Of a stretch of 64,000 nt of DNA, positions 1 through 64,000 are shown in pieces. This stretch comes from Candidatus Aminicenantota bacterium (GTDB taxonomy: Bacteria > Acidobacteriota > Aminicenantia > Aminicenantales > Aminicenantaceae): positions 123,096-187,095 of the forward strand of contig JAFGMO010000028.1 in the NCBI GenBank assembly GCA_016927475.1, read 5' to 3'. Position 1 is the first letter of the stretch. Each line of letters starts with the position of its first letter. The notes beneath the pieces are model-generated. The model was not told the origin of the DNA. It saw nothing but the letters and a program-made list of their open reading frames with translations, and searched no databases. The translations under genes and the position numbers were made by a program.

Positions 1-1
1 T

Positions 2-238
2 CGAAAATCCGTGTTGACGACAACAGACAGCGGCGGTCCGTCTGAACTTGTCCAAAACGGGCAAACGGGTTACATCGTTCCTGCTCAGCCGAAGGCCATC
101 GCCGCCAAGCTGGACGAACTTGTTGAAAACAGGGCTCTGGCTGAAAAAATGGGAAATCAAGCCTATTCCTTTATTTCCACATTCAGTTGGGAAAATACCG
201 TCCGGACACTGCTCATACATGACAAAATACCGCAATGA
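2..238 (+). CDS. Glycosyltransferase family 4, C-terminal fragment
   Basis: This is the last 78 codons of a gene that begins left of the window. The reading frame is open from base 2 and stops at TGA 236-238. The motif TDSGGPSELV followed by NGQTGYIV is the nucleotide-sugar-binding C-terminal signature of GT4 (GT-B fold) glycosyltransferases; the Glu of that motif normally contacts the donor sugar diphosphate. The rest matches the closing helices of the family. Donor and acceptor cannot be told from this fragment. The GTG that the ORF track uses as a start (base 11) is only the first possible internal codon, not a real start. Confidence 0.8.
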   Translation, partial: RKSVLTTTDSGGPSELVQNGQTGYIVPAQPKAIAAKLDELVENRALAEKMGNQAYSFISTFSWENTVRTLLIHDKIPQ

Positions 239-270
239 TCTTTTTAAAATAACGAGTGAAATATGATAAA

Positions 271-346
271 CTGGGTTGAATTTATAAGCCGGCGTCTCGG
301 TTTCACAAACCTTCATGATTCACGTCAAATTTATGAATAACCCAGG
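271..346 (+). repeat. Degenerate solo end of the dispersed element
   Basis: CAAATTTATGAATAACCCAGG (split here as CAAATTTATGAAT + AACCCAGG) at about 326-346 matches the 3' terminus of the dispersed element described under copies 1-7. A diverged inverted partner, CTGGGTTGAATTTATAA, lies at 271-287, so this looks like a deletion derivative keeping only the two ends. It sits just upstream of the OPT transporter, whose Shine-Dalgarno AAAAGGAGG follows at about 355. Confidence 0.5.
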
Positions 347-368
347 TTAACCAGGAAAAGGAGGCTGC

Positions 369-2546
369 ATGAAAACAGACAGCGTTACGGGATCATCTTT
401 TAAACCTTACATTCCCGCTGAAAAAGTTATTCCGGAATTTACACTGAGAGCTGTTCTTGTCGGTGCGATTTTTGGTTTGATTTTCAGTGCGGTTACGGTT
501 TATCTCGGGCTCAAGGTCGGACTAACCGTCAGCGTGGCCATCCCCATCGCCGTTATGGCCATGGCGCTCTTCAAATTCCTCGATAAGATGAATCCCGGAA
601 GACGGGTAACGATTCTCGAATTAAACACCGTTCAGATAACGGGAGCGGCAGGAGAATCCATCGCCGCGGGCGTCATCTTTACGCTGCCGGCTATGGTTTT
701 TCTGGGATTTTCATTAAAGTTTTTTAATATATTCGTTGTCGCCCTGGCCGGAGGTTTTCTCGGAACGCTCTTCCTGATCGTTCTTCGAAATTATTTAATA
801 GAAAAACAACACGGAAAACTGATGTACCCCGAAGGCGTAGCCTGTGCCGAGGTACTTATCGCCGGCGAGAAAGGCGGAAAGCTGGCCGCCAAAGTTTTTT
901 CAGGAACGATCCTCGGTTTTGTTTATAAATTTCTGATGGGTATCATGCATTTCTGGAAGGAAAAACCATATATCCGTTTCAAACCCTATCCGGGCTCTTT
1001 TGTCAATGCCGAGATATCTCCCGAGCTTCTGGGTGTCGGTTATCTCATCGGGATTCGCACGGCCTCCATCATGGTTGGAGGCGGACTTTTGGCCTGGGTG
1101 GTTCTCATTCCCCTGGCAACTTTTTTCGGTGACCTTCTGGCCATCAATATCCCCACCTTTCCCGAAGCACACACCATCGGCGAGCTTTACCGCAGCGTCA
1201 ATATCGTGGATTTTACCAAGCAAATCCATACCAATTTCATCCGCTACATCGGAGCGGGCGCGGTGGTCGCTGGCGGTTTCATCAATCTAGCCAAAGCTTT
1301 TCCGACCATTATTCGCTCTTTCAAATCCGGCCTCAAATCCGTAAAGAAAAGCTCCGACGGCCAAACGGCCGCCGTCAGCCGGATATCCAAAGACCTGTCC
1401 TTTACCTGGGTGGGAATCGGAACAATTGTCATGTTTTTCGTCATCTGGGCCCTTCTCAATTTTTACATCAATCCCGGTCTTATTCTGGCCAATGTTGTTT
1501 CCTCTCTCCTGATTATCATCTTCGGATTTTTCTTTGCCACCGTTTCAGCCAGGCTTGTCGGCGATATAGGGGTGTCATCCAATCCCACATCCGGAATGAC
1601 CATTGCTACCTTGATGGGAACCTGCTTGATTTTCCTGGCCGTCGGATGGACCGGGGGCGCCTACGCCGCCGTTGCCTTGAGCATAGGAGCCGTCGTGGCC
1701 ATTACGGCCTCCAATGCGGGAAATGTAGCCCAAAGCCTGAAGACCGGATACCTCCTTGGAGGGACTCCCTACAAACAGGAATACGGGTATATCATCGGCG
1801 CCGTCTCATCCATCCTTGTCGTCGGAGCGACCGTGCTGCTGGTAAACTCCGCATTCACAAAAATCAACCCCGTCGGTATCACCGATATGAAAGTAACAGG
1901 AGATATGGTTGTCGAATCAAGACAGGAGGTTGAAGGCACGAAATACCGGGTTGTCAATCCGAAAAATCCGAGCATTCCGCCCAATATCCGCTATCTGGCC
2001 AAGGAAGATTCGGACATCATCGAAAAACAGCTCGAATATGGCATCGGGTCCGAATCACTGGCCGCTCCCCAGGCAACGCTTATGGCCACGGTCATTCAGG
2101 GCCTTCTCGACCAGAAACTGCCGTGGAATCTCGTTCTTTTCGGCATTTTCATCACCATCATCATCGAGCTCTGCGGAGTGAAAGGATTGCCTTTCGCTGT
2201 CGGCCTTTATCTTCCTGTTTCCATTTCAACCCCGATCTTTATGGGAGGACTTCTTCGCTGGATCATCGATTCCCGGTTTCGAAAACCGCCTAAAGGTGAG
2301 GACCCGGAAGCCGCTCCGGGTATGCTTTTCAGCTCCGGCCTCATCGCCGGCGGAGCCATCGGAGGCCTCCTCATCGCCATTCTGACGGGAATGGATCTTG
2401 ACAAAATCCTAAACAAAATCGGGCCTTCCTTTTTGGGCAGATTGACAGACAACAGCCTTTTTGCTCTCGTCATTTTTGGATTTATGGTGGCCACATTGTT
2501 CGCTATCGCCAGAGAACGCAAAAAAAGAACAAAAAGTAATATTTGA
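369..2546 (+). CDS. OPT family oligopeptide transporter (paralogue 1)
   Basis: A 725-residue polytopic inner-membrane protein, hydrophobic almost throughout, of the OPT (oligopeptide transporter) family, which imports peptides or metal chelates by proton symport. The N-terminus FKPYIPAE and the segment YLGLKVGLTVSVAIP are shared with the second OPT protein in this window (15486). The motif TGAAGESIAAG and the downstream PEGVACAEVL are typical of bacterial OPT proteins. Compared with paralogue 2 it carries an extra hydrophilic stretch of about 55 residues (roughly 510-565) before SLAAPQATLMA. The start is set by AAAAGGAGG four bases before ATG. cstA follows after 7 bases, so the two are probably co-transcribed. 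The substrate is unknown; peptides are likely given the peptidases nearby. Confidence 0.93.
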   Translation: MKTDSVTGSSFKPYIPAEKVIPEFTLRAVLVGAIFGLIFSAVTVYLGLKVGLTVSVAIPIAVMAMALFKFLDKMNPGRRVTILELNTVQITGAAGESIAAGVIFTLPAMVFLGFSLKFFNIFVVALAGGFLGTLFLIVLRNYLIEKQHGKLMYPEGVACAEVLIAGEKGGKLAAKVFSGTILGFVYKFLMGIMHFWKEKPYIRFKPYPGSFVNAEISPELLGVGYLIGIRTASIMVGGGLLAWVVLIPLATFFGDLLAINIPTFPEAHTIGELYRSVNIVDFTKQIHTNFIRYIGAGAVVAGGFINLAKAFPTIIRSFKSGLKSVKKSSDGQTAAVSRISKDLSFTWVGIGTIVMFFVIWALLNFYINPGLILANVVSSLLIIIFGFFFATVSARLVGDIGVSSNPTSGMTIATLMGTCLIFLAVGWTGGAYAAVALSIGAVVAITASNAGNVAQSLKTGYLLGGTPYKQEYGYIIGAVSSILVVGATVLLVNSAFTKINPVGITDMKVTGDMVVESRQEVEGTKYRVVNPKNPSIPPNIRYLAKEDSDIIEKQLEYGIGSESLAAPQATLMATVIQGLLDQKLPWNLVLFGIFITIIIELCGVKGLPFAVGLYLPVSISTPIFMGGLLRWIIDSRFRKPPKGEDPEAAPGMLFSSGLIAGGAIGGLLIAILTGMDLDKILNKIGPSFLGRLTDNSLFALVIFGFMVATLFAIARERKKRTKSNI

Positions 2547-2553
2547 GGTATAA

Positions 2554-4209
2554 ATGAACTCCTTGTTTCTCGGCGTTTTGCTCATTCTGTGGCTGGTCCT
2601 CGGGTATAAAATTTACGGCTCTTTCATCGAAAAAAAAGTGGTAAAAATCGATGAAAACCGCACCACACCTGCCCAAACGCTCAATGACGGGGTCGACTAT
2701 TCGCCCGCCAAAAATCCTCTGCTTTTCGGCCATCATTTTTCGTCCATCGCAGGAGCCGGTCCCATCCTCGGACCTCTTTTGGGAGTTTTGTATTTCGGCT
2801 GGCTGGGCGCCCTTCTTTGGGTGGCCCTTGGCAGCGTTTTTCTCGGGGCTGTCCACGACTTCACCTCGCTTATGACCTCCGTCCAAAATAAAGGCACCTC
2901 ACTGGCCGACATATCCGAGAAAACGTTGGGGACACGAACACGTTTCATTTTTTCCGTCTTTCTCTGGCTGTCATTGGCATTGGTTATCGCGGTTTTCGCC
3001 GTCGTTGCCGCTCAAACTCTGGTCTCCCAACCCGAAATTGTCATCCCGACCTTCGGCCTTATTTTTGCGGCCATGATCTTCGGCTGGCTTATTTATAAAA
3101 AAGGAGTCAATACCGTTGCGGCTACCCTAGCCGCCCTTGTTTTCCTGTTTCTGCTGATTTTCCTGGGAAAACTTTATCCCTTGGCGCTTCCCAGCACCAT
3201 TTTCGGAATGTCCAGCCAGACTTTCTGGTTTTTCATTCTGATTATCTATAGTTTTTTCGCAGCCTGCCTTCCCGTCTGGTTTCTCCTTCAACCTCGTGAC
3301 TATATCAGCACATGGATTCTTTTTATCGGCCTCGGCATAGGTTATCTCGGCCTGGTCGTAGCCCATCCACGCCTGAACGCGCCCGCATTCATCTCATTCG
3401 GCAGCAAGGGTGGCCCCCTGTGGCCGATGCTCTTCGTCATCATTGCCTGCGGGGCCATTTCCGGGTTCCATTCGGTCGTCGCCGGAGGAACCACCGCCAA
3501 ACAGCTTTCCAACGAAAAAAGCGGAAAGCTGATAGGATTCGGCGGTATGCTGACTGAAGCCGCCCTGGCGGGTCTGGTTATATTCATCGCAGCGGGCGCC
3601 CTTATCTGGGATCCATCGGCCGCCAAAGAATTAAGCTTTCAGTACTTAATGACCGCAACCGGCGATCCCATCAAGGCGTTTTCGATGGGTTACGGAAAGC
3701 TAGTTTCCTCGCTTCCTTCGATTACGGTGGTTTTTGGATCCTTTTTCGGAATGGTCATGCTCAATGCATTTGTCCTGACGACACTGGATACGGGAACACG
3801 TCTGGGAAGATTCATTTTCTCCGAACTTTTGGGAAGAAAGGTCCAGATTTTCAAGAACCGTTGGTTCTCATCGGTGTTTATACTCATCTTCGCCGCCATT
3901 TTAGGAGCAACGGAAGGTTACAAAGCCATCTGGCCGGTTTTCGGCGCTTCCAACCAGCTTGTCGCCGCTCTGGCCTTGATCATCATCACTTCCTATCTCG
4001 TCGGCATCAAAAGCCCCAAAAGGTATACCCTTATTCCCGCAATGTTCATGCTTGTCACCACATTAGCTGCCCTGTTTTACCTGGGTTATCACTTTTTTAT
4101 AGAGAAAAATATCCTTCTTGGGATTGTTTCCGTTATATTGATTTTACTGGCTCTTGTTATTGTCTATGACGCCCGAAAAATATTGTTTACAAAATATAAA
4201 CGTTCCTAA
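2554..4209 (+). CDS. cstA: CstA-type carbon starvation protein, membrane transporter
   Basis: A 551-residue integral membrane protein with about 15 hydrophobic segments. CstA family members take up peptides or pyruvate. The N-terminal CstA signature is clear: GVDYSPAKNPLLFGHHF, then GAGPILGPLLG and AVHDFTSLM. It is shorter than the roughly 700-residue enterobacterial CstA, as is common in anaerobes. It follows the OPT gene by 7 bases with a GAGGT ribosome site, which supports a shared peptide or small-acid uptake role. It ends 3 bases from the stop of the convergent gene at 4213. Confidence 0.93.
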   Translation: MNSLFLGVLLILWLVLGYKIYGSFIEKKVVKIDENRTTPAQTLNDGVDYSPAKNPLLFGHHFSSIAGAGPILGPLLGVLYFGWLGALLWVALGSVFLGAVHDFTSLMTSVQNKGTSLADISEKTLGTRTRFIFSVFLWLSLALVIAVFAVVAAQTLVSQPEIVIPTFGLIFAAMIFGWLIYKKGVNTVAATLAALVFLFLLIFLGKLYPLALPSTIFGMSSQTFWFFILIIYSFFAACLPVWFLLQPRDYISTWILFIGLGIGYLGLVVAHPRLNAPAFISFGSKGGPLWPMLFVIIACGAISGFHSVVAGGTTAKQLSNEKSGKLIGFGGMLTEAALAGLVIFIAAGALIWDPSAAKELSFQYLMTATGDPIKAFSMGYGKLVSSLPSITVVFGSFFGMVMLNAFVLTTLDTGTRLGRFIFSELLGRKVQIFKNRWFSSVFILIFAAILGATEGYKAIWPVFGASNQLVAALALIIITSYLVGIKSPKRYTLIPAMFMLVTTLAALFYLGYHFFIEKNILLGIVSVILILLALVIVYDARKILFTKYKRS

Positions 4210-4212
4210 TCT

Positions 4213-4482
4213 CTAAAGAGCCGTGATTTTAAACTCCACTCCCTTCGGGTCGGGGCAGCAAAGGACATCTGTCTCGGCAATCCAGTCGTCATGGGGCAGC
4301 TCATCTTCCCGCTGTTTGGCTGTTAAAAAGGGAATCAGGCTGTTTAAGGCATAAAGGCAGACTTTTTTCCCGTCAGGAACTTCCAGAGTTCCCTCCCCTC
4401 TGATGAAAAATACATCCCCGACTTTATGCTTCGCCCCGCAACGCTCTTTTATACCGCAAACTTCCACTTTTAATTCACGCAT
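4213..4482 (-). CDS. TIGR04076 family small protein
   Basis: The probable protein is 89 residues, starting at MRELKVEV because GGAGGATTT lies directly before this ATG; the 114-residue ORF in the track adds 25 residues with no ribosome site. The pattern HKVGD...EG...VPDGKKVCLYALNSLIPFL matches TIGR04076-type proteins, small cysteine-containing proteins of unknown function common in anaerobes. Cysteines at the N-terminal CGIKERC and the later CCPDP could bind metal or be redox active; this is an inference. It is convergent with cstA and divergent from the ExbD gene. Confidence 0.8.
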   Translation of the reverse strand: MRELKVEVCGIKERCGAKHKVGDVFFIRGEGTLEVPDGKKVCLYALNSLIPFLTAKQREDELPHDDWIAETDVLCCPDPKGVEFKITAL

Positions 4483-4517
4483 AAATCCTCCATTTTTGTT
4501 TTTGCTTTTATCAGTAT

Positions 4518-4545
4518 TTAATATATTCCAAAAAAAATCAATCAA
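4518..4545 (-). promoter_or_regulatory. Candidate sigma-70 promoter for the TIGR04076 gene
   Basis: On the minus strand TTGATT (4540-4545) and TATTAA (4518-4523) are separated by 16 bases, about 35 bases upstream of the start at 4482. The -10 box is imperfect. Confidence 0.35.
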
Positions 4546-4550
4546 ACACA

Positions 4551-4579
4551 TTGACAACCTTCAGGGGTTATCGTAAAAT
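4551..4579 (+). promoter_or_regulatory. Sigma-70-type promoter for the ExbD gene
   Basis: Perfect -35 TTGACA (4551-4556), 17-base spacer, -10 TAAAAT (4574-4579). Predicted start near 4586, followed by AGGAGG and the ATG at 4614. Confidence 0.7.
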
Positions 4580-4613
4580 TTTTATCTGAACCATGGAGAG
4601 ATAGGAGGTTATT

Positions 4614-5009
4614 ATGTCAAAAGCTGAACCTAATGTTGTTCCGCTGTGCGATGTGCTTCTCGTTTTATTAATCATTTTTATGGTTATTACTCCCGTCGTT
4701 CAAAAAGGAATCGACGTAAAACTCCCTGAAACAAGCAGCGAAGCAGGCGCCAATCCCAACGTTGTCGTTTTAACCATCCACAACAATATGAAGGTGGACA
4801 TCAACAACACTTTTTATGAATTTAATCTCGTACAGGATGAACTTATCCGCCTTTTCGCCAGCCGTCACGAAAAAACCTTGCTCATCAGAGCTGATGCCCG
4901 CGTTCCTTACGAAAAGGTCGTCGAGGCCATGGATATGGCAAGGGCTGCCGGTGTTGAAACACTGGGATTGGTTCCCGATTATTTCGAAGAAGCTGATATG
5001 AGACCTTAA
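4614..5009 (+). CDS. ExbD/TolR family biopolymer transport protein
   Basis: A 131-residue protein with the ExbD/TolR architecture: a very short N-terminus, one transmembrane helix (about 10-30) carrying the essential proton-path Asp in PLCDVLLVLLIIFMV (Asp13), then a periplasmic domain with the family ending RADARVPYEKVVEAMDMARAAG. ExbD/TolR partners ExbB/TolQ to energise TonB or TolA. No ExbB, TonB or TolQ gene is next to it, so the partner must lie elsewhere. The start has AGGAGG five bases upstream and a strong promoter. Confidence 0.9.
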   Translation: MSKAEPNVVPLCDVLLVLLIIFMVITPVVQKGIDVKLPETSSEAGANPNVVVLTIHNNMKVDINNTFYEFNLVQDELIRLFASRHEKTLLIRADARVPYEKVVEAMDMARAAGVETLGLVPDYFEEADMRP

Positions 5010-5018
5010 TCTTCAAAC

Positions 5019-5034
5019 GGGAATGTTCATTCCC
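5019..5034 (+). other. Perfect hairpin between the ExbD and thioredoxin-like genes
   Basis: GGGAATG-TT-CATTCCC is a perfect 7-bp stem followed by TTT, ending 4 bases before the ATG at 5039. It could act as a weak terminator or cover the next gene's start region; the next gene has no clear Shine-Dalgarno. Confidence 0.4.
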
Positions 5035-5038
5035 TTTC

Positions 5039-5596
5039 ATGAAAAAAAGGCTGATATTCCTTTTTTGCCTCTTATCTATCTTTACTTTTTCTCTAACTGA
5101 AAAAACGGATATCGTCGGACCAACATCCAAAGAACAAATCCTTAAACATTTCCCGGAATGGGCGGATTTTGTAAAGGCTTACTCTCCTGATCCGGAAATC
5201 ATCAACCAACTCAAAAACATCAACCGCAGTGTAACCATAGAAGTTTTCCTGGGAACATGGTGCCCGGATAGCAAATCCCATGTCAGTGAATATTTCAAAA
5301 TTATGGAATCCGTCGATAATCCCCTTTTTTTTTCGAACTACATCGGCCTTCCCAGGGATAAACAGGCAAGAATTCCCTTTATCAAGGGTAAAGATATTGT
5401 CCGTATCCCTACGTTTATCATCCTTATCGACGGCTTAGAAAAGGGAAGGATCGTGGAACATCCGGTGGATTCGCTGGAAAGAGATCTTCTTAACTTTGTC
5501 TCGGAGTCCGACCGGGCCGAAACCTACGAATTTTGCCAGTCAAACTATCACGCCGACTTGCCGTTGAATTGTATCGACTGCCACTTAAAATTTTGA
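5039..5596 (+). CDS. Exported thioredoxin-fold protein with CPDS motif
   Basis: A 185-residue protein with an N-terminal signal sequence (KKRLIFLFCLLSIFTFSL). The segment EVFLGTWCPDSKSHV places a thioredoxin-type active-site Cys at residue 75, but the second Cys of CXXC is Ser (C-P-D-S). A later cis-Pro region, VRIPTFIIL, fits the thioredoxin fold. A single-Cys site argues against dithiol exchange and suggests a monothiol or thiol-binding role. Two more cysteines near the C-terminus (CIDCHLKF) might serve as resolving thiols. The stop lies in an A+T-rich palindrome, and copy 1 of the dispersed element begins 30 bases later. Confidence 0.72.
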   Translation: MKKRLIFLFCLLSIFTFSLTEKTDIVGPTSKEQILKHFPEWADFVKAYSPDPEIINQLKNINRSVTIEVFLGTWCPDSKSHVSEYFKIMESVDNPLFFSNYIGLPRDKQARIPFIKGKDIVRIPTFIILIDGLEKGRIVEHPVDSLERDLLNFVSESDRAETYEFCQSNYHADLPLNCIDCHLKF

Positions 5597-5625
5597 TTTT
5601 CTTCAAAAATCAAAATATGAGGTGT

Positions 5626-5894
5626 ACCTGCGTTATTCACGAGCCAAGCTTGCTGCAGATGGGAGGCGGCCGGTCTGTGAAGCTGTGCTCGGCACCGCGA
5701 ACAGGCCGCAACGAAGCAGATACGGTGAGATCGGTGGGTTAGGTTGGGTCGGCGCCTGAAAGGTAAATTTAGCCGATATTTTCTTTAAAACAGCCACGGA
5801 AAACGTTCCCTTATCAAACTTCCACTAAGACATCAGAAAATAAAACTCAATATTGAAATTATCTATTGGTGTCGGCCAAATTTATTAATAACCT
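5626..5894 (+). repeat. Dispersed structured element, copy 1 (long form)
   Basis: Begins ACCTGCGTTATTCACGAGCC and ends GGCCAAATTTATTAATAACCT. Contains the 8-bp internal stem CGGTCTGT/ACAGGCCG around GAAGCTGTGCTCGGCACCGCGA, then TAAATTTAGCCGA and a 3' module of about 120 bases shared with copies 2, 4 and 7. Its 3' end is 2-3 bases from the stop codon of the acyl-CoA dehydrogenase (minus strand). It has an extra GGGTTAGGTTGGG-type insertion near 5737. Confidence 0.9.
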
Positions 5895-5896
5895 AA

Positions 5897-7045
5897 TTAT
5901 TTGATTGGGCCGATAACTTCCCTCGCTATCACCAAACGCTGTATTTCGTTCGTCCCTTCGTAAATCTGAAGGAGCTTGGCATCCCGCATCAGCTTTTCCA
6001 TAGGATAATCCTTCATATATCCATATCCGCCTAGAAGCTGAAGGGCTTCCACTGTTGTCCTCATGGCGACATCCGATCCGAAACATTTAGCCATAGCTGA
6101 TTCTTTGCCGCATTTTTCACCACGATCCATCAGCCAAGCTGCATGCCAAACAAGATGACGGGCGGCATTGACCTCCATGGCCATCTGGGCCAGTTTGAAA
6201 GATGTATTCTGAAAAAGAGCGATAGGCTTCCCGAACTGAACCCGGGTTTTAGTGAATTCGATGGCATGTTCCAGGGCGGCTCTGGCCACACCTACACCAC
6301 CAGCCCCGACAGGGGCTCTTGTTTGGTCCAGGGTTCTCATGGCAATCTTAAAACCCATTCCTTCACTTCCGAGAAGGTTTTCCGCCGGTACCTTCATGTC
6401 CTCAAAAAAGAGCTCCGCAGTATTGGAAGCCCGGTGTCCCATCTTGTCCTCTTTTTTACCGATGACTAATCCGGGTGTCCCTCCGGGAACAATGAAAGCG
6501 CTTATGCCCCGGATTCCTTTTTCCTGCCTAGTATTGGCGAAAACGATGTAAAGATCGGCCACTCCTCCGTTTGTAATAAAACATTTAGAACCATTGATTA
6601 CATATTCTGATCCCTTTTTTTCGGCTTTTGTTTTTATGGCACCTGCATCGGAACCGGCTTCCCTTTCCGTCAGGCAAAAAGATGACAACCCGGGCTTTTC
6701 GGTAAAGGGAATCAAGTACTTTTTTTTCTGCTCTTCGGTTCCAAATAAAATGATTGGTGTAAAAGCCAGTGAACTGGCCATGATTGAGGTATACATGCCC
6801 ACGCATCCCCAGGCCAACTCCTCACTTATTATGACGGTATCCAGATGACTCAATCCTCCTCCGCCATATTCTTCAGGTATATCACACGATATCAACCCGA
6901 CCTCAAAAGCCTTTTTGATGACGTCATCAGGATGGGCTTCCCCTTTGTCATATTCAGCAGCTCTAGGCCTCATCTCTTTCTCGGCAAATTCATGGGCCAT
7001 CTGTTGAAGAGCTTTTTGCTCTTCGTTCAAACTGAAGTCAATCAC
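5897..7045 (-). CDS. Acyl-CoA dehydrogenase
   Basis: A 382-residue cytoplasmic FAD enzyme that oxidises an acyl-CoA to the trans-2-enoyl-CoA. The family order is visible: N-terminal helical domain (MIDFSLNEEQKALQQMAHEF), middle FAD domain with FCLTEREAGSDA and VINGSKCFITNGG, and C-terminal helices ending in YEGTNEIQRLVIAREV, whose Glu is the catalytic base position of the short/medium-chain group. The start is GTG at 7043-7045 behind GGAGGAAAGA. Length is standard. The chain-length preference cannot be read from sequence alone. No ETF genes are adjacent. The radical SAM gene lies 95 bases upstream on the same strand. Confidence 0.93.
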   Translation of the reverse strand: MIDFSLNEEQKALQQMAHEFAEKEMRPRAAEYDKGEAHPDDVIKKAFEVGLISCDIPEEYGGGGLSHLDTVIISEELAWGCVGMYTSIMASSLAFTPIILFGTEEQKKKYLIPFTEKPGLSSFCLTEREAGSDAGAIKTKAEKKGSEYVINGSKCFITNGGVADLYIVFANTRQEKGIRGISAFIVPGGTPGLVIGKKEDKMGHRASNTAELFFEDMKVPAENLLGSEGMGFKIAMRTLDQTRAPVGAGGVGVARAALEHAIEFTKTRVQFGKPIALFQNTSFKLAQMAMEVNAARHLVWHAAWLMDRGEKCGKESAMAKCFGSDVAMRTTVEALQLLGGYGYMKDYPMEKLMRDAKLLQIYEGTNEIQRLVIAREVIGPIK

Positions 7046-7140
7046 TCTTTCCTCCTCATTATATTTTCATCCGTTATTTTCATTCTGATTCAAAGATTAC
7101 CCCGTTATATACTTGATTAAGTTGGTCATGTCAATTCCGG

Positions 7141-9678
7141 TTATTCTTCCGGTTGTCCCTTCCTGTTATTCTTTTCCGATCTCAATACAATTTCCCGCCT
7201 GCTTAAAGCATATATCGCATCATCACAGCCAAAAGCCTTTTGTATAATATCCTGGATTCGCGTAGGCCGGTCAACCCGGTAACTAAATCTCAGCCACAAA
7301 AATTTATTTTCTTCATCGAAGCCGATTTTTTCTATAGGCCCCCTTCCATTGTCCACACCCCAGGAATCTAAAGCACTGTATATCATTTTTCTTTTTTGAG
7401 GAATTTTTCCTTTCATTTCCGGGCTTGCCGTTTCAAGAACATAAACAGCCGCTTCCAGATCGTCATTCAACTTTGGTGTGCCGGGCGGCAACTGTTTGAT
7501 ATCTGAAAACATCAAACCTTTCGGTAAAAAGCCATTTATTCTGTCGAGAAAGGCGCTTTTGCTAAAAGAATTTTGGGACGAAAAATCCAATCGTTCCGCA
7601 TATCCCTTCATTCCCAAAGGAAGCGCCGGAAGATAGGATATCTTCATTTTTGGGTGAAATCCCTGGGTACAAACAACGGGAATTCCCGCTCTTCTCAAAG
7701 AACGTTGGATGGCATTACTCATTTCAAGATGAGAAAGAAACCTGGCATCTCCTGTTTTTTCGTATGTCGCCCGGTAGGATACAACATCCTCTGACTTATC
7801 TCCAAAATCAGAAAATTTCAAAGCGGCTGTTTCCATTTTTCTGCCGAAATCCCTCTCTATAAGATGGGGGACATCACATCCGAGGCAATCCCCGCATTTT
7901 TTTTCCCAACAGGATAGAGTGAAAATTTCTCTTTTTGACCTCTCCCATTCACTAAGAAGATGAACTTTTTTGATTCCCGTCCTGATATGATCCCAAGGCA
8001 GGTTTTTATCCAAGGGAATCGCATTGAGAAATGTTTGAGGATCAACTCCGACCTTTTCAAAAGCCTCCAGCCAGATATCAAAATCGAACTTATCTCCCCA
8101 GCTGTCAAAACGGACGCCTTTCTTCCATGCTTCGATAAGAACGTCATTCAATCGCCTGTCACCCCGCGAAAAGATTCCTTCAAGAACAGAGTTTTTAAGC
8201 GGATGTTGTCTGATTTTGACCTTACGATATTTTTTCAGTTTATTTCGCAAATAGTGATGTTTTTCTTTCAGAATATCTTCCTTTTCCATGGCCAGCCACT
8301 GAAAAGGCGTATGCGGTTTCGGTATAAATGATGATATGCTGATATTCAATCCCGGAGAAACATTTTGATAGCACCGTCCAATTTTTATAATTTCATCCAC
8401 CATACGAATGATCCCATCAAGATCATCTTCTGTCTCTGAAGGAAGGCCGACCATAAAATAAAGTTTGATAAGTTTCCACCCTCTTGAGAATATTTCGGCT
8501 ACAGCCTGGAATATCTCTTCATCTTCCAAACGTTTGTTGATAACCCGCCTCAACCTCTCCGTACCGGCCTCGGGAACAATGGTAATCCCCGTTTTTCTAA
8601 CCTGAAGGATATTCTCGACAACCTTAGCTGAAAGTCCCTGTGGACGAAGGGAAGACAGGGAAAGGGAAATACTTTTTTCCTTAAATCCTTCCATCAACGT
8701 TTCAACCAGTTTTTCCAGATAAGGATAATCACTGATCGAAAGAGAAGCCAAGGAGGCCTCATCGTATCCCGTGCACTTCAGGCTTCCGAACGTGTTTTTT
8801 TGCACAAAACAGGGGTCTTTGATCCTGGGAGGAAAATATATGCTGAAAGCCTGGCAGAATCGGCAACCTTGAGGACAGCCTCTGGCCGCCTCTATGGATA
8901 CCCTGTCGAAAACGGCGGAAACATGAGGAACGATAATTTTTTCAGGGAAAAACGATCTATCAAAAGGATGTTGGATTCGTTTCCGGATGAACGGAGGAGT
9001 ATCAGATTTCGATGTGACCACCTTAAGTCCACCAGGATAAGATAGTCTGGTTTCGTAAAAACGGGGAACATATACTCCATGAATAGACGATAACTCTTTT
9101 AACAGTTCCTCTCTGTTCCCCTTTTTTCCTCCGTATCCGGCAATTTTATCCAATATTTCCAGAAAACCTTCTTCCCCGTCGCCGATCAAAAAAAAATCAA
9201 ATATATCCGCTACAGGCTCGGGATTAAATGCGGCGGGACCTCCGGCTCCGATTAGAGGGTGTCCTTCTTTTCGGTCCTCGGAACGAAACGGAATTTTTCC
9301 CAAATCCAGAATGGTAAGCACATTGGAATAATTGAGCTCATAAAGAAGGGAAAAACCCAGCAGGTCAAACTCATAAAGCGGTCTGCGGGTTTCGAGGGAA
9401 AACAAAGGAATATGATGAGAACGCAATTCATCTTCCATATCTTCCCATGGAGCAAAAACACGTTCCGCAGCATATTCCGGATAACGGTTGATAAGCGCAT
9501 ACAGTATTTTCTGTCCCAAATAGGACATTCCGACCTCATAGAGGTCCGGAAAAACGAGGGCGACCCTGGCCTTCACCCGGCTGGAATCTTTAACAATGCT
9601 GTTGAATTCTCCGCCTATGTATCTGCCCGGTTTTTGGACTTTTTTCAGAATCTCCGTTATGTCGCCTTTTCTGTTCAT
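7141..9678 (-). CDS. TIGR03960-type radical SAM protein fused to a TIGR03936 domain
   Basis: An 845-residue two-part protein. The N-terminal half has a B12-binding-like region (VALVFPDLYEVGMSYLG) followed by a radical SAM barrel whose cluster ligands are CPQGCRFC (Cys268, Cys272, Cys275). A CGDCLGC cluster follows in the linker. The C-terminal 210 residues (from YRATYEKTGDARFLSHLEM; includes QGFHPKMKISYLPALPLG) match the TIGR03936/DUF2344 domain, a separate protein in some lineages. The reaction is not established; the family often neighbours cell-shape and ribosome genes, as here beside rodA. The ATG start at 9678 has only a weak ribosome site. Confidence 0.9.
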   Translation of the reverse strand: MNRKGDITEILKKVQKPGRYIGGEFNSIVKDSSRVKARVALVFPDLYEVGMSYLGQKILYALINRYPEYAAERVFAPWEDMEDELRSHHIPLFSLETRRPLYEFDLLGFSLLYELNYSNVLTILDLGKIPFRSEDRKEGHPLIGAGGPAAFNPEPVADIFDFFLIGDGEEGFLEILDKIAGYGGKKGNREELLKELSSIHGVYVPRFYETRLSYPGGLKVVTSKSDTPPFIRKRIQHPFDRSFFPEKIIVPHVSAVFDRVSIEAARGCPQGCRFCQAFSIYFPPRIKDPCFVQKNTFGSLKCTGYDEASLASLSISDYPYLEKLVETLMEGFKEKSISLSLSSLRPQGLSAKVVENILQVRKTGITIVPEAGTERLRRVINKRLEDEEIFQAVAEIFSRGWKLIKLYFMVGLPSETEDDLDGIIRMVDEIIKIGRCYQNVSPGLNISISSFIPKPHTPFQWLAMEKEDILKEKHHYLRNKLKKYRKVKIRQHPLKNSVLEGIFSRGDRRLNDVLIEAWKKGVRFDSWGDKFDFDIWLEAFEKVGVDPQTFLNAIPLDKNLPWDHIRTGIKKVHLLSEWERSKREIFTLSCWEKKCGDCLGCDVPHLIERDFGRKMETAALKFSDFGDKSEDVVSYRATYEKTGDARFLSHLEMSNAIQRSLRRAGIPVVCTQGFHPKMKISYLPALPLGMKGYAERLDFSSQNSFSKSAFLDRINGFLPKGLMFSDIKQLPPGTPKLNDDLEAAVYVLETASPEMKGKIPQKRKMIYSALDSWGVDNGRGPIEKIGFDEENKFLWLRFSYRVDRPTRIQDIIQKAFGCDDAIYALSRREIVLRSEKNNRKGQPEE

Positions 9679-9734
9679 ACCTGCTCTTTTTATATTTTCA
9701 AACCGTCCCCTTTCTGGATGGAAATGCAGGTGTT

Positions 9735-9990
9735 ACCTGCGTTATACACGAGCCAAGCTTGCCGCAGATGCGAGGCGTCGATGGGCGAAGCTGTGCTGGT
9801 TCAACGCGAGTCCATCGCAACGAAACAGATGCGGTAAGATCGGCTTGCCCAAAGGGGAAATTTGGCCGGCATTTTCTTGAAAACGAACATGGAAAATGTT
9901 TCATTATTAATTTTACCGAAAACCATCATTAAATGACACATAATATTGAAATTATCTGTTGGTGTCGTCCAAATTTCTGAATAATGCAGG
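9735..9990 (+). repeat. Dispersed structured element, copy 2 (long form)
   Basis: Begins ACCTGCGTTATACACGAGCC and ends at CTGAATAATGCAGG directly against the rodA stop codon (TTA 9991-9993). Internal stem CGATGGGC/GTCCATCG. The inner inverted repeat is GAAATTTGG/CCAAATTTC, where other copies have TAAATTTGG/CCAAATTTA, so both sides changed together. The small stem CCC-AAA-GGG replaces CCT/AGG of other copies. Confidence 0.92.
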
Positions 9991-11082
9991 TTATATGTTG
10001 ACAAAACGACGCATCTTTACATTCAGAACCAAAGAAACAGCAAGATAATGAGTGAGAAGTGAAGAACCTCCATAACTCAACATCGGAAGAGGGATTCCCG
10101 CCACCGGGAAAAAACCGATAACCATAAAAACGTTTATGAAGAATTGAAAAGAAATCATCACAGCAACCATAAAAATGATATAAACCCCTCCCCTATCACG
10201 GGACTTTTTCACGGAAGAAAAAAGTCTTGAAATGAAAACGATATACAACAACAGGACCACCGCAACACCGGCGAAACCGAATTCTTCGCCGATCACCGAA
10301 AAAATGAAATCCGTATGACGGGCGGGCAGAAACCGCAATTGGCTTTGACTGCCTTTTTGGAATCCTTTGCCGAACATCCCCCCAGCTCCAATAGCGATTT
10401 TTGACTGAAGGATATGATACCCGGCACCCTGAGGATCTTTTTGGGGCAGGATGAGCGTTGTGATTCTTTTTTTCTGGTAATCTTTCAAACCAAACATCCA
10501 TCCGAGAGATGCAAGTATAACCGCTAAAACCAACAAAATAACGACCGTCTTGGTTCTCAAACCCGCCAGATATAAAGCTGCCGCAAGGATAACAACGAAT
10601 ATCAAAGCCGTCCCCAGATCGGGTTGGATTGCCGTCAGAATAAAAGGAACCAAAACAAGCGATGCTCCAAAAAGACCGCGCCTCCTTGAAACAAATCTAT
10701 CTTTATGGGAAGCAAATACTTTCGCCAGCACCAAAACAATAGCGATTTTTGTCAATTCCGATGGTTGAACCTGAAACAATGGAAGTCTTATCCAGCTTTT
10801 TGTCCCGGCAATAAACCGCCCGAATAAAAGAATCCCGACAAGAATTCCAACAAGAACAATATATATATAGAGCGAATAGGTGATGAGTTTTCGGTAGTTA
10901 ACGGTCAGAAATATGAACAAAACAGCCAGGCTAATCAGCATAAAAATGATCTGTCGAACAAAATAATTTCCCGGTAGATAACGGGAACTGCTGTATATGA
11001 CAAAGACTCCGATGATTGAAATAAGAACAAGGAGAAAAATGAGTTTCCAATCGATGTTTTTCAACAAACTCTTTTCAGTCAT
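9991..11082 (-). CDS. rodA: RodA, rod-shape peptidoglycan glycosyltransferase
   Basis: A 363-residue SEDS-family membrane protein with about ten transmembrane segments. It polymerises lipid II into glycan strands with its partner transpeptidase PBP2. Family motifs: GTKSWIRLPLFQVQPSEL, QPDLGTALIF and FPVAGIPLPMLSYGGSS near the end. It overlaps the 3' end of mrdA by 8 bases, so the two are translationally coupled. It is the last gene of the mreBCD-mrdA-rodA operon. Its TAA stop is followed at once by CCTG, the end of element copy 2. Confidence 0.97.
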   Translation of the reverse strand: MTEKSLLKNIDWKLIFLLVLISIIGVFVIYSSSRYLPGNYFVRQIIFMLISLAVLFIFLTVNYRKLITYSLYIYIVLVGILVGILLFGRFIAGTKSWIRLPLFQVQPSELTKIAIVLVLAKVFASHKDRFVSRRRGLFGASLVLVPFILTAIQPDLGTALIFVVILAAALYLAGLRTKTVVILLVLAVILASLGWMFGLKDYQKKRITTLILPQKDPQGAGYHILQSKIAIGAGGMFGKGFQKGSQSQLRFLPARHTDFIFSVIGEEFGFAGVAVVLLLYIVFISRLFSSVKKSRDRGGVYIIFMVAVMISFQFFINVFMVIGFFPVAGIPLPMLSYGGSSLLTHYLAVSLVLNVKMRRFVNI

Positions 11083-12886
11083 ACTTTTCCCGAAATAGGG
11101 TAAAAATTTGCCTCGCTAAGGGTGCGGCCGTTGTTCCGCCCATACCACCATATTCCACTAAAACGGTTACAACGATCCGGGGTTGTTCCCGGGGAGCAAA
11201 GCCCGTGAACCAGGAATGTGTCCGGATCCATTTAGATTCTTTATCCAGTTTTTCCGCCGTCTCGCGGCTGACAATTTGGGTGGAACCTGTTTTTCCGCAA
11301 ACATCAAATCCCTGGACTCTGGCACCTCTCGCCGTTCCTCCGGCATTAACAGAGCTCCACATACCCTTTATAACGCTCTCAAAATGTTCCTGTGATATAA
11401 AATCCGTTCCTTTCTCAGACGGGGTATGATTCGGAAACAAAACCTGCCCCCTATTTCCTCCCATAAGAAGATGGGGAATCACTTTTTTTCCCCTGTTAGC
11501 CACCATGGCCGTATGAACAGCTACCTGAAGCGGAGTTACAGAGAGTATTCCTTGTCCGATGGAAACGGATATGGTATCTCCGGCATACCAGGGCTCATTC
11601 CGGACTTCCATTTTCCACTCCGGATCCGGAAGAAGCCCTTTTTTTTCACCCGGTAAATCAATCCCCGTTAGTTCACCATAGCCCAAATTTTTGGCGTATC
11701 GGGCAATATCACTTATGTTCATCCTTCGTCCCAGCTGGTAAAAATAAATATTACATGATAAACGGATAGCTTCTATAAGACCGATACGGCCGTGACCGGG
11801 AGCATACCAGCAGTTGTAAGGATGATCATAGATACGCACCACTCCTCCGCAATAGAATGAAGAGGAAGGACGGATCACATCGAGATCGAGCGCGGCCAAT
11901 GCCATCAAAACTTTAAAAACGGATCCCGGCGAATAAAGGCCCCGAATGGCCCGGTTTTCCAAAGGATTTGCCGGATTGTTGACTAAGGCCATCCATTCTT
12001 CGGGAGTGAAACGATTAATGAATTTATTAGGGTCGAAATCAGGGTAGCTGGCCAAGGAATAAACCCCGCCTGTACATACATCCAGACATATAATAATCCC
12101 CTCTTTACCTTCGAGAAGCTCCTCTGCTTTGCTTTGAATATCAAAATCAAGGCTCAGCCTTATATTGTTACCCGCACGAGGTTCCCGCCTCCTTTTTTCT
12201 CCTTTTATGCGGCCCATACTATCCACTATTTCAACCGAAAACCCGTCGGTACCGGCCAGAACCGATTCATAGGTTTTTTCAACTCCTGTTTTTCCAATAA
12301 TATCTCCCATCCGTCGATCTTTGTATTCGGGTATCGCCAGTTCTTCCGGAGATAACTCCTGAAGGTAACCGATGATATGAGAAGCAAATTTGCCGAAGGG
12401 ATAATATCGTTTGGGATCTGCTTGAATGATGAGTTCGGGAAGTTCAAGCTTCCGTGCTTCCAGTCTGGAGACCTCGCGAAGTGTCAGATTATCTTTGATA
12501 ACAATAGGTTTGTATGTCGATAATCCACGGTACTTTTGAATCCGTTCTTCCAAAACAGACTTTTCCAAATCCAGGAGTTGGGAAACTTTATCCAGCCAAT
12601 CGCCATGATCACGGTTTTCTTCGATCAAAACAGAAGCTTTATAAGAGGCAATATTTTCCGCTAATATATTTCCTTCCCTGTCCAGGATGAGCCCCCGCGG
12701 AGCAGAGATGGGAATTTCACGAAGTCTGTTGGCTTCCGCTTTCTGCCAGTATTCCTTATGGTCAAGAATCTGAACTTTCCAGAAGCAAACCAGCAAAAAG
12801 CCAAACAGAACAAGCATGCTCAAACGGATGTGGTTTGCCCTTTTCAGGACGGTTGAAAGATCTTCATAAATTTTATCTTTCATCAT
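11075..12886 (-). CDS. mrdA: Penicillin-binding protein 2 (transpeptidase)
   Basis: A 603-residue class B PBP that cross-links peptidoglycan during elongation. One N-terminal transmembrane helix (about 22-42), a dimerisation/pedestal domain, and a transpeptidase domain with all three motifs: SPGSVFK (nucleophile Ser319, Lys322), SCN (Ser377) and KTGS (532-535). It starts 12 bases after mreD and overlaps rodA by 8 bases. Length and motif spacing are normal. Confidence 0.97.
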   Translation of the reverse strand: MMKDKIYEDLSTVLKRANHIRLSMLVLFGFLLVCFWKVQILDHKEYWQKAEANRLREIPISAPRGLILDREGNILAENIASYKASVLIEENRDHGDWLDKVSQLLDLEKSVLEERIQKYRGLSTYKPIVIKDNLTLREVSRLEARKLELPELIIQADPKRYYPFGKFASHIIGYLQELSPEELAIPEYKDRRMGDIIGKTGVEKTYESVLAGTDGFSVEIVDSMGRIKGEKRRREPRAGNNIRLSLDFDIQSKAEELLEGKEGIIICLDVCTGGVYSLASYPDFDPNKFINRFTPEEWMALVNNPANPLENRAIRGLYSPGSVFKVLMALAALDLDVIRPSSSFYCGGVVRIYDHPYNCWYAPGHGRIGLIEAIRLSCNIYFYQLGRRMNISDIARYAKNLGYGELTGIDLPGEKKGLLPDPEWKMEVRNEPWYAGDTISVSIGQGILSVTPLQVAVHTAMVANRGKKVIPHLLMGGNRGQVLFPNHTPSEKGTDFISQEHFESVIKGMWSSVNAGGTARGARVQGFDVCGKTGSTQIVSRETAEKLDKESKWIRTHSWFTGFAPREQPRIVVTVLVEYGGMGGTTAAPLARQIFTLFREKYD

Positions 12887-12898
12887 GTCTTCTCTGGT

Positions 12899-13387
12899 TT
12901 ATGGAACAATGAAAAATTTATATTTCTTTAAAATCATGAACAAAAACGAACCTAAAATCGAGGTCAAAAGCGGCCGGAAAAAAACTCCTGTTCCTCCTCG
13001 AAAAAAGCTTCCCTTGGTTATAAACCAATAAAAAAAACTCCAAATAAGAATTTCCATCACAACAAGCACGAAAATCAGAATGAAGCTTCTGAAAGGAGAA
13101 TTGATGTTTATCTTGCGGGAGATATACCCTGCTAAAAATCCAGTCAGTGTTTTAGCCAAACCGGAAATTCCATAAATACCGGCCGAAAATGAATCCTGAA
13201 TAAGTCCACAGACGGTTCCCAAACCAGCCCCAAAAAGTTCTCCTTTTTTGACCGCATATAAAATGACAACCAGACTGAGGAGACTTATATATTCATTGGC
13301 CGAAATAGAAATTTTTTCCAGGAAGGTATGTATAACCACCGCTGTGATTATACCGATTCCGGCACCGATTCCACTTCTTATACGCAT
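12899..13387 (-). CDS. mreD: MreD, rod-shape-determining membrane protein
   Basis: A 162-residue protein with five or six transmembrane helices and little sequence signature, as usual for MreD. The segment FGAGLGTVCGLIQDSFSAGIYGISGLAKTLTGF, seen here in short pieces such as GLIQDSF and GLAKTLTGF, is characteristic. Identity is supported by position: it lies between mreC and mrdA with 12-base gaps on both sides. It forms the membrane core of the elongasome. Confidence 0.92.
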   Translation of the reverse strand: MRIRSGIGAGIGIITAVVIHTFLEKISISANEYISLLSLVVILYAVKKGELFGAGLGTVCGLIQDSFSAGIYGISGLAKTLTGFLAGYISRKININSPFRSFILIFVLVVMEILIWSFFYWFITKGSFFRGGTGVFFRPLLTSILGSFLFMILKKYKFFIVP

Positions 13388-13399
13388 AAAAAATCCATG

Positions 13400-14224
13400 C
13401 TATTGGTCGTTTTTTTTAAGCACAACCACCATGTCCAGCCGGTTGAAATTAAAATATGGCCTGACCTCGACTTTTTGAAAAAGCGAAGAGGATTCTTCCA
13501 TCGAAATGATGGAGCCTACTCTAATTCCTTGCGGATATATTCCGTCATATCCTGAAGTTGTCACCGTTTCCCCCAGGGAGATTGATTTTTCCGTCGTTAG
13601 GATATGGTCAAGAAAACACATTCCGTTTCCTTTTCCTTTGAGAATTCCGTAAACCATACTATTCTCCGTGTAAATACCGACGGCACAAAGATTATCGGTG
13701 ATAAGTTGTATTCTGGCTTCTTTCAAGGAAATAGGTTCGATGACTCTGCCCAAAAGATGGCCGTATTTATCACATACGGCCATATTCTTTTCAATCCCGT
13801 CCATAGTTCCCTTATCTATGATTGCGGATTTATATAGATTACTGAAATCCAAACTGATGATACGGGCTAAAAGAATATGATTGTGAAACTGTATAAGATC
13901 TTTCTTAATCTCTTCGATATCCCTGAATTCTTTCAGGCTGTTCTTAAGGAGGATATTTTCATGCCTGAGACGGGTTATCTCTTTGTTCATTTCCCGGTTT
14001 TTCTTTTTGGCGTGCCAAAGGTCGAAATAATTCTCCCAGAAACGTGAAATCCCCTTCATCAAAGAGGAAAATCCATGCTTAACAGCGGCAAAAATCGAAA
14101 AAGAAACTTTTTCAATAAAATTTTCAGCCTCCTCCAAATAAACCTGAAGAGAAATCAATATGAGATTGAAGACAATGAGAACCAAAAGAATGGATATATT
14201 TTTTCTATCTCTAAGAAAGGACAT
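13400..14224 (-). CDS. mreC: MreC, rod-shape-determining protein
   Basis: A 274-residue bitopic protein: one transmembrane helix near residues 10-28, a coiled coil (about 65-110, REMNKEITRLRHENILLKN), then a periplasmic beta domain with the family motifs VIDKGTMDGIEKNMAV and TSGYDGIYPQGIRVG. MreC scaffolds PBP2 and RodA in the periplasm. Downstream of mreB by 59 bases and upstream of mreD by 12. Confidence 0.95.
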   Translation of the reverse strand: MSFLRDRKNISILLVLIVFNLILISLQVYLEEAENFIEKVSFSIFAAVKHGFSSLMKGISRFWENYFDLWHAKKKNREMNKEITRLRHENILLKNSLKEFRDIEEIKKDLIQFHNHILLARIISLDFSNLYKSAIIDKGTMDGIEKNMAVCDKYGHLLGRVIEPISLKEARIQLITDNLCAVGIYTENSMVYGILKGKGNGMCFLDHILTTEKSISLGETVTTSGYDGIYPQGIRVGSIISMEESSSLFQKVEVRPYFNFNRLDMVVVLKKNDQ

Positions 14225-14248
14225 AAACTTTCAGTCTTTTGACCTTAG

Positions 14249-14276
14249 CCTGTACTAATACTTGCGAATAATCCAG
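14249..14276 (+). repeat. Possible degenerate solo end of the dispersed element
   Basis: CCTGTACTAATAC and GAATAATCCAG form an imperfect dyad resembling the terminal repeats of the dispersed element. It lies 7 bases from the mreB stop, on the same side and in the same orientation as the full copies relative to their genes. The match is short, so this is tentative. Confidence 0.3.
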
Positions 14277-14283
14277 TTAAATT

Positions 14284-15315
14284 CTATATCAAGGAAATCT
14301 TTTTTAGAAGCTCGAGATCATCAAGCATTTTCCCTGCCCCCAAGACCACTGTTTTCAATGGATCATCGGTAATATAAATGGGAAGCTGTGTTTCCTCGCA
14401 TATTCTTTTATCAATGTTTTTTAAAAGGGCTCCTCCACCTGTTAATATGATGCCACGGTCGATCATATCTGCCGAAAGCTCGGGAGGTGTCTTCTCCAAA
14501 GCGATTTTAACGGCATTGACGATGGTGGAGACAACGTCCTCGAGAGCTTCTCTTATTTCCTGATCATCAATGACAATGGTTTTGGGAATGCCTTCTCTTA
14601 AATCACGTCCCTTTATCTCCATGGTCATAGGTTCATCGAGAGGATAAGCGGAACCAATCTGCATTTTGACGTTTTCAGCGCTTCTTTCTCCAATGAGGAG
14701 GTTGTATTTTTTCTTCAAATATTGAATGATGGCTTCATCCATCTCATTTCCGGCAATCCGTATGGAATAGTTAAAAACAATGTCGTTCAACGAGATAACG
14801 GCAATATCCGTCGTTCCCCCTCCAATGTCTACAATCATGTTTCCCACCGGCTCCGATATGGGAAGGTCCGCTCCTACGGCCGCTGACACGGGCTGCTCGA
14901 CAAGAAATATTTCCGAAGCTTTTGCTCTCATAGCAATATCCTTTACCGCTCTTCTTTCCACCTGAGTAATACCTGTTGGAATACCGATCACTATTCGAGG
15001 GCGAAGAACAAAGCTGCGGTTGTTGGTCGACTGTTTGATAAAAAAATCAAGCATTTTTTCCGCAATCTCAAAATCGGCGATGACTCCATCTCTCATCGGT
15101 TTTATCGGTATTATGCTTGCGGGTGTCTTTCCCAGCATTTCTTTAGCTTTGGTTCCAACTGCTTCCAGCTTTCCTGATTCTCTGTTGACAACAACTATAG
15201 AAGGCTCCTGAAGAATGATGCCTTTCCCTTTCAGGAAAACAAGAGTATTCGCCGTTCCTAAATCAATAGCCAGATCACATAAAAGCTTGTCTTTAAACCA
15301 ACTAATTATGCTCAT
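14284..15315 (-). CDS. mreB: MreB, bacterial actin
   Basis: A 343-residue cytoplasmic actin homologue that polymerises on the inner membrane and orients the elongasome. ATP-binding motifs: DLAIDLGTANTLVF (phosphate 1), GNMIVDIGGGTTDIAVISL (phosphate 2) and GIILTGGGALLKNID (adenosine). Full length. First gene of the shape operon, with AAGGA six bases before the ATG and a candidate promoter at 15331-15358. Confidence 0.97.
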   Translation of the reverse strand: MSIISWFKDKLLCDLAIDLGTANTLVFLKGKGIILQEPSIVVVNRESGKLEAVGTKAKEMLGKTPASIIPIKPMRDGVIADFEIAEKMLDFFIKQSTNNRSFVLRPRIVIGIPTGITQVERRAVKDIAMRAKASEIFLVEQPVSAAVGADLPISEPVGNMIVDIGGGTTDIAVISLNDIVFNYSIRIAGNEMDEAIIQYLKKKYNLLIGERSAENVKMQIGSAYPLDEPMTMEIKGRDLREGIPKTIVIDDQEIREALEDVVSTIVNAVKIALEKTPPELSADMIDRGIILTGGGALLKNIDKRICEETQLPIYITDDPLKTVVLGAGKMLDDLELLKKISLI

Positions 15316-15330
15316 AAGAATCCTTCACAA

Positions 15331-15358
15331 TTTATATCACAGCAATTATTTAACACAA
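15331..15358 (-). promoter_or_regulatory. mreB: Candidate promoter of the mreBCD operon
   Basis: On the minus strand TTGTGT (15353-15358) and TATAAA (15331-15336) with a 16-base spacer, just upstream of the mreB ribosome site. The -35 is weak. Confidence 0.35.
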
Positions 15359-15422
15359 ATACCATATTCAAGCAAGATAACGGTTAATTTAGGACCTTAA
15401 AAGAAACATGATGGATTTTTCC

Positions 15423-15452
15423 TTGACTTTTCCCTAGAGAGAAATATATATT
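15423..15452 (+). promoter_or_regulatory. Promoter of the second OPT gene
   Basis: TTGACT (15423-15428), 18-base spacer, TATATT (15447-15452), then GAGGAGGT and the ATG at 15486. Both hexamers are close to consensus. Confidence 0.6.
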
Positions 15453-15485
15453 CAAAAAAATATTATCGAAGTAGAGGAGGTCCTT

Positions 15486-17498
15486 ATGAGTGACAATTCC
15501 TTCAAGCCTTATATCCCTCCAGAACAATCTATGAAAGAAATATCCTTCAAGGCAATTCTTTTAGGAATCATCATGGCCATCGTCCTGGGTGCCGCCAATG
15601 CCTATCTCGGACTTCTTGTCGGCATGACGGTCGCAGCAACATTTCCAGCCGCCGTCATCGCTATGGCTGTTCTCAGGCCTCTTAAAGGAACGATCCTTGA
15701 GGAAAACCTAGCCCGAACGACGGGAGCAGTTGGTGAAGCGCTGGCTGCCGGTGCCATCTTCACCATTCCCGCTTTTCTTCTTACCAGGCCTCCCGTATGG
15801 GAAAAATTCGATGTTTTTAAATCCTCCCTGCTTATGCTTGTCGGAGGCGTCCTCGGCGTATTTTTAATCATTCTTGTCCGGAGAACTCTGGTACAGGATA
15901 CGGAACTTCCTTTCCCCGAAAGCGTTGCCTGCGCAGAAATGGTTAAAACAGGACAAAAAGGCGGCTCCAATGCCGCTTATATGTTCTGGGCCATGGGCCT
16001 TGGAGGTTTGATCGAATTTTTCACAAGTGAAAACGGCATTCGATTGATCAACCCATATGTAAGAGGAATTTTCAAAATACCGGGATTATCACGAATAAGC
16101 TACCTTGACGGTGATAATGTTCTTCAATATAAAACACCTCAAGCCGCCCAAATGAAAGGAAGACTTTTTATTGAAACACCTGCCGCCAACGCAGCCATGA
16201 CGGGAGTCGGATACATCATCGGCCCGAAACTGGCCGCACTCACCTTTTCCGGAGGTGTGCTCGGCTGGTTGTTTCTGATGCCGATACTCCTATTTATTTC
16301 AGGCGATCTCAACGCCGTTGTCTCCGCATTTGGTGGAGACTGGACACAGGCTGCCGTTTCTGCATACAATGCCCAAATCAAACCCATCGCCGTTGGAGCT
16401 ATGCTGGTGGGTGCTTTTTATACGCTCTTCAAAATGCGTAAGAGCCTGGTCACAGGAATCGGGCGCTCAATTAAAGACGTGAAAAAATCCCAGATCGAAG
16501 GAAGTTCAGGCCTGGAAAGGACTGACAAGGACCTTCCTTTTCCATCCATTGTTCTGGCCATCATCGCTCTTATCATCCCCATGGTCATACTCTACAACAT
16601 TTTTACGAAAAACATCGGCTCTGCATTGGTTGCCGCAATCGTTATGATCATCATGGGCCTGCTTTTCGCAGCGGTTGCCGGATACCTGGTCGGAATCATC
16701 GGTTCCTCTTCAAATCCCATATCCGGCTTGACATTGACAACCCTTCTCATCGCTGCCCTGATGATGGTCATCATGGGGCAAAAAGGCAATCCGGGAATCG
16801 CGGCTGTCCTGGGGGTGGCTGCGGTCGTTTGTTGTGTCGCCGGAGTGGCCGGTGATATGATCCAAGACTGGAAAGTCGGTCATATCCTCGGAGGAACTCC
16901 CTGGCGCATGCAGATCGGCGGACTTATCGGTGTTGTCGCCGCTGCTTTAACTTTGACCTTCTCCCTTCAGCTTCTTCACAGCACCATGCGCATCGGAAGT
17001 GAAGCCCTTCCCGCTCCCCAAGCCAACCTTATGGCCATGATGTCCCAAGGTATAGTCGGAGGAGAAATGGCCTGGCCCCTTGTTGTCGCTGGAATGCTGC
17101 TCGGCATCGGCCTTATCCTGATCGGCTCGCCATCCCCCATGATCATTGCCGTCGGTATGTATCTCCCCCTCAGGGCAACGGCCTGCATCTTTTTCGGCGG
17201 TGTCATCAAATATTTCATCGATTCCAGTGTCAATCGCAAAAAACCGACACCTAAGGGAAAAACCATCGTTGAAAACGTAGGACTCCTTCTCGCTTCAGGA
17301 TTGATCGCAGGACAGGCCATCATGGGCATTATCACGGCAGCCTTGAAAGGCGCCAATATCCGTATGCCCGCTTCTCTTGATAATCCGTGGCTGGCTTTAG
17401 TCATTTTTTTCCTTCTAGGTTTTATCTTGATCTACTTCCCCTATAAAAAAATGATCGCTTCCGGAGAATACGGGAAAAAGCCAGAAAGCGACTCATAA
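15486..17498 (+). CDS. OPT family oligopeptide transporter (paralogue 2)
   Basis: A 670-residue polytopic membrane protein of the OPT family. It shares with paralogue 1 the FKPYIPPE start, NAYLGLLVGMTVAA, TTGAVGEALAAGAIF and PESVACAEM. It lacks the hydrophilic insertion seen in paralogue 1 before EALPAPQANLMA. The start is well set by GAGGAGGTCCTT-ATG. A PqqD-like gene follows after only 3 bases, then def and fmt on the same strand. The substrate is unknown. Confidence 0.93.
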   Translation: MSDNSFKPYIPPEQSMKEISFKAILLGIIMAIVLGAANAYLGLLVGMTVAATFPAAVIAMAVLRPLKGTILEENLARTTGAVGEALAAGAIFTIPAFLLTRPPVWEKFDVFKSSLLMLVGGVLGVFLIILVRRTLVQDTELPFPESVACAEMVKTGQKGGSNAAYMFWAMGLGGLIEFFTSENGIRLINPYVRGIFKIPGLSRISYLDGDNVLQYKTPQAAQMKGRLFIETPAANAAMTGVGYIIGPKLAALTFSGGVLGWLFLMPILLFISGDLNAVVSAFGGDWTQAAVSAYNAQIKPIAVGAMLVGAFYTLFKMRKSLVTGIGRSIKDVKKSQIEGSSGLERTDKDLPFPSIVLAIIALIIPMVILYNIFTKNIGSALVAAIVMIIMGLLFAAVAGYLVGIIGSSSNPISGLTLTTLLIAALMMVIMGQKGNPGIAAVLGVAAVVCCVAGVAGDMIQDWKVGHILGGTPWRMQIGGLIGVVAAALTLTFSLQLLHSTMRIGSEALPAPQANLMAMMSQGIVGGEMAWPLVVAGMLLGIGLILIGSPSPMIIAVGMYLPLRATACIFFGGVIKYFIDSSVNRKKPTPKGKTIVENVGLLLASGLIAGQAIMGIITAALKGANIRMPASLDNPWLALVIFFLLGFILIYFPYKKMIASGEYGKKPESDS

Positions 17499-17501
17499 TA
17501 C

Positions 17502-17858
17502 TTGAAGAAAAATAACAAAGACGAAGCACCGGTCAATCTTCTCGATCTGATACCTGAAAGGCGCATAGAGTGGGAAAAAACAGATGCCGGATTGGTCAAC
17601 CTTTTAAAGGTGAAATTCCGACATCCCTGGCTGGTCAAACATCTCATTCCCCGACTTAAAAATCCTTATTTTCGCATCAAGCTCGATGATATCGGGAGCT
17701 CAACCTGGAAAGCATGTGATGGAAAAAGGGACGTCCGGCAGGTGGGAAAAATCCTTAAAGAAGAATTCGGGGAAAAAGTCGAACCCCTGTATGACAGGCT
17801 GGCCTTTTTTCTCCAGCAGCTGGAAAAAAACAGGTTTATCACCTTTCGAAAAAAGTAA
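17502..17858 (+). CDS. PqqD-like (RiPP recognition element) protein
   Basis: A 118-residue protein starting at TTG, 3 bases after the OPT stop; the spacing implies translational coupling because no good Shine-Dalgarno is seen. The C-terminal part (IKLDDIGSSTWKACDGKRDVRQVGKILKEEFG, quoted in pieces: IKLDDIGSSTWKACDG and VRQVGKILKEEFG) matches the winged-helix PqqD fold, which binds leader peptides for modifying enzymes. The N-terminal extension, with VKFRHPWLVK, is basic. No radical SAM maturase or precursor peptide is adjacent, so the protein is an orphan here. The TAA stop is followed directly by CCTG. Confidence 0.78.
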   Translation: MKKNNKDEAPVNLLDLIPERRIEWEKTDAGLVNLLKVKFRHPWLVKHLIPRLKNPYFRIKLDDIGSSTWKACDGKRDVRQVGKILKEEFGEKVEPLYDRLAFFLQQLEKNRFITFRKK

Positions 17859-18010
17859 CCTGCATTTTCTTCTGGATCATGCACAGCATATCTTTAGGCG
17901 GTGTACGCCAATGGGAGCAGATCCCCCAAAAATGGCATCAATTAATCTTCAGCTGTCAAGTCTGTTGAACAAACCCCTAATATAATCTACAATGTTTTTC
18001 GGAGAAACCA

Positions 18011-18523
18011 TTGGAAGAACACGATAACATCGCCCTCGATATTGCCGTTATCGGTAATCCGGTCTTGGCCCGAAAAGCCGAAGAAATAAAAAATATTGAT
18101 GAAAAAATTATCGAACTGGCAAAGCGCATGCTTTACACGATGTACGCAGCCCCCGGCATCGGACTGGCGGCTCCTCAAGTCTCCCAAAGCAAAAGGTTGA
18201 TTACAGTGGATATATCCGTCGGCAAAAACAAGTCGGATCTTTTCATCTTGATAAACCCGGAAATCATCCATAAAGAGGGTCAGGACATCATGGAGGAAGG
18301 ATGCCTGTCGGTTCCCGGAGTACGGGAACCCGTCTCCCGGCCATTCCAGGCCGTGATCAAGGGGATTACTCTCGAAGGGAAGGAAGTCAACCTCGAAGCG
18401 GAGGGACTGGCCGCCCGTGTATTCTGCCATGAAATCGATCATTTAAACGGAAAGCTGTTCATTGATCGGCTGTCTCCTTTGAAACGAAGCCTCATCCGAA
18501 AAAAATTCAAAAAGAAAAACTAA
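18011..18523 (+). CDS. def: Peptide deformylase
   Basis: A 170-residue metalloenzyme that removes the N-formyl group from nascent proteins. All three family motifs are present: GIGLAAPQV (49-57), EGCLSVPG (metal ligand Cys98) and HEIDHLNG (His140, Glu141, His144). The start is TTG behind GGAGAAAC. It is followed by fmt after 10 bases, the common def-fmt pair. A TATAAT at 17981-17986 could be its -10 box but lacks a convincing -35. Confidence 0.97.
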   Translation: MEEHDNIALDIAVIGNPVLARKAEEIKNIDEKIIELAKRMLYTMYAAPGIGLAAPQVSQSKRLITVDISVGKNKSDLFILINPEIIHKEGQDIMEEGCLSVPGVREPVSRPFQAVIKGITLEGKEVNLEAEGLAARVFCHEIDHLNGKLFIDRLSPLKRSLIRKKFKKKN

Positions 18524-18533
18524 AGCTGATCTT

Positions 18534-19469
18534 ATGAAGATTTTTTTTTATGGAAGTCCACCTTGGGCGATTCCTTCGCTTCAAAAGATCGTTGAATCCG
18601 GCCATGAAGTCGCCCTTGTTATCACGCAACCCGACCGGCCTTCGGGACGGGGAAGACATGCCGGTGTATCCGCCGTTAAGGCCGCCGCTTTGAACATGGG
18701 ACTTCCGATCCATCAACCCGTTAAAATCAGAAAAGATTCCTTCATTCTGGAAAAACTTGAAGAACAAAAGCCTGACCTCAACGTGGTCGTTGCATACGGA
18801 CAGATCATACAGGCTTCGGTCATCTATTTTCCTCCTTTTCATTCCCTGAATCTTCACTTTTCTCTTCTTCCATCCTACCGGGGAGCAGCCCCTGTTCAGT
18901 GGGCTCTTTATCATGGTGAAAGAACAACAGGCGTGAGCATCTTTGAACTCAACGAAAAAATGGATGAGGGGAAGATTCTGGCTCAAAAAAAAGTTTATAT
19001 TCAAAAAAACGAAGATGCGATCCGTCTACAATCGAGATTGTCCGAGATCGGATCTGATCTTCTTGTCGCGACTATATCCAATATTGATAAAATTACTCCC
19101 GTTGAACAGGACAACAGTTTAGCTACCTATGCCCCATTAATTAAAAAAGAAGACGGCCGTATCAACTGGCAAAAAACGGCATCTGAGATCAGCAATCATG
19201 TCAGGGCTTTCCATCCATGGCCCTCCTCATTCTGCTTTTTCAAAAAGCAGCGCATAAAACTCATCAGCGTATCCCCGTTGGACGAATCCCCTTCCCCCGA
19301 CAAAGCCTATGGAAAGATATGGGATATCCGTTCTGAGGGAATCTCTATTCTCTGCGGAGGACCCAGCCTGCTTTTGGTGAAAAGACTCCAACCTGAAAAC
19401 AAAAAAGAAATGGATGCTTATTCTTTCTGCCTGGGCGCCGATGTCAAGCCCGGAGACCGGTTTTTGTGA
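18534..19469 (+). CDS. fmt: Methionyl-tRNA formyltransferase
   Basis: A 311-residue cytoplasmic enzyme that formylates initiator Met-tRNA from 10-formyl-tetrahydrofolate. The formyltransferase core shows TQPDRPSGRGRHAG, NLHFSLLPSYRGAAPVQWAL (catalytic Asn/His region) and MDEGKILAQ. The C-terminal OB-like domain follows (HVRAFHPWPSSFCFF). It forms a pair with def. The gene converges on the M23 peptidase gene with a 98-base gap that holds no clear terminator. Confidence 0.96.
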   Translation: MKIFFYGSPPWAIPSLQKIVESGHEVALVITQPDRPSGRGRHAGVSAVKAAALNMGLPIHQPVKIRKDSFILEKLEEQKPDLNVVVAYGQIIQASVIYFPPFHSLNLHFSLLPSYRGAAPVQWALYHGERTTGVSIFELNEKMDEGKILAQKKVYIQKNEDAIRLQSRLSEIGSDLLVATISNIDKITPVEQDNSLATYAPLIKKEDGRINWQKTASEISNHVRAFHPWPSSFCFFKKQRIKLISVSPLDESPSPDKAYGKIWDIRSEGISILCGGPSLLLVKRLQPENKKEMDAYSFCLGADVKPGDRFL

Positions 19470-19567
19470 GAGTGTTTATATCCCGGTTAAACAGAAATCC
19501 CCTCTAAAACAGGCTCTTCTTACCTTGTTTTTCGAATCAAAGGGAAAAAAGACGGAATAAGGAAGAT

Positions 19568-20458
19568 TTATTCTTCTTCCAGGAGGAACTGGTAAGGATT
19601 CAGCCGTTTGCCGTCTCTCCGAACTTCATAATGAACGTGGGGGCCTGAGGCTTTGCCCGTTTTTCCGACGTAACCGATGATATCCCAACGCTTAACTTTG
19701 TCGCCCGGCTTGACGTTAAATTTGCTGAGATGGCAGTAAACCGTTTGATAACCGCTCCAATTGTGATTGATGATGATCGTCCGGCCACCGATTTTTTCAT
19801 AACTTGCCTTGGCAACGACGCCATCGGCTGTCGCGACAACTGGGGCACCATAAGCGGTGGCGATATCAATCCCCCAGTGGAAGGTAGTTTTTCCGCTGAA
19901 AGGATCGGTCCGCCTTCCAAAAGTCGATGTCATCCAGCCGTTTGTCGGACGAATGGTAGGCGTAGAAGCAAGCAGAACTTTTTGGTTCTCATAAAATCCG
20001 ACCAACTCGTTCAAATTCCTGCCGACAATACCAGCCCTTTCGCGAAGAAGCTGCAGGTTCTCCATATCCACTCCCGGCGTCAAGGGATTCTGGGGTGCCT
20101 CGAATGATTGATCGCTGTTACCATTGCCGATACTCAACTCTTTCATAATCTCCGGTGACTTCAATCCGGCCAGCACATTGATTTTTTCCGTATACTTTTC
20201 CATATCTTCCAGCTTGTTGCCGAGTTTTTCATACTCGTCAAGGGCCTCTTTCTGAACCTTGTTAACATGGAGAAGTCGATTGTACTTCATGCGGGTGACA
20301 TTCATGCTGAAATAGTCAACAAGAAAAACAACAAGAAGAACGATTAAAAATATGGTTATTCCGGCAATTGTCTTCACTTTCTTTTCAGAAAAAGTAAGCG
20401 TCTTAAATTTCCGGTTGGAATGTGGAACGATAATGAGTGAAAAAAATTTCTTATACAT
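19568..20458 (-). CDS. M23 family (LytM-type) peptidase, membrane anchored
   Basis: A 296-residue protein: cytoplasmic N-terminus, one transmembrane helix (about 30-50), a coiled-coil segment (about 58-105, NKVQKEALDEYEKLGNKLEDMEKY in part), then a periplasmic LytM domain. Zinc ligands are visible: HWGID (His194, Asp198) and HVHYEV (His274, His276). Family members cleave peptidoglycan cross-bridges or, as EnvC-like proteins, activate amidases; with its HxxxD and HxH motifs intact this one is probably active. It has its own strong promoter 12 bases upstream and no Shine-Dalgarno, so translation is likely near-leaderless. Confidence 0.92.
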   Translation of the reverse strand: MYKKFFSLIIVPHSNRKFKTLTFSEKKVKTIAGITIFLIVLLVVFLVDYFSMNVTRMKYNRLLHVNKVQKEALDEYEKLGNKLEDMEKYTEKINVLAGLKSPEIMKELSIGNGNSDQSFEAPQNPLTPGVDMENLQLLRERAGIVGRNLNELVGFYENQKVLLASTPTIRPTNGWMTSTFGRRTDPFSGKTTFHWGIDIATAYGAPVVATADGVVAKASYEKIGGRTIIINHNWSGYQTVYCHLSKFNVKPGDKVKRWDIIGYVGKTGKASGPHVHYEVRRDGKRLNPYQFLLEEE

Positions 20459-20470
20459 GGACTTTTATTG

Positions 20471-20498
20471 ATTATATCCAGCAGAAAAACAATGTCAA
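20471..20498 (-). promoter_or_regulatory. Strong sigma-70 promoter of the M23 peptidase gene
   Basis: On the minus strand perfect TTGACA (20493-20498), 16-base spacer, perfect TATAAT (20471-20476). Only 12 bases separate the -10 box from the ATG, so the leader would be about 6 bases. Confidence 0.75.
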
Positions 20499-20518
20499 GT
20501 TTTTTCTTTATTAGTGTT

Positions 20519-20917
20519 TTATTCTATGTTTTTATGAATCCATTCAACAATATCGGCTGTTTTTGTTCCCGGCGGAAAAACCACTTTCAGACCTGCTTTC
20601 TTAAGTCCGGGAATATCTTTCTCCGGAATAATGCCGCCTCCAATGACAGTTATGTTTCCAGCTCCTTTTTTTTTCAGCAGAGACAGGATTTCAGGAAACA
20701 ATATGTTGTGAGCTCCTGAAAGACTACTGAGTCCCAAGATGTCGACATCCTCCTGAATAGCAGCTGATACAATTTCTTCAGGCGTCCTGCGGAGCCCCGT
20801 ATAAATGACTTCAAATCCGGCATCCCTAAGGCTCCGGCAAATGACCTTCGCACCCCGGTCATGACCATCCAAACCGGCCTTAGCGATTAGAATGCGTATC
20901 CTTCTTGAACTACTCAA
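20519..20917 (-). CDS. Cobalamin-binding protein, methylmalonyl-CoA mutase C-terminal type
   Basis: A 132-residue Rossmann-like B12-binding protein. The signature [10 protein letters not shown] places the cobalt-ligating His at residue 19 (Asp17-x-His19), with GLSSLSGAH and VIGGGIIP downstream. It corresponds to the small B12-binding subunit or C-terminal domain of methylmalonyl-CoA mutase. The large catalytic subunit is not in this window, so it must be encoded elsewhere. It overlaps the preceding EF-Tu-domain-2-like gene by 8 bases, implying coupled translation. Confidence 0.9.
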
Positions 20918-21185
20918 TCCCTGTATTTTCCTCGTCTGTCACTCGAAAAACAACATCATGCTCCCGAACCGGGCTCTCCACCTTAAAGGCAAATTCCTGC
21001 CCTGCTTTCACTTCCGATACCGGTTCATGCTCTATCTGCATGGATGACACATTCTGATAAAAATCCGTTGTGTGGCCTTTGATATGCAAGGTATCCCCGG
21101 TATGCAGCCTGCCTTCCTTCATTTCCATAACGGCAACGCTGATCTTGGCAAAATAGTGGGTGACGATTCCAATTCTCTCCTCCAT
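20910..21185 (-). CDS. Translation factor domain-2-like small protein
   Basis: A 91-residue beta-barrel protein resembling domain 2 of EF-Tu-type GTPases. The pattern [54 protein letters not shown] is typical, but there is no GTPase domain. Such stand-alone proteins are annotated as translation elongation factor-like and resemble the C-terminal domain of U32 peptidases; their function is unknown. Good ribosome site (AGGGAGGAAA). It is in tandem with the B12-binding gene. Confidence 0.82.
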
Positions 21186-21290
21186 CTCATTTCCTCCCTA
21201 ATTGATAATCTTTACCAAAATTTAAAATCAAAAGCAAGGATACTTGGAGTTCTCCCAATTTTTAAAGTTTTCATTGGAAAGTCAGAGGCA

Positions 21291-23828
21291 TCACATATAG
21301 TCCAGCTTCAAATTTTCCACCTTATCAAACTGCAAATAAAAGTATATATCCTTTGTATAAGGAAAGATTTTTTCCTTCATCACTTTAAAATATTCCTCAG
21401 GGGTCGGCAATTTTCCCAATACGGCCGTCACGGCCGCCAACTCCGCCGAACCAAGATATACCCTTGCTCCGTCGCCCATACGATTGTCAAAGTTACGCGT
21501 TGATGTCGAAAAAATCGTTGCTTTCGGATGTACCCGCGCTTGATTCCCCATACATAATGAACAACCTGGGATTTCCGTTCGGGCCCCTACCTCGGCAAAT
21601 GCCGTATAAACTCCCTCCCGTAAAAGCTGGGCCCTATCCATCTTGGTCGGAGGGGTAAGCCAGACTTTGGTGTCCAAATAACCCGCTCCCTGGAAAATTC
21701 TGGCCGCGGCCCGAAAATGACCGATATTTTCCATGCAGGATCCGATGAAGACCTCGTCGATCTTATCTCCGGCGACCTCAGAAAGAAGCTTTACATCGTC
21801 CGGATCATTGGGACAAGCGACAACAGGCTCTTCAATTTTAGAAAGATCTATCTCTAAAACCGCGGAAAACTCCGCGTTCTCATCCCTTTGCAAAAGAACA
21901 GGATTTTTCAGCCATTTTTCACAGGCTTCAATCCTTCTTTCGAGTGTTTCCGCTGACTGATATCCGTCTTCGATAAGTTTTTTCATCAATGCGATATTAC
22001 TCCGCAAATAATCGCTGACGGATTCCTTTGAAAGGACAATGGTTCCTCCCGCAGCCGATCTCTCCGCCGTGGCATCGGTCAACTCGAAGGCCTGTTCGAC
22101 TGTAAGTCCGGGAAGACCTTCCATTTCGATCAGCCGGCCGTTAAAAACATTTTTTTTGTTTTGTTTGGCAACTGTTAGTAATCCTTCTTGAATCGCCATA
22201 TAGGGGATAGCATTGACAACATCACGAATGGTGATGCCGGGCTTTATTTTTCCCTTAAACCTGACCAGCACGGATTCCGGCATGTCCAGAGGCATAAATC
22301 CCAGGGCTCCGGCAAAAGCAACCAGTCCCGATCCGGCGGGAAAACTCAACCCGATGGGAAATCGGGTATGAGAATCCCCCCCAGTCCCCAGAGTATCAGG
22401 AAGGATAAGCCGGTTGATCCAGGAATGGATGATTCCGTCGCCCGGTCGCAGAGAAACACCCTTCCTTTCTTCAACAAACCGGGCCAACCAATGATGCATA
22501 TCAACATCGGTCGGTTTGGGATAAGCAGCCGTATGGCAAAAAGACTGCATAAAAAGCTCTGTTTGAAATTCAAGGCAGGCCAGTTCTTTTAGCTCATCCG
22601 CCGTCATAGGCCCGGTCGTATCTTGAGAGCCCACGGTCGTCATTTTCGGCTCACAGGCTGAACCGGGAAGAATCCCATCCACACCACAGGCCTTTCCCAC
22701 GATTTTTTGAGCCAGGGAATATCCCTGTCCGGGCTTAGGAACAGGATTTTTTATCTCTGTAAAAATATCTGCGGGAGGTTTTTCCAAATCCGCTCTGGCT
22801 CTATCCGTCAGATTTCTTCCGATAATCAAGTTTAGTCTGCCGCCTGCTCTGTACTCGTCCTTGATCGTCAATGGATTCAGTTTGAACGTTGCCAGGGTTT
22901 TTCCCGACTCATCCTTAATCAAACCCTGAACGGCATCAATGATGATAACATCACCGGATTTGATCCGAGAGACATCACACATGATCGGCCATCCCCCTGA
23001 ATCTTCCCAAGTATTGAAGAAAATGGGTGCAATCAACCCGGCCAGCACAATTCCCCCCCGCCTTTTGTTCGGTACAAAAGGGATATCTTCACCGATATGC
23101 CACATCAATGAATTTGTCGCGGATTTTCTTGAAGATCCCGTCCCCACAACATCCCCGACAAAGGCAACCTTAAATCCCTGTTCACGATATGTTTTAATGG
23201 TTTTTATCCCCTCCGGGAATCGCTGCTCTCCCATAGAAAGAGCATGAAGAGGGATATCAGGACGGCTCCAGGCATGTTTTGCCGGGGACAAGTCATCCGT
23301 ATTGATCTCACCATCGATTTTATATACTTTTAGCGTAACTTCGTTTGGAAACTCCGGCCTCGACAAGAACCATTCCCCTTCAACCCAAGACTGAAGGATT
23401 TCCTCGGCATACCGGTTTTCCGAGGCCATTTTTTTTATTGTGTCATAAGCGCTGTATACAAGTATGGTCTTTTTCAGTGCTTCAGCGGCATCAGAGGCAA
23501 ATTCCTTTGAAGTCAAAAGCTCAATCAGAGGATCGATATTGTATCCTCCCAGCATTGTCCCCAGGAGGGAAACGGCCTCCTTCCGGCTAAGCATTGGGGA
23601 TTTTTTTTTCCTTGAAGCTAAATCAGCCAGCCATGAAGCTTTTACCTTAGCCGCTGGATCAACACCCGGAGCTGTTCTGTTTTTCAAAAGATACAGATAT
23701 GTCTCCGCTTCTTTTCCTTTGGATTTCTCCAACCGGCGGCAGACTTCCGATATTTGCTCGGTGTTTAGAGGAAGGGGAGGAATGCCCTGACTGTGCCGCT
23801 CCTTCTCATGTTTAAAATAGTATTCCAT
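21291..23828 (-). CDS. acnB: Aconitate hydratase B / 2-methylisocitrate dehydratase
   Basis: An 845-residue cytoplasmic [4Fe-4S] enzyme interconverting citrate and isocitrate (and methylisocitrate). The AcnB domain order is present: N-terminal HEAT-like domain, swivel domain near residues 180-330, then catalytic domains. Cluster ligands are visible in IGSCMENIGHFR and IPGCSLCMGNQARV; TVGSQDTTGPMT and GDSHTRFPIGLSF are also conserved. AGGAG lies 10 bases before the ATG. It belongs functionally with mdh, fumarase beta and sucCD 2 kb away. Confidence 0.96.
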   Translation of the reverse strand: MEYYFKHEKERHSQGIPPLPLNTEQISEVCRRLEKSKGKEAETYLYLLKNRTAPGVDPAAKVKASWLADLASRKKKSPMLSRKEAVSLLGTMLGGYNIDPLIELLTSKEFASDAAEALKKTILVYSAYDTIKKMASENRYAEEILQSWVEGEWFLSRPEFPNEVTLKVYKIDGEINTDDLSPAKHAWSRPDIPLHALSMGEQRFPEGIKTIKTYREQGFKVAFVGDVVGTGSSRKSATNSLMWHIGEDIPFVPNKRRGGIVLAGLIAPIFFNTWEDSGGWPIMCDVSRIKSGDVIIIDAVQGLIKDESGKTLATFKLNPLTIKDEYRAGGRLNLIIGRNLTDRARADLEKPPADIFTEIKNPVPKPGQGYSLAQKIVGKACGVDGILPGSACEPKMTTVGSQDTTGPMTADELKELACLEFQTELFMQSFCHTAAYPKPTDVDMHHWLARFVEERKGVSLRPGDGIIHSWINRLILPDTLGTGGDSHTRFPIGLSFPAGSGLVAFAGALGFMPLDMPESVLVRFKGKIKPGITIRDVVNAIPYMAIQEGLLTVAKQNKKNVFNGRLIEMEGLPGLTVEQAFELTDATAERSAAGGTIVLSKESVSDYLRSNIALMKKLIEDGYQSAETLERRIEACEKWLKNPVLLQRDENAEFSAVLEIDLSKIEEPVVACPNDPDDVKLLSEVAGDKIDEVFIGSCMENIGHFRAAARIFQGAGYLDTKVWLTPPTKMDRAQLLREGVYTAFAEVGARTEIPGCSLCMGNQARVHPKATIFSTSTRNFDNRMGDGARVYLGSAELAAVTAVLGKLPTPEEYFKVMKEKIFPYTKDIYFYLQFDKVENLKLDYM

Positions 23829-23933
23829 CTTATTAATACTCCTTAATATTCCTTATCTATTAAACCGATATGTTTATTTCCAAGGTTTATTAAAACAGGT
23901 ATCACCCCTGGACTTTTCACGGATAGGCTCAGG

Positions 23934-25451
23934 CTACTCAACTTTGAAAATGGAATAACTGACTATGGGAATTCGCTCTTCCTGAACCAGAACAAGTTCT
24001 CCGAAATAAATTCCCGGATCCGGTATTCGAGACCATCGTCCAGAAAGATGCATTTCTCCATCCCCCTCTTCAGCTTGGATAGGGACCTGATAAAGAATAG
24101 TTCCGGACAGGCTGATTACTTTAAAAATACCTCGGCTTCCCTCCCCTATTTTCACGCTGCCAACCAAATCTGCGTTAAACTCCAGATAAGGAACTGATGG
24201 TAAAGACTCTCTTTTTTCTTCAGCCTCAGGCGTCGCTGGTGCCGGAATGCCGACGTAAACCACCAACCGGTCGCTCAAGGAAACCAAATCGTATTTTTGT
24301 TCACGCATAAAATCCACAACAACCCTGGTAATTTTTTCAGGTGAAATCTTGAATTGAGACGTCCGTATTTTAAGGACCTCGCTGGTATATAATTCAAGTG
24401 TTTTGGAAGGTAAATCGTTCAATACACCTTTAATGTCCAAAACAAGACGGTAAGGATCATCCAATTCAAACGGGTCAAAAGAAAGCCTGCCGTCGGCAAT
24501 AAGTGAAATCACTGTTCCTTTTTTCCTTCTTTCCATCTCGATAGCCTTCAGGGATGATGCTGCTTGCATCGATATCGGAGAAGTAACTTTCCGGGAATCT
24601 TTTTGGCCTGAGGGATATACGACTTTGACTTGAAAATTTTTTATTCTTTTTTTTGGAAATATGTATAAAGACTTCTCTATTCCCATATCCATATCCCCAG
24701 TACCCTCAATTTCCGCTCTGACGACAAAATTTCCTGCTTGCAATCCAGTCCCCAGAGTTTTCTTTACAATACCAAAAGAGGACTTCAATATGGGTGCCCG
24801 CCCTGGATTTAAGGGGCAGGAAAAAAGCTGATTTTTATCCTCATCGAAAAGCCGTAATATTCCTTGGGGCCTGATATGTAAGAGCCCCTTATTTCTAAAC
24901 ACAAGCGTACAAGCGACGGAGTCCTGCTGATCATATTGTTTCACATAAAATCCCGATATTTCTGCGTTTTTTTCCGTCACATCCGGGGGAGACGCAAAAA
25001 AAGGAATCAAAACCGGACCGGGTTTGAATATCCCTTCGAAAGCCGGCTCTCCTTCTTCCGGAAAAGGAGAAAAAACAATTTTTCCCGAAACCTCCTCATC
25101 CATTCCTGGGGGCATTCTGAACTGAAACCGGTAAATGCGATCTTCCTGAGGACCGAGCGAAAAAATCACAGGATCGGACGTGACATTATTTGAAAAAACC
25201 GAATCATCATTACTGTTATCAACAGGGTTTCCCATCGGATCCAGAAACAGGCTGGAAAATGTTACCTTGATCGCAAGCCTTTGATTGAAAACATTTTTCA
25301 CCTTAATAAGACCGTTATATGTCCCACCGGGAACAACGACAACCTGAAATTTCACCGGAGAAATCAAAAGGGACGCGGATGAAAAAATAAAAACATAAAT
25401 AATACCTAACAATAAACAGGCCAGTTTTTTATACGGCTTTTTGCTTCTCAT
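23934..25451 (-). CDS. Exported AMIN-domain protein with chaperone-like N-terminus
   Basis: A 505-residue protein with a signal sequence (residues about 8-30). Residues 35-140 (FQVVVVPGGTYNGLIKVKN and PQEDRIYRFQFRMPPG) resemble the beta-sandwich of pilus-chaperone or DUF916-like proteins. Residues about 310-400 (VISLIADGRLSFDPFELDDP and YRLVLDIKGVL) form an AMIN domain, which binds peptidoglycan in PilQ secretins and AmiC amidases. A third beta domain closes the protein. No secretin or amidase domain is present. A periplasmic role at the cell wall is likely; the partner is unknown. It precedes acnB by 105 bases on the same strand. Confidence 0.7.
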   Translation of the reverse strand: MRSKKPYKKLACLLLGIIYVFIFSSASLLISPVKFQVVVVPGGTYNGLIKVKNVFNQRLAIKVTFSSLFLDPMGNPVDNSNDDSVFSNNVTSDPVIFSLGPQEDRIYRFQFRMPPGMDEEVSGKIVFSPFPEEGEPAFEGIFKPGPVLIPFFASPPDVTEKNAEISGFYVKQYDQQDSVACTLVFRNKGLLHIRPQGILRLFDEDKNQLFSCPLNPGRAPILKSSFGIVKKTLGTGLQAGNFVVRAEIEGTGDMDMGIEKSLYIFPKKRIKNFQVKVVYPSGQKDSRKVTSPISMQAASSLKAIEMERRKKGTVISLIADGRLSFDPFELDDPYRLVLDIKGVLNDLPSKTLELYTSEVLKIRTSQFKISPEKITRVVVDFMREQKYDLVSLSDRLVVYVGIPAPATPEAEEKRESLPSVPYLEFNADLVGSVKIGEGSRGIFKVISLSGTILYQVPIQAEEGDGEMHLSGRWSRIPDPGIYFGELVLVQEERIPIVSYSIFKVE

Positions 25452-25551
25452 AACATCTCTGATCTACCTGCTTCAATCAGGATTTTCAAAAATTATCATA
25501 TTGCCTTATAAAAAACAAGCGGCCTTCTCAATTTCAAAGAAGAGCCAATCT

Positions 25552-25577
25552 CATCATCGGAAAACATCATCGGAAAA
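25552..25577 (+). repeat. Perfect tandem 13-bp repeat upstream of the mdh promoter
   Basis: CATCATCGGAAAA occurs twice head to tail (25552-25564 and 25565-25577), ending 2 bases before the candidate -35 of the TCA operon. Placement fits an activator-binding site. Confidence 0.6.
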
Positions 25578-25579
25578 AG

Positions 25580-25608
25580 TTGATTTTCCTCAAAAAAAAT
25601 TATAATAT
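25580..25608 (+). promoter_or_regulatory. mdh: Candidate promoter of the mdh-fum-sucCD operon
   Basis: TTGATT (25580-25585) and TATAAT (25601-25606) with a 15-base spacer, or TAATAT (25603-25608) with 17. mdh begins at 25685 behind a perfect AAGGAGGT. Confidence 0.5.
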
Positions 25609-25684
25609 GGCGTTCCATCTAAATCATCTAGGAAGAGTAAGGCTTTTAATTTCTCTATCCTTTTATCATTAAGGAGGTATCATT

Positions 25685-26611
25685 ATGAGAAAAAAAGTAT
25701 CTGTTATCGGGGCTGGTCACGTTGGCGAAGTTACCGCCTTCAAAATCGCCGAAAAAGAACTGGCTGACGTTGTTCTTCTGGACATCATCGAAGACATGCC
25801 CATCGGAAAAGGACTGGATATGCTCGAAGGCGGACCGGTAGGTAGCTATGACTCAAAAATCACAGGAACTAATACATACGAAGACACCGCCGGATCCGAC
25901 ATAGTCGTTATTACAGCTGGCATCCCCCGAAAACCGGGCATGAGTCGAGATGAACTTGTGGGGACCAATTTCGGAATCGTCAAGAATGTCACGCAGAACG
26001 TCGTGAAGCATTCCCCTGACTGCATGCTCTTGATTGTCTGCAATCCCCTTGATGCCATGGCCTATACGGCCTTCAAAACCAGTGGTTTTCCAAAAAACAG
26101 GGTTTTCGGAATGGCAGGAATTCTGGATACGACACGGTACAGAACTTTTATCGCCTCAGAGATCGGTGTGTCCGTCGACAACATTCAGGCTTTGGTTCTG
26201 GGAGGACACGGCGATACGATGGTTCCCATCGTCCGCTACACCACCATTTCCGGAATTCCTTTGAATCACTTCCTCCCTCAAGATAAAATAGATGCCATCG
26301 TCGAGAGGACGCGTAAGGGCGGCGGAGAAATCGTAAAATATCTCAAGACAGGAAGCGCCTACTATGCTCCTTCTCTGGCTGTTGTTGAAATGGTCGAATC
26401 GATCATCAAAGACAAGAAAAAAATACTTCCCTGCGCAGCATACCTTGAGGGTGAATACGGCATCAATGACCTTTATTTTGGTGTTCCCGTCAAACTGGGC
26501 ACTGGGGGAGTAGAAGAAATCATCACCATAGATTTGAATGATGATGAAAAAAAGGCCATCACAGAATCTGAAGCAGCGGTTAGAATTGTCATCGACCTTC
26601 TCAAATTTTAA
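25685..26611 (+). CDS. mdh: Malate dehydrogenase
   Basis: A 308-residue NAD-dependent enzyme interconverting malate and oxaloacetate. It is of the LDH-like MDH type: glycine-rich [13 protein letters not shown] at the N-terminus, Asp in [11 protein letters not shown] favouring NAD, substrate-binding arginines in [13 protein letters not shown], and the catalytic His175 in GGHGDTMVP. First gene of the operon with fumarase beta (2-base gap), sucC and sucD. Perfect Shine-Dalgarno AAGGAGGT. Confidence 0.97.
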
Positions 26612-26613
26612 AA

Positions 26614-27168
26614 ATGGCTGAGCATCACATTCAGACACCCGTTTCTGATGAGACGATTTCCAAATTAAAAGCCGGTGACAGGGTTTTCATCACCGGATAT
26701 TTGTTCACGGGAAGAGATTCCGCCCACAAAAAATTGATCGAACTGGTTGAACAGGGAAAAGACCTGCCCGTGGACATTAAAGGACAGTTGATCTATTATG
26801 TCGGGCCCACACCGGCCCGGCCGGGAAAACCAATCGGCTCTGCCGGTCCCACCACCAGCTACAGGATGGATTCCTTCGCCCCTGCGCTGCACGCTATGGG
26901 ATTAAAGGGCACCATCGGAAAAGGAGCCAGGAGTGAGGAAGTTAAGAAGTCCCTACAGAAACACAAAGCTGTTTATCTGGCTGCTGTTGGAGGAGCCGGC
27001 GCTTTGATCTCCAGAAGCATTGAAGAAGCGGAAGTTATCGCCTATCCCGAACTCGGACCGGAAGCTATTCGAAGAATAAAGGTCAAAGATTTTCCCTGCA
27101 TCGTCATCAATGATATGTACGGAAATGACCTTTATGAAGAAGGAAAACAAGAGTATCAGCGTCGCTGA
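26614..27168 (+). CDS. Class I fumarate hydratase, beta subunit
   Basis: A 184-residue protein equal to the C-terminal domain of class I (Fe-S) fumarases and the beta subunit of two-subunit fumarases and tartrate dehydratases. Typical pieces: GDRVFITGYLFTGRDSAHKK, YYVGPTPARPGKPIGSAGPT, MDSFAP, GKGARSEEV and AAVGGAGALIS. The cluster-binding alpha subunit is not adjacent and not in the window. It starts 2 bases after the mdh stop, so translation is coupled. The operon context supports fumarase rather than tartrate dehydratase. Confidence 0.92.
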   Translation: MAEHHIQTPVSDETISKLKAGDRVFITGYLFTGRDSAHKKLIELVEQGKDLPVDIKGQLIYYVGPTPARPGKPIGSAGPTTSYRMDSFAPALHAMGLKGTIGKGARSEEVKKSLQKHKAVYLAAVGGAGALISRSIEEAEVIAYPELGPEAIRRIKVKDFPCIVINDMYGNDLYEEGKQEYQRR

Positions 27169-27231
27169 TCTTTTTCGTCTTTTCAGCCGCGGTAAAGACA
27201 GCGCTTTTATCAGAACATAAGGGAGATTTTT

Positions 27232-28395
27232 ATGAAAATTCATGAATATCAAGCCAAAAAAATTCTCTCGAAATTCGGCGTGGCTATTCCTAAAGGGGAA
27301 ATGGCGGAAAATCCTGCCGATGCTAGAAAAATCGCCGAAAAGATTGGCCCTAAAGTCGTGGTTAAGGCCCAAATACACGCCGGTGGAAGAGGAAAAGGAG
27401 GCGGCGTTAAACTGGCGGATAATCCGGAGCAAGCCGAAAAAATCGCTGCCGAGATAATCGGTAAAATCCTGGTTACCCACCAGACTGGACCGGAGGGAAA
27501 GCTGGTCAGAAAAGTTTTGGTCGAAGAAGCCCTTGACATCAACAGGGAACTCTATATCGGCATTGTCATAGACCGAGCTAAGGAATCCCCGGTGGTAATG
27601 GCTTCGTCCGAAGGAGGAGTCGAGATCGAAAAAGTCGCTTCAGAGACTCCCGAGCTCATTTTCAAAGAATACATCCATCCCGGTATCGGCCTTCAGACTT
27701 TTCAGGCAAGAAAACTGGCCTTCAAACTTGGATTACAAGGAGACACATTCAAAAAAGCCGTCAAATTCATTCGAAGCCTGTATCAAAGCTTTGAAGCCTC
27801 CGACGCTTCTTTGGCCGAAATCAACCCACTTTTGATAACCAAACGGGGTGATGTTCTCGCCCTTGACGCCAAAATGAACTTCGACGATAACGCCCTTCTT
27901 CGTCATCCTGATATTCAAGCTATGAGAGACCTGACCGAAGAAGACCCCCTGGAAGCAGAAGCCGCCAAGTACGATCTCAACTATATCAAGCTCGACGGAA
28001 ACGTCGGCTGCATGGTCAATGGAGCCGGTTTGGCCATGGCCACTATGGACATCATCAAATATTCCGGAAGTATGCCCGCCAACTTCCTGGATGTAGGCGG
28101 CGGTGTTTCCGAGGAAGCTGTAAAAAACGCCTTCAAGATCCTGGTCTCGGACAAAGATGTGGAAGCGGCTCTGATCAATATTTTTGGGGGCATTGTTCGC
28201 TGTGACATGGTCGCCAACGGAATCGTAAATGCTGCAAAAGAGATCGGACTGAATATCCCCATGGTCGTCAGGCTGGAAGGCACCAATGTCGACCTTGGAA
28301 AAAAGATCCTTCAGGACTCCGGTCTCGATTTTTTTCCGGCTTCCAGCATGAAAGAGGCAGCGGAGAAAATCGTCACCCTGACAGCAGGAAAATAA
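27232..28395 (+). CDS. sucC: Succinyl-CoA synthetase (ADP-forming), beta subunit
   Basis: A 387-residue ATP-grasp subunit. [22 protein letters not shown] is the classic N-terminus; [19 protein letters not shown] binds nucleotide; [10 protein letters not shown] and [10 protein letters not shown] are conserved; [17 protein letters not shown] holds the power helix region. Together with sucD it makes succinyl-CoA or, in the other direction, ATP from it. Ribosome site AAGGGAGAT. The gap from the fumarase gene is 63 bases and shows no promoter. Confidence 0.97.
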
Positions 28396-28402
28396 GGAGT
28401 GG

Positions 28403-29284
28403 ATGATGAGTATACTGATCAATGAAAAAACGCGGGTAGTGGTCCAAGGGATCACCGGAAGCGAAGGCACTTTCCACACGGAACGCATGATAGAATATGG
28501 AACACATGTCGTTGCCGGTGTCACACCGGGGAAGGGAGGGCAAAAACACCTTAACCTTCCCGTATACAACACGGTTGCGGAAGCCGTTGAAAAAGAGGGA
28601 GCCGACACATCGGCCATATTTGTTCCTCCTTATTTTGCAGCCGATGCCATTATGGAAGCCGCCGAATCGGGAATCGGGCTTGTCGTCTGCATCACTGAAG
28701 GTATTCCGACGTTTGACATGATCAAAGTCAAGCAGTTCTTAAAGGAAAAAAATTGTTACCTTATCGGCCCCAACACTCCGGGTGTTATATCACCTGGAAA
28801 GTGTAAAATCGGCATCATGCCCGGTCATATTCACACTCAGGGTACTGTCGGGATTATTTCCCGCTCCGGCACCTTGACTTATGAAGCCGTAGCTCAGGTC
28901 TCACAGGCAGGGTTTGGTCAATCAACCGCCATTGGAATCGGTGGTGATCCCATTGTAGGACTCAAATTTATTGATTTGCTCAAAATGTTCAATGAAGACG
29001 ATGAAACCGAAGGTGTGATTCTTATCGGTGAGATCGGCGGCAGTGCTGAAGAAGAAGCGGCTGCCTACATAAAGGCCGAATTCAAGAAATCCGCGGCCGG
29101 ATTCATCGCCGGTCAGACTGCTCCTCCAGGACGCCGGATGGGACATGCCGGAGCCATTATCGCCGGAGGAAAAGGAACGGCGGCTGAAAAAATGAAAGCG
29201 CTCAAGGATGCCGGAGTATTTGTAGCGGAAAGCCCGGCGGATATAGGAAACAAAATCAAAGAAGCCCTCCTGCACTATTCATAA
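28403..29284 (+). CDS. sucD: Succinyl-CoA synthetase, alpha subunit
   Basis: A 293-residue subunit that binds CoA and carries the phosphorylated histidine, visible as His248 in [37 protein letters not shown] and [11 protein letters not shown] are conserved. The C-terminus ends LLHYS, and its TAA stop lies inside the terminal repeat of element copy 3 (CCTGCACTATTCATAAATTT), so the last residues and the stop codon appear to come from the element. Confidence 0.97.
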
Positions 29285-29451
29285 ATTTGGCCGGGGGTTG
29301 TGAAGAAAAGAAAAGAACCGGCCAAATTTACCTTCCAGGCGAACCGATCTCACTGCATCTGCTTCGTTGCGACGGACTCGCAGTAAGCAAGTACAGCTTC
29401 GTCCATCGACGCCTCACATCTGCAGCAAGCTTGGCTCGTGAATAGCACAGG
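29269..29451 (-). repeat. Dispersed structured element, copy 3 (short form)
   Basis: Minus-strand copy. Its 5' end is CCTGTGCTATTCACGAGCC (at 29451) and its 3' end runs into the sucD stop. Internal stem CGATGGAC/GTCCGTCG. The 3' module is reduced to a perfect 13-bp hairpin TAAATTTGGCCGG/CCGGCCAAATTTA with a loop of about 22 bases. Both ends carry CTATTC where other copies carry TTATTC or TTGTTC. Confidence 0.92.
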
Positions 29452-29453
29452 AA

Positions 29454-29513
29454 CCTGCACTATTCATAAATTTGGCCGTAACTTATATATATCTACTTTA
29501 TGAATAGCACAGG
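29454..29513 (-). repeat. Miniature derivative of the dispersed element
   Basis: Only the two ends remain: CCTGCACTATTCATAAATTTGG-type start and TTTATGAATAGCACAGG end, 60 bases in all, adjoining copy 3. The copy-3/mini junction forms a palindrome (GAATAGCACAGG-AA-CCTGCACTATTC). The strand is nominal because the remnant is nearly symmetrical. It ends 17 bases before the M14 peptidase stop. Confidence 0.8.
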
Positions 29514-29530
29514 AATCTGTGCTTTTGATA

Positions 29531-31225
29531 TTAATGCCAGTTTTTATAAGGAACGGTGGGAAATTCTGCTGGTCGAACAACACGGAAAAACGGAAAAAGG
29601 CCGGCCTGTTCAGGTAACAGTTCATAATCCCAATAGCGGATGAGACCGTATAAAGATTGGGGTTCCAGCAGACAAACAATCAGATTTGCTCCTGGTTGAT
29701 CGCAGGGAATATAAAAATCTCCTTTATTCACGACAACTGTTCTTGAATTTTTTTCCACCATGATCTTCTTGGGAGGCAGATAATCATAATCCGCCGGCTC
29801 TATCTCCCCGACCGTGTAAACCTCAACGTCTATTTCCTTGTCATGGGAAAATATCTCGACTCGCAGAACATGATGCAACAGTGTATCAACCACATCCTTC
29901 CGACAGGAAGGAATAATATATCCAAGCGGACGGGATACGGACAGGGTGGGCTCTACAAGGGGAAACCAGTTTTTTTCGGTGACCGTCTCTACCCGGTATT
30001 CGGATGGATAGGGATAAGGTCCTATATCCTGTCGCATGAGCGGTTCCCCCGCCTTTTTGTCCACTTTCAGGACTCCTCGAATCGGTGAAGGAGATCTTTG
30101 AAATTGGTTTATGGTCAATTCCGGATCTTGGGGATTACGAGCATATTTCATCCTGATATGGACCCTATCATCCTCTGAAAAAACGTCGGCCCTTTCCAAA
30201 AGTTCCCGCCGGCATTCATCAACAAGCGACAGAATCTTCTCCCCGTTTTTAGCTACCGCTTCCGAAACGTAACGGATCCCTAAATACTGCCACCGCGTTC
30301 TCTCTTCCAGTGTCTCCAGGTCATGTCGGGAAGCCCCTTCCTGAATGAAGGATATGGTTTCGTATATCCCAAGGCTGTTTCTCCCGTCGTTCAAGTCCGA
30401 AGTACTGTACCTTTTCATCATCGGTCTTCCTTCTGTCTCACGGGAAGTATAGGTCACCCCGGCTGAAGAATCGATTCCCATCGGCTGGGTTATCAAGTAT
30501 TCATGAAAGGAGATTTTGTGTTTTTTCAACTCATTATCTACAGAACCGAGAAGCACCTTTCGTGAGAAATCCTGAAGTTCCATGCTAATATTCGCATTGG
30601 AAACACATCCGATCGAAACCCTGTAATAGTCATCTCCCTTTTCATGAACATCAATCGTTACCTCAGGCATCCAGTGACTGAAAACCCAATGAATGGCCCG
30701 AGATTCCGGCGCTTCCAGCTTGACATGGTCCCGGTTCAGGTCCAAATCCTGTTCATTGTGTCTCTGATCAAAAAAATTGCCATAAGGATTCGCCTGAGGA
30801 ATAACAAGAAAATTGACTTTATCCAGAAGAAGGTTAAGCTCTCCTACTGCCAGATCCCGGATCATCCGTAAAGTGGCTTCTTTGGCCGACTGTTCATTAC
30901 CGTGCTGGGAAGCGATGAAAAAAAACGTCGGTTTCTTCCGGTTCAACTCATCAGGCCGGAAACTTTTTTCACGGTTTATAATGCATAGGTAAATATCCCT
31001 GGATTCGTACTCGCGCGTTTCCTTCGTATGTCCTATTATCTTAACCTTGAGTTCCTCGGATTGATGGTCCAGTTCACTGAGAAATACCGTAATCTCCTCA
31101 TGCTGGCTGTACTTGGTATATCGTGAGATTTCTCCGGGTGTTTTTATTTCTTCAGCCGGCAGAAATTGGAACATAAAAAGAGCGCCTACTAGGATCATAA
31201 AAAAACGTTTATTTCTTAAATACAT
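29531..31225 (-). CDS. M14 family zinc carboxypeptidase, exported
   Basis: A 564-residue protein with a signal sequence (about 5-24). The M14 zinc site is visible: SQHGNEQSAKEA gives His108 and Glu111, and TIDVHEKG gives His194. The LNRDH segment (DLDLNRDH) matches the substrate-arginine region. A catalytic Glu is expected further on, within the segment GIYETISFIQEGAS. The C-terminal 200 residues are a beta-rich extension of unknown role. It trims C-terminal residues from peptides in the periplasm or outside. Ribosome site GGGGAG. Downstream of the ChaN-PDZ gene by 25 bases, hence probably one operon. Confidence 0.87.
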   Translation of the reverse strand: MYLRNKRFFMILVGALFMFQFLPAEEIKTPGEISRYTKYSQHEEITVFLSELDHQSEELKVKIIGHTKETREYESRDIYLCIINREKSFRPDELNRKKPTFFFIASQHGNEQSAKEATLRMIRDLAVGELNLLLDKVNFLVIPQANPYGNFFDQRHNEQDLDLNRDHVKLEAPESRAIHWVFSHWMPEVTIDVHEKGDDYYRVSIGCVSNANISMELQDFSRKVLLGSVDNELKKHKISFHEYLITQPMGIDSSAGVTYTSRETEGRPMMKRYSTSDLNDGRNSLGIYETISFIQEGASRHDLETLEERTRWQYLGIRYVSEAVAKNGEKILSLVDECRRELLERADVFSEDDRVHIRMKYARNPQDPELTINQFQRSPSPIRGVLKVDKKAGEPLMRQDIGPYPYPSEYRVETVTEKNWFPLVEPTLSVSRPLGYIIPSCRKDVVDTLLHHVLRVEIFSHDKEIDVEVYTVGEIEPADYDYLPPKKIMVEKNSRTVVVNKGDFYIPCDQPGANLIVCLLEPQSLYGLIRYWDYELLPEQAGLFPFFRVVRPAEFPTVPYKNWH

Positions 31226-31249
31226 TTTTTCTCCCCTTTTTCCAAAAAT

Positions 31250-32464
31250 TCATTTCCCTTGAACGTAGTTTAAACGGACTTCCCGCTCATCACCATTTCT
31301 CAATATTTTGAACACGACGGAATCCCCCCAGGTGAACCGGGACAGATAAAACCGAAGATTGTTGATATCAGAAAAAGGTTTATCATCAACGGATAGGATG
31401 ACATCCCCTTTTTGAAAATCAGTGTTTTTGGCCGCGCCGGAAAGGGCTTTTTCCCGGATAACAAGGTTATCCAGTCCCGCCACGTTCTTCAACCTCAAAC
31501 CCGCTGCAGGAAAAGCCGGGCGCTCTTCAGCCGAAAGGCACCAGATAAAATCCCCCAGGCTTCGGGAAACCCGTATTTTTTCCTGATCCGCCGGCACGTT
31601 GACACAAATGACTGTCGAAAAGGGCTGACTATCTCTCTCCCAAACCCTACGGTTGATTCCCAGGTTGTATATCATATGTCCTGAACCGGCCAGAACGACC
31701 AATTTTGTTCCTTCAATTTCAGCAGCTTTAACGGCATTGGCGGCCATGACCTCGTCCCAAGCGGATTGGGCTCTATAAAGTCCCTCGAACATCATGTCCA
31801 ATCCTCTACCCTTCATCTGCGGCGGCAGGTCGGAATTTTCGAAGATCGTGCGAATTAACTTCCTGTGTTCTTCATGGGAAAGGTCTGGCTTGGGAACCTT
31901 CCCTTTCTCTTCCGGTAATAAGGAATCCCATCCGCGCATTCGAATCTTTGAAATGATATCCCGTTCGACATTCAATCCGTATAACGGGATTTTCCATTCT
32001 CTGGCCAACCGAAAAACAGGTGCATAATATTCAAAATGAAAATTCCAAGTGACATACCACCGGGATTCGTGAATGAATTCTTCCTCCGTTAAAAGCCCAA
32101 GGCTCCATTTGTTAAGAACCTGCTGTTGTTGTGAAAGAAACATCTCCAATCCTACGGCAACCCTCCGGTATTTTATGACCAGCGCCTGAATGATTTGCTG
32201 TTGAATGTTATGCATGGGCAGGCTGTCATGGGTTTCTCCAAGGTAGATATAGCGGCTGTTTTTCATCTTTTGAATCATTTTTCCGAAAGATATAGGTTCT
32301 CCATTTCGTGTTTCGTATATCTTCCCTGGTGCAATTTCCATGACCTTGTTCTTCAGAGATTCATTCCCAATGGAAAGAAGGTAAGTTTTATCTTCTTCTT
32401 CCTGGGAGAAAAGACCGGCTGACATGACGAAAAAACAGATAATATGAATGAAAATTTTTTTCAT
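31250..32464 (-). CDS. ChaN family protein fused to a PDZ domain
   Basis: A 404-residue exported protein (signal MKKIFIHIICFFVMSAGLFS). Residues about 70-290 form a ChaN domain (YLGETHDSLPMHNIQQQII; VAVGLEMF; LAGSGHMIYNLG), a fold of the EreA/ChaN/Tiki superfamily linked to haem binding. Residues about 310-400 are a PDZ domain (GLRLKNVAGL, KGDVILSVDDKPFSD). Standard ChaN proteins are lipoproteins without PDZ; here no lipobox is evident. It pairs with the M14 peptidase gene. The PDZ suggests binding of peptide ends. Whether it binds haem or cleaves peptides is open. Confidence 0.83.
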   Translation of the reverse strand: MKKIFIHIICFFVMSAGLFSQEEEDKTYLLSIGNESLKNKVMEIAPGKIYETRNGEPISFGKMIQKMKNSRYIYLGETHDSLPMHNIQQQIIQALVIKYRRVAVGLEMFLSQQQQVLNKWSLGLLTEEEFIHESRWYVTWNFHFEYYAPVFRLAREWKIPLYGLNVERDIISKIRMRGWDSLLPEEKGKVPKPDLSHEEHRKLIRTIFENSDLPPQMKGRGLDMMFEGLYRAQSAWDEVMAANAVKAAEIEGTKLVVLAGSGHMIYNLGINRRVWERDSQPFSTVICVNVPADQEKIRVSRSLGDFIWCLSAEERPAFPAAGLRLKNVAGLDNLVIREKALSGAAKNTDFQKGDVILSVDDKPFSDINNLRFYLSRFTWGDSVVFKILRNGDEREVRLNYVQGK

Positions 32465-32499
32465 GTTTTTCTCCTCACGGTATAATCCTGTTCAGACAT

Positions 32500-33114
32500 T
32501 TATCGCAAAACAATCATGGCATAAACATCCGCAGGAGACAGACCACTTTTTTGTGTGAACTCGGCAAGCGTAATCTTTGTGTCGTGAAGCACCACTCCCC
32601 TATTTTTTAATCTCTGCAGGGCAAGTTCGCGCGGAACGCCGGCTTTTTCAAAAAAATCATCAAAAGTCAGCCTTTCAGGATGGGAATCTAAGGACTCGAA
32701 CTCACTCCCCGGCCAAAAAATCTTTTGGATTTGTCCACCCAATTCCGTGAAGGTGGGTAAAGGCGGAACCTTCAGGACCGTTCCCGCAAAAATGAGCAGC
32801 ACTAAGGTTGCGGCAAGTAAAAATTCACGACCGACCGCCACGACCTTTTTCACACCCCTCCGCATGTATACTAAAATCGTTTTCCAGTTTTTGCAAATAT
32901 GAATAATCGCAAAAATAAGAAGTAAAAAGCTAAATATCGTATGAATTGAAACCCAACCGTCTTTTGAAAGGCCGAGAAAACGCCAGTTGTTCCAGCGGGC
33001 TTCACTCCCGGAGGGGATAACATATAAGATCAAACCTGATGCAGCATCAAAGAGAAAACTCAGAAAGATTGTCAGTGAAGTGAAAGCCCTGAATGCAAAC
33101 TTTTTTTTCCGCAC
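32500..33114 (-). CDS. DUF4405 membrane protein
   Basis: A 204-residue protein starting at GTG. Three or so transmembrane helices: about 10-35, 58-80 and 98-118. The helix segment SIHTIFSFLLLIFAIIHICKNWKTI carries two histidines (SIHT and IIHI) that could ligate haem, as in cytochrome b561-like DUF4405 proteins. The C-terminal 80 residues are soluble and helical (LTFDDFFEKAGVP; TLAEFTQKSGLSPADVYAM). It is probably a redox membrane component; the partner is unknown. Confidence 0.75.
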   Translation of the reverse strand: MRKKKFAFRAFTSLTIFLSFLFDAASGLILYVIPSGSEARWNNWRFLGLSKDGWVSIHTIFSFLLLIFAIIHICKNWKTILVYMRRGVKKVVAVGREFLLAATLVLLIFAGTVLKVPPLPTFTELGGQIQKIFWPGSEFESLDSHPERLTFDDFFEKAGVPRELALQRLKNRGVVLHDTKITLAEFTQKSGLSPADVYAMIVLR

Positions 33115-33179
33115 TGATTATTTTCCCAGCCTCAGGCAGCCGGAATATCGCCATTCAAAACGAGCTGTTTTCGAAAAAA

Positions 33180-35279
33180 TCACTTCTCCTCTTCTTCAGG
33201 TTTGATACGTCCCTCTTGAACAGCCTTATCAATGACTTTTTGCTGAAGCTGAGCGGGAACTTCCTCATACGAGAAAAATTCCATCATAAATGCACCCCGT
33301 CCCCCTGTGATTGATGTTAGGGAAGGTTCAAAATCCAGCATCTCCGCCATGGGTACCTGAGCTTTGATGATGCTCATCGCTCCCTTTTGTTCCATTCCCT
33401 GGACCTTCCCGCGGCGTCCATTCAGGTTTCCCATGATGTCTCCCATAAATGCTTCCGGCGTGTATACTTCAACACTCATGATGGGCTCCAGTATGGTGGG
33501 TTTGGCTTCCTTCATTCCCTTTTTGAAGGCCATGGATGCCGCGATTTTAAAAGCGATATCTGAAGAATCGACATCGTGATAAGATCCGTCATAAAGGATT
33601 ACCTTAAAATCGACTGTTGGGTAGCCGGCCGAGACTCCTTTTTTCCGGGCCTCCAGAATTCCTTTCTCAATGGAAGGAATGAAGTTTTTCGGAATAGCAC
33701 CTCCAAAAATTTTATCTTCAAACTCAAAATCTTTTCCACGGGATAGTGGTTCCATCTTGATCTTGACATCTCCGTACTGCCCCCTGCCTCCGGTCTGTTT
33801 CTTGTATTTTCCCTGGACATCTGACTTCCCTTTGATTGTTTCTTTGTAGGGAATCTTGGGAGGCTTAAGGGTAACGTCCACATTGTACCTTTTCTTCAGA
33901 CGATTGGTGATAATTTCTACATGAAGCTGACCGTTTCCGGAAATGATGAGCTCGTTTGTTTCCGAATCCCTCTCGATTCGTGCTGTCGGATCTTCATCCG
34001 AAATACGGTGAATGGCCTGAGAAATTCTGTCTTCATCCGCGCGGGTTTTGGGCTGTATGGCAAAGGAAATGGAGGGTTCAGGAAATTTTATTCGAGGAAA
34101 AAAAATATCGGAACCTTTCTGGCAAATTGTGTCTCCCGTTCCTGTAGCCTTTAGTTTAGCCGTGGCCACGATATCTCCCGCTTTCGCCTGTCCTGCAGGC
34201 ACCTGTTCTTTACCTTGTAGGAAAAACAAGCCGCCGATTTTCTCTTCGTTATCTTTATTTGCGTTATAAACCGAAGTATCAGGATTCAAAACCCCCGAAA
34301 AAACACGGATCAAAGATATTCTTCCCGTATAAGGATCGGAGATTGTCTTATAAACAAGAGCCGACATGTTTTTGTTCGCTGACATATCAAGAAGCTCTTC
34401 TTTTCCTTTGATGATAACGGGAATCTTGCTTCTTTCAAGAGGGGACGGCAGAAATCCCAGAATTCCGTCCAGAATAGGATGGATCCCAACGTTCATCAAA
34501 GCGGATGATACAAAAACAGGGAAAAACTGCCTGTTCAAAATGCTGGTTTTGAGCCCGGCTTCCAGGTCAGCCGCATCAAGGTCACCCTGTTCGAAATATT
34601 TCTCCATCAATTTTTCGTCGTTTTCCGCCACCATCTCCGTCAGCTCATTGATTTTTTTACCGACTTCGCTTTTCAAGTCTTCAGGTATTTCAGTTTCCGT
34701 TAACTTTCCGCCTCTATTCTGGTCAAAAACATAAGCTTTTTTTTGGATGAGGTCTACGACACCTTTGAAATTTTTTTCTTTACCAATAGGAATTTGGACG
34801 GGAACGGCTTGGCGGCCGAAAAATTGCTGTATGGACTCCAAAGCCTGCTCAAATTGGGCGTTTTCCCTATCCATTTTATTGATGACAATGATCCGTGGCA
34901 GTTGCAACTCGTTCATCATTTCCCATACCTTTTCCGTACCCACCTCAACACCGGAAATACTGCATACCATCACAACTCCGGCATCCACGGCTCTGAAACA
35001 AGCCCTTGTATCCCAGAGAAAGTTACTGTATCCTGGGCAATCAAGGATGTTTATTTTATGGCCTTTCCATTCCAGGAAACAGGGAGCTGAATTGATAGAA
35101 ATTTTTCTTTCAATTTCGTCCGGATCATAATCAGTAACAGTATTTCCCTTATCCACTTCAGTCAGTCGAGTTGTCGCACCTGTATCAAAGAGCATCGCCG
35201 CAGCTATTGATGTTTTTCCTGATGACCCATGCCCCACAAGGGCAACATTTCTAATCTTTTCTGCATTATAATCTTTCAT
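33180..35279 (-). CDS. Elongation factor G-like GTPase (EF-G2 type)
   Basis: About 699 residues from ATG at 35277-35279, chosen because GGAGG lies 7 bases upstream; an adjacent in-frame ATG (35280) is the alternative. The 729-residue track ORF adds 30 codons read out of element copy 4. G motifs: VALVGHGSSGKTS (P-loop), DCPGYSNF (G3) and INKMDRE (G4). Domains II to V follow (PKIPYKETIKGKS, GGRGQYGDVKI, GRRGKVQGM). The VGHGSSGKT P-loop is that of EF-G paralogues (FusA2-type) rather than the main GHVDHGKTT factor, and no ribosomal protein genes surround it. A second EF-G is expected elsewhere. Confidence 0.92.
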   Translation of the reverse strand: MKDYNAEKIRNVALVGHGSSGKTSIAAAMLFDTGATTRLTEVDKGNTVTDYDPDEIERKISINSAPCFLEWKGHKINILDCPGYSNFLWDTRACFRAVDAGVVMVCSISGVEVGTEKVWEMMNELQLPRIIVINKMDRENAQFEQALESIQQFFGRQAVPVQIPIGKEKNFKGVVDLIQKKAYVFDQNRGGKLTETEIPEDLKSEVGKKINELTEMVAENDEKLMEKYFEQGDLDAADLEAGLKTSILNRQFFPVFVSSALMNVGIHPILDGILGFLPSPLERSKIPVIIKGKEELLDMSANKNMSALVYKTISDPYTGRISLIRVFSGVLNPDTSVYNANKDNEEKIGGLFFLQGKEQVPAGQAKAGDIVATAKLKATGTGDTICQKGSDIFFPRIKFPEPSISFAIQPKTRADEDRISQAIHRISDEDPTARIERDSETNELIISGNGQLHVEIITNRLKKRYNVDVTLKPPKIPYKETIKGKSDVQGKYKKQTGGRGQYGDVKIKMEPLSRGKDFEFEDKIFGGAIPKNFIPSIEKGILEARKKGVSAGYPTVDFKVILYDGSYHDVDSSDIAFKIAASMAFKKGMKEAKPTILEPIMSVEVYTPEAFMGDIMGNLNGRRGKVQGMEQKGAMSIIKAQVPMAEMLDFEPSLTSITGGRGAFMMEFFSYEEVPAQLQQKVIDKAVQEGRIKPEEEEK

Positions 35280-35301
35280 CATTGAGCCTCCAACGAGATA
35301 G

Positions 35302-35555
35302 CCTGCTTTATTCACGTGCCAATCTTGCCGTAGCTGCGAGGCGTCAGCCTGTGATGCTGTGCTAGGCACCGCGAACAGGCTGCAACAAAGCAGATGCGGT
35401 AAGATCGGCTCGCCTAAAAGGTAAATTTGGCCGATATTTTTTTGAAAACGTTTATAGAAAATTTTTCATTATCAATTTTAACGAAAATCATCATTAAATG
35501 ACACATATTATTAGAATTATCTGTTGGTGTCGGCCAAATTTATGAATAATACAGG
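35302..35555 (+). repeat. Dispersed structured element, copy 4 (long form)
   Basis: Begins CCTGCTTTATTCACGTGCC and ends TTATGAATAATACAGG. Internal stem CAGCCTGT/ACAGGCTG pairs perfectly. TAAATTTGGCCGA and TCGGCCAAATTTA form the 13-bp inverted repeat around the long 3' module. The 5' end lies about 20 bases upstream of the EF-G start. Confidence 0.92.
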
Positions 35556-35736
35556 ATAGATATTGTGAAGTAATTGTTTTATTCACAATAGTTTGTCCTT
35601 TCCTTACAACCGATCCTGCACTTTTGGAGCAACCTCGGCTCGTTAATAATACAGCCGATATGATACAATAAAGTTTCCCCCCGACTCAAGAAAAAACAAT
35701 ATGAAAGAACATACTCAGTTAATCTTATAATACAGG
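35556..35736. other. Intergenic remnant between copy 4 and the RluA gene
   Basis: No gene is seen. It holds a hairpin (ATTGTGAA...TTCACAAT, about 35571-35592), broken pieces resembling element ends (ACCTCGGCTCGTTAATAATACAG near 35630-35652) and TTATAATACAGG 8 bases from the rluA stop. The stretch looks like decayed element copies. Confidence 0.45.
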
Positions 35737-36651
35737 CTAAGAAGGATTAATGGTCTTTAGAAAATTCCGTAGATCCTCCGGCATAGGAGCGGAAAATTCA
35801 AGCCAGCTCCCCAATTCAGGATGTTTGAAAGCCATCCGGTGAGCATGAAGAAAAATCCGCGGGCATCCCCTTTTCTCCTTCGCCGGTCCATAATAATTAT
35901 CTCCCAGCAATGGATGACCGGAAGCCGCCAGATGGACGCGTAATTGGTGAGTCCTTCCCGTTATGGGTTTCAACTCCAGGAGGGAAAATTCATCATATTG
36001 TTTTTGGACGTCATAAATCGTCTCCGCATCTCGAAGTTTTTTAGCGCTGATCGACATCCGCTCCCTGTGCTTGCCGTGACGTCCGATGGGATAATTGATC
36101 CGTCCGGATTTTTCCGGCATTTTCCCCCAAACAAGTCCGATATAATATTTATCCACTTCTCTCTGCTTGAATTGACTTTTTAGATTGAAATAGGCCCTGG
36201 ATGTTTTGGCAATCACTAACAAGCCGGAGGTATCTTTGTCCAATCTATGGACAATCCCCGGTCGTTCCGGACTCCCCACCTCCAGAATTTTTGGAAAATA
36301 ATACAGCAAGGCATTGACCAAGGTATGGTCTGGATTTCCCGCTCCCGGATGGACGATGAGGCCCGGGGGTTTGTTAATGACCAAAAAATGCCGCTCCTCC
36401 CATATGATATCCAGGGGAATACATTCAGGTTGGAGCTGAAATTCCCGATGGTTAGTATACTCAATCCTGATCCGGTCTCCCTCTTTTAACCTGTAGCTGG
36501 CTTTTTGGAATGTACCGTTAACAGTGACTTTTTTTAAGAGGATAAGTTTTTTAATCTGAGAACGGGTGAGTGTTTTTGTCTTTTCAGCTAAAAAGAGATC
36601 CAAGCGTGAATTGAGATCATCTTGGATGTGATAATCATAAACGTTTGTCAT
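35737..36651 (-). CDS. RluA/RluD family pseudouridine synthase
   Basis: A 304-residue enzyme that isomerises uridine in rRNA. N-terminal S4 RNA-binding domain (about 15-75, LDLFLAEKTKTLTRSQIKKLI), then the catalytic domain with VHRLDKDTSGLLVIAK (catalytic Asp138) and GRTHQLRVHLAASGHPLLGD. The S4 domain plus overall length favours an RluD-like enzyme, but the exact target uridine cannot be read. It is downstream of lgt on the same strand, after a 140-base gap. Confidence 0.93.
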   Translation of the reverse strand: MTNVYDYHIQDDLNSRLDLFLAEKTKTLTRSQIKKLILLKKVTVNGTFQKASYRLKEGDRIRIEYTNHREFQLQPECIPLDIIWEERHFLVINKPPGLIVHPGAGNPDHTLVNALLYYFPKILEVGSPERPGIVHRLDKDTSGLLVIAKTSRAYFNLKSQFKQREVDKYYIGLVWGKMPEKSGRINYPIGRHGKHRERMSISAKKLRDAETIYDVQKQYDEFSLLELKPITGRTHQLRVHLAASGHPLLGDNYYGPAKEKRGCPRIFLHAHRMAFKHPELGSWLEFSAPMPEDLRNFLKTINPS

Positions 36652-36791
36652 GGATCGCTTTCCATCCCCTGTTTATTCCAGGATTTTTTTAAGATCATCA
36701 GGTCCGGCCAAAGGAAATGATTCCCTCTTTTTGAAGAGAAAATAATCCCACTATGATCATGAGGCTTCCGACTCTTGCTCCTTGAATGTGA

Positions 36792-37601
36792 TCATCCCTC
36801 CTGCCTTTTTTTTTGCCTTCGGCGCATGAAAAAAAGAAGAAAAACCCCGGCCGCGATGCCGACTAGACAAAAAAACTGGGGCCAGGACAAGCTCAGATAA
36901 GGAGATGAATGCTTAATCAAAAAAACACGGTCTGGATGATCCCCCCTGTAATATTCCACAAAAAAACGGAGAACGGAATAATTGATAACGTAGAAAGAAA
37001 ACACTTGCCCTTCGAATTTTTTTCTCCTGAGAATGAAAAAAAGAACGAAAAAATTTAAAAAATTGAGGATGGATTCATAAAGCTGCGTAGCATGCAAGAG
37101 AGTGTTGATGGGAATTCCCGTGATATTATGCGCCTGCACGCTCTTGAATGTTACCCCCCAAGGAACGGTGCAAGAACGTCCGTAGCAGCATCCGGCCAGG
37201 AAACAACCGATTCTGCCGAAACCATGTCCAAGAGCCAGAGCCGGGCCGATGATATCGGCGATCTTCCAGGTAGGTAGCTTGTGTTTTCGAAAATACCAGA
37301 GGGCGAATATAATGCCGAAAGCCAGTCCGCCCTGAAAAACCCCTCCGGATCTGGCCAGGCTGAAAAGATCCTTTGGATTTTTGATATAGTATGAAAAATT
37401 CCCAATAAAAAGAATGAGCTTTGCCCCAACGAGGGCGATAATGACCGTGTAGAATCCCATGTCGATTAGCTTCGTCGCAGGAAGATTTTGTTTTTTTGCC
37501 TGTATATATGTAAACCAAAAAGCACACACAACGCCGAGCGCGAGCATAAAACCATAGGAATAAAGGGAAATAGGGCCTATTTTGATAAGGATGGGATGCA
37601 T
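36792..37601 (-). CDS. lgt: Prolipoprotein diacylglyceryl transferase
   Basis: A 269-residue inner-membrane enzyme with seven transmembrane helices. It transfers diacylglycerol from phosphatidylglycerol to the lipobox cysteine of prolipoproteins. The Lgt signature GHGFGRIGCFLAGCCYGR is intact, followed by HATQLYES and the closing FSFYVINYSVLRFFVEYYRGD region (conserved Arg and Glu). It overlaps lspA by 25 bases, so the first two steps of lipoprotein maturation are coupled here. Confidence 0.96.
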   Translation of the reverse strand: MHPILIKIGPISLYSYGFMLALGVVCAFWFTYIQAKKQNLPATKLIDMGFYTVIIALVGAKLILFIGNFSYYIKNPKDLFSLARSGGVFQGGLAFGIIFALWYFRKHKLPTWKIADIIGPALALGHGFGRIGCFLAGCCYGRSCTVPWGVTFKSVQAHNITGIPINTLLHATQLYESILNFLNFFVLFFILRRKKFEGQVFSFYVINYSVLRFFVEYYRGDHPDRVFLIKHSSPYLSLSWPQFFCLVGIAAGVFLLFFMRRRQKKRQEG

Positions 37602-38077
37602 TTATCGCTCCTTTTAAAAAGAAAAATTCCTATCAGAAAAACAGCACCAATGGTGATGCACGAATCGGCGACATTGAATGTGGCCCAGTGCCATTTTTTG
37701 ATATAAAAATCCAAAAAATCTATGACGTAACCCTTGAAAATACGGTCAACAAAATTTCCCAAGGCCCCCGCCAAAACAAGAGAAAGGGCGAATCGGGTTA
37801 GCTTTTCCTTATAGGGAGTTTTGATATAAAAATACACAACGATGAGCATGGCAAGCGTTGTTGCCGCCATGAGCAAAATGTATTGCATTAAGCCGTTAGA
37901 TTGAGAAAACATGCCAAATATCGCTCCTCTGTTCCGGACGTGAATGATATTAAAAAACCCGGGAATGAGAGATATCTTTCCGTAAAGCGATAGAGTTTTA
38001 TGAATCATCGCTTTCGACACCTGATCGAGAATGATAAAAAAAAGAATTACAGACAGATAAAATCCGTGTTTTTTCAA
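37577..38077 (-). CDS. lspA: Lipoprotein signal peptidase II
   Basis: A 166-residue aspartic protease with four transmembrane helices. It removes the signal peptide from diacylated prolipoproteins. The catalytic dyad is visible: Asp111 in GNFVDRI and Asp138 in FNVADS. DQVSK near the N-terminus and NRGAIFG are conserved. It overlaps the ileS 3' end by 4 bases and the lgt start by 25, giving an ileS-lspA-lgt run; ileS-lspA pairing is common in bacteria. Confidence 0.96.
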   Translation of the reverse strand: MKKHGFYLSVILFFIILDQVSKAMIHKTLSLYGKISLIPGFFNIIHVRNRGAIFGMFSQSNGLMQYILLMAATTLAMLIVVYFYIKTPYKEKLTRFALSLVLAGALGNFVDRIFKGYVIDFLDFYIKKWHWATFNVADSCITIGAVFLIGIFLFKRSDKCIPSLSK

Positions 38078-40851
38078 AGGCCCAACTCCTCAACAACATC
38101 CTCGCATCGACGGCAGAGTTCCGGATGTTTCGCACTTTTTCCTACAGACTCCAGATACTTCCAGCACCGCTGACATTTCTGAAATTTTTCCCGGTGCACT
38201 TCTATCACGAGACTGGGGCTGGAACCGGTTAAAATTTCAATAAAAGAAACGATGCATAAATCTGCCAGTTCGTCGGCAAACATTTTCAAAAGATTTTTTT
38301 CCTCATCGGATGGCCTCAATCTCACTCTTGCTTCCAAGGAGTTGCCGATCAGCTTTTCTTCACGGGCTTTTTCCAGTTCCTTCAGGACAAGCTCCCGAAT
38401 GCCATAAAGCTTCTCCCATTCTTTAAAATCTGCATCTTCCTGCCATCTTTTCTTGAATGAAGGAAAAAGCTCGAGATGGACGGATTCTTCTTTTTCCTTA
38501 AAACCGGGCATGGTTTCCCAGGCTTCTTCCGCCGTAAATGGAAGAATAGGGGCCATCAAGATCAGCGTGTTTTTCAGCAGATGAAAGAGAGCTGTTTGGG
38601 CGGATCTTCTCAGCTGAGATGCTTTTCCCGAACAGTAAAGCCTGTCTTTAAGCACATCAAGATAATAGGAGCTGAGTTCAACCGTAAAAAAACTGTAAAT
38701 ACTATGGAAAACGATATGATACTCGTAATCATCATAGGCCCTAAGAATGCGTTTTCCGATACGGGCACACCTTTCCAAGATCCATTTATCCAAAGGCATC
38801 ATTTCAGACATATCGACCATATCGTTATCCGGATCAAAATCGTAAAGATTCCCAAGGATGAACCGCCATGTATTGCGGATTTTCCTGTAGGCTTCGATAA
38901 TTCTCTGAAGAGTTTCATCCCCGAACCGGGCGTCTTCCTTATAGTTTAACATCGCCACCCAGAGCCGCAAGATCTCGGCCCCGTTCTTTGATATGATCTC
39001 TTCGGGCTCGATAAAATTGCCAAGGGATTTGGACATCCCTTTTCCCTCTTCATCAAGGACAAATCCATGGGTGATCACCGACCGGTAGGGCGCCGCATTT
39101 TTGGCTCCGACACCGACAAAAAGCGAACTGTTGAACCAGCCCCTGTACTGGTCATGCCCTTCGATGTAAATATCCGCCGGCCAGGAAAGATAGTCAGACC
39201 GGTTCAAGACATTATGGCTGGCTCCCGATTCAAACCAAACATCAAGAATATTATTTTCTTTATCGAATGTATTTGATCCGCAGCGGGGACATTTGGTCCC
39301 GGAAGGCAGTAGTTTTTCAACCGGATGAATATACCATGCATCGGATCCTTCTTTTTCAAAAATATCAGCCACAGCCCTCGCTATTTTCTCATCGGCCACA
39401 ACCTCACCGCATTCACGACAGGTGAATGCGGGAATAGGAACACCCCAGGAACGTTGCCGTGAAATACACCAGTCAGGCCTTGCACTGACCATGTTGGTGA
39501 TACGCTCTTCACCCCAAGCGGGAATCCAGCGTACCTTTCTAATTTCTTTTAATGCCTTTTCTCTCAAACCGCTTTTGTCCATAGAAATAAACCATTGTGC
39601 CGTTGCCCTGAAAATGACAGGTTTTTTACACCGCCAACAATGGGGATAAGAATGCAAAACGGTTCCTTGTTTGACCAGACTGCCGTCCTTTTTCATATCC
39701 TCGTTGATGACACTGTTGGCATCAAAAACATTCATTCCGTGATATTTTTCCACCTGATCCGTAAAACAGCCTTCGCTGTCCACGGGGGTGTAAATATCAA
39801 GACCATAAGCCATTCCCGTTAGGTAGTCATCATATCCATGGCCCGGGGCTGTATGAACACAACCGGTTCCCTGATCCAAAGTGACATAATCAGCAAAAAC
39901 AAAAGCGGATTCCCGGTCGATAAAAGGATGCCGTGCTTTTTTCCCTTTCAGCTTTTCTCCGGGGAACTTCGCCAGAATTTTCGGATCGGAAATACCCAGC
40001 TCTTCAGCGATAACGGGAACCAGGCGGCTGGCGGCGATAAGAACCTCAGAACCATAAAGGAAAGCGGAGTACTCGTATTCCGGATGAAAGGCTATGGCCA
40101 GGTTGGCCGGCAGGGTCCAGGGAGTCGTTGTCCAGATAAGGATCGAAACCTTTTTTCCTTTCAGCGCGGGAAATTCTTTCGACATATCCGTCTCCAGGGG
40201 AAACTTGACATAGATGGAGGGGGACTCCCGGTCGTGGTATTCGATCTCGGCTTCAGCCAGAGCCGTTCGGCAGAAAGGACACCAATGGACGGGCCGTTTT
40301 CCTTTGTAAACGTTTCCCGTCGCAAAGATAGCGGCCAGGTACCGAAGGACCTCGGCTTCATAGGCTTTGTTCATCGTCAGGTAAGGATTCTTCCAATTGC
40401 CGAAAACACCCAGCCTGATGAACTGGTTGCGCTGTATATCGACAAACTTCAAGGCATATTTTCCACATTCCTCCCTGATTTCTATGGTCGACATGTCCTT
40501 TTTTTTGTTCCCTAGAAGCTGGTCGACCTTGATCTCAATAGGAAGGCCGTGGCAATCCCACCCCGGAACATAGGGAGCCCTGTGCCCCTTCATGGTCTTT
40601 GACTTGATGATAAAATCCTTCAGAATTTTGTTGAGAGCCGTTCCCAAGTGAATATTGCCGTTGGCGTAAGGAGGACCATCATGGAGAATAAAGGATTCTC
40701 CATCTTTTCTTTGTTGCAATACTCTGTCATAGAGTTTGATCTCGTTCCATTTCTTAATGATCTCGGGTTCCTTTTGAGCCAGTTTCGCTTTCATCGAAAA
40801 AGATGTTTGCGGGAGATTGAGTGTGTTTTTGATCTTATCGTTTTCAGCCAT
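38074..40851 (-). CDS. ileS: Isoleucyl-tRNA synthetase
   Basis: About 925 residues from MAENDKIKNTL, chosen because GGAG precedes this ATG by about 6 bases; the track ORF adds 11 residues. Class I synthetase motifs: PYANGNIHLG (HIGH) and GKGMSKSLGN (KMSKS). The editing domain (TTTPWTLPANLAIAFHP) and the C-terminal zinc finger (CQRCWKY...CRRC) are both present. This is the bacterial type with zinc-binding tail, not the mupirocin-resistant type. First gene of the run with lspA and lgt; element copy 5 lies upstream. Confidence 0.97.
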   Translation of the reverse strand: MAENDKIKNTLNLPQTSFSMKAKLAQKEPEIIKKWNEIKLYDRVLQQRKDGESFILHDGPPYANGNIHLGTALNKILKDFIIKSKTMKGHRAPYVPGWDCHGLPIEIKVDQLLGNKKKDMSTIEIREECGKYALKFVDIQRNQFIRLGVFGNWKNPYLTMNKAYEAEVLRYLAAIFATGNVYKGKRPVHWCPFCRTALAEAEIEYHDRESPSIYVKFPLETDMSKEFPALKGKKVSILIWTTTPWTLPANLAIAFHPEYEYSAFLYGSEVLIAASRLVPVIAEELGISDPKILAKFPGEKLKGKKARHPFIDRESAFVFADYVTLDQGTGCVHTAPGHGYDDYLTGMAYGLDIYTPVDSEGCFTDQVEKYHGMNVFDANSVINEDMKKDGSLVKQGTVLHSYPHCWRCKKPVIFRATAQWFISMDKSGLREKALKEIRKVRWIPAWGEERITNMVSARPDWCISRQRSWGVPIPAFTCRECGEVVADEKIARAVADIFEKEGSDAWYIHPVEKLLPSGTKCPRCGSNTFDKENNILDVWFESGASHNVLNRSDYLSWPADIYIEGHDQYRGWFNSSLFVGVGAKNAAPYRSVITHGFVLDEEGKGMSKSLGNFIEPEEIISKNGAEILRLWVAMLNYKEDARFGDETLQRIIEAYRKIRNTWRFILGNLYDFDPDNDMVDMSEMMPLDKWILERCARIGKRILRAYDDYEYHIVFHSIYSFFTVELSSYYLDVLKDRLYCSGKASQLRRSAQTALFHLLKNTLILMAPILPFTAEEAWETMPGFKEKEESVHLELFPSFKKRWQEDADFKEWEKLYGIRELVLKELEKAREEKLIGNSLEARVRLRPSDEEKNLLKMFADELADLCIVSFIEILTGSSPSLVIEVHREKFQKCQRCWKYLESVGKSAKHPELCRRCEDVVEELGL

Positions 40852-40950
40852 GATGTTCTCCATCAATAAGAATTTAGATAACAAATGCCCATTATAAACG
40901 AAGTATCCCTAATTCTCTACTCAAAACTGAATAATGATTCTTTTTTATAT

Positions 40951-40975
40951 ATCGGCCGAATTTATGAACAATACA
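40951..40975 (+). repeat. Solo 3' end of the dispersed element
   Basis: ATCGGCCGAATTTATGAACAATACA matches the 3' end of copy 5, including its private ACAA variant. With the start of copy 5 it makes a palindrome (TGAACAATACA...TGTATTGTTCA). Confidence 0.7.
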
Positions 40976-40979
40976 AGTC

Positions 40980-41178
40980 CCTGTATTGTTCACGATTCGA
41001 GCTCTCCGCAGTGGTAGGTCGGGGCGGGGCGAGGCGTCGGTGTGCGAAGCTGTGCTCGGCACCGCGAGCGCGCCGCAACAAAGCAGATGCGGTGAGATTC
41101 GGCTCGCCTGCAAGGTAAATTTGGCCGGGTTTTCTTCCTGCCTTTCTAACCACCGGCCAAATTTATGAACAATACAGG
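40980..41178 (+). repeat. Dispersed structured element, copy 5 (short form)
   Basis: Begins CCTGTATTGTTCACGATTCG and ends TTATGAACAATACAGG, 3 bases from the nadB stop; the terminal repeats match each other perfectly over 13 bases. Internal stem CGGTGTGC/GCGCGCCG. The 3' module is the short 13-bp hairpin TAAATTTGGCCGG/CCGGCCAAATTTA. It carries a G-rich insertion (GGTCGGGGCGGGGC) near 41015. Confidence 0.92.
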
Positions 41179-41181
41179 GTA

Positions 41182-42756
41182 TTAGTTTTTTCGATAGTGC
41201 GCTCCCCGGCTGACGGGATTGCTCAATGCGGCATACGTTATGAGCTGGGCTACTTGAATTCCGTGCTTCAGAACGACAACTTGAGAGTCCATACGGGCCT
41301 CTTTGTAAAATTTATCGATACGGTGCTTGAGGTAATCCAAATCTGCCCGGGCTCTCTCCAATCTTTTTTTTGTCCGAATAATTCCGGCATAATTCCACAT
41401 TGTCGACCGGATAGACAGCCAGTCCTGATTGATCAAAGCGGGATCTATCTCTTCCTCCTCCTCAGGATAATACCAGTTATGTATTTCCGACTCGCGATAA
41501 GCGAAAGATGGGTTGAAGTGCGCTGCAATGAATTTGGAGGCGTTGGTTCCCCATACAAGCCCCTCAAGAAGTGATGTGGATGCCAGACGGTTCGCTCCAT
41601 GAACACCGGTACATGAAACTTCCCCTACGGCAAACAATCCTCTGAGAGTTGTCTGCCCGCATTTGTCCACCAGCACACCTCCACAGGAATAGTGAGCTGC
41701 CGGAACGACCGGAATGGGTTCCCGGGTGATGTCGATTCCGTATCGAAGGCATGTACGGTAAATATTGGGAAATCTTTTTTTTATGTCGATCGTAGCATAA
41801 GAAGCTAAGTCAAGATTAACATAACTCGAACTGGAATTGGTCATTTCCTCATAAATGGCCCTTGTCACCTCATCCCTGGGCGCCAGCTCTCTTTTTTCAC
41901 AATATTTCTCCATGAATGTTTTCCCAGCCGGTGTTTTCAGTTTGGCACCTTCACCGCGTACTGTTTCAGAGATCAAAAAAGCCTCCGCGTCCCGGTGATA
42001 GAAGGAAGTGGGATGAAACTGGATGTATTCCATATTGACGATCCTGGCACCTGCCCGGTAGGCCATGGCATACCCATCCCCAACAGCATCCTTCGGATTT
42101 GACGTATAAAGAAATACGGCACCGCATCCGCCCGAAGCCAGAATGGTATACGGCGCAAAAATCATTTTTACCCGTTTTGTCCGGTTGTCTAAAACATAAG
42201 CGCCAATGTTTTGGGGACGATGGTAGTATGCCGTGGGATTTTTAGAATGATGGGGAACCGTCAACAAATCGACGGCCGTATGATCGGCAAGGAACCGAAC
42301 ATTGGAGTAAGTCTTCAGAACGGCGATAAACTTTTCTTGGATTGTCTGTCCGGTCGTATCTTTTATATGAAGAATACGCCGCCGCGAGTGACCCGCCTCG
42401 ATAGCATAATCCAGCTTATCCGGTGACGAACGGGTAAAAGGAATTTTCAATTCCTTGATGAGTATATTATTGACCATTTCCTGTCCTTGTTTGGCCAGAA
42501 TGTCCACCGCATCAGAATTGTTGATCCCGTCGCCGGTCTGAATGATATCATCCTTGAGAAGCTCCGGGTGGTCGTCGGGTCCCAGAGAAACAATGCCTCC
42601 CTGGGCATAATAAGAATTGGTTTCCTCCAGATTTCTATTTTTGGAGATAACAATAACCTGGAGCCCGCTCTTCGCCGCTTCCAAAGCGGCACTGGAACCC
42701 GCGATGCCGCAGCCGATAATCAGGACATCAGTGTGCCATTTTTCGTTTTTTTTCAT
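41182..42756 (-). CDS. nadB: L-aspartate oxidase
   Basis: A 524-residue FAD enzyme that oxidises aspartate to iminoaspartate, the first step of NAD synthesis. N-terminal Rossmann motif VLIIGCGIAGSSAALEAAKSG (first 20 residues quoted in part), then NSYYAQGGIV, EFFQFHP-like MEYIQFHPTSF and VPAAHYSCGGVLVD. The C-terminal helical domain is present. Succinate dehydrogenase flavoproteins are related, but the context with nadC and the sequence favour NadB. Ribosome site GGAAGAG. nadA is not in the window. Confidence 0.95.
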   Translation of the reverse strand: MKKNEKWHTDVLIIGCGIAGSSAALEAAKSGLQVIVISKNRNLEETNSYYAQGGIVSLGPDDHPELLKDDIIQTGDGINNSDAVDILAKQGQEMVNNILIKELKIPFTRSSPDKLDYAIEAGHSRRRILHIKDTTGQTIQEKFIAVLKTYSNVRFLADHTAVDLLTVPHHSKNPTAYYHRPQNIGAYVLDNRTKRVKMIFAPYTILASGGCGAVFLYTSNPKDAVGDGYAMAYRAGARIVNMEYIQFHPTSFYHRDAEAFLISETVRGEGAKLKTPAGKTFMEKYCEKRELAPRDEVTRAIYEEMTNSSSSYVNLDLASYATIDIKKRFPNIYRTCLRYGIDITREPIPVVPAAHYSCGGVLVDKCGQTTLRGLFAVGEVSCTGVHGANRLASTSLLEGLVWGTNASKFIAAHFNPSFAYRESEIHNWYYPEEEEEIDPALINQDWLSIRSTMWNYAGIIRTKKRLERARADLDYLKHRIDKFYKEARMDSQVVVLKHGIQVAQLITYAALSNPVSRGAHYRKN

Positions 42757-42812
42757 GTTTTCTCTTCCGCAACAAAATATTTATCGGTACTATCAGACTT
42801 CCCGAAAATGGA

Positions 42813-43646
42813 TCAAGATAAAAATTCCATACTGATATCAAGCGATTTGAAAGAATGAGTCAGTTTTCCAACGGAAACATAATCGACATTCAAGCGGGCC
42901 AACTCTTTTAGTCTCTTCCTGTCAACATTCCCCGAAACCTCGAGAGGGACTCTTCCCGAAACCCAATCGACGGCTAAGACAATCTCCTCATTCGTCATGT
43001 TATCGAGCATTATCATATCCGCCCCGCTCTCAAAGGCTTCCTTTACTTCAGCCAAAGATGTCGTTTCGACCTCTATTTTTATTCCTTTTGCTATACGCTC
43101 TCTGACCCGGCGGACAGCCTGTGAGATACTTCCGGTGAGCCGCAGATGATTGTCTTTGATCAAAACCATATCCGATAAACTGAAACGGTGGTTTTCTCCC
43201 CCGCCCATTTTAACGGCATGTTTCTCCAAAAGGCGAAGCCCCGGAGTGGTTTTTCGTGTATCGAGAAGTTTTGTTTTTGTCCCTTTAAGTTCCTTGGTAT
43301 ACAAACGTGTCTTTGTCGCAATTCCCGATAATCTCTGTAAAAAATTCAAGGCTGTCCTCTCTCCTTTAAGAAGAGATAATGAACATCCTTCAAGCCTCAT
43401 CAACACGTCACTCTTTTTGACCTGGTCTCCGTCTTTGAAACATTGGGTGCATACGATTTTTTTGTCAACTTTCCAAAACACGCGGCAGGCGACATCGATC
43501 CCGGCCGCGATCCCATCCTCTTTGGCGATTATAATCGCCTTGGATATCGAATCCGGAGAAATGAGATTTTCAGAAGTAATGTCTCCGGCAGGCATATCTT
43601 CTCTCAAAGCGATCTCAAGAATAGGGTCAATTTCCTTAAAACTCAT
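42813..43646 (-). CDS. nadC: Quinolinate phosphoribosyltransferase
   Basis: About 277 residues from MSFKEIDPILEIALRED. This ATG is preferred over the track start (13 codons upstream) because a consensus promoter sits directly before it and the upstream codons overlap that promoter. The enzyme makes nicotinate mononucleotide from quinolinate and PRPP. Motifs: ALREDMPAGDIT, GERTALNFLQRLSGIATKT, LDTRKTTPGLRLLEKHAVKMGGG (in part) and LIKDNHL; LEVSGNVD closes the phosphate site. Upstream of nadB by 56 bases. Translation looks leaderless. Confidence 0.94.
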   Translation of the reverse strand: MSFKEIDPILEIALREDMPAGDITSENLISPDSISKAIIIAKEDGIAAGIDVACRVFWKVDKKIVCTQCFKDGDQVKKSDVLMRLEGCSLSLLKGERTALNFLQRLSGIATKTRLYTKELKGTKTKLLDTRKTTPGLRLLEKHAVKMGGGENHRFSLSDMVLIKDNHLRLTGSISQAVRRVRERIAKGIKIEVETTSLAEVKEAFESGADMIMLDNMTNEEIVLAVDWVSGRVPLEVSGNVDRKRLKELARLNVDYVSVGKLTHSFKSLDISMEFLS

Positions 43647-43652
43647 GAAAAA

Positions 43653-43681
43653 ATTATATTTTTTTTCCAATATCCAGTCAA
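43653..43681 (-). promoter_or_regulatory. nadC: Leaderless-type promoter of nadCB
   Basis: On the minus strand TTGACT (43676-43681), 17-base spacer, perfect TATAAT (43653-43658), then six bases and ATG. Transcription would begin at or beside the A of ATG; no Shine-Dalgarno is present. Confidence 0.7.
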
Positions 43682-43711
43682 ACATGACATAATCGAAAAA
43701 GATTGTTTGAT

Positions 43712-44749
43712 ATGAAGAAAAGCGGAATAGTTCGTCGGAACATCATCTACCTTATCCTGTCTTTTTTGCTGTCCGGAATTTTAATAGCCTTTCTTTTTTC
43801 CCAAATCGAACTCAAAGACTTAAAATTCACTTTCAGTAATCTTTTTTTTTCCGGACTGGTGGGATTTGTTATCTTTGCCCTCACCGGCTCCGTTCTCAGG
43901 GCTTACCGGTATAAACTCCTTCTTCGGCCTTATCCTCCATCCTTTTTAAGCCTATTCTGGGTAACACTTATTCGCAACCTCTTCGTCGACCTTCTTCCTG
44001 CCCGGATCGGCTCGCTATCCTATATTTATTTAGTAAACAAGCGTCTTTATTTTCCCTTTGAGAGGGCCGCCTCTTCTTTTATTCTCGCTGTTATCTTCGA
44101 TTTTTTGACTCTGGGACCTTTCCTGATTGTATCCTTATTTGCCGTGGGGCTGAACGCTTCTTCTCTGAAAAAAACACCTCTTTATATCATATCCTCTCTT
44201 TTTTTCCTTTTTTTTCTACTGTTGACCTGGAAACTGGCTCCCTTTCTTGTTTTTTGTACCCGTTTGTACCGAAAGTTCCTACACAAATTCCGCTTGGAAA
44301 AGAAAAAAATATGGACCGATCTTTCCGGCAAGCTCGAAAAGACGGCCGGGCTAGTCGCTTACGCTGAAACTAAAAAGACTTTTCTCCCTATCTTCTTCCT
44401 CTCGGCGGCCATAAGGTTGGCAAAATATGCTGCACTTTTTTTTCTTTTATTCAGCCTCATCCACAGCCACGGTTACAATCTTTCCGATTTGAGTTTCTTC
44501 AAAACCGTTCTGGGAACAACCGGAGCGGAATTTACTTCCGTTCTGCCTGTAAAGGGCCTAGCCGGATTTGGGACCTGGGAATCAGCATGGGCCCTGACAT
44601 TCAACCTTCTTGACTTTGATAAAAAGATCGCCGTCATCTCCGGAATCGGAGTCCATCTCATAACCAATATTTTCGAGTATTCCTTGGGACTTTTCGCCAT
44701 TTTTATTCTTGCTTTTCCCCTTTTACGTTCTTCAAGGGGAAAAAAATAA
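43712..44749 (+). CDS. Flippase-like membrane protein (UPF0104/LPG synthase TM family)
   Basis: About 345 residues from ATG 43712 (the track start is TTG 43703; neither has a strong ribosome site). Eight or so transmembrane helices. The pattern LRAYRYKLLLRP, LFVDLLPARIGSLSYIYLV, and late FTSVLPVKGLAGFGTWESAW matches the lysylphosphatidylglycerol synthetase transmembrane (flippase) family, such as the N-terminal half of MprF and AglD-type proteins. No transferase domain is fused. The substrate is unknown; lipid-linked sugars or lipids are likely. The TAA stop is followed directly by CCTG. Divergent from nadC. Confidence 0.82.
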   Translation: MKKSGIVRRNIIYLILSFLLSGILIAFLFSQIELKDLKFTFSNLFFSGLVGFVIFALTGSVLRAYRYKLLLRPYPPSFLSLFWVTLIRNLFVDLLPARIGSLSYIYLVNKRLYFPFERAASSFILAVIFDFLTLGPFLIVSLFAVGLNASSLKKTPLYIISSLFFLFFLLLTWKLAPFLVFCTRLYRKFLHKFRLEKKKIWTDLSGKLEKTAGLVAYAETKKTFLPIFFLSAAIRLAKYAALFFLLFSLIHSHGYNLSDLSFFKTVLGTTGAEFTSVLPVKGLAGFGTWESAWALTFNLLDFDKKIAVISGIGVHLITNIFEYSLGLFAIFILAFPLLRSSRGKK

Positions 44750-44859
44750 CCTGTATCACGGATTGTTTTTTCCCTCCTTTTTGATTACAATGAAAAGGCA
44801 AAGCGGACAATTGATCTTTTCAGGCATAGAATCTTTTCGCAAATAATTAGCAAAAAAAT

Positions 44860-44877
44860 TTTGGGGAACTCCCCAAA
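44860..44877 (-). terminator. Rho-independent terminator-like hairpin on the minus strand
   Basis: Read on the minus strand, TTTGGGG-AGTT-CCCCAAA is followed by ATTTTTTTT, a textbook intrinsic terminator. No minus-strand gene lies upstream of it, since the next gene to the right is on the plus strand. A weaker plus-strand hairpin, AGGGAT...ATCCCT followed by TTTT (44901-44926), may end the flippase-like transcript. Confidence 0.45.
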
Positions 44878-44999
44878 TCGAATAAGACCAAAACATTATC
44901 AGGGATAGTATCTTCTGATCCCTTTTCTCTCGCGGTAAAAAGGGTACTGTCCTCAATAAAAGTTCCTCAGGAATGGAAAAAATAAAGGAAGGAACCAAT

Positions 45000-46163
45000 A
45001 TGACGGAAGCGATGAAAAAAGAGACCGAGCAAAGAAAGAGAAAATATATCCGGGACATCCTCAATAAAGAGTCAAAGGATATAGCCTTCTGTGTTTTGGG
45101 AGCCGGCCATGGAGGATTAAACATGGCCGCCCACCTAAGCCTTATGGGATTCAAAGTTAACCTTTTTAACAGGAGCCGGAAGAAGATCCGCCCGATTATT
45201 GAAAGAAAAGCCATTAAGATCGAAGGAGAAATCCAGGGTACGGCCAAAATCGACATCGCTTCCAACAACATCAAAGAATGTATCGAAAACGTGGATGTTT
45301 TAATGGTCGCGGTGCCGGCCACAGGGCACCGTTTTATCGCAGAAAAATGCGCTCCCTATCTCCAAGAAAAGCAGGTTGTCCTCCTAAACCCGGGAAGAAC
45401 AGGGGGAGCCCTTGAATTTCTTCAGACTCTCAGGGAAAAAAAATTAAGCCGTTTTCCCTTTATCGCCGAAGCCCAGACTTTCATATATGCCGCAAGGGCC
45501 ATGGGACCAGCCCACGGCAAAATTTTTTCCATAAAAAATTCGGTTCCCGTGGCAACCCTCCCCGCATACTGGATTCCGGGAGTCCTAAAGATCATCAACC
45601 GGGCTTTCCCTCAATTCATCCCCGGTGACAACATTTTTAAAACCAGCTTTGACAATATCGGAGCCGTTTTCCATCCCGCCCTGACTATTCTGACGGCTTC
45701 ATGGATTGAAGAAACTCACGGTGACTTCGAGTATTACATTCAGGGCGCCAGCAAATCCGTATCCCGCATCCTGGAAAAACTGGATAAAGAGCGGCTGTCT
45801 GTGGCCGCTGCTCTGGGCATTAAAGCTCAGAGCGCCCGCGACTGGCTTTATACAGCCTACAGCGCCACAGGAAAAAATCTCCATGAGGCTATCCATGATA
45901 ACCCCGGTTATCTCGGACTCAAGGCTCCTGACAGGCTGCATCACCGGTACATCGACGAGGACGTTCCCATGAGCCTGGTTCCTCTCGCCTCCATCGGCAA
46001 AATGCTTAGGGTCAAAACACCGACGATCGAGGCGATCATTCATTTGGCTTCCGTGATGCGTGAAATCGATTTTTGGAAAGAAGGCCGAACCGTAGAAAAA
46101 CTGGGTCTTTCCGGAATGTCAATTAAAGATATCCGCCTTCTTGCTGTTACGGGAGAGCTGTGA
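45000..46163 (+). CDS. NAD/NADP octopine/nopaline dehydrogenase family protein
   Basis: 387 residues from ATG 45000, which has AAGGAAGG upstream; the track start is 9 codons earlier without a good site. N-terminal Rossmann domain with FCVLGAGHGGLNMAAHLSLMG, then VLMVAVPATGHRFIAEKCAP, and a C-terminal opine dehydrogenase domain (SFDNIGAVFHPALTIL; catalytic-type His in AVFHP). Family members reductively join an amino acid to a keto acid, or oxidise the opine. The substrate cannot be inferred. tldD follows 42 bases later on the same strand. Confidence 0.87.
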   Translation: MTEAMKKETEQRKRKYIRDILNKESKDIAFCVLGAGHGGLNMAAHLSLMGFKVNLFNRSRKKIRPIIERKAIKIEGEIQGTAKIDIASNNIKECIENVDVLMVAVPATGHRFIAEKCAPYLQEKQVVLLNPGRTGGALEFLQTLREKKLSRFPFIAEAQTFIYAARAMGPAHGKIFSIKNSVPVATLPAYWIPGVLKIINRAFPQFIPGDNIFKTSFDNIGAVFHPALTILTASWIEETHGDFEYYIQGASKSVSRILEKLDKERLSVAAALGIKAQSARDWLYTAYSATGKNLHEAIHDNPGYLGLKAPDRLHHRYIDEDVPMSLVPLASIGKMLRVKTPTIEAIIHLASVMREIDFWKEGRTVEKLGLSGMSIKDIRLLAVTGEL

Positions 46164-46205
46164 CCTGAACATTCAGCTTGCCGGAAATACGGGATTCATT
46201 TATAA

Positions 46206-47645
46206 ATGATAAAAGATATGAAAAATTCACCCAATTCCTTACTTGAATATTCCCGGCTGTCACAAAAAAATCTGGAACAAGCCTTACAAACAGCCCTCTC
46301 GCGAGGAGGCGATTTTTCAGAACTTTATCTGGAATATGCATCGTATAAACTTGTCCATATGGAAGAAGACATCATCAAGGAAACCACTGAAAGTATCAGT
46401 CTGGGGATGGGAATAAGAGTTATCGATGGGGAAAAAACAGGGTATGGCTATACATCCGACCTGGCGATGGATAAAATCTTAAAGACCGCCCAAACAGCGG
46501 CCGCCATCGCTTCAAACAGCCCGAACAAAACCGTCAGACTTCGCTCTATGCCTCTCAAACACAATTTTTATCCTATAAAAATGGCTCCCGACCGGGAACC
46601 GTTCCGTAAAAGAATCCAAATCGTAAAAGAGGCGTACGCCGCCGCACAAAATTTTCATAAAAACATCATGAAAGTAAATGTCACCCTTGCGGATTCCGTA
46701 CAGACCATCCTCGTGGCCAATTCGAATGGATTGTATATTTCGGATACCCGGCCTATGGTTAAACTCGTATGTAAAGCCATTGCTGAAAAAAACGGGGTAC
46801 GTGAATACGGGTTCTCCGGAGGAGGCGGTCGGGTCGGCTATGATTATTTTTCCCATGAACAATCTCCAAGAGAAATCGGACGGGAAGCGGCTGAAGAAGC
46901 CGTCCTTCTATGTGATGCCGTTGCACCACCCGCCGGAGAGATGCCCGTCGTTTTAACACCGGGACACAGCGGTGTTCTCGTCCATGAAGCTGTCGGCCAT
47001 CTTCTGGAAGCTGATTTCAACAGGAAAAAAACATCCGTATTCTGGAACAAAATGGGACGATTAGTGGCCCATCCTCAAGTCACCATTTATGACGATCCAA
47101 CCATCCCCTATTTTCGCGGCTCCTACAACATTGATGATGAAGGAACCATCCCTCAAAAAATCCTCCTCATAAACCGGGGCATTTTGAGTGGACTTCTGCA
47201 GGACAGGCTTTCCGCACGAATCATGGGCTCTTCATTGACCGGTCATGGAAGACGACAGGATTACAGCTCTATTCCTTTCCCGCGAATGAGCAACACCTAC
47301 ATCGATAAAGGCGAGTATGATCCGGAAGAAATAGTAAAATCAGTAAAAAAAGGATTTTACGCCAGCAAATTTCAGGGAGGACAGGTTGAGGATTCAGGAA
47401 AATTTACGTTTTCAGTCAGCCTGGGATATCTTATTGAAAACGGTCGTATCACGTCCCCGGTCAAACAGGCCACCCTTATCGGAAACAACATTCAAACCCT
47501 TGCTTCCATAGAGATGGTTGGATCCGACTTAAAATTCGGATTTCAAACGGGAACCTGCGGTAAAGAAGGTCAGTCGGTCCCCGTTTCCGACGGCTGCCCG
47601 ACTCTGAAGATTTCGAGAATGACAGTCGGCGGCCGCCAAGGTTAA
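46206..47645 (+). CDS. tldD: TldD family metalloprotease
   Basis: A 479-residue cytoplasmic protein. The zinc motif HExxxH is visible as HEAVGH (His260, Glu261, His265), followed by LLEADFNRK; NIDDEGTIPQKILLI and the closing GTCGKEGQSVPVSDGCP are family-typical. TldD works with TldE/PmbA to cut unfolded peptides and mature some RiPPs such as microcin B17; no TldE gene is in the window. Start uncertain between 46206 and 46218. Its stop lies 4 bases from the convergent C69 peptidase stop. Confidence 0.93.
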   Translation: MIKDMKNSPNSLLEYSRLSQKNLEQALQTALSRGGDFSELYLEYASYKLVHMEEDIIKETTESISLGMGIRVIDGEKTGYGYTSDLAMDKILKTAQTAAAIASNSPNKTVRLRSMPLKHNFYPIKMAPDREPFRKRIQIVKEAYAAAQNFHKNIMKVNVTLADSVQTILVANSNGLYISDTRPMVKLVCKAIAEKNGVREYGFSGGGGRVGYDYFSHEQSPREIGREAAEEAVLLCDAVAPPAGEMPVVLTPGHSGVLVHEAVGHLLEADFNRKKTSVFWNKMGRLVAHPQVTIYDDPTIPYFRGSYNIDDEGTIPQKILLINRGILSGLLQDRLSARIMGSSLTGHGRRQDYSSIPFPRMSNTYIDKGEYDPEEIVKSVKKGFYASKFQGGQVEDSGKFTFSVSLGYLIENGRITSPVKQATLIGNNIQTLASIEMVGSDLKFGFQTGTCGKEGQSVPVSDGCPTLKISRMTVGGRQG

Positions 47646-47649
47646 GTAT

Positions 47650-49278
47650 TCAAAAACCTCTGCCGAACATCCCCCAAAACTTGTCGCCCAATTCCATATA
47701 TTTCTGAATAGCGGCGCGGGCGAAGTTATTGGTGTATGAAGTAAGATAATCACGAAGCTCATGAAAATTCGGATCAGAATTTCCTTTTTTAAACAGTTCA
47801 ACAGCTCTATCCTCGATTACCGGCAGGTCGGAAAGCGCTTTATCTTCGAATTCTTTTACCGCTTCTTCGATATATTTCCCCGCTATGCCCCAGCGGACAG
47901 TCGCCAACTTGTTAGCCCGGCGGAAAGCCCAGCAGGCCGAATCCAAACGAAAACGGTGCTGAGCACATATGGCAAAACTCGGGGGAAGTTCCTTCACTCC
48001 GGCAAAAACCGGAATACGCGGACTCTGCCCTGGGCTGTCAAAGGCAAACCATGCTACGGCCCCAACAGGATCGGGAAGCCAATTCCGGCACTGAATAATG
48101 TGAGAATAGGAACACCCCGCTATAGCGATGCTTCTGCGGTATGGAACCGTTCCCGGTTTGAGCGTATTAAGAAGAGTGATCATATCATAGGACATGAAAG
48201 GATTGGCTAAAGTGCTTTTGATCATTTCATCGCTGCGGCGCTTTTTCACCATCAAGTTTTTTGTCTTATCCCAATCGGTTCCGCTATAAGTCTCTCTGTA
48301 TAAGGACATCATATCCTGAATGGAAACCTTTTTTTCCGGCTTGACCGAAAATGGAAGTTCTTCCATTTTCTCGTTGAGATCAAGAGAAGGAGCCAGCTTT
48401 TGGAAAACAAACAGCTCCCTGTCAGAATAAGGATGGCGTCCACTGTAGGCTTTCCAAAATACAAAGGGTTCCTCACTGTCAGGATTCCACCAACCCATTT
48501 CCTCCGCACATGAAAAAACATTATCAGAGGCCATAAAAAAATCAGGATTGTTCAGGTCGATTTTTCCAATCCTGGGGATATTGGCTGAAATACCCACATG
48601 ACCATCAGGTATTCTGGCAGCGGCCCAAACACCTCCGATCTCCAGGGGACCGGCACCGAAAATTTCAAGCTGCCAGACTTCTTTGGGATCAGCAATGGTG
48701 ATACATTCTCCGCGGTCGGAATATCCATATTCCTTGACTAATTCACCCAGCAGCTTTATGGCTTCCCTGGCCGTCCTGCATCGTTCCAGCATCAATCTTT
48801 CCAGTTCTTCGATAACAAATAAGCCTTCACTGTTATAAAGCTCCCGCTTGCCTCCTATCGTCGTTTCTCCGATAGCCAGCTGTTTTTCATTCATGCAAGG
48901 ATAAGCCGTATACAGATATGCATAGGTCTTTTTTACCTGAGGGATCGCTCCCTTTATTACCAATCCACGCATATCCCAGGCGGTCTCCGTGTGCATCGTT
49001 CCGTGAACAATGTTTGTTGTTTCTCCTTCTTTATATTCCCGTGCAGGAACGATTGTTACCCAGGTCCGGTAATTGCCGTCACAGGAGTGAGCCGTCATGA
49101 CGGAACCATCGGCCGAGGCCAGCCGCCCAACCATGATGCTCGTACAGGCGGCATTTTGAAAATCCACGCCGGCGAATCGGGCCGTGAATCCCGCCGAGAT
49201 AGAACTCTGAACACCAATGAGGAAAATTAAAATAAGAAACCAAACAAACCTTGATGATGAAAAATATTTATTGCTCAT
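47650..49278 (-). CDS. C69 family dipeptidase, exported
   Basis: About 542 residues from ATG 49276-49278 (AAGGAAGG upstream; an adjacent GTG is the track start). A signal helix (about 10-28) is followed by a short propeptide and ACTSIMVGRLASADGSVMTAH, in which Cys45 would become the N-terminal nucleophile after processing, as in the PepD/C69 Ntn-hydrolase family. GECITIADPKEVWQLEIFG is conserved. It cuts dipeptides in the periplasm or outside. It fits the peptide-uptake theme (OPT, CstA, M14). It is probably co-regulated with none of its neighbours: both flanking genes are on the plus strand. Confidence 0.92.
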   Translation of the reverse strand: MSNKYFSSSRFVWFLILIFLIGVQSSISAGFTARFAGVDFQNAACTSIMVGRLASADGSVMTAHSCDGNYRTWVTIVPAREYKEGETTNIVHGTMHTETAWDMRGLVIKGAIPQVKKTYAYLYTAYPCMNEKQLAIGETTIGGKRELYNSEGLFVIEELERLMLERCRTAREAIKLLGELVKEYGYSDRGECITIADPKEVWQLEIFGAGPLEIGGVWAAARIPDGHVGISANIPRIGKIDLNNPDFFMASDNVFSCAEEMGWWNPDSEEPFVFWKAYSGRHPYSDRELFVFQKLAPSLDLNEKMEELPFSVKPEKKVSIQDMMSLYRETYSGTDWDKTKNLMVKKRRSDEMIKSTLANPFMSYDMITLLNTLKPGTVPYRRSIAIAGCSYSHIIQCRNWLPDPVGAVAWFAFDSPGQSPRIPVFAGVKELPPSFAICAQHRFRLDSACWAFRRANKLATVRWGIAGKYIEEAVKEFEDKALSDLPVIEDRAVELFKKGNSDPNFHELRDYLTSYTNNFARAAIQKYMELGDKFWGMFGRGF

Positions 49279-49556
49279 CACACCTTCCTTTTTTCAAATC
49301 TTCGTTTCTTTTTGAAAGCACCTGAACAACATTTTTCGGCTATTATAATATAAAAATGTACCTGCAACCAGCTTTAGGCGGATCATCTCAAAGGAAAGAA
49401 CCATAGTTCATCAAATTTCGTATAATATTAACAAGATTAATGCGATATTTCTTATGAAGAAAAAAATCTATTATTTTTTCCCATCATCCGGTAGCATTTA
49501 TTCCCCCTTTATGTGTTCTATCATTGGAAACGAAAATTGAAAAGTGGAGATTTGCC

Positions 49557-51830
49557 ATGAAAAAACATTTGATATTTATACTCACCATCTTTTTAGCCAC
49601 AAGCTGTTTTTTCCCTCTTTTAGCCTCGGGACGAGAAAATCAGATAACCACAAAAAGATACGCTATTGCCGTCGGAGCCAATGATGGAGGCCCAAACCGG
49701 ATAAAACTTCTTTATGCTGTATCGGATGCCCGTTCCTTGATCGATCTTTTTCAAGAAATGGGCGGTGTTTTGGATAATGACAGTTATATCCTTTCCGATC
49801 CGGACAAAAAGACTTTTTTTACCGTTCTGGAAAAAGTCAAAAATCAGGTTTCAACAGCCCGGTCCGAGTACGGCCGAGTGGAGTTTCTTTTTTATTATTC
49901 CGGACACTCGGACGACGAAAACATACTCATTGGCAATGAGAAAATCCCCTACCGTGATTTGCGGACTGAAATACATAGCATTAATGCTGACCTTCACATC
50001 GCTGTTCTCGATTCCTGCGCATCAGGCGCTTTCGCCCGAATCAAAGGAGGCAAAAAAAAGTCTCCCTTCCTAATGGACGCCGCCTACAGCATGAAAGGTT
50101 ATGCCTACATGACTTCCAGCTCTTCGAATGAATCCTCTCAAGAATCCGACCACTTAAAAGCCTCATTCTTCACTCATAATCTTATTGCCGGTATGCGCGG
50201 GGCTGCGGATTCCAATCAGGACGGCCGGGTCACTTTGAACGAAGCTTATCAGTATGCTTTTAACGAAACCCTCACTCAAACGGAAAAAACCATGAGCGGC
50301 CCTCAGCATCCCAACTACAACATCCAGATGATCGGAACAGGCGATGTGGTCATGACGGATATCCGTAAAAGTTCGGTTGTTCTCACCATCGATAAAAATA
50401 TCAGCGGACGTATCTTCATTCATGATCAAAACAACGTCCTAGTTATTGAACTCAACAAACCGCAGGGACGACCCATTGAGCTGGGACTGGCGGAAGGGAA
50501 ATACAGAATAACAACCGTCAGCGAAGGATCCATATACGAATCACGGATTGAGCTCCGTCCAGGAGAAGATTTCTTCTTGGCTGCAGATCTTCTCCAAGAA
50601 ACGGAAAAAATTCCCGCCACGCCCCGCGGTATAAAAAGCAGTCCTCAGAGGATTTACAACGACCAGAACCTGGTGGATGTCCCCTTCAATTTTTCCTTTA
50701 TTTCCTTTCCCCCTATGAATTCCCGGTCCGTTCACCACGCTTCTTTTGCACTGATCTCATCCCACTGTGCTTATCTCGAAGGAATCGGCCTGAGTGCATG
50801 CTTTCAATTTGTCGACAAAGACGCCTCATTCGCACAGTTTGCTGGCCTGGCAAATATAACCGGAAGGAATATGCAATACATCCAGATGGCCGGGACATTC
50901 AACATCACGGGCCGTCTGATGGACGGCGTTCAGGCAGCCGGCGCTTTCAACTACACTCATGAACGTGTTACCGGAATCCAGATGGCCGGAGCGTTTAATT
51001 ACACCCGGCTTTTGGAAGGAATCCAGACGGCGGGAGGATTAAACATTGTTTTGGGGCATGTGTCGGGAGGACAGGTTTCAGGGGGCTTGAACGTCTCTGC
51101 CTCCCTATCGGGAGGGCAGGTTACCGGCGGCGGCAACATCGTTGCGGGCGATGTCACAGGCTTCCAAATTGGAGGAGGATTTAACCTGGCTCGCAATGTT
51201 TGCGGTGTTCAACTGGGAACGCTCAATATAGGCCGGGATATCGAAGGTGCACAGATCGGAGTCATCAATATCGGCCGCATCGTCAAAGGATTCCAATTGG
51301 GTGTGATCAACATTTCTCAAAGAATGGATCATACCTCTCTGGGTCTTATCAATTTCATCGCCCAGGGAAAAACCCAGTTCGATATATGGGGAGATGAGCT
51401 GGGATTCTTGAACTTCGGTTTTCAGCACGGAAACGGCCGTTTTTACAATCTTTATACGGCCGGTTTCAACAGCGCATTCAACCGTTATCTTTTCGGCTGG
51501 GGATACGGATACAACTGGAATCAACAAAAAAGTTTTTTCATCAGCAGCGATGTTATGGCAAAATCCGTTTTTCCCAAGTACGATTGGTCATGGCCGGCCC
51601 TTTGGATTACTCTGCGCCTTTCGCTGAATGTGTCCCTTTCGAAAGGTTTTTCCCTTTTCGGAGGAGGCTCCTATAATTATTTTTATACATCGAACGAGGT
51701 CACCCTGGATGAACCGTTCCATGGAAGCTTACTGAGTTGGAGTTCAGACAGGCACCGTCACTGGCTTGGCCTTTTTGCGGGAATAAAAATTCTTCTTTCA
51801 GACCGGACTTTACGAAAAGATTTACCCTGA
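49557..51830 (+). CDS. Caspase-domain protein with EF-hand-like loop, repeat solenoid and barrel-like C-terminus
   Basis: About 757 residues from ATG 49557 (GGAGA 7 bases upstream; track start 11 codons earlier). Order: signal peptide (1-25); C14 caspase domain with the catalytic dyad His117 (YYSGHSDD) and Cys154 (LDSCASGAF); a Ca-binding-like loop DSNQDGRVTLNE at about 218-229; a linker to about 385; about ten repeats of 18-20 residues (425-615) of the type GxQxAGxxNxxxxxxxG, resembling leptospiral LA_2272-type surface repeats; and a C-terminus of alternating hydrophobic strands (GWGYGYNW, LWITLRLSLNV, GLFAGIKILLS) that looks like outer-membrane barrel. Function unknown; a surface or periplasmic caspase-like protease is likely. 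Confidence 0.85.
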   Translation: MKKHLIFILTIFLATSCFFPLLASGRENQITTKRYAIAVGANDGGPNRIKLLYAVSDARSLIDLFQEMGGVLDNDSYILSDPDKKTFFTVLEKVKNQVSTARSEYGRVEFLFYYSGHSDDENILIGNEKIPYRDLRTEIHSINADLHIAVLDSCASGAFARIKGGKKKSPFLMDAAYSMKGYAYMTSSSSNESSQESDHLKASFFTHNLIAGMRGAADSNQDGRVTLNEAYQYAFNETLTQTEKTMSGPQHPNYNIQMIGTGDVVMTDIRKSSVVLTIDKNISGRIFIHDQNNVLVIELNKPQGRPIELGLAEGKYRITTVSEGSIYESRIELRPGEDFFLAADLLQETEKIPATPRGIKSSPQRIYNDQNLVDVPFNFSFISFPPMNSRSVHHASFALISSHCAYLEGIGLSACFQFVDKDASFAQFAGLANITGRNMQYIQMAGTFNITGRLMDGVQAAGAFNYTHERVTGIQMAGAFNYTRLLEGIQTAGGLNIVLGHVSGGQVSGGLNVSASLSGGQVTGGGNIVAGDVTGFQIGGGFNLARNVCGVQLGTLNIGRDIEGAQIGVINIGRIVKGFQLGVINISQRMDHTSLGLINFIAQGKTQFDIWGDELGFLNFGFQHGNGRFYNLYTAGFNSAFNRYLFGWGYGYNWNQQKSFFISSDVMAKSVFPKYDWSWPALWITLRLSLNVSLSKGFSLFGGGSYNYFYTSNEVTLDEPFHGSLLSWSSDRHRHWLGLFAGIKILLSDRTLRKDLP

Positions 51831-51848
51831 AAACGTCCCCTGTAACAT

Positions 51849-52430
51849 TTATGATGTGAAACGGTTATAATGCATGACCTCTTCGAGGCTTCGCTTAGGG
51901 ACATGGAAAAGCCCCTGGGAATCCTTCCAATATTTTACAGACCCTGAAAAATTTTCGATTTTCGACTCTTCATCAGGATATCCGAGTGCCAATACCGAAT
52001 CGATCACATAATTTGCGGGAACATCCAACACAATGCGGAGCCGGTCCCTGTCTAAGGAGAGAAGCCAACAACTGGCAATACCCACCGCCCAAGCAGCCAG
52101 TATCATGTTTTCCATCGCAGCTCCAACATCGTATTCATATCCCGTTTTCCTCACCTTAATGTTTACCAGCGGAAATATATAGGCAACGGGTTCCCGGCCG
52201 GGTTCCGGATTTCCCTTAGGGGCAATATAAGCAGCCCATTTTAAACAGGGAAAAATTTTTTTCCGGAGTCCTGGGTCATCGGCAATAAAAAATTCCAAAG
52301 GCTGGAGATTGGACGCCGAGGGAGCCAAACGGCCTCCATTGACCAGTTTTCGAAGAATCTCTTCAGAAATTTTATCCTGTTTAAACTGACGTATGGTTCG
52401 CCTCGCGGCGATGATGTCGTACATATTCAT
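51849..52430 (-). CDS. Nitroreductase family protein
   Basis: A 193-residue FMN flavoprotein fold. MYDIIAARRTIRQFKQDKIS, LRKLVNGGRLAPSASNLQPLEF (in part) and VGAAMENMILAAWAVGIASCWL are standard family motifs; ALGYPDE closes the FMN site. Family members reduce nitro groups, quinones or flavins with NAD(P)H; the true substrate is unknown. The start has GGGGGAT upstream. It converges on the caspase gene with an 18-base gap. Confidence 0.9.
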   Translation of the reverse strand: MNMYDIIAARRTIRQFKQDKISEEILRKLVNGGRLAPSASNLQPLEFFIADDPGLRKKIFPCLKWAAYIAPKGNPEPGREPVAYIFPLVNIKVRKTGYEYDVGAAMENMILAAWAVGIASCWLLSLDRDRLRIVLDVPANYVIDSVLALGYPDEESKIENFSGSVKYWKDSQGLFHVPKRSLEEVMHYNRFTS

Positions 52431-52787
52431 ATTTCATCCCCCGATAAAAGATAAAGATACGCTTAAGAAAGGCTGGCAACCTAACAAAAAAAAATCCTTT
52501 ACGGCATAGTATCCGCTGTTCGACCCTGCTTAATTACGCTTTATCAACCACAGCAGGCCTTATTATACACTGTTTGAAAAATATGTCATTCCTTACTTAC
52601 TCACCATTCACCTTCGTGCAATGTGCCCAGGTACATTAGTGTGATGAACCTTAAAACCACTCAAAAATGTAGCTATTTTTAAATAATAATAATTATTGAT
52701 TTTCTAACCCAAGAGCATTAGAATAATTTGTTATGCTGCTGGATTCAGAAAATTCGTTTCTTAAGTAAAAACCGGATTCCATAACGA
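52431..52787. other. Intergenic region without a recognised gene
   Basis: About 357 bases between the divergent nitroreductase and alkaline-phosphatase-superfamily genes. It becomes A+T-rich to the right (AATAATAATAATTATT near 52685). A short dyad AATGT-N8-ACATT lies near 52620-52640. No ORF, tRNA or element copy was seen. Confidence 0.6.
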
Positions 52788-52815
52788 TTGACAATTTGGA
52801 ACCTGTAACTATAAT
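52788..52815 (+). promoter_or_regulatory. Consensus promoter of the alkaline-phosphatase-superfamily operon
   Basis: Perfect TTGACA (52788-52793), 16-base spacer, perfect TATAAT (52810-52815). The ATG at 52830 is 14 bases later with no Shine-Dalgarno, so the leader would be about 8 bases. Confidence 0.8.
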
Positions 52816-52829
52816 AAACGGTTTATTAC

Positions 52830-54125
52830 ATGATTTTTACAAAAAAGAAGCCAAAAAAAAGAGTCCTGGTAATCGGACTGGATGGTGTCCCCTATTTCCT
52901 GTTGAAAGATCTGGCACAACGGGGTGTTATGCCCTATGTTGCCTCTCTCATCGATGAAGGTTTTCTTCACAAGATGAAAGCAAGCCTTCCCGAGATATCC
53001 TCGGTAAGCTGGACAAATTTCATGACCGGATCCAATCCCGGGCAGCATGGGATCTTCGGCTTTACGGATTTCAAACCGGATTCTTATGATATCCGTTTTC
53101 CAAACTTTCTTGATGTGAAAACGGAAACATTTTGGGATATCCTCGGCCGTGAGAACAAAAAATGCATCATTATCAATCAACCGAGCACTTATCCCGCCCG
53201 CAGAATTAACGGCATTTTGATAGCAGGTTTTGTCGCTCTAGAGCTTTCCAAAGCACTTTACCCGCTTTCTTATAAGGCAGCATTGGATAAAATCCCTTAC
53301 CAGATTGACATTGATACCATGAAAGCCCGGGAAAACCATGAATTCCTCTGGACGGACTTGATACGAACACTTTATGGACGTCAAAAAGCCATGGAGCTGC
53401 TCTGGAATGAAGACTGGGATTACTTTGAATTTGTCATCACGGGAACAGACCGTCTGCAGCATTATCTGTGGAACGCCTACGAAGACACATCACACAACCA
53501 CCATGAACGCTTTTTCGATTATTACCAAAAAGTCGACAACGTTATCGGAAAAATCGTTTCTTCCTTTCGCAAGCTGTCCAAAGACAATGGGCGGTTGTAC
53601 CTCCTTTCCGATCATGGTTTCACCGGTATCAAACAAGAAGTCTACCTCAATACCTGGCTCATCAAGAAAGGATATCTCGAAACGCCAAATTCCTCTCCAA
53701 AAAGCTTATCCGACCTCTCCCCTTCTTCTCTCGCTTTTGCCTTGGATCCCAACCGGATTTATATCAACCGAAAAGACAGGTTTCCCAAAGGCTGTGTCAA
53801 GCCGGATGAAATATTTTCCTTGAAACGCGAGCTTACCGAAAAGCTGGAAAAATTAGAATACGAAGGTTCGAAAGTTGTCCATAAAGTATTCGATACGCAG
53901 GAAATATATTCAGGCCCGCAATCCGAGCACGGACCGGACCTCATCGTTCTTTCGGAAAAAGGTTTTGATATGAAAGGCTCGATCAAAAAGAATGAAATCT
54001 TCGGGCGTTCAGACCTCCAGGGCATGCACACCTGGGACGACGCTTTTTTCTGGGCCGAAAACGAATATGGCGCCGATCTTTCCATTCAGGATCTGGCAAA
54101 AATTCTTTTGGAACAGTTTTCATGA
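52830..54125 (+). CDS. Alkaline phosphatase superfamily enzyme 1 (cytoplasmic)
   Basis: A 431-residue type I phosphodiesterase/nucleotide pyrophosphatase-like protein without signal or membrane helix. The metal-binding start VLVIGLDG (Asp18), the nucleophile region SSVSWTNFMTGSNPGQHGIFGF (in part), and LLSDHGFTGI match the superfamily. TDRLQHYLWNAYED is shared in pattern with the next two proteins (TDxLQHMFxR). It is the shortest of the three paralogues and lacks the WSGDH motif of the other two, having HTWDDAFFWAE instead. It overlaps enzyme 2 by 4 bases. Substrate unknown. Confidence 0.88.
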   Translation: MIFTKKKPKKRVLVIGLDGVPYFLLKDLAQRGVMPYVASLIDEGFLHKMKASLPEISSVSWTNFMTGSNPGQHGIFGFTDFKPDSYDIRFPNFLDVKTETFWDILGRENKKCIIINQPSTYPARRINGILIAGFVALELSKALYPLSYKAALDKIPYQIDIDTMKARENHEFLWTDLIRTLYGRQKAMELLWNEDWDYFEFVITGTDRLQHYLWNAYEDTSHNHHERFFDYYQKVDNVIGKIVSSFRKLSKDNGRLYLLSDHGFTGIKQEVYLNTWLIKKGYLETPNSSPKSLSDLSPSSLAFALDPNRIYINRKDRFPKGCVKPDEIFSLKRELTEKLEKLEYEGSKVVHKVFDTQEIYSGPQSEHGPDLIVLSEKGFDMKGSIKKNEIFGRSDLQGMHTWDDAFFWAENEYGADLSIQDLAKILLEQFS

Positions 54126-56278
54126 ATCCGACAGATAAAAACACACGAAACAAAACAGTCCTCAGCGTTATTCTTTTAACGGCCTGCATGAGCATACCTC
54201 TGCAGGCTTATATCGGACCGGGGGCCGGATTTGCTTTTCTCTCCTCTTTTCTGGTTCTTTTTCTGACTTTTTTTCTGGCTCTTTTTTCTTTTCTTTCCTG
54301 GCCCTTCAGGTTGATCGGACGGCTCATCAAAGGACAGAAAGCCTACAAAAAAAGCAACATCAAAAAACTGGTCATCATCGGCCTGGATGGTTTAGAACCC
54401 ACACTTGTTGAAAAATACATGGACCAGGGAAAACTTCCGCATTTATCGGAGCTCAAAAAGGAAGGATCCTATTCACGCTTGGAAACGACGATCCCCTCCA
54501 TATCTCCGGTTGCCTGGTCCTCATTCATGACAGGCTGCCATCCGGCTAAACATAATATTTTCGATTTTTTAAGCCGCGATCCCAAGACATATCTTCCGGA
54601 CCTATCATCAGCACGGATAGGCCAACCAAAACGCACCCTATCGCTTGGAAAATTCAGGATTCCGCTTTCAAAACCGGAAATAAAAGGACTCAGAAAAAGC
54701 GTTCCTTTCTGGAAGATACTGGGAGATAACGGGATTTTCAGCACTATTTTAAAAATTCCAATCACGTTTCCTCCGGAGAAATTCAAAGGACACCTCATCT
54801 CAGGGATGTGCGCGCCCGATCTGAAAGGAAGCCAGGGCACTTTTTCTTTTTATACGTCCGATCCAAAGCAGGTCGTCAACCGGGAAGGGGGTGTTATCAT
54901 CCCGGTCTCCCAGAATGGAAATATCATCAAGACATTTATCTCCGGCCCGGAAAACACCCTTCTCAAAAACCCGAAGGAATTAACACTGCCACTGGAAATA
55001 GACATTGATAAAAATCATAATCAGGCAGTTCTCAAAACGGACTCCCAAAAGATCTGTTTGAAGCAGGGTATGTTCTCGGAGTGGATAAAACTAACTTTCA
55101 AACCCGGACTAGGTATAAAAATAAGATCAGTCTGCCGGTTTTATATCACAAGCCTGGAACCTCACTTTCAAATGTACATGACACCGCTCAATATCGACCC
55201 TGAAAAACCTGCCCTCCCCATCTCTCATCCTTTTATCTATTCGGTCTACCTGGGGAAATTACTGGGAAGCTTCACCACATTAGGAGAAGCAGACGACACT
55301 TGGGCTCTGAATGAAGGTATTCTTTCCGAAGAATCCTTCCTCAAGCTGACCTATGATACCCACTCTGAAACAGAGGCCATGCTGTTCAACGCGCTGGATA
55401 AAACAAAAAGAGGTGTTGTCGCCTGTTGGTTCCAAGCAACGGACAGCCTTCAACACATGTTCTTTCGCTACCTGGACAAAACACATCCGGCTCTAAAATC
55501 CGGACAAACCAATAAAAGCGAAAAAGTCATCGAAGAACTCTACATAAAAATGGATGAACTGGTTGGCCGTGTCAGACAAAAGATAGACCGCAAATCGGTC
55601 TTGATCGTCATGTCCGACCATGGATTCAAGCTTTTTCGACGCGGCGTCAACCTCAATTCCTGGCTGTATCTCAACGGCTATCTTCACCTGAAAGAAGGGA
55701 AAAAAACCAGTAGGGAATGGTTCAAGGATGTGGACTGGACACGGACACGGGCATACGGCCTGGGATTGGGAGGTATTTATCTGAACATGAAAGGACGTGA
55801 AGCCCAAGGGATCGTCTCCCCAGGAGACGAAACAGCGGTCCTGAAAAAAGAGCTTTTCTCCAGGCTTTCGGGCCTTCGCGATGAAAAGGAAGACAAGGTC
55901 GCCATCAATAAAATTTACGACAAGGACAAACTGCCTCCGGGACCTTACAAAGATAACTGCCCGGATTTTATCGTCGGTTACAACGAAGGATACCGTGTTT
56001 CCTGGGATTCCGTAACCGGTAAAGTTAACGACACTCTTTTTGAAGACAACACAAAGGCCTGGAGCGGGGATCACTGCATCGATCCCCTTGTCGTTCCCGG
56101 GATATTTTTTTCCAACCAGGCTCTAAAGATAGAAAAGCCGTCCATCGTCGATATCGCTCCCACGGCCCTCGATCTTTTCGGCCTCAAACCGCCCAAACAT
56201 ATGGACGGCCGAATGATGATGGAGCCGGGGCTTTTTGATCCCGGAATAAAAAAAGATTCAAAGGAAAAAGAACAATGA
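54122..56278 (+). CDS. Alkaline phosphatase superfamily enzyme 2 (membrane anchored)
   Basis: A 718-residue protein. Two hydrophobic segments open it (about 13-32 and 37-60) around YIGPGAGFAFLSS; the Arg/Lys-rich stretch that follows (RLIGRLIKGQKAYKK) suggests, by the positive-inside rule, that the catalytic domain is cytoplasmic, unless the first segment is a cleaved signal. Catalytic motifs: LVIIGLDGLEP, PSISPVAWSSFMTGCHP, VMSDHGFKLFRR and WSGDHCIDP. A middle insertion of about 200 residues (PEKFKGHLISGMCAPDLKG onward) is shared with enzyme 3. It overlaps both neighbours by 4 bases (ATGA-type), so the three enzymes are translationally coupled. Confidence 0.88.
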   Translation: MNPTDKNTRNKTVLSVILLTACMSIPLQAYIGPGAGFAFLSSFLVLFLTFFLALFSFLSWPFRLIGRLIKGQKAYKKSNIKKLVIIGLDGLEPTLVEKYMDQGKLPHLSELKKEGSYSRLETTIPSISPVAWSSFMTGCHPAKHNIFDFLSRDPKTYLPDLSSARIGQPKRTLSLGKFRIPLSKPEIKGLRKSVPFWKILGDNGIFSTILKIPITFPPEKFKGHLISGMCAPDLKGSQGTFSFYTSDPKQVVNREGGVIIPVSQNGNIIKTFISGPENTLLKNPKELTLPLEIDIDKNHNQAVLKTDSQKICLKQGMFSEWIKLTFKPGLGIKIRSVCRFYITSLEPHFQMYMTPLNIDPEKPALPISHPFIYSVYLGKLLGSFTTLGEADDTWALNEGILSEESFLKLTYDTHSETEAMLFNALDKTKRGVVACWFQATDSLQHMFFRYLDKTHPALKSGQTNKSEKVIEELYIKMDELVGRVRQKIDRKSVLIVMSDHGFKLFRRGVNLNSWLYLNGYLHLKEGKKTSREWFKDVDWTRTRAYGLGLGGIYLNMKGREAQGIVSPGDETAVLKKELFSRLSGLRDEKEDKVAINKIYDKDKLPPGPYKDNCPDFIVGYNEGYRVSWDSVTGKVNDTLFEDNTKAWSGDHCIDPLVVPGIFFSNQALKIEKPSIVDIAPTALDLFGLKPPKHMDGRMMMEPGLFDPGIKKDSKEKEQ

Positions 56279-58257
56279 CTTCCATAAAAAGAAGAGATTT
56301 TATAAAGATGGGACTTACAGCAGGATCCCTTATGGCCCTAGGTGACGGACCCGGTATGATAACCAAGGTTTTTGGTAAAACCGAATCCCCGGTCCGCATG
56401 ATCATCCTTGGAATGGACGGCATGGACCCCCACTTGACCGATGTTATGATCAAACAGGGCAAGCTTCCCGCATTCGCCAAACTCAGAGCCATGGGAGATT
56501 TTATGTCCCTGAGAACAAGTTTACCACCACAGAGTCCTGTAGCCTGGTCCAATTTTATGACGGGGATGAATCCCGGCGGTCACGGCATATTCGATTTCGT
56601 CCACCGTGATCCTTCGAATTACACACCCACTTCATCCTCAGCGGAAACCAGCGGGGCCAGCCGCACACTGAACATCGGAAATCTTGTCCTGCCTTTATCC
56701 GGTGGAAAGGTCCAGCCCATCCGGAAAGGAAAAACTTTCTGGGAGCACCTTGAGGACCATGATATTCCGGCCACGGTTTTTAAGATGCCGGGAAATTATC
56801 CGCCCGCCCCCACCAATCAAAGAACAATCTCAGGAATGGGAACACCGGACCTGACCGGAAATTTTCGAAATTTTAACTATTACACGACTGAAGCGAGCGA
56901 GATGAAACCGGATATCGGCGGCGGTGAGATTCACGAAGTTTATGTTATCGGCAACAGGGTCGACGCCACTCTTCCGGGACCTGAAAATTCCTTCAAAAAA
57001 AGCCGGCCCAGGGCGACCATCGATTTTAAGGTTTTCCTTGATCCCGTCTACCCCGTGGCCAAGATTGCCATCCAGGACCACGAGATCATTCTGAACGAGG
57101 GGGAATGGAGCGACTGGATGCATATACATTTTGACATGATCCCCACCCAGAGCGCCGTCGGCATCTGCCGTTTTTACCTCAAACAGGTCCATCCTCATTT
57201 CAAGCTCTATGTCTCCCCCATCAATCTCGACCCGGCAAAACCCGCCATGCCCATTTCCACTCCAGAGAGTTATGCCCTTGAGTTGGCTGACAAGTTCGGT
57301 CCTTTTTACACGCAGGGACTCCCCGCAGACACCAATGCCCTGGACCACGGGGTGTTTACTGAAGAAGAATTTTTATCTCAAGATGATCTTGTACTTGAAG
57401 AACGTATCCGCATGTTCGACTACGAGCTCAAAAAATTCGAAACAGGCCTTCTCTTTTACTACCTTTCCAGCACGGACCAGCGCCAGCATATGTTCTGGCG
57501 TCTCATCGATAAAAAACACCCCTTTTATGATGAGAAGCTTGCCGCCAAGCTGGGAAACAGCATCGAAAACATTTATATCGAAGCGGATAAGCTTCTCGAC
57601 AAGGCCCTGTCCAAAGTCGACAAAAATACCATTATTTTTGTAATGTCCGACCATGGATTTTCCCCATTCAGACGCACCTTCAACCTCAACTCCTGGCTGA
57701 AACAAGCCGGATATCACACACTCATCGATGAATGGGCTCCCAGCGAAGCGTTTTTCCTGAATACGGACTGGTCGCGAACCCGGGCCTATTCTTACGGCAT
57801 AAACAGCCTTTATATCAATCAGCGGGGCCGTGAAGCACAGGGAATCGTCGCAGCCGGCCCGGAGAAAAAAGCTCTTATTCGGGAAATCATAACAAAACTT
57901 GAGTCCTACCGGGATCCTGAAACCGGGGAAATACCGGTTCTGAAAGCTTACGCCGCAACGGATGTATACACCGGTGAGGTTTTAGCCTCAGCTCCTGATA
58001 TTATCCTTGGCTTCAACAACGGTTACCGCATGGCCTGGGCTTCACCTCTAGGACGGATAACCGATAACATCATGGGCAATAACATGGAAAAATGGAGCGG
58101 GGACCACTGCATGGATCCCACCGTCGTTCCCGGAATCCTCTTCACCAACCGGAAGATCAGGGCCGAATCCCCTTCTCTCGTCGACCTGACGGCCACCGTA
58201 CTCAATACATTTGACATCAAACCCCCCAAAGAAACGCAAGGAAAACCGGTCTTCTAA
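56275..58257 (+). CDS. Alkaline phosphatase superfamily enzyme 3 (Tat-exported)
   Basis: A 660-residue protein with a twin-arginine signal (KRRDFIKMGLTAGSLMALG), so it is exported folded, probably with metals loaded. Catalytic motifs as in enzyme 2: IILGMDGMDP, PPQSPVAWSNFMTGMNP, VMSDHGFSPFRR and WSGDHCMDP. About 650 residues align with enzyme 2 from end to end, so one arose by duplication. It differs in localisation, which suggests that the two act on the same kind of substrate on opposite sides of the membrane. Substrate unknown. Confidence 0.9.
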   Translation: MTSIKRRDFIKMGLTAGSLMALGDGPGMITKVFGKTESPVRMIILGMDGMDPHLTDVMIKQGKLPAFAKLRAMGDFMSLRTSLPPQSPVAWSNFMTGMNPGGHGIFDFVHRDPSNYTPTSSSAETSGASRTLNIGNLVLPLSGGKVQPIRKGKTFWEHLEDHDIPATVFKMPGNYPPAPTNQRTISGMGTPDLTGNFRNFNYYTTEASEMKPDIGGGEIHEVYVIGNRVDATLPGPENSFKKSRPRATIDFKVFLDPVYPVAKIAIQDHEIILNEGEWSDWMHIHFDMIPTQSAVGICRFYLKQVHPHFKLYVSPINLDPAKPAMPISTPESYALELADKFGPFYTQGLPADTNALDHGVFTEEEFLSQDDLVLEERIRMFDYELKKFETGLLFYYLSSTDQRQHMFWRLIDKKHPFYDEKLAAKLGNSIENIYIEADKLLDKALSKVDKNTIIFVMSDHGFSPFRRTFNLNSWLKQAGYHTLIDEWAPSEAFFLNTDWSRTRAYSYGINSLYINQRGREAQGIVAAGPEKKALIREIITKLESYRDPETGEIPVLKAYAATDVYTGEVLASAPDIILGFNNGYRMAWASPLGRITDNIMGNNMEKWSGDHCMDPTVVPGILFTNRKIRAESPSLVDLTATVLNTFDIKPPKETQGKPVF

Positions 58258-58268
58258 AGGAGAATTAA

Positions 58269-58460
58269 ATGGGAAAAGTCAAAATCAAACTGGAAAAAGA
58301 GCTGATGGATAAAGTAAAAAAATTTGCTGACATGTCGGGATATTCTTCTCCCGAAGAATTCATCAGCCACTGTCTCGAAAAGGAGATTTCCTCTCTGGAA
58401 GGATCGGAATCGGAGGAAGAAATCAAGAAAAAACTCAAAGGACTTGGCTATATTTCTTAG
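58269..58460 (+). CDS. Small ribbon-helix-helix-like protein with sulfatase-like tail
   Basis: A 63-residue protein, AAAGGAGAATTAA-ATG start, 11 bases after enzyme 3. Residues 1-40 (VKIKLEKELMDKVKKFADMSGYSSPEEF in part) look like a CopG-type ribbon-helix-helix domain. The tail SEEEIKKKLKGLGYIS resembles the xxLxxLGYI ending common at the C-termini of sulfatases and related alkaline-phosphatase-superfamily proteins, here as part of a free-standing protein. It may bind DNA or act as a small partner of the enzymes; neither is shown. Confidence 0.72.
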   Translation: MGKVKIKLEKELMDKVKKFADMSGYSSPEEFISHCLEKEISSLEGSESEEEIKKKLKGLGYIS

Positions 58461-58537
58461 CCAAAACATTACGGTTCAGCCCGGACTACCGACACACGAG
58501 AAAATGCGTTCGGGAATGAAACCGAAGGTGAAGCATC

Positions 58538-59386
58538 ATGTGGGTTTTTAATACCGTCATCAATAAAATATTTGACATCTTCTTTTTCCCATTCCGCAAA
58601 TTAAGCCCCTGGTTTGCCATGATTTTTATATCCCTTCTCACAGCGGCTCTCATGCTTATTGTATTTCGCCTGACATCAAACCAGAAAGGCATCAAGCGGG
58701 TGAAGAACCTCATCAAAGCTCACCTCCTGGAAATACGGCTTTACAAAGGTAACATGTCGGTATCCTTCAAAGCCCAGGGTAAAATCCTTTTGACGAACCT
58801 GAAGTACATCAGCTACACGCTAAAACCCCTTTTGATCATGATCGTTCCGTTGGTTTTGATACTTATTCAACTCAATCTCTGGTTTGGCCATCATTCCCTG
58901 GAACCGGGCGCTCAAACCATACTCAAGGTCCATCTCCGCCAGAAAATTGATCCTTTTGCCGCCGACCTAAAAATCCTTCCTTCGCCGGTTTTCGAGGTTG
59001 AAACACATCCCCTTCGTATATCTGAAAATAATGAAATCGACTGGCGTATCCGAGCCGATAAAGAAGGACATCATAACCTTAATCTGATGGTCGACGGCCG
59101 TCCTATTTCCAAATCTTTAATCGTGGGATCCAATTCCCTGGCAAAGGTTTCCACTTCCCGAACCAATAATAAGTTTTTTGATTTGTTGTTCAATCCAGGC
59201 GAATCCCCCATTCCCGGAGACACACCCATTTCCTCTATAGAGATACAATATCCGGAAAAAAAGTTTGATCTTTTCGGCTGGAAAATCGGTACTTTTATCG
59301 GTGTACCAGGCTGGCTGTGGATCTATTTTGTCCTGTCCATTATATTCGCTTTTGCATTTAAGGGATTATTCAAGGTGGACATATAA
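58538..59386 (+). CDS. Membrane protein with Oxa1/EMC3 (DUF106)-like layout
   Basis: A 282-residue protein of unknown function. Helix 1 (about 25-46) is followed by a basic segment (SNQKGIKRVKNLIKAHLLEIRL, in part) and helix 2 at about 96-118 after YTLKPLLIMIVPLVLIL. This two-helix unit with a charged cytoplasmic linker and the KPLLIMIVP motif resembles DUF106/EMC3/YidC-type membrane insertases. Residues 120-250 form a beta-rich, probably periplasmic domain; a last helix lies at 256-278. It ends the operon. Its 3' end overlaps the convergent methyltransferase gene by 64 bases. TAA is followed directly by CCTG. Confidence 0.65.
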   Translation: MWVFNTVINKIFDIFFFPFRKLSPWFAMIFISLLTAALMLIVFRLTSNQKGIKRVKNLIKAHLLEIRLYKGNMSVSFKAQGKILLTNLKYISYTLKPLLIMIVPLVLILIQLNLWFGHHSLEPGAQTILKVHLRQKIDPFAADLKILPSPVFEVETHPLRISENNEIDWRIRADKEGHHNLNLMVDGRPISKSLIVGSNSLAKVSTSRTNNKFFDLLFNPGESPIPGDTPISSIEIQYPEKKFDLFGWKIGTFIGVPGWLWIYFVLSIIFAFAFKGLFKVDI

Positions 59387-60162
59387 CCTGGACGGCAGAT
59401 ATACAATAGCCGGGGAGGTCTTTCTTCGGGTTTTTCCAGAGTTTCCCCATCTCTTTTGCAAAAAACAAAATCCGATTTATCCAAAGCATACTCAATCTCG
59501 CTGGTTTTATATCCTCTCTCAACATGTTTCTCTCCAAATTTTCGGTAGCTATCCTTTTCCTTAAAAAAACCGGTCATCCGGCAAGTGGCCCTACCGCTTT
59601 TTTTCTCAAATGTATTTTCCATAATCAGTGTATACTTCTGATTCTCGATCGTTTTTGTGCTGTTCCACCTGTCCTCAAGACCCTCATAAGTGTTCATATC
59701 GAAAAAAAAGATGCTTTGATCATGCATCCAGGACCGGACGTTTTTGAAGAGACGCTCCAATTCAGCTTTCCTGGTGATGTAATTGAGGCTGTCAAACATA
59801 CAGGAAATGATATCGAATGGCTTTCGAAAAGCCAGATACCGAATATCAGCATTGATCAGACACGACTGCGGGGCGTTAATACGAGCAAAGCCAATTTGAT
59901 AGGGTGAACGGTCAACTCCGACTCCAATAAATGACCTTCGGTAAATGCGCCTCAACAAAAAACCGGTTCCACAGCACAAATCGAGCCATGTTTTTGCACC
60001 GGGGTATTCCTTTTTGACGGTTTTCAGCAAAAATGGAGTCGTGTTTTCCTCAAAATCACCCCATTTTTCGTTATAAATAAAGGCAAAATCCTTCCCATAG
60101 GGAATACATTCCTTCTGTATTCCTCTCCTCCGCCACAGCATATCCTGTATCCGTATTCTCAC
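59323..60162 (-). CDS. Class I SAM-dependent methyltransferase
   Basis: A 279-residue protein. Motif I is WLDLCCGTGFLLRR, the acidic residue of motif II follows in GVGVDRSPYQIGFA, and DIISCMFDSLNYI is motif IV-like. No target-recognition domain is identifiable, so the substrate is unknown. The GTG start at 60160-60162 abuts the TGA stop of the PAS gene, implying coupled translation; ATG at 60141 is an alternative. The last 21 codons overlap the convergent membrane-protein gene. Confidence 0.85.
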   Translation of the reverse strand: MRIRIQDMLWRRRGIQKECIPYGKDFAFIYNEKWGDFEENTTPFLLKTVKKEYPGAKTWLDLCCGTGFLLRRIYRRSFIGVGVDRSPYQIGFARINAPQSCLINADIRYLAFRKPFDIISCMFDSLNYITRKAELERLFKNVRSWMHDQSIFFFDMNTYEGLEDRWNSTKTIENQKYTLIMENTFEKKSGRATCRMTGFFKEKDSYRKFGEKHVERGYKTSEIEYALDKSDFVFCKRDGETLEKPEERPPRLLYICRPGYMSTLNNPLNAKANIMDRTK

Positions 60163-60567
60163 TCAATCGAGGAGTCTTTTCGACCCTGTAAGTTTTTGAA
60201 TTTCTGTGATATTTTGGCTTACTTCCATACAGCCGAGATATTTTCCATTCCCATCCCTAAGGGCATAATACTCAATCAAGATTTTTTGAGGCCCCTCTTT
60301 TCCATTGACCTCAAGATCGATCCAAAAACGGGCTTTATCTCTTTCTCCCGATTTCATCTCCTTGATTATCGTCTCAACCTTGTCCAGACTGTGGGAAGGA
60401 TGACATCGACGAACATCCCGGCCTATGACGGCTTCATGCCGTTTGAAAATACGGGTATCATGTTTGTTCCATGCCAGGACCTTGTCCTCGGAATCGAGAA
60501 TGGAAAACTCAATGGGAAGCGTTTCCAAAAAAGAATCCATAATGTGCTGATCCATTTTTCCTATCAT
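60163..60567 (-). CDS. PAS domain protein (DUF438-associated type)
   Basis: A 134-residue single-domain sensor. EFSILDSEDKVLAWNKHDTRIF opens the PAS fold (quoted in part); VIGRDVRRCHPSHSLDKVETI carries the CHPxxS motif typical of PAS domains next to DUF438, where the His/Cys may touch a haem or Fe-S ligand; YYALRDGNGKYLGCMEVSQNIT is the PAC end. No output domain is fused, so it may act with the methyltransferase encoded 0 bases downstream. Ribosome site AGGAGG. Confidence 0.82.
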   Translation of the reverse strand: MIGKMDQHIMDSFLETLPIEFSILDSEDKVLAWNKHDTRIFKRHEAVIGRDVRRCHPSHSLDKVETIIKEMKSGERDKARFWIDLEVNGKEGPQKILIEYYALRDGNGKYLGCMEVSQNITEIQKLTGSKRLLD

Positions 60568-60598
60568 AGAGCCTCCTAGCTAATTTCTTTTTCTTATC

Positions 60599-60627
60599 AT
60601 CATACAGGGTAAAATCAACATAGGCAA
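60599..60627 (-). promoter_or_regulatory. Candidate promoter of the PAS-methyltransferase pair
   Basis: On the minus strand TTGCCT (60622-60627), 17-base spacer, TATGAT (60599-60604), about 32 bases before the start codon at 60567. Confidence 0.5.
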
Positions 60628-60681
60628 TCACCAAAGCACAATTCCTCCAAGCACAATAACAATACTTTAATCATCATAAAC

Positions 60682-60870
60682 ATGTTTTATTCACGAGTCG
60701 AGATTGCTCCAGTGGTTAGGGCGGGTCGGGTCAAGGCGTCAGCGTGCGAAGCTGGATGTCATCACGAAGTTCCGACGGAACTGTGGCAATCCCATGCTTC
60801 GTGGTATTATTCCAGGAGATAGCCGCGTCGCCTTGCTCCTCGCAACGAGCACGCCGCAACGAAACAGATA
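60682..60870 (+). repeat. Dispersed structured element, copy 6 (5' module only, interrupted)
   Basis: Starts ATGTTTTATTCACGAGTCGAG and shows the internal stem CAGCGTGC/GCACGCCG, but the loop between the arms has been replaced by a foreign 93-base repeat and everything after CAACGAAACAGAT is missing. Unlike the other copies it lies between two divergent promoters, not at a gene end. Confidence 0.8.
60755..60847 (-). repeat. Second repeat type nested in copy 6
   Basis: On the minus strand it reads CGTTGCGAGGAGCAAGGCGA followed by CGCGGCTATCTCCTGG. This resembles the GTCATTGCGAGGAGCGAAGCGACG-type palindromic repeats that I recall from many unrelated bacterial genomes. It contains its own hairpins (CACGAAGTTCCGACGGAACT; CACGAAGCATGGGATTGCCAC). 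It replaces the loop of the host element. Confidence 0.7.
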
Positions 60871-60896
60871 ATGTTTAATTTTTTTGAACAAATAGC

Positions 60897-60925
60897 TTGA
60901 ACAACCCGTCCTTATGTTTTATAAT
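60897..60925 (+). promoter_or_regulatory. Promoter of the PadR-permease pair
   Basis: TTGAAC (60897-60902), 17-base spacer, perfect TATAAT (60920-60925); the gene start with GGAG is at 60956. PadR proteins often repress their own promoter, so an operator may overlap here, such as the TATAATATTAAACATATTG stretch. Confidence 0.7.
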
Positions 60926-60955
60926 ATTAAACATATTGTTGAAAATGGAGTCAAA

Positions 60956-61291
60956 ATGAAACTTTTAACACGTTCCGAAGAATACGTGCTCCTGGCCGTT
61001 CGAAAGCTCAAGGGAAACGCCTATACTCTATCCATTCTTCAGGAACTCTCAAATATGACCGGCTATACCTGGCAAGTGGGCGCCGTTTACGTCCCCCTGG
61101 AAAAACTCTGGAAAAAAGGTTATTTGACGCGGAAAAAAGGCGATCCTTCACCCGAACGCGGCGGCCGCAGCAAATTCCTTTACAATCTCACCAGGGACGG
61201 TATAAAAGCCCTTCAAGAAATAAGGGATATACAAGATAATGCCTGGTCCGGAATTTCTAAGATAACGACTGACGAGGAATATGAACAATGA
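60956..61291 (+). CDS. PadR family transcriptional regulator
   Basis: 111 residues from ATG 60956, preferred because GGAG lies 5 bases upstream and the track start (60914) lies inside the promoter. Winged-helix DNA-binding domain: LLTRSEEYVLLAVRKLKGNAY, WQVGAVYVPLEKLWKKGYL and GGRSKFLYNLTRDGIKAL. PadR dimers usually repress adjacent transporter genes. It overlaps the permease gene by 4 bases, a pairing typical of Acidobacteria-like genomes. Confidence 0.93.
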   Translation: MKLLTRSEEYVLLAVRKLKGNAYTLSILQELSNMTGYTWQVGAVYVPLEKLWKKGYLTRKKGDPSPERGGRSKFLYNLTRDGIKALQEIRDIQDNAWSGISKITTDEEYEQ

Positions 61292-63873
61292 CACCCGACG
61301 GAAGAAGACCTCCACGCTTGGGAGAAAAACTTTTTTCCTTCTTATACAAAGATGACCTCCTTCAGGAAAAACTCGGAGACCTCGAAGAACTCTTCAGCAT
61401 CAGAACACAAAAGTGGGGAAAAATCCGTGCGTCTTTATGGTACTTCAGTTTAATCTTCAGGCTTTTCCTGTCCGGACTGCAATGTTCCATTTACTGGAGT
61501 TTAAACATGTTCAAAAATTATCTGACAACTTCCTGGCGGAATTTGAAAAAACACAAGGGATATTCGTTGATCAATATCCTGGGATTGAGTATCGGTCTAG
61601 CGTCTTTTATGCTCATTTTCACCTGGGTTCTTCATGAGTTAAATTATGACAGGTTCCACGAAAAAGCCGATAATATTTACCGCGTTGTCGAGAAGAGGAA
61701 CTTTCCGGATATGGTGAAATACAGCGTCTGGACACCTGGTTTATTAGCAGGAGAGCTAAAAAAAAGTTATCCCGAAGTTTTAGAGGCGGTACGTACAGGC
61801 TGGACAGGACGGCGTATCATCCGCGCCGAAAAGATGAAATTTTATGAGAACGGCATTTTAACCGTGGATCCGTCTTTTTTTCGTGTGTTTGACTTTCCTT
61901 TTATCCAGGGGGATCCGGATACGGCGCTCCAAGATCCCTTTTCCGCCGTGATCACGGAAACAACGGCAAAAAAATATTTCGGAGAAGAATCACCCATCGG
62001 AAAAAGCCTGAATCTGGATAACAAATATGATTTAACGGTCACAGGAATCATTCACAACGCTCCTTCGGCCTCTCACATCCAATTCGATATTGTTGTTCCA
62101 TTTTACATGGTTCGGAAACTCGGCTGGAAGACGGATGTCTGGGACTTCAGCATGGCCTCGACCTATGTCCTTCTGGAAAAAAAGACTCCCCTCCAGGAAT
62201 TCGAAAACAAGATAGCCGGTGTGGTCAAAAACCACAACCCAGATTCCAATACAACCTTGTTCCTACAGCCTCTAACCCGTATCTGGCTTTTTTCATCATT
62301 CGCCGAGAACGGAGAAGAAAGCCGTATTTTTTATGTCTCTCTTTTTTCATTTGTCGTACTGCTTATCCTCTTCATGGCCTGTGTGAATTTCACGAACCTG
62401 ACAACGGCCCGGGCTGAAACACGGGCCAAGGAGATCGGTCTGCGCAAAGTTTTGGGGGCTGAACGAAAACAGCTTATCAAGCAATTTTTGACCGAATCCG
62501 TATTTTTCGCCTTTGCAGCCCTTTTATGCGCGTCTTTTTTAATTGGACTTTTTCTTCCCAAATTCAACAAAATAACCGGGGAAATTTTCTCAGTCTCTGA
62601 TTTTTTCAATATAAAGATGATTCTCTGGATTTCGATCGCCGCCCTTTTCACGGGAATATTTTCAGGAAGCTATCCGTCCCTTGTTCTTTCCGCCCTCCGT
62701 CCCTCCAATATCCTTAAAAGCCCCGAGACTACAGGAATCCGAAGAAACCTTATGCGCCGGATATTGGTTATCACCCAAACGAGTATATCTCTTATTCTCA
62801 TTATCGTTTCCATCTTCATATACCGGCAGGTACATTTTCTCAAAAGCAAAGATCTGGGATTTGATAAAGACCATGTTCTTACCATTCCCCTCGGCATATC
62901 CAACACAACAAACAGCTCAATATACAAGGCGCTCAAAAAAGAACTCTCTCAATATCAGGGAGTTCAAAGCATAAGCGCTTCTTTTTCCTACCCGACATCC
63001 TTCGCCACACCAGCCAGTGACGTTTTTTTTAAAGGCAAAAAACTGGATGCCGTCGTTCCTCTCGGCATCACTTCATTTGATTTTGATTTTATCGAAACCA
63101 TGAAAATACCCATCGTTGAAGGACGCAGTTTTTCCCGGCTTTTCGGTGATGAACGCGGCCATCTAATCGTCAATAAGGCCTTCGAAAAATTCCTGGGAGT
63201 CGATTCCGCCGTCGGAGAAGTCCTTCATATCGGGGAAAATTACCAGGGAATGATCATCGGAGTGACCGACGATTTCCATCTGGAATCCGTAGCAGGTTCT
63301 CTGATCAGCCCGCTTATCATGTTTTGTAATCCCAATATCAACACCATCGTCATTCGAACAAATCCGGAAAACATCAAAAACACCTTGGCCATTATCGAAG
63401 AAAGCTGGCAAAATCTTTTCCCCCATCTTCCTTTTTCCTTTAACTTTCTCGACGAAGAATTCTCCGCCCTTTACAAAAGCATTGAAAACTTGGGTGTCAC
63501 CTTGACCTATTTTACCATTCTGGCCGTCATGATCGCCTGCTTGGGGCTTTTAGGACTGGCTGCTTTCTCCGCTCAAAAACGGACCAAAGAAATCGGCATT
63601 CGCAAAGTCCTCGGCTGCTCTGTCCCCAAACTGGTCTTTTTTCTCTGCCGCGACTTTTTAACGCCCGTTTTGCTGGCAAACATCGTTGCCTGGCCCGCCG
63701 CCTGGATTTTTCTGCGGAAGTGGCTCCAGAATTATCCCTACAGGGTGGAGATATCCTTATTCACATTTTTCCTGGCTGGAGTGTTGGCTGCGGCGGCCGC
63801 CTTTCTAACCGTCAGCATACAGACCGTGAAAGCAGCTACAGCCGATCCCGTACGCTCTTTGAGATATGAATAA
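61288..63873 (+). CDS. ABC transporter permease, FtsX/MacB type with prefix domain
   Basis: An 861-residue membrane protein. Residues 1-75 (PPRLGEKLFSFLYKDDLLQEKLGDLEELF, in part) are the permease prefix domain found in PadR-linked permeases. The body is a double MacB-like unit: periplasmic domain after helix 1 (INILGLSIGLASFMLI), FtsX domain with NFTNLTTARAETRAKEIGLRKVLGA (in part), then a second periplasmic domain and FtsX domain (RTKEIGIRKVLGCSVPKLV). No ATPase gene is in the window. It may export peptides or lipids, or transmit signals. The TAA stop falls within a remnant of an element end. Confidence 0.92.
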   Translation: MTPDGRRPPRLGEKLFSFLYKDDLLQEKLGDLEELFSIRTQKWGKIRASLWYFSLIFRLFLSGLQCSIYWSLNMFKNYLTTSWRNLKKHKGYSLINILGLSIGLASFMLIFTWVLHELNYDRFHEKADNIYRVVEKRNFPDMVKYSVWTPGLLAGELKKSYPEVLEAVRTGWTGRRIIRAEKMKFYENGILTVDPSFFRVFDFPFIQGDPDTALQDPFSAVITETTAKKYFGEESPIGKSLNLDNKYDLTVTGIIHNAPSASHIQFDIVVPFYMVRKLGWKTDVWDFSMASTYVLLEKKTPLQEFENKIAGVVKNHNPDSNTTLFLQPLTRIWLFSSFAENGEESRIFYVSLFSFVVLLILFMACVNFTNLTTARAETRAKEIGLRKVLGAERKQLIKQFLTESVFFAFAALLCASFLIGLFLPKFNKITGEIFSVSDFFNIKMILWISIAALFTGIFSGSYPSLVLSALRPSNILKSPETTGIRRNLMRRILVITQTSISLILIIVSIFIYRQVHFLKSKDLGFDKDHVLTIPLGISNTTNSSIYKALKKELSQYQGVQSISASFSYPTSFATPASDVFFKGKKLDAVVPLGITSFDFDFIETMKIPIVEGRSFSRLFGDERGHLIVNKAFEKFLGVDSAVGEVLHIGENYQGMIIGVTDDFHLESVAGSLISPLIMFCNPNINTIVIRTNPENIKNTLAIIEESWQNLFPHLPFSFNFLDEEFSALYKSIENLGVTLTYFTILAVMIACLGLLGLAAFSAQKRTKEIGIRKVLGCSVPKLVFFLCRDFLTPVLLANIVAWPAAWIFLRKWLQNYPYRVEISLFTFFLAGVLAAAAAFLTVSIQTVKAATADPVRSLRYE

Positions 63874-63899
63874 CACAGGCCAGCCTGGATTATTCATAA
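63863..63899 (+). terminator. Palindromic element-end hairpin at the permease stop
   Basis: TATGAATAACACAGGC-CA-GCCTGGATTATTCATA is a 16-bp stem with two mismatches that includes the permease stop codon. Made of a remnant end plus the start of copy 7, it could fold at the transcript 3' end. No U-tract follows, so a terminator function is uncertain. Confidence 0.45.
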
Positions 63900-64000
63900 A
63901 TTTGGCCGACATTAACAGAGAATTTCAATATTATGTGTCATTTAATGGTGATTTTAGGTAAAAGTGGCAATGAAACATTTTCCATGACCGTTTTCAAGAA
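63884..64000 (-). repeat. Dispersed structured element, copy 7 (long form, cut by window end)
   Basis: Minus-strand copy whose 3' end (ATAATCCAGG) lies 10 bases past the permease stop. The visible 117 bases match the 3' module of copies 2 and 4 (CATTAAATGACACATAATAT and GGAAAATGTTTCATT). The 5' module lies outside the window. Confidence 0.9.

Follow-up and report, generated by a model that had tools for sequence, protein, structure and literature searches.

We describe an exported bacterial caspase that carries a repeat region and a predicted outer-membrane barrel, and that belongs to a widespread family whose genes lie, as a rule, directly behind those of an ECF sigma factor and its membrane anti-sigma factor. 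The gene, at positions 49557-51830 of a 64,000-nucleotide stretch of a Candidatus Aminicenantota genome (hereafter the window), is detached from any such pair, and a promoter of the type conserved upstream of the sigma genes of the family lies in front of it. The best explanation of these findings as a whole, to which we assign a probability of about 0.5, is that the protein is an outer-membrane orthocaspase in the regulon of an ECF sigma factor and cuts the anti-sigma factor that holds this sigma factor inactive.

Results

Domain organization of the window protein

The open reading frame encodes a single polypeptide of 757 residues, whose features are listed in Table 1. The earlier note on this DNA had placed a His117/Cys154 dyad, an EF-hand-like loop within the caspase region, about ten GxQxAGxxN repeats and a barrel-like C-terminus in one exported protein, and each of these elements held up. 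Peptidase_C14 (PF00656) matches residues 34-229 with 29.8 bits against a gathering score of 21.4. This match, together with the His-Cys dyad and a likely acidic S1 pocket, places the protein in peptidase family C14 as an orthocaspase (p20 only). The best match in NCBIfam is NF047832, the EACC1-associated caspase, at 57 bits, below the cut-off of 140. A search of the PDB by sequence returned no relative. The full-length model, built with 48 sequences, has a mean pLDDT of 84.9; in it His117 and Cys154 lie where the core strands 107-118 and 146-154, respectively, end, and the head matches legumain with a Foldseek probability of 1.00 (E 3.8e-3).

Table 1. Features of the caspase gene and its upstream region (window positions)
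Feature	Positions	Strand	Basis
ECF-type promoter: GTAGCA (49491-49496), 16 nt, GTGTT (49513-49517)	49489..49521	+	matrix and exact pattern
Likely ribosome-binding site, GTGGAG	49544..49549	+	sequence
Open reading frame, 757 aa: caspase, linker, GxQ repeats and barrel	49557..51830	+	ORF call, Pfam, model
Predicted N-terminal export signal, residues 1-25	49557..49631	+	sequence; predicted helix 2-21
Caspase (C14) domain, residues 32-268	49650..50360	+	PF00656, E 6.1e-7; Foldseek legumain
Asp57, likely S1-pocket acid, counterpart of TbMC2 Asp95	49725..49727	+	74/74 aligned members; motif position
Catalytic His117, CAC	49905..49907	+	74/74 aligned members
Asp152, likely S1-pocket acid, counterpart of TbMC2 Asp211	50010..50012	+	74/74 aligned members; two before Cys
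Catalytic Cys154, TGC	50016..50018	+	74/74 aligned members
EF-hand-like loop DSNQDGRVTLNE, residues 218-229	50208..50243	+	invariant residues; helix-loop-helix in model
Beta-rich linker domain, residues 270-350	50364..50606	+	predicted strands, pLDDT ~93
GxQxxGxxN repeats (LA_2272-like), residues 441-585	50877..51311	+	sequence; NF047436, 19 bits
C-terminal strands, outer-membrane-barrel-like, residues 605-749	51369..51803	+	model, Foldseek

Export is predicted from the N-terminal hydrophobic segment; the residues LATSC at 13-17 form a weak lipobox at best, and one that is absent from the nearest relatives. By motif position, Asp57 and Asp152 are likely counterparts of Asp95 and Asp211 of TbMC2, which confer specificity for a basic P1 residue in metacaspases (PMC6426788). 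The domain may be an active protease.

Nine strict GxQ..G..N repeats begin at residues 457, 473, 488, 504, 519, 535, 550, 564 and 578, and a degenerate one lies near residue 441. Modelled alone, the tail reaches a pLDDT of 93.6 and a pTM of 0.85. Its best Foldseek neighbours in the PDB are outer-membrane barrels (NspA, Opa60, OmpA, porins and designed barrels), which mostly cover about 150 residues with TMq below 0.3, and no entry matches the whole fold (TMq at most 0.24); OmpX was matched as well. Matches from the viral library are barrels of the opacity-like and autotransporter types, with a best E of 2.9e-7 and with those of about 150 residues at 5.5e-5 and weaker. The Foldseek searches yielded no solved counterpart of the repeat part, which may be a solenoid or a meander. 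Repeats of the type GxQxGxxN followed by a barrel-like end also occur in the LA_2272 (NF047436) and VC2662 (NF047437) families, from which the window protein differs by the fusion of its repeats to a caspase; its NF047436 score of 19 bits is below the cut-off of 25 and leaves it outside that family. About a dozen genomes of the order encode stand-alone repeat proteins of the LA_2272 type. The present genome is one of them, and its protein scores 38 bits against NF047436 and is followed by ABC-transporter genes (G000:C68, loci L003 and L071).

Location of the protease and the EF-hand-like loop

The predicted barrel would anchor the protein in the outer membrane and leave the protease on the periplasmic side, where domains that precede an OmpA-like barrel are normally found. 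Exposure of the protease on the cell surface, proposed in the earlier note, is not supported and is the less likely arrangement, since much shorter tails occur in the family and since the partner encoded with these caspases is an inner-membrane protein. Some relatives have tails of only about 150-200 residues, which leaves little room for export of the autotransporter type.

The loop is conserved in the family. Compared with the canonical EF-hand pattern, D-x-[DNS]-x-D-G with Glu at position 12, Asp218, Asp222 and Glu229 (loop positions 1, 5 and 12) are present in 74 of 74 aligned members, and position 3 is mostly Ser, Thr or Asn and is Val or Ile in nine of the 74. In the model, a helix at 204-216, a short strand at 224-226 and a second helix at 227-242 give the surroundings the geometry of an EF-hand. 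Pfam reports no EF-hand match in the window protein, and a weak one (E 0.068) in a paralogue of the same genome (L002). The loop may bind calcium. The further claim that calcium controls the caspase is not supported: the calcium sites of metacaspases are located elsewhere, in p20 and in the "280-loop" of p10, and the sole orthocaspase that had been characterised biochemically by 2017 was autoprocessed without further activation (PMC5756287).

A surface-displayed, calcium-gated caspase, possibly displayed in the manner of an autotransporter and with other cells or the envelope as its target, would account for the invariant loop positions, for their helix-loop-helix setting and for the autotransporter-type barrels among the viral-library matches. 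We consider it improbable, given that the tails of about 150-200 residues in close members suggest anchoring rather than secretion, that the family is tightly coupled genetically to an inner-membrane anti-sigma factor with a periplasmic domain, and that nothing points to gating of activity by the loop.

A widespread family with two kinds of tail

A scan of the genome collection with the single window protein gave no match, and relatives were found only with an alignment. A contig search with an alignment of heads recovered at least 558 relatives of the head in GTDB genomes. We fetched 80 loci, which include Aminicenantes, Spirochaetota, Myxococcota, Fibrobacterota, Fermentibacterota, Gemmatimonadota, Bdellovibrionota and others. 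The repeat-barrel tail is present in 47 of 73 readable proteins, from many phyla, and another tail in the remaining 26, mostly short and barrel-like or cut off by the end of the contig. Profile scores tell the two kinds of tail clearly apart. Along the head tree, the kind of tail switches about six times, and at least three of these switches are forced by well-supported branches; the window head itself falls in an Aminicenantes clade with 13 proteins that have the other tail (99% support). A second caspase of the family in the same genome (on contig G000:C11) has a different barrel-like tail and is 53% identical. Behind this second unit (locus L070), and behind its counterpart in another genome (G300, locus L062), genes for a TonB-dependent-receptor-like protein, a serine-carboxypeptidase-like protein and a barrel-like protein follow in the same order; the end of the last of these resembles the tail of the caspase.

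Within the order, the window protein alone has both the caspase and the repeats, stand-alone repeat proteins are common, and the genome encodes such a protein itself (29% identity). These observations would fit a recent local fusion, or a chimeric assembly, that joined a caspase to the stand-alone repeat protein encoded in this genome, a reading that is largely refuted and that we regard as very improbable. The fusion recurs in 47 of 73 named homologues across many phyla, and the window gene is a single open frame in the middle of its contig with a promoter of its own family. In the tail tree, the stand-alone repeat proteins of the order form a separate clade (99% support), outside which the window tail falls. 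We accordingly rejected both the idea that the fusion, which is not shared in 94 genomes of the order, is unique to this genome, since its tail is the commoner one in the family, and the idea that the tail was derived locally from the stand-alone repeat protein, which the tail tree contradicts.

Sigma and anti-sigma partners

Genes for an ECF sigma factor and a membrane anti-sigma factor lie directly upstream of the caspase at 61 of the 66 loci with enough upstream DNA, and the anti-sigma gene is present at all 66. Gene ends in these units usually overlap or abut. The sigma factor is a standard ECF protein (Sigma70_r2, r4_2), and the anti-sigma factor starts with a region of the sigma-binding type, which is followed by a single hydrophobic segment and by a C-terminal domain that matches DUF4384 below threshold (23.9 against 27 bits). 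Of 199 genomes searched in the phylum, only six contain a full-length match to the anti-sigma factor, and all six have a caspase head. In an Archangium genome of 13.8 Mb, a caspase adjoins each of at least seven relatives of the anti-sigma factor. One strong full-length anti-sigma match in Archangium lansinium (L199, 5.72 Mb) has no adjoining caspase, possibly another split unit.

The window caspase has no sigma or anti-sigma gene next to it; its neighbours are a divergent C69 peptidase gene upstream and a convergent nitroreductase gene downstream. Further along the window (52830-58257), three tandem genes encode related proteins like those of the phosphodiesterase/alkaline phosphatase superfamily, of which the second has a membrane N-terminus and the third begins with a twin-arginine-like sequence. 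Besides the pair that accompanies the C11 caspase, a second complete pair of sigma and anti-sigma genes, with no caspase beside it, lies on contig G000:C39 at about 52.7-54.1 kb.

A promoter shared by dispersed genes

Upstream of the sigma genes, across phyla, we found the pattern GTRNCR-N16-GTGTT (R = A or G). At least 10 of its 11 core positions are matched in 49 of 70 upstream regions, 45 of these with the exact spacing of 16 nt, compared to a mean of 3.1 and a maximum of 9 in base-shuffled control regions. A matrix was made from 38 non-redundant sites, with the window left out. The site that ends 36 bp before the ATG of the window caspase ranks first of 128,000 positions, with 18.0 bits against 12.5 for the next, and 60 Markov-1 windows contained no site of 18 bits or more (best 17.8). 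It is also the sole exact match to the pattern in the window, where 0.13 would be expected. Scans for sigma-70 promoters and terminators around the gene gave nothing beyond chance.

In the whole genome there are 12 exact matches, compared to 19 for a reversed control pattern, so that the number of matches lends no support and only their positions are informative. Three of the 12 are intergenic, and these lie before the window caspase, before the C39 sigma gene (15.2 bits) and before a gene for a GIN/DUF2807 lipoprotein on a third contig. This last site (G000:C29:43199-43225, locus L183), 29 nt from its gene, is the strongest copy found in the genome, at 23.5 bits. Two loci whose caspases are among the closest to that of the window encode a homologue of this lipoprotein: in L074 (39% identity) its gene immediately follows the caspase gene, and in L076 (46%) it comes after two further barrel genes. 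The simplest reading is that an ancestral unit of sigma factor, anti-sigma factor and caspase, joined in close relatives by the GIN-domain lipoprotein, has been split here into three loci, each of which kept the promoter. In L076 (Candidatus Aminicenantes bin112), two tandem genes behind the caspase (7607-9736) encode the linker domain and a short barrel without a caspase, and strong copies of the unit promoter occur at 7705 (25.4 bits) and 8848 (17.0 bits).

The C11 pair was set aside as a candidate controller of the window caspase, as the region upstream of its sigma gene has GGAGAA in place of GTRNC and lacks the canonical -35 element; because of this different -35, the C39 pair is the likelier controller. 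Upstream of the sigma genes of L081, L083 and G000:C11, GTGGAATTTT or GGAGAATTTT replaces the usual -35 while GTGTT is kept, and these variants suggest two sigma specificities in one genome. A pairing of the window caspase with C39 through congruent trees was also considered and dropped. By path distance, L074-L076 are closest to the window head, as they are to the C39 pair, but the branch of the head is without resolution, and AU tests did not reject a clade with the C11 caspase (p 0.23) while rejecting the clade of the window head with L074, L075 and L076 (p 0.013), so that no exclusive clade results. As the trees are neutral, promoter type and the missing caspase are what point to the C39 pair, which may well be the cognate of the window caspase.

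An invariant Lys-Gly in the anti-sigma factors

K150-G151 is aligned and invariant in 71 of 71 anti-sigma factors, with an Arg two positions before it in 58. Its median distance beyond the hydrophobic segment is 20 residues, and the rest of this linker is gappy and variable. Even the strongly diverged caspase-linked anti-sigma factors of Archangium keep the Lys-Gly, with Arg-Gly in one. Site-1 cuts of membrane anti-sigma factors fall in such a juxtamembrane position. Since the caspases keep the acids for a basic P1 residue and the anti-sigma factors an invariant Lys-Gly at the position of site 1, we propose cleavage after this lysine. The Lys-Gly could instead be a structural element of the periplasmic domain.

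Discussion

We propose the following circuit. The tail of the exported orthocaspase would fix it in the outer membrane and leave the protease in the periplasm, and the protein would be part of the regulon controlled by an ECF sigma factor that is now encoded, together with its anti-sigma factor, on contig C39. The tail or the head may sense the state of the envelope; the caspase would then cut the periplasmic juxtamembrane stretch of the anti-sigma factor after the invariant lysine of (R)xK|G, and the usual intramembrane proteolysis would remove the stump. The freed sigma factor would raise expression of its own genes, of the caspase and of the lipoprotein. Both the cut and the signal are conjecture. 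For the family at large, the idea that widespread outer-membrane-anchored caspases are the site-1 proteases of their own ECF anti-sigma factors, and thereby the receptor proteases of an envelope-sensing circuit, is tentative and less likely true than not.

Alternatively, the caspase could be an output of the sigma factor, cutting other envelope proteins in repair, remodelling or self-lysis, while another protease frees the sigma factor from its inhibitor. The shared promoter and the gene linkage fit this reading equally well, autolysis was suggested for the Myxococcus operons by Asplund-Samuelsson et al. 2012 (PMC3501461), and proteases of the DegS type cut known membrane anti-sigma factors, RseA among them (PMC10028731). 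We regard an effector role as plausible, at less than even odds. It leaves without explanation both the juxtamembrane Lys-Gly, invariant in all 71 anti-sigma factors, and the restriction of the full-length anti-sigma factor, among the phylum genomes searched, to those with a caspase.

The association of sigma-70 factors with metacaspases is already known. Operons of this kind were described in Myxococcus, Anaeromyxobacter, Haliangium, Sorangium, Ralstonia and Fibrobacter (Asplund-Samuelsson et al. 2012, PMC3501461), and they are the same kind of system as ours, with members from Myxococcota and Fibrobacterota in the present family. The passages of that paper on the operons mention no anti-sigma factor with a periplasmic domain, no barrel or repeat tails and no common promoter, and the window copy, unlike those operons, is detached from its sigma pair. 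The nearest precedent for the proposed mechanism is Craspase (CASP-sigma), where a caspase-fold protease likewise acts on the inhibitor of an ECF sigma factor: Csx29 cuts Csx30 and so relieves the inhibition (PMC10028731). That system is a cytoplasmic, RNA-triggered CRISPR system with a TPR-CHAT protease, whereas here the protease is an exported C14 domain, the anti-sigma factor is a membrane protein and no CRISPR genes were seen adjoining. Our proposal also resembles the RpoE system, in which RseA, likewise a membrane anti-sigma factor with a periplasmic domain, is cleaved close to the membrane on its outer side. The protease there, DegS, is a PDZ serine protease of the inner membrane, in contrast to the present candidate, an outer-membrane-anchored cysteine protease that is encoded with the anti-sigma factor in the family. 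EACC1-associated caspases (NF047832) are likewise bacterial C14 caspases; they have other operon partners, and the window protein scores far below their cut-off. A literature search on LA_2272, on caspases with an anti-sigma factor or DUF4384, and on barrel-bearing caspases returned no prior description of the arrangement; the ECF reclassification may already list such an ECF group. What is new is the promoter shared across phyla, the detached caspase that keeps it alongside the dispersed C39 pair and C29 lipoprotein, and the conjunction of the anti-sigma Lys-Gly with the S1 acids of the caspase.

The function of bacterial caspases is a long-standing question, for which cell lysis has been one suggestion in the case of the Myxococcus operons. 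The analysis presented here would give at least 558 related caspases a common address, in the periplasm on an outer-membrane tail, and a common controller, an ECF sigma factor. It names a concrete candidate substrate and the bond that may be cut. Because the promoter can be read from sequence, the rest of the regulon can be read from genomes. If the site-1 proposal is true, caspase-controlled release of sigma factors would exist outside CRISPR systems and would span many phyla.
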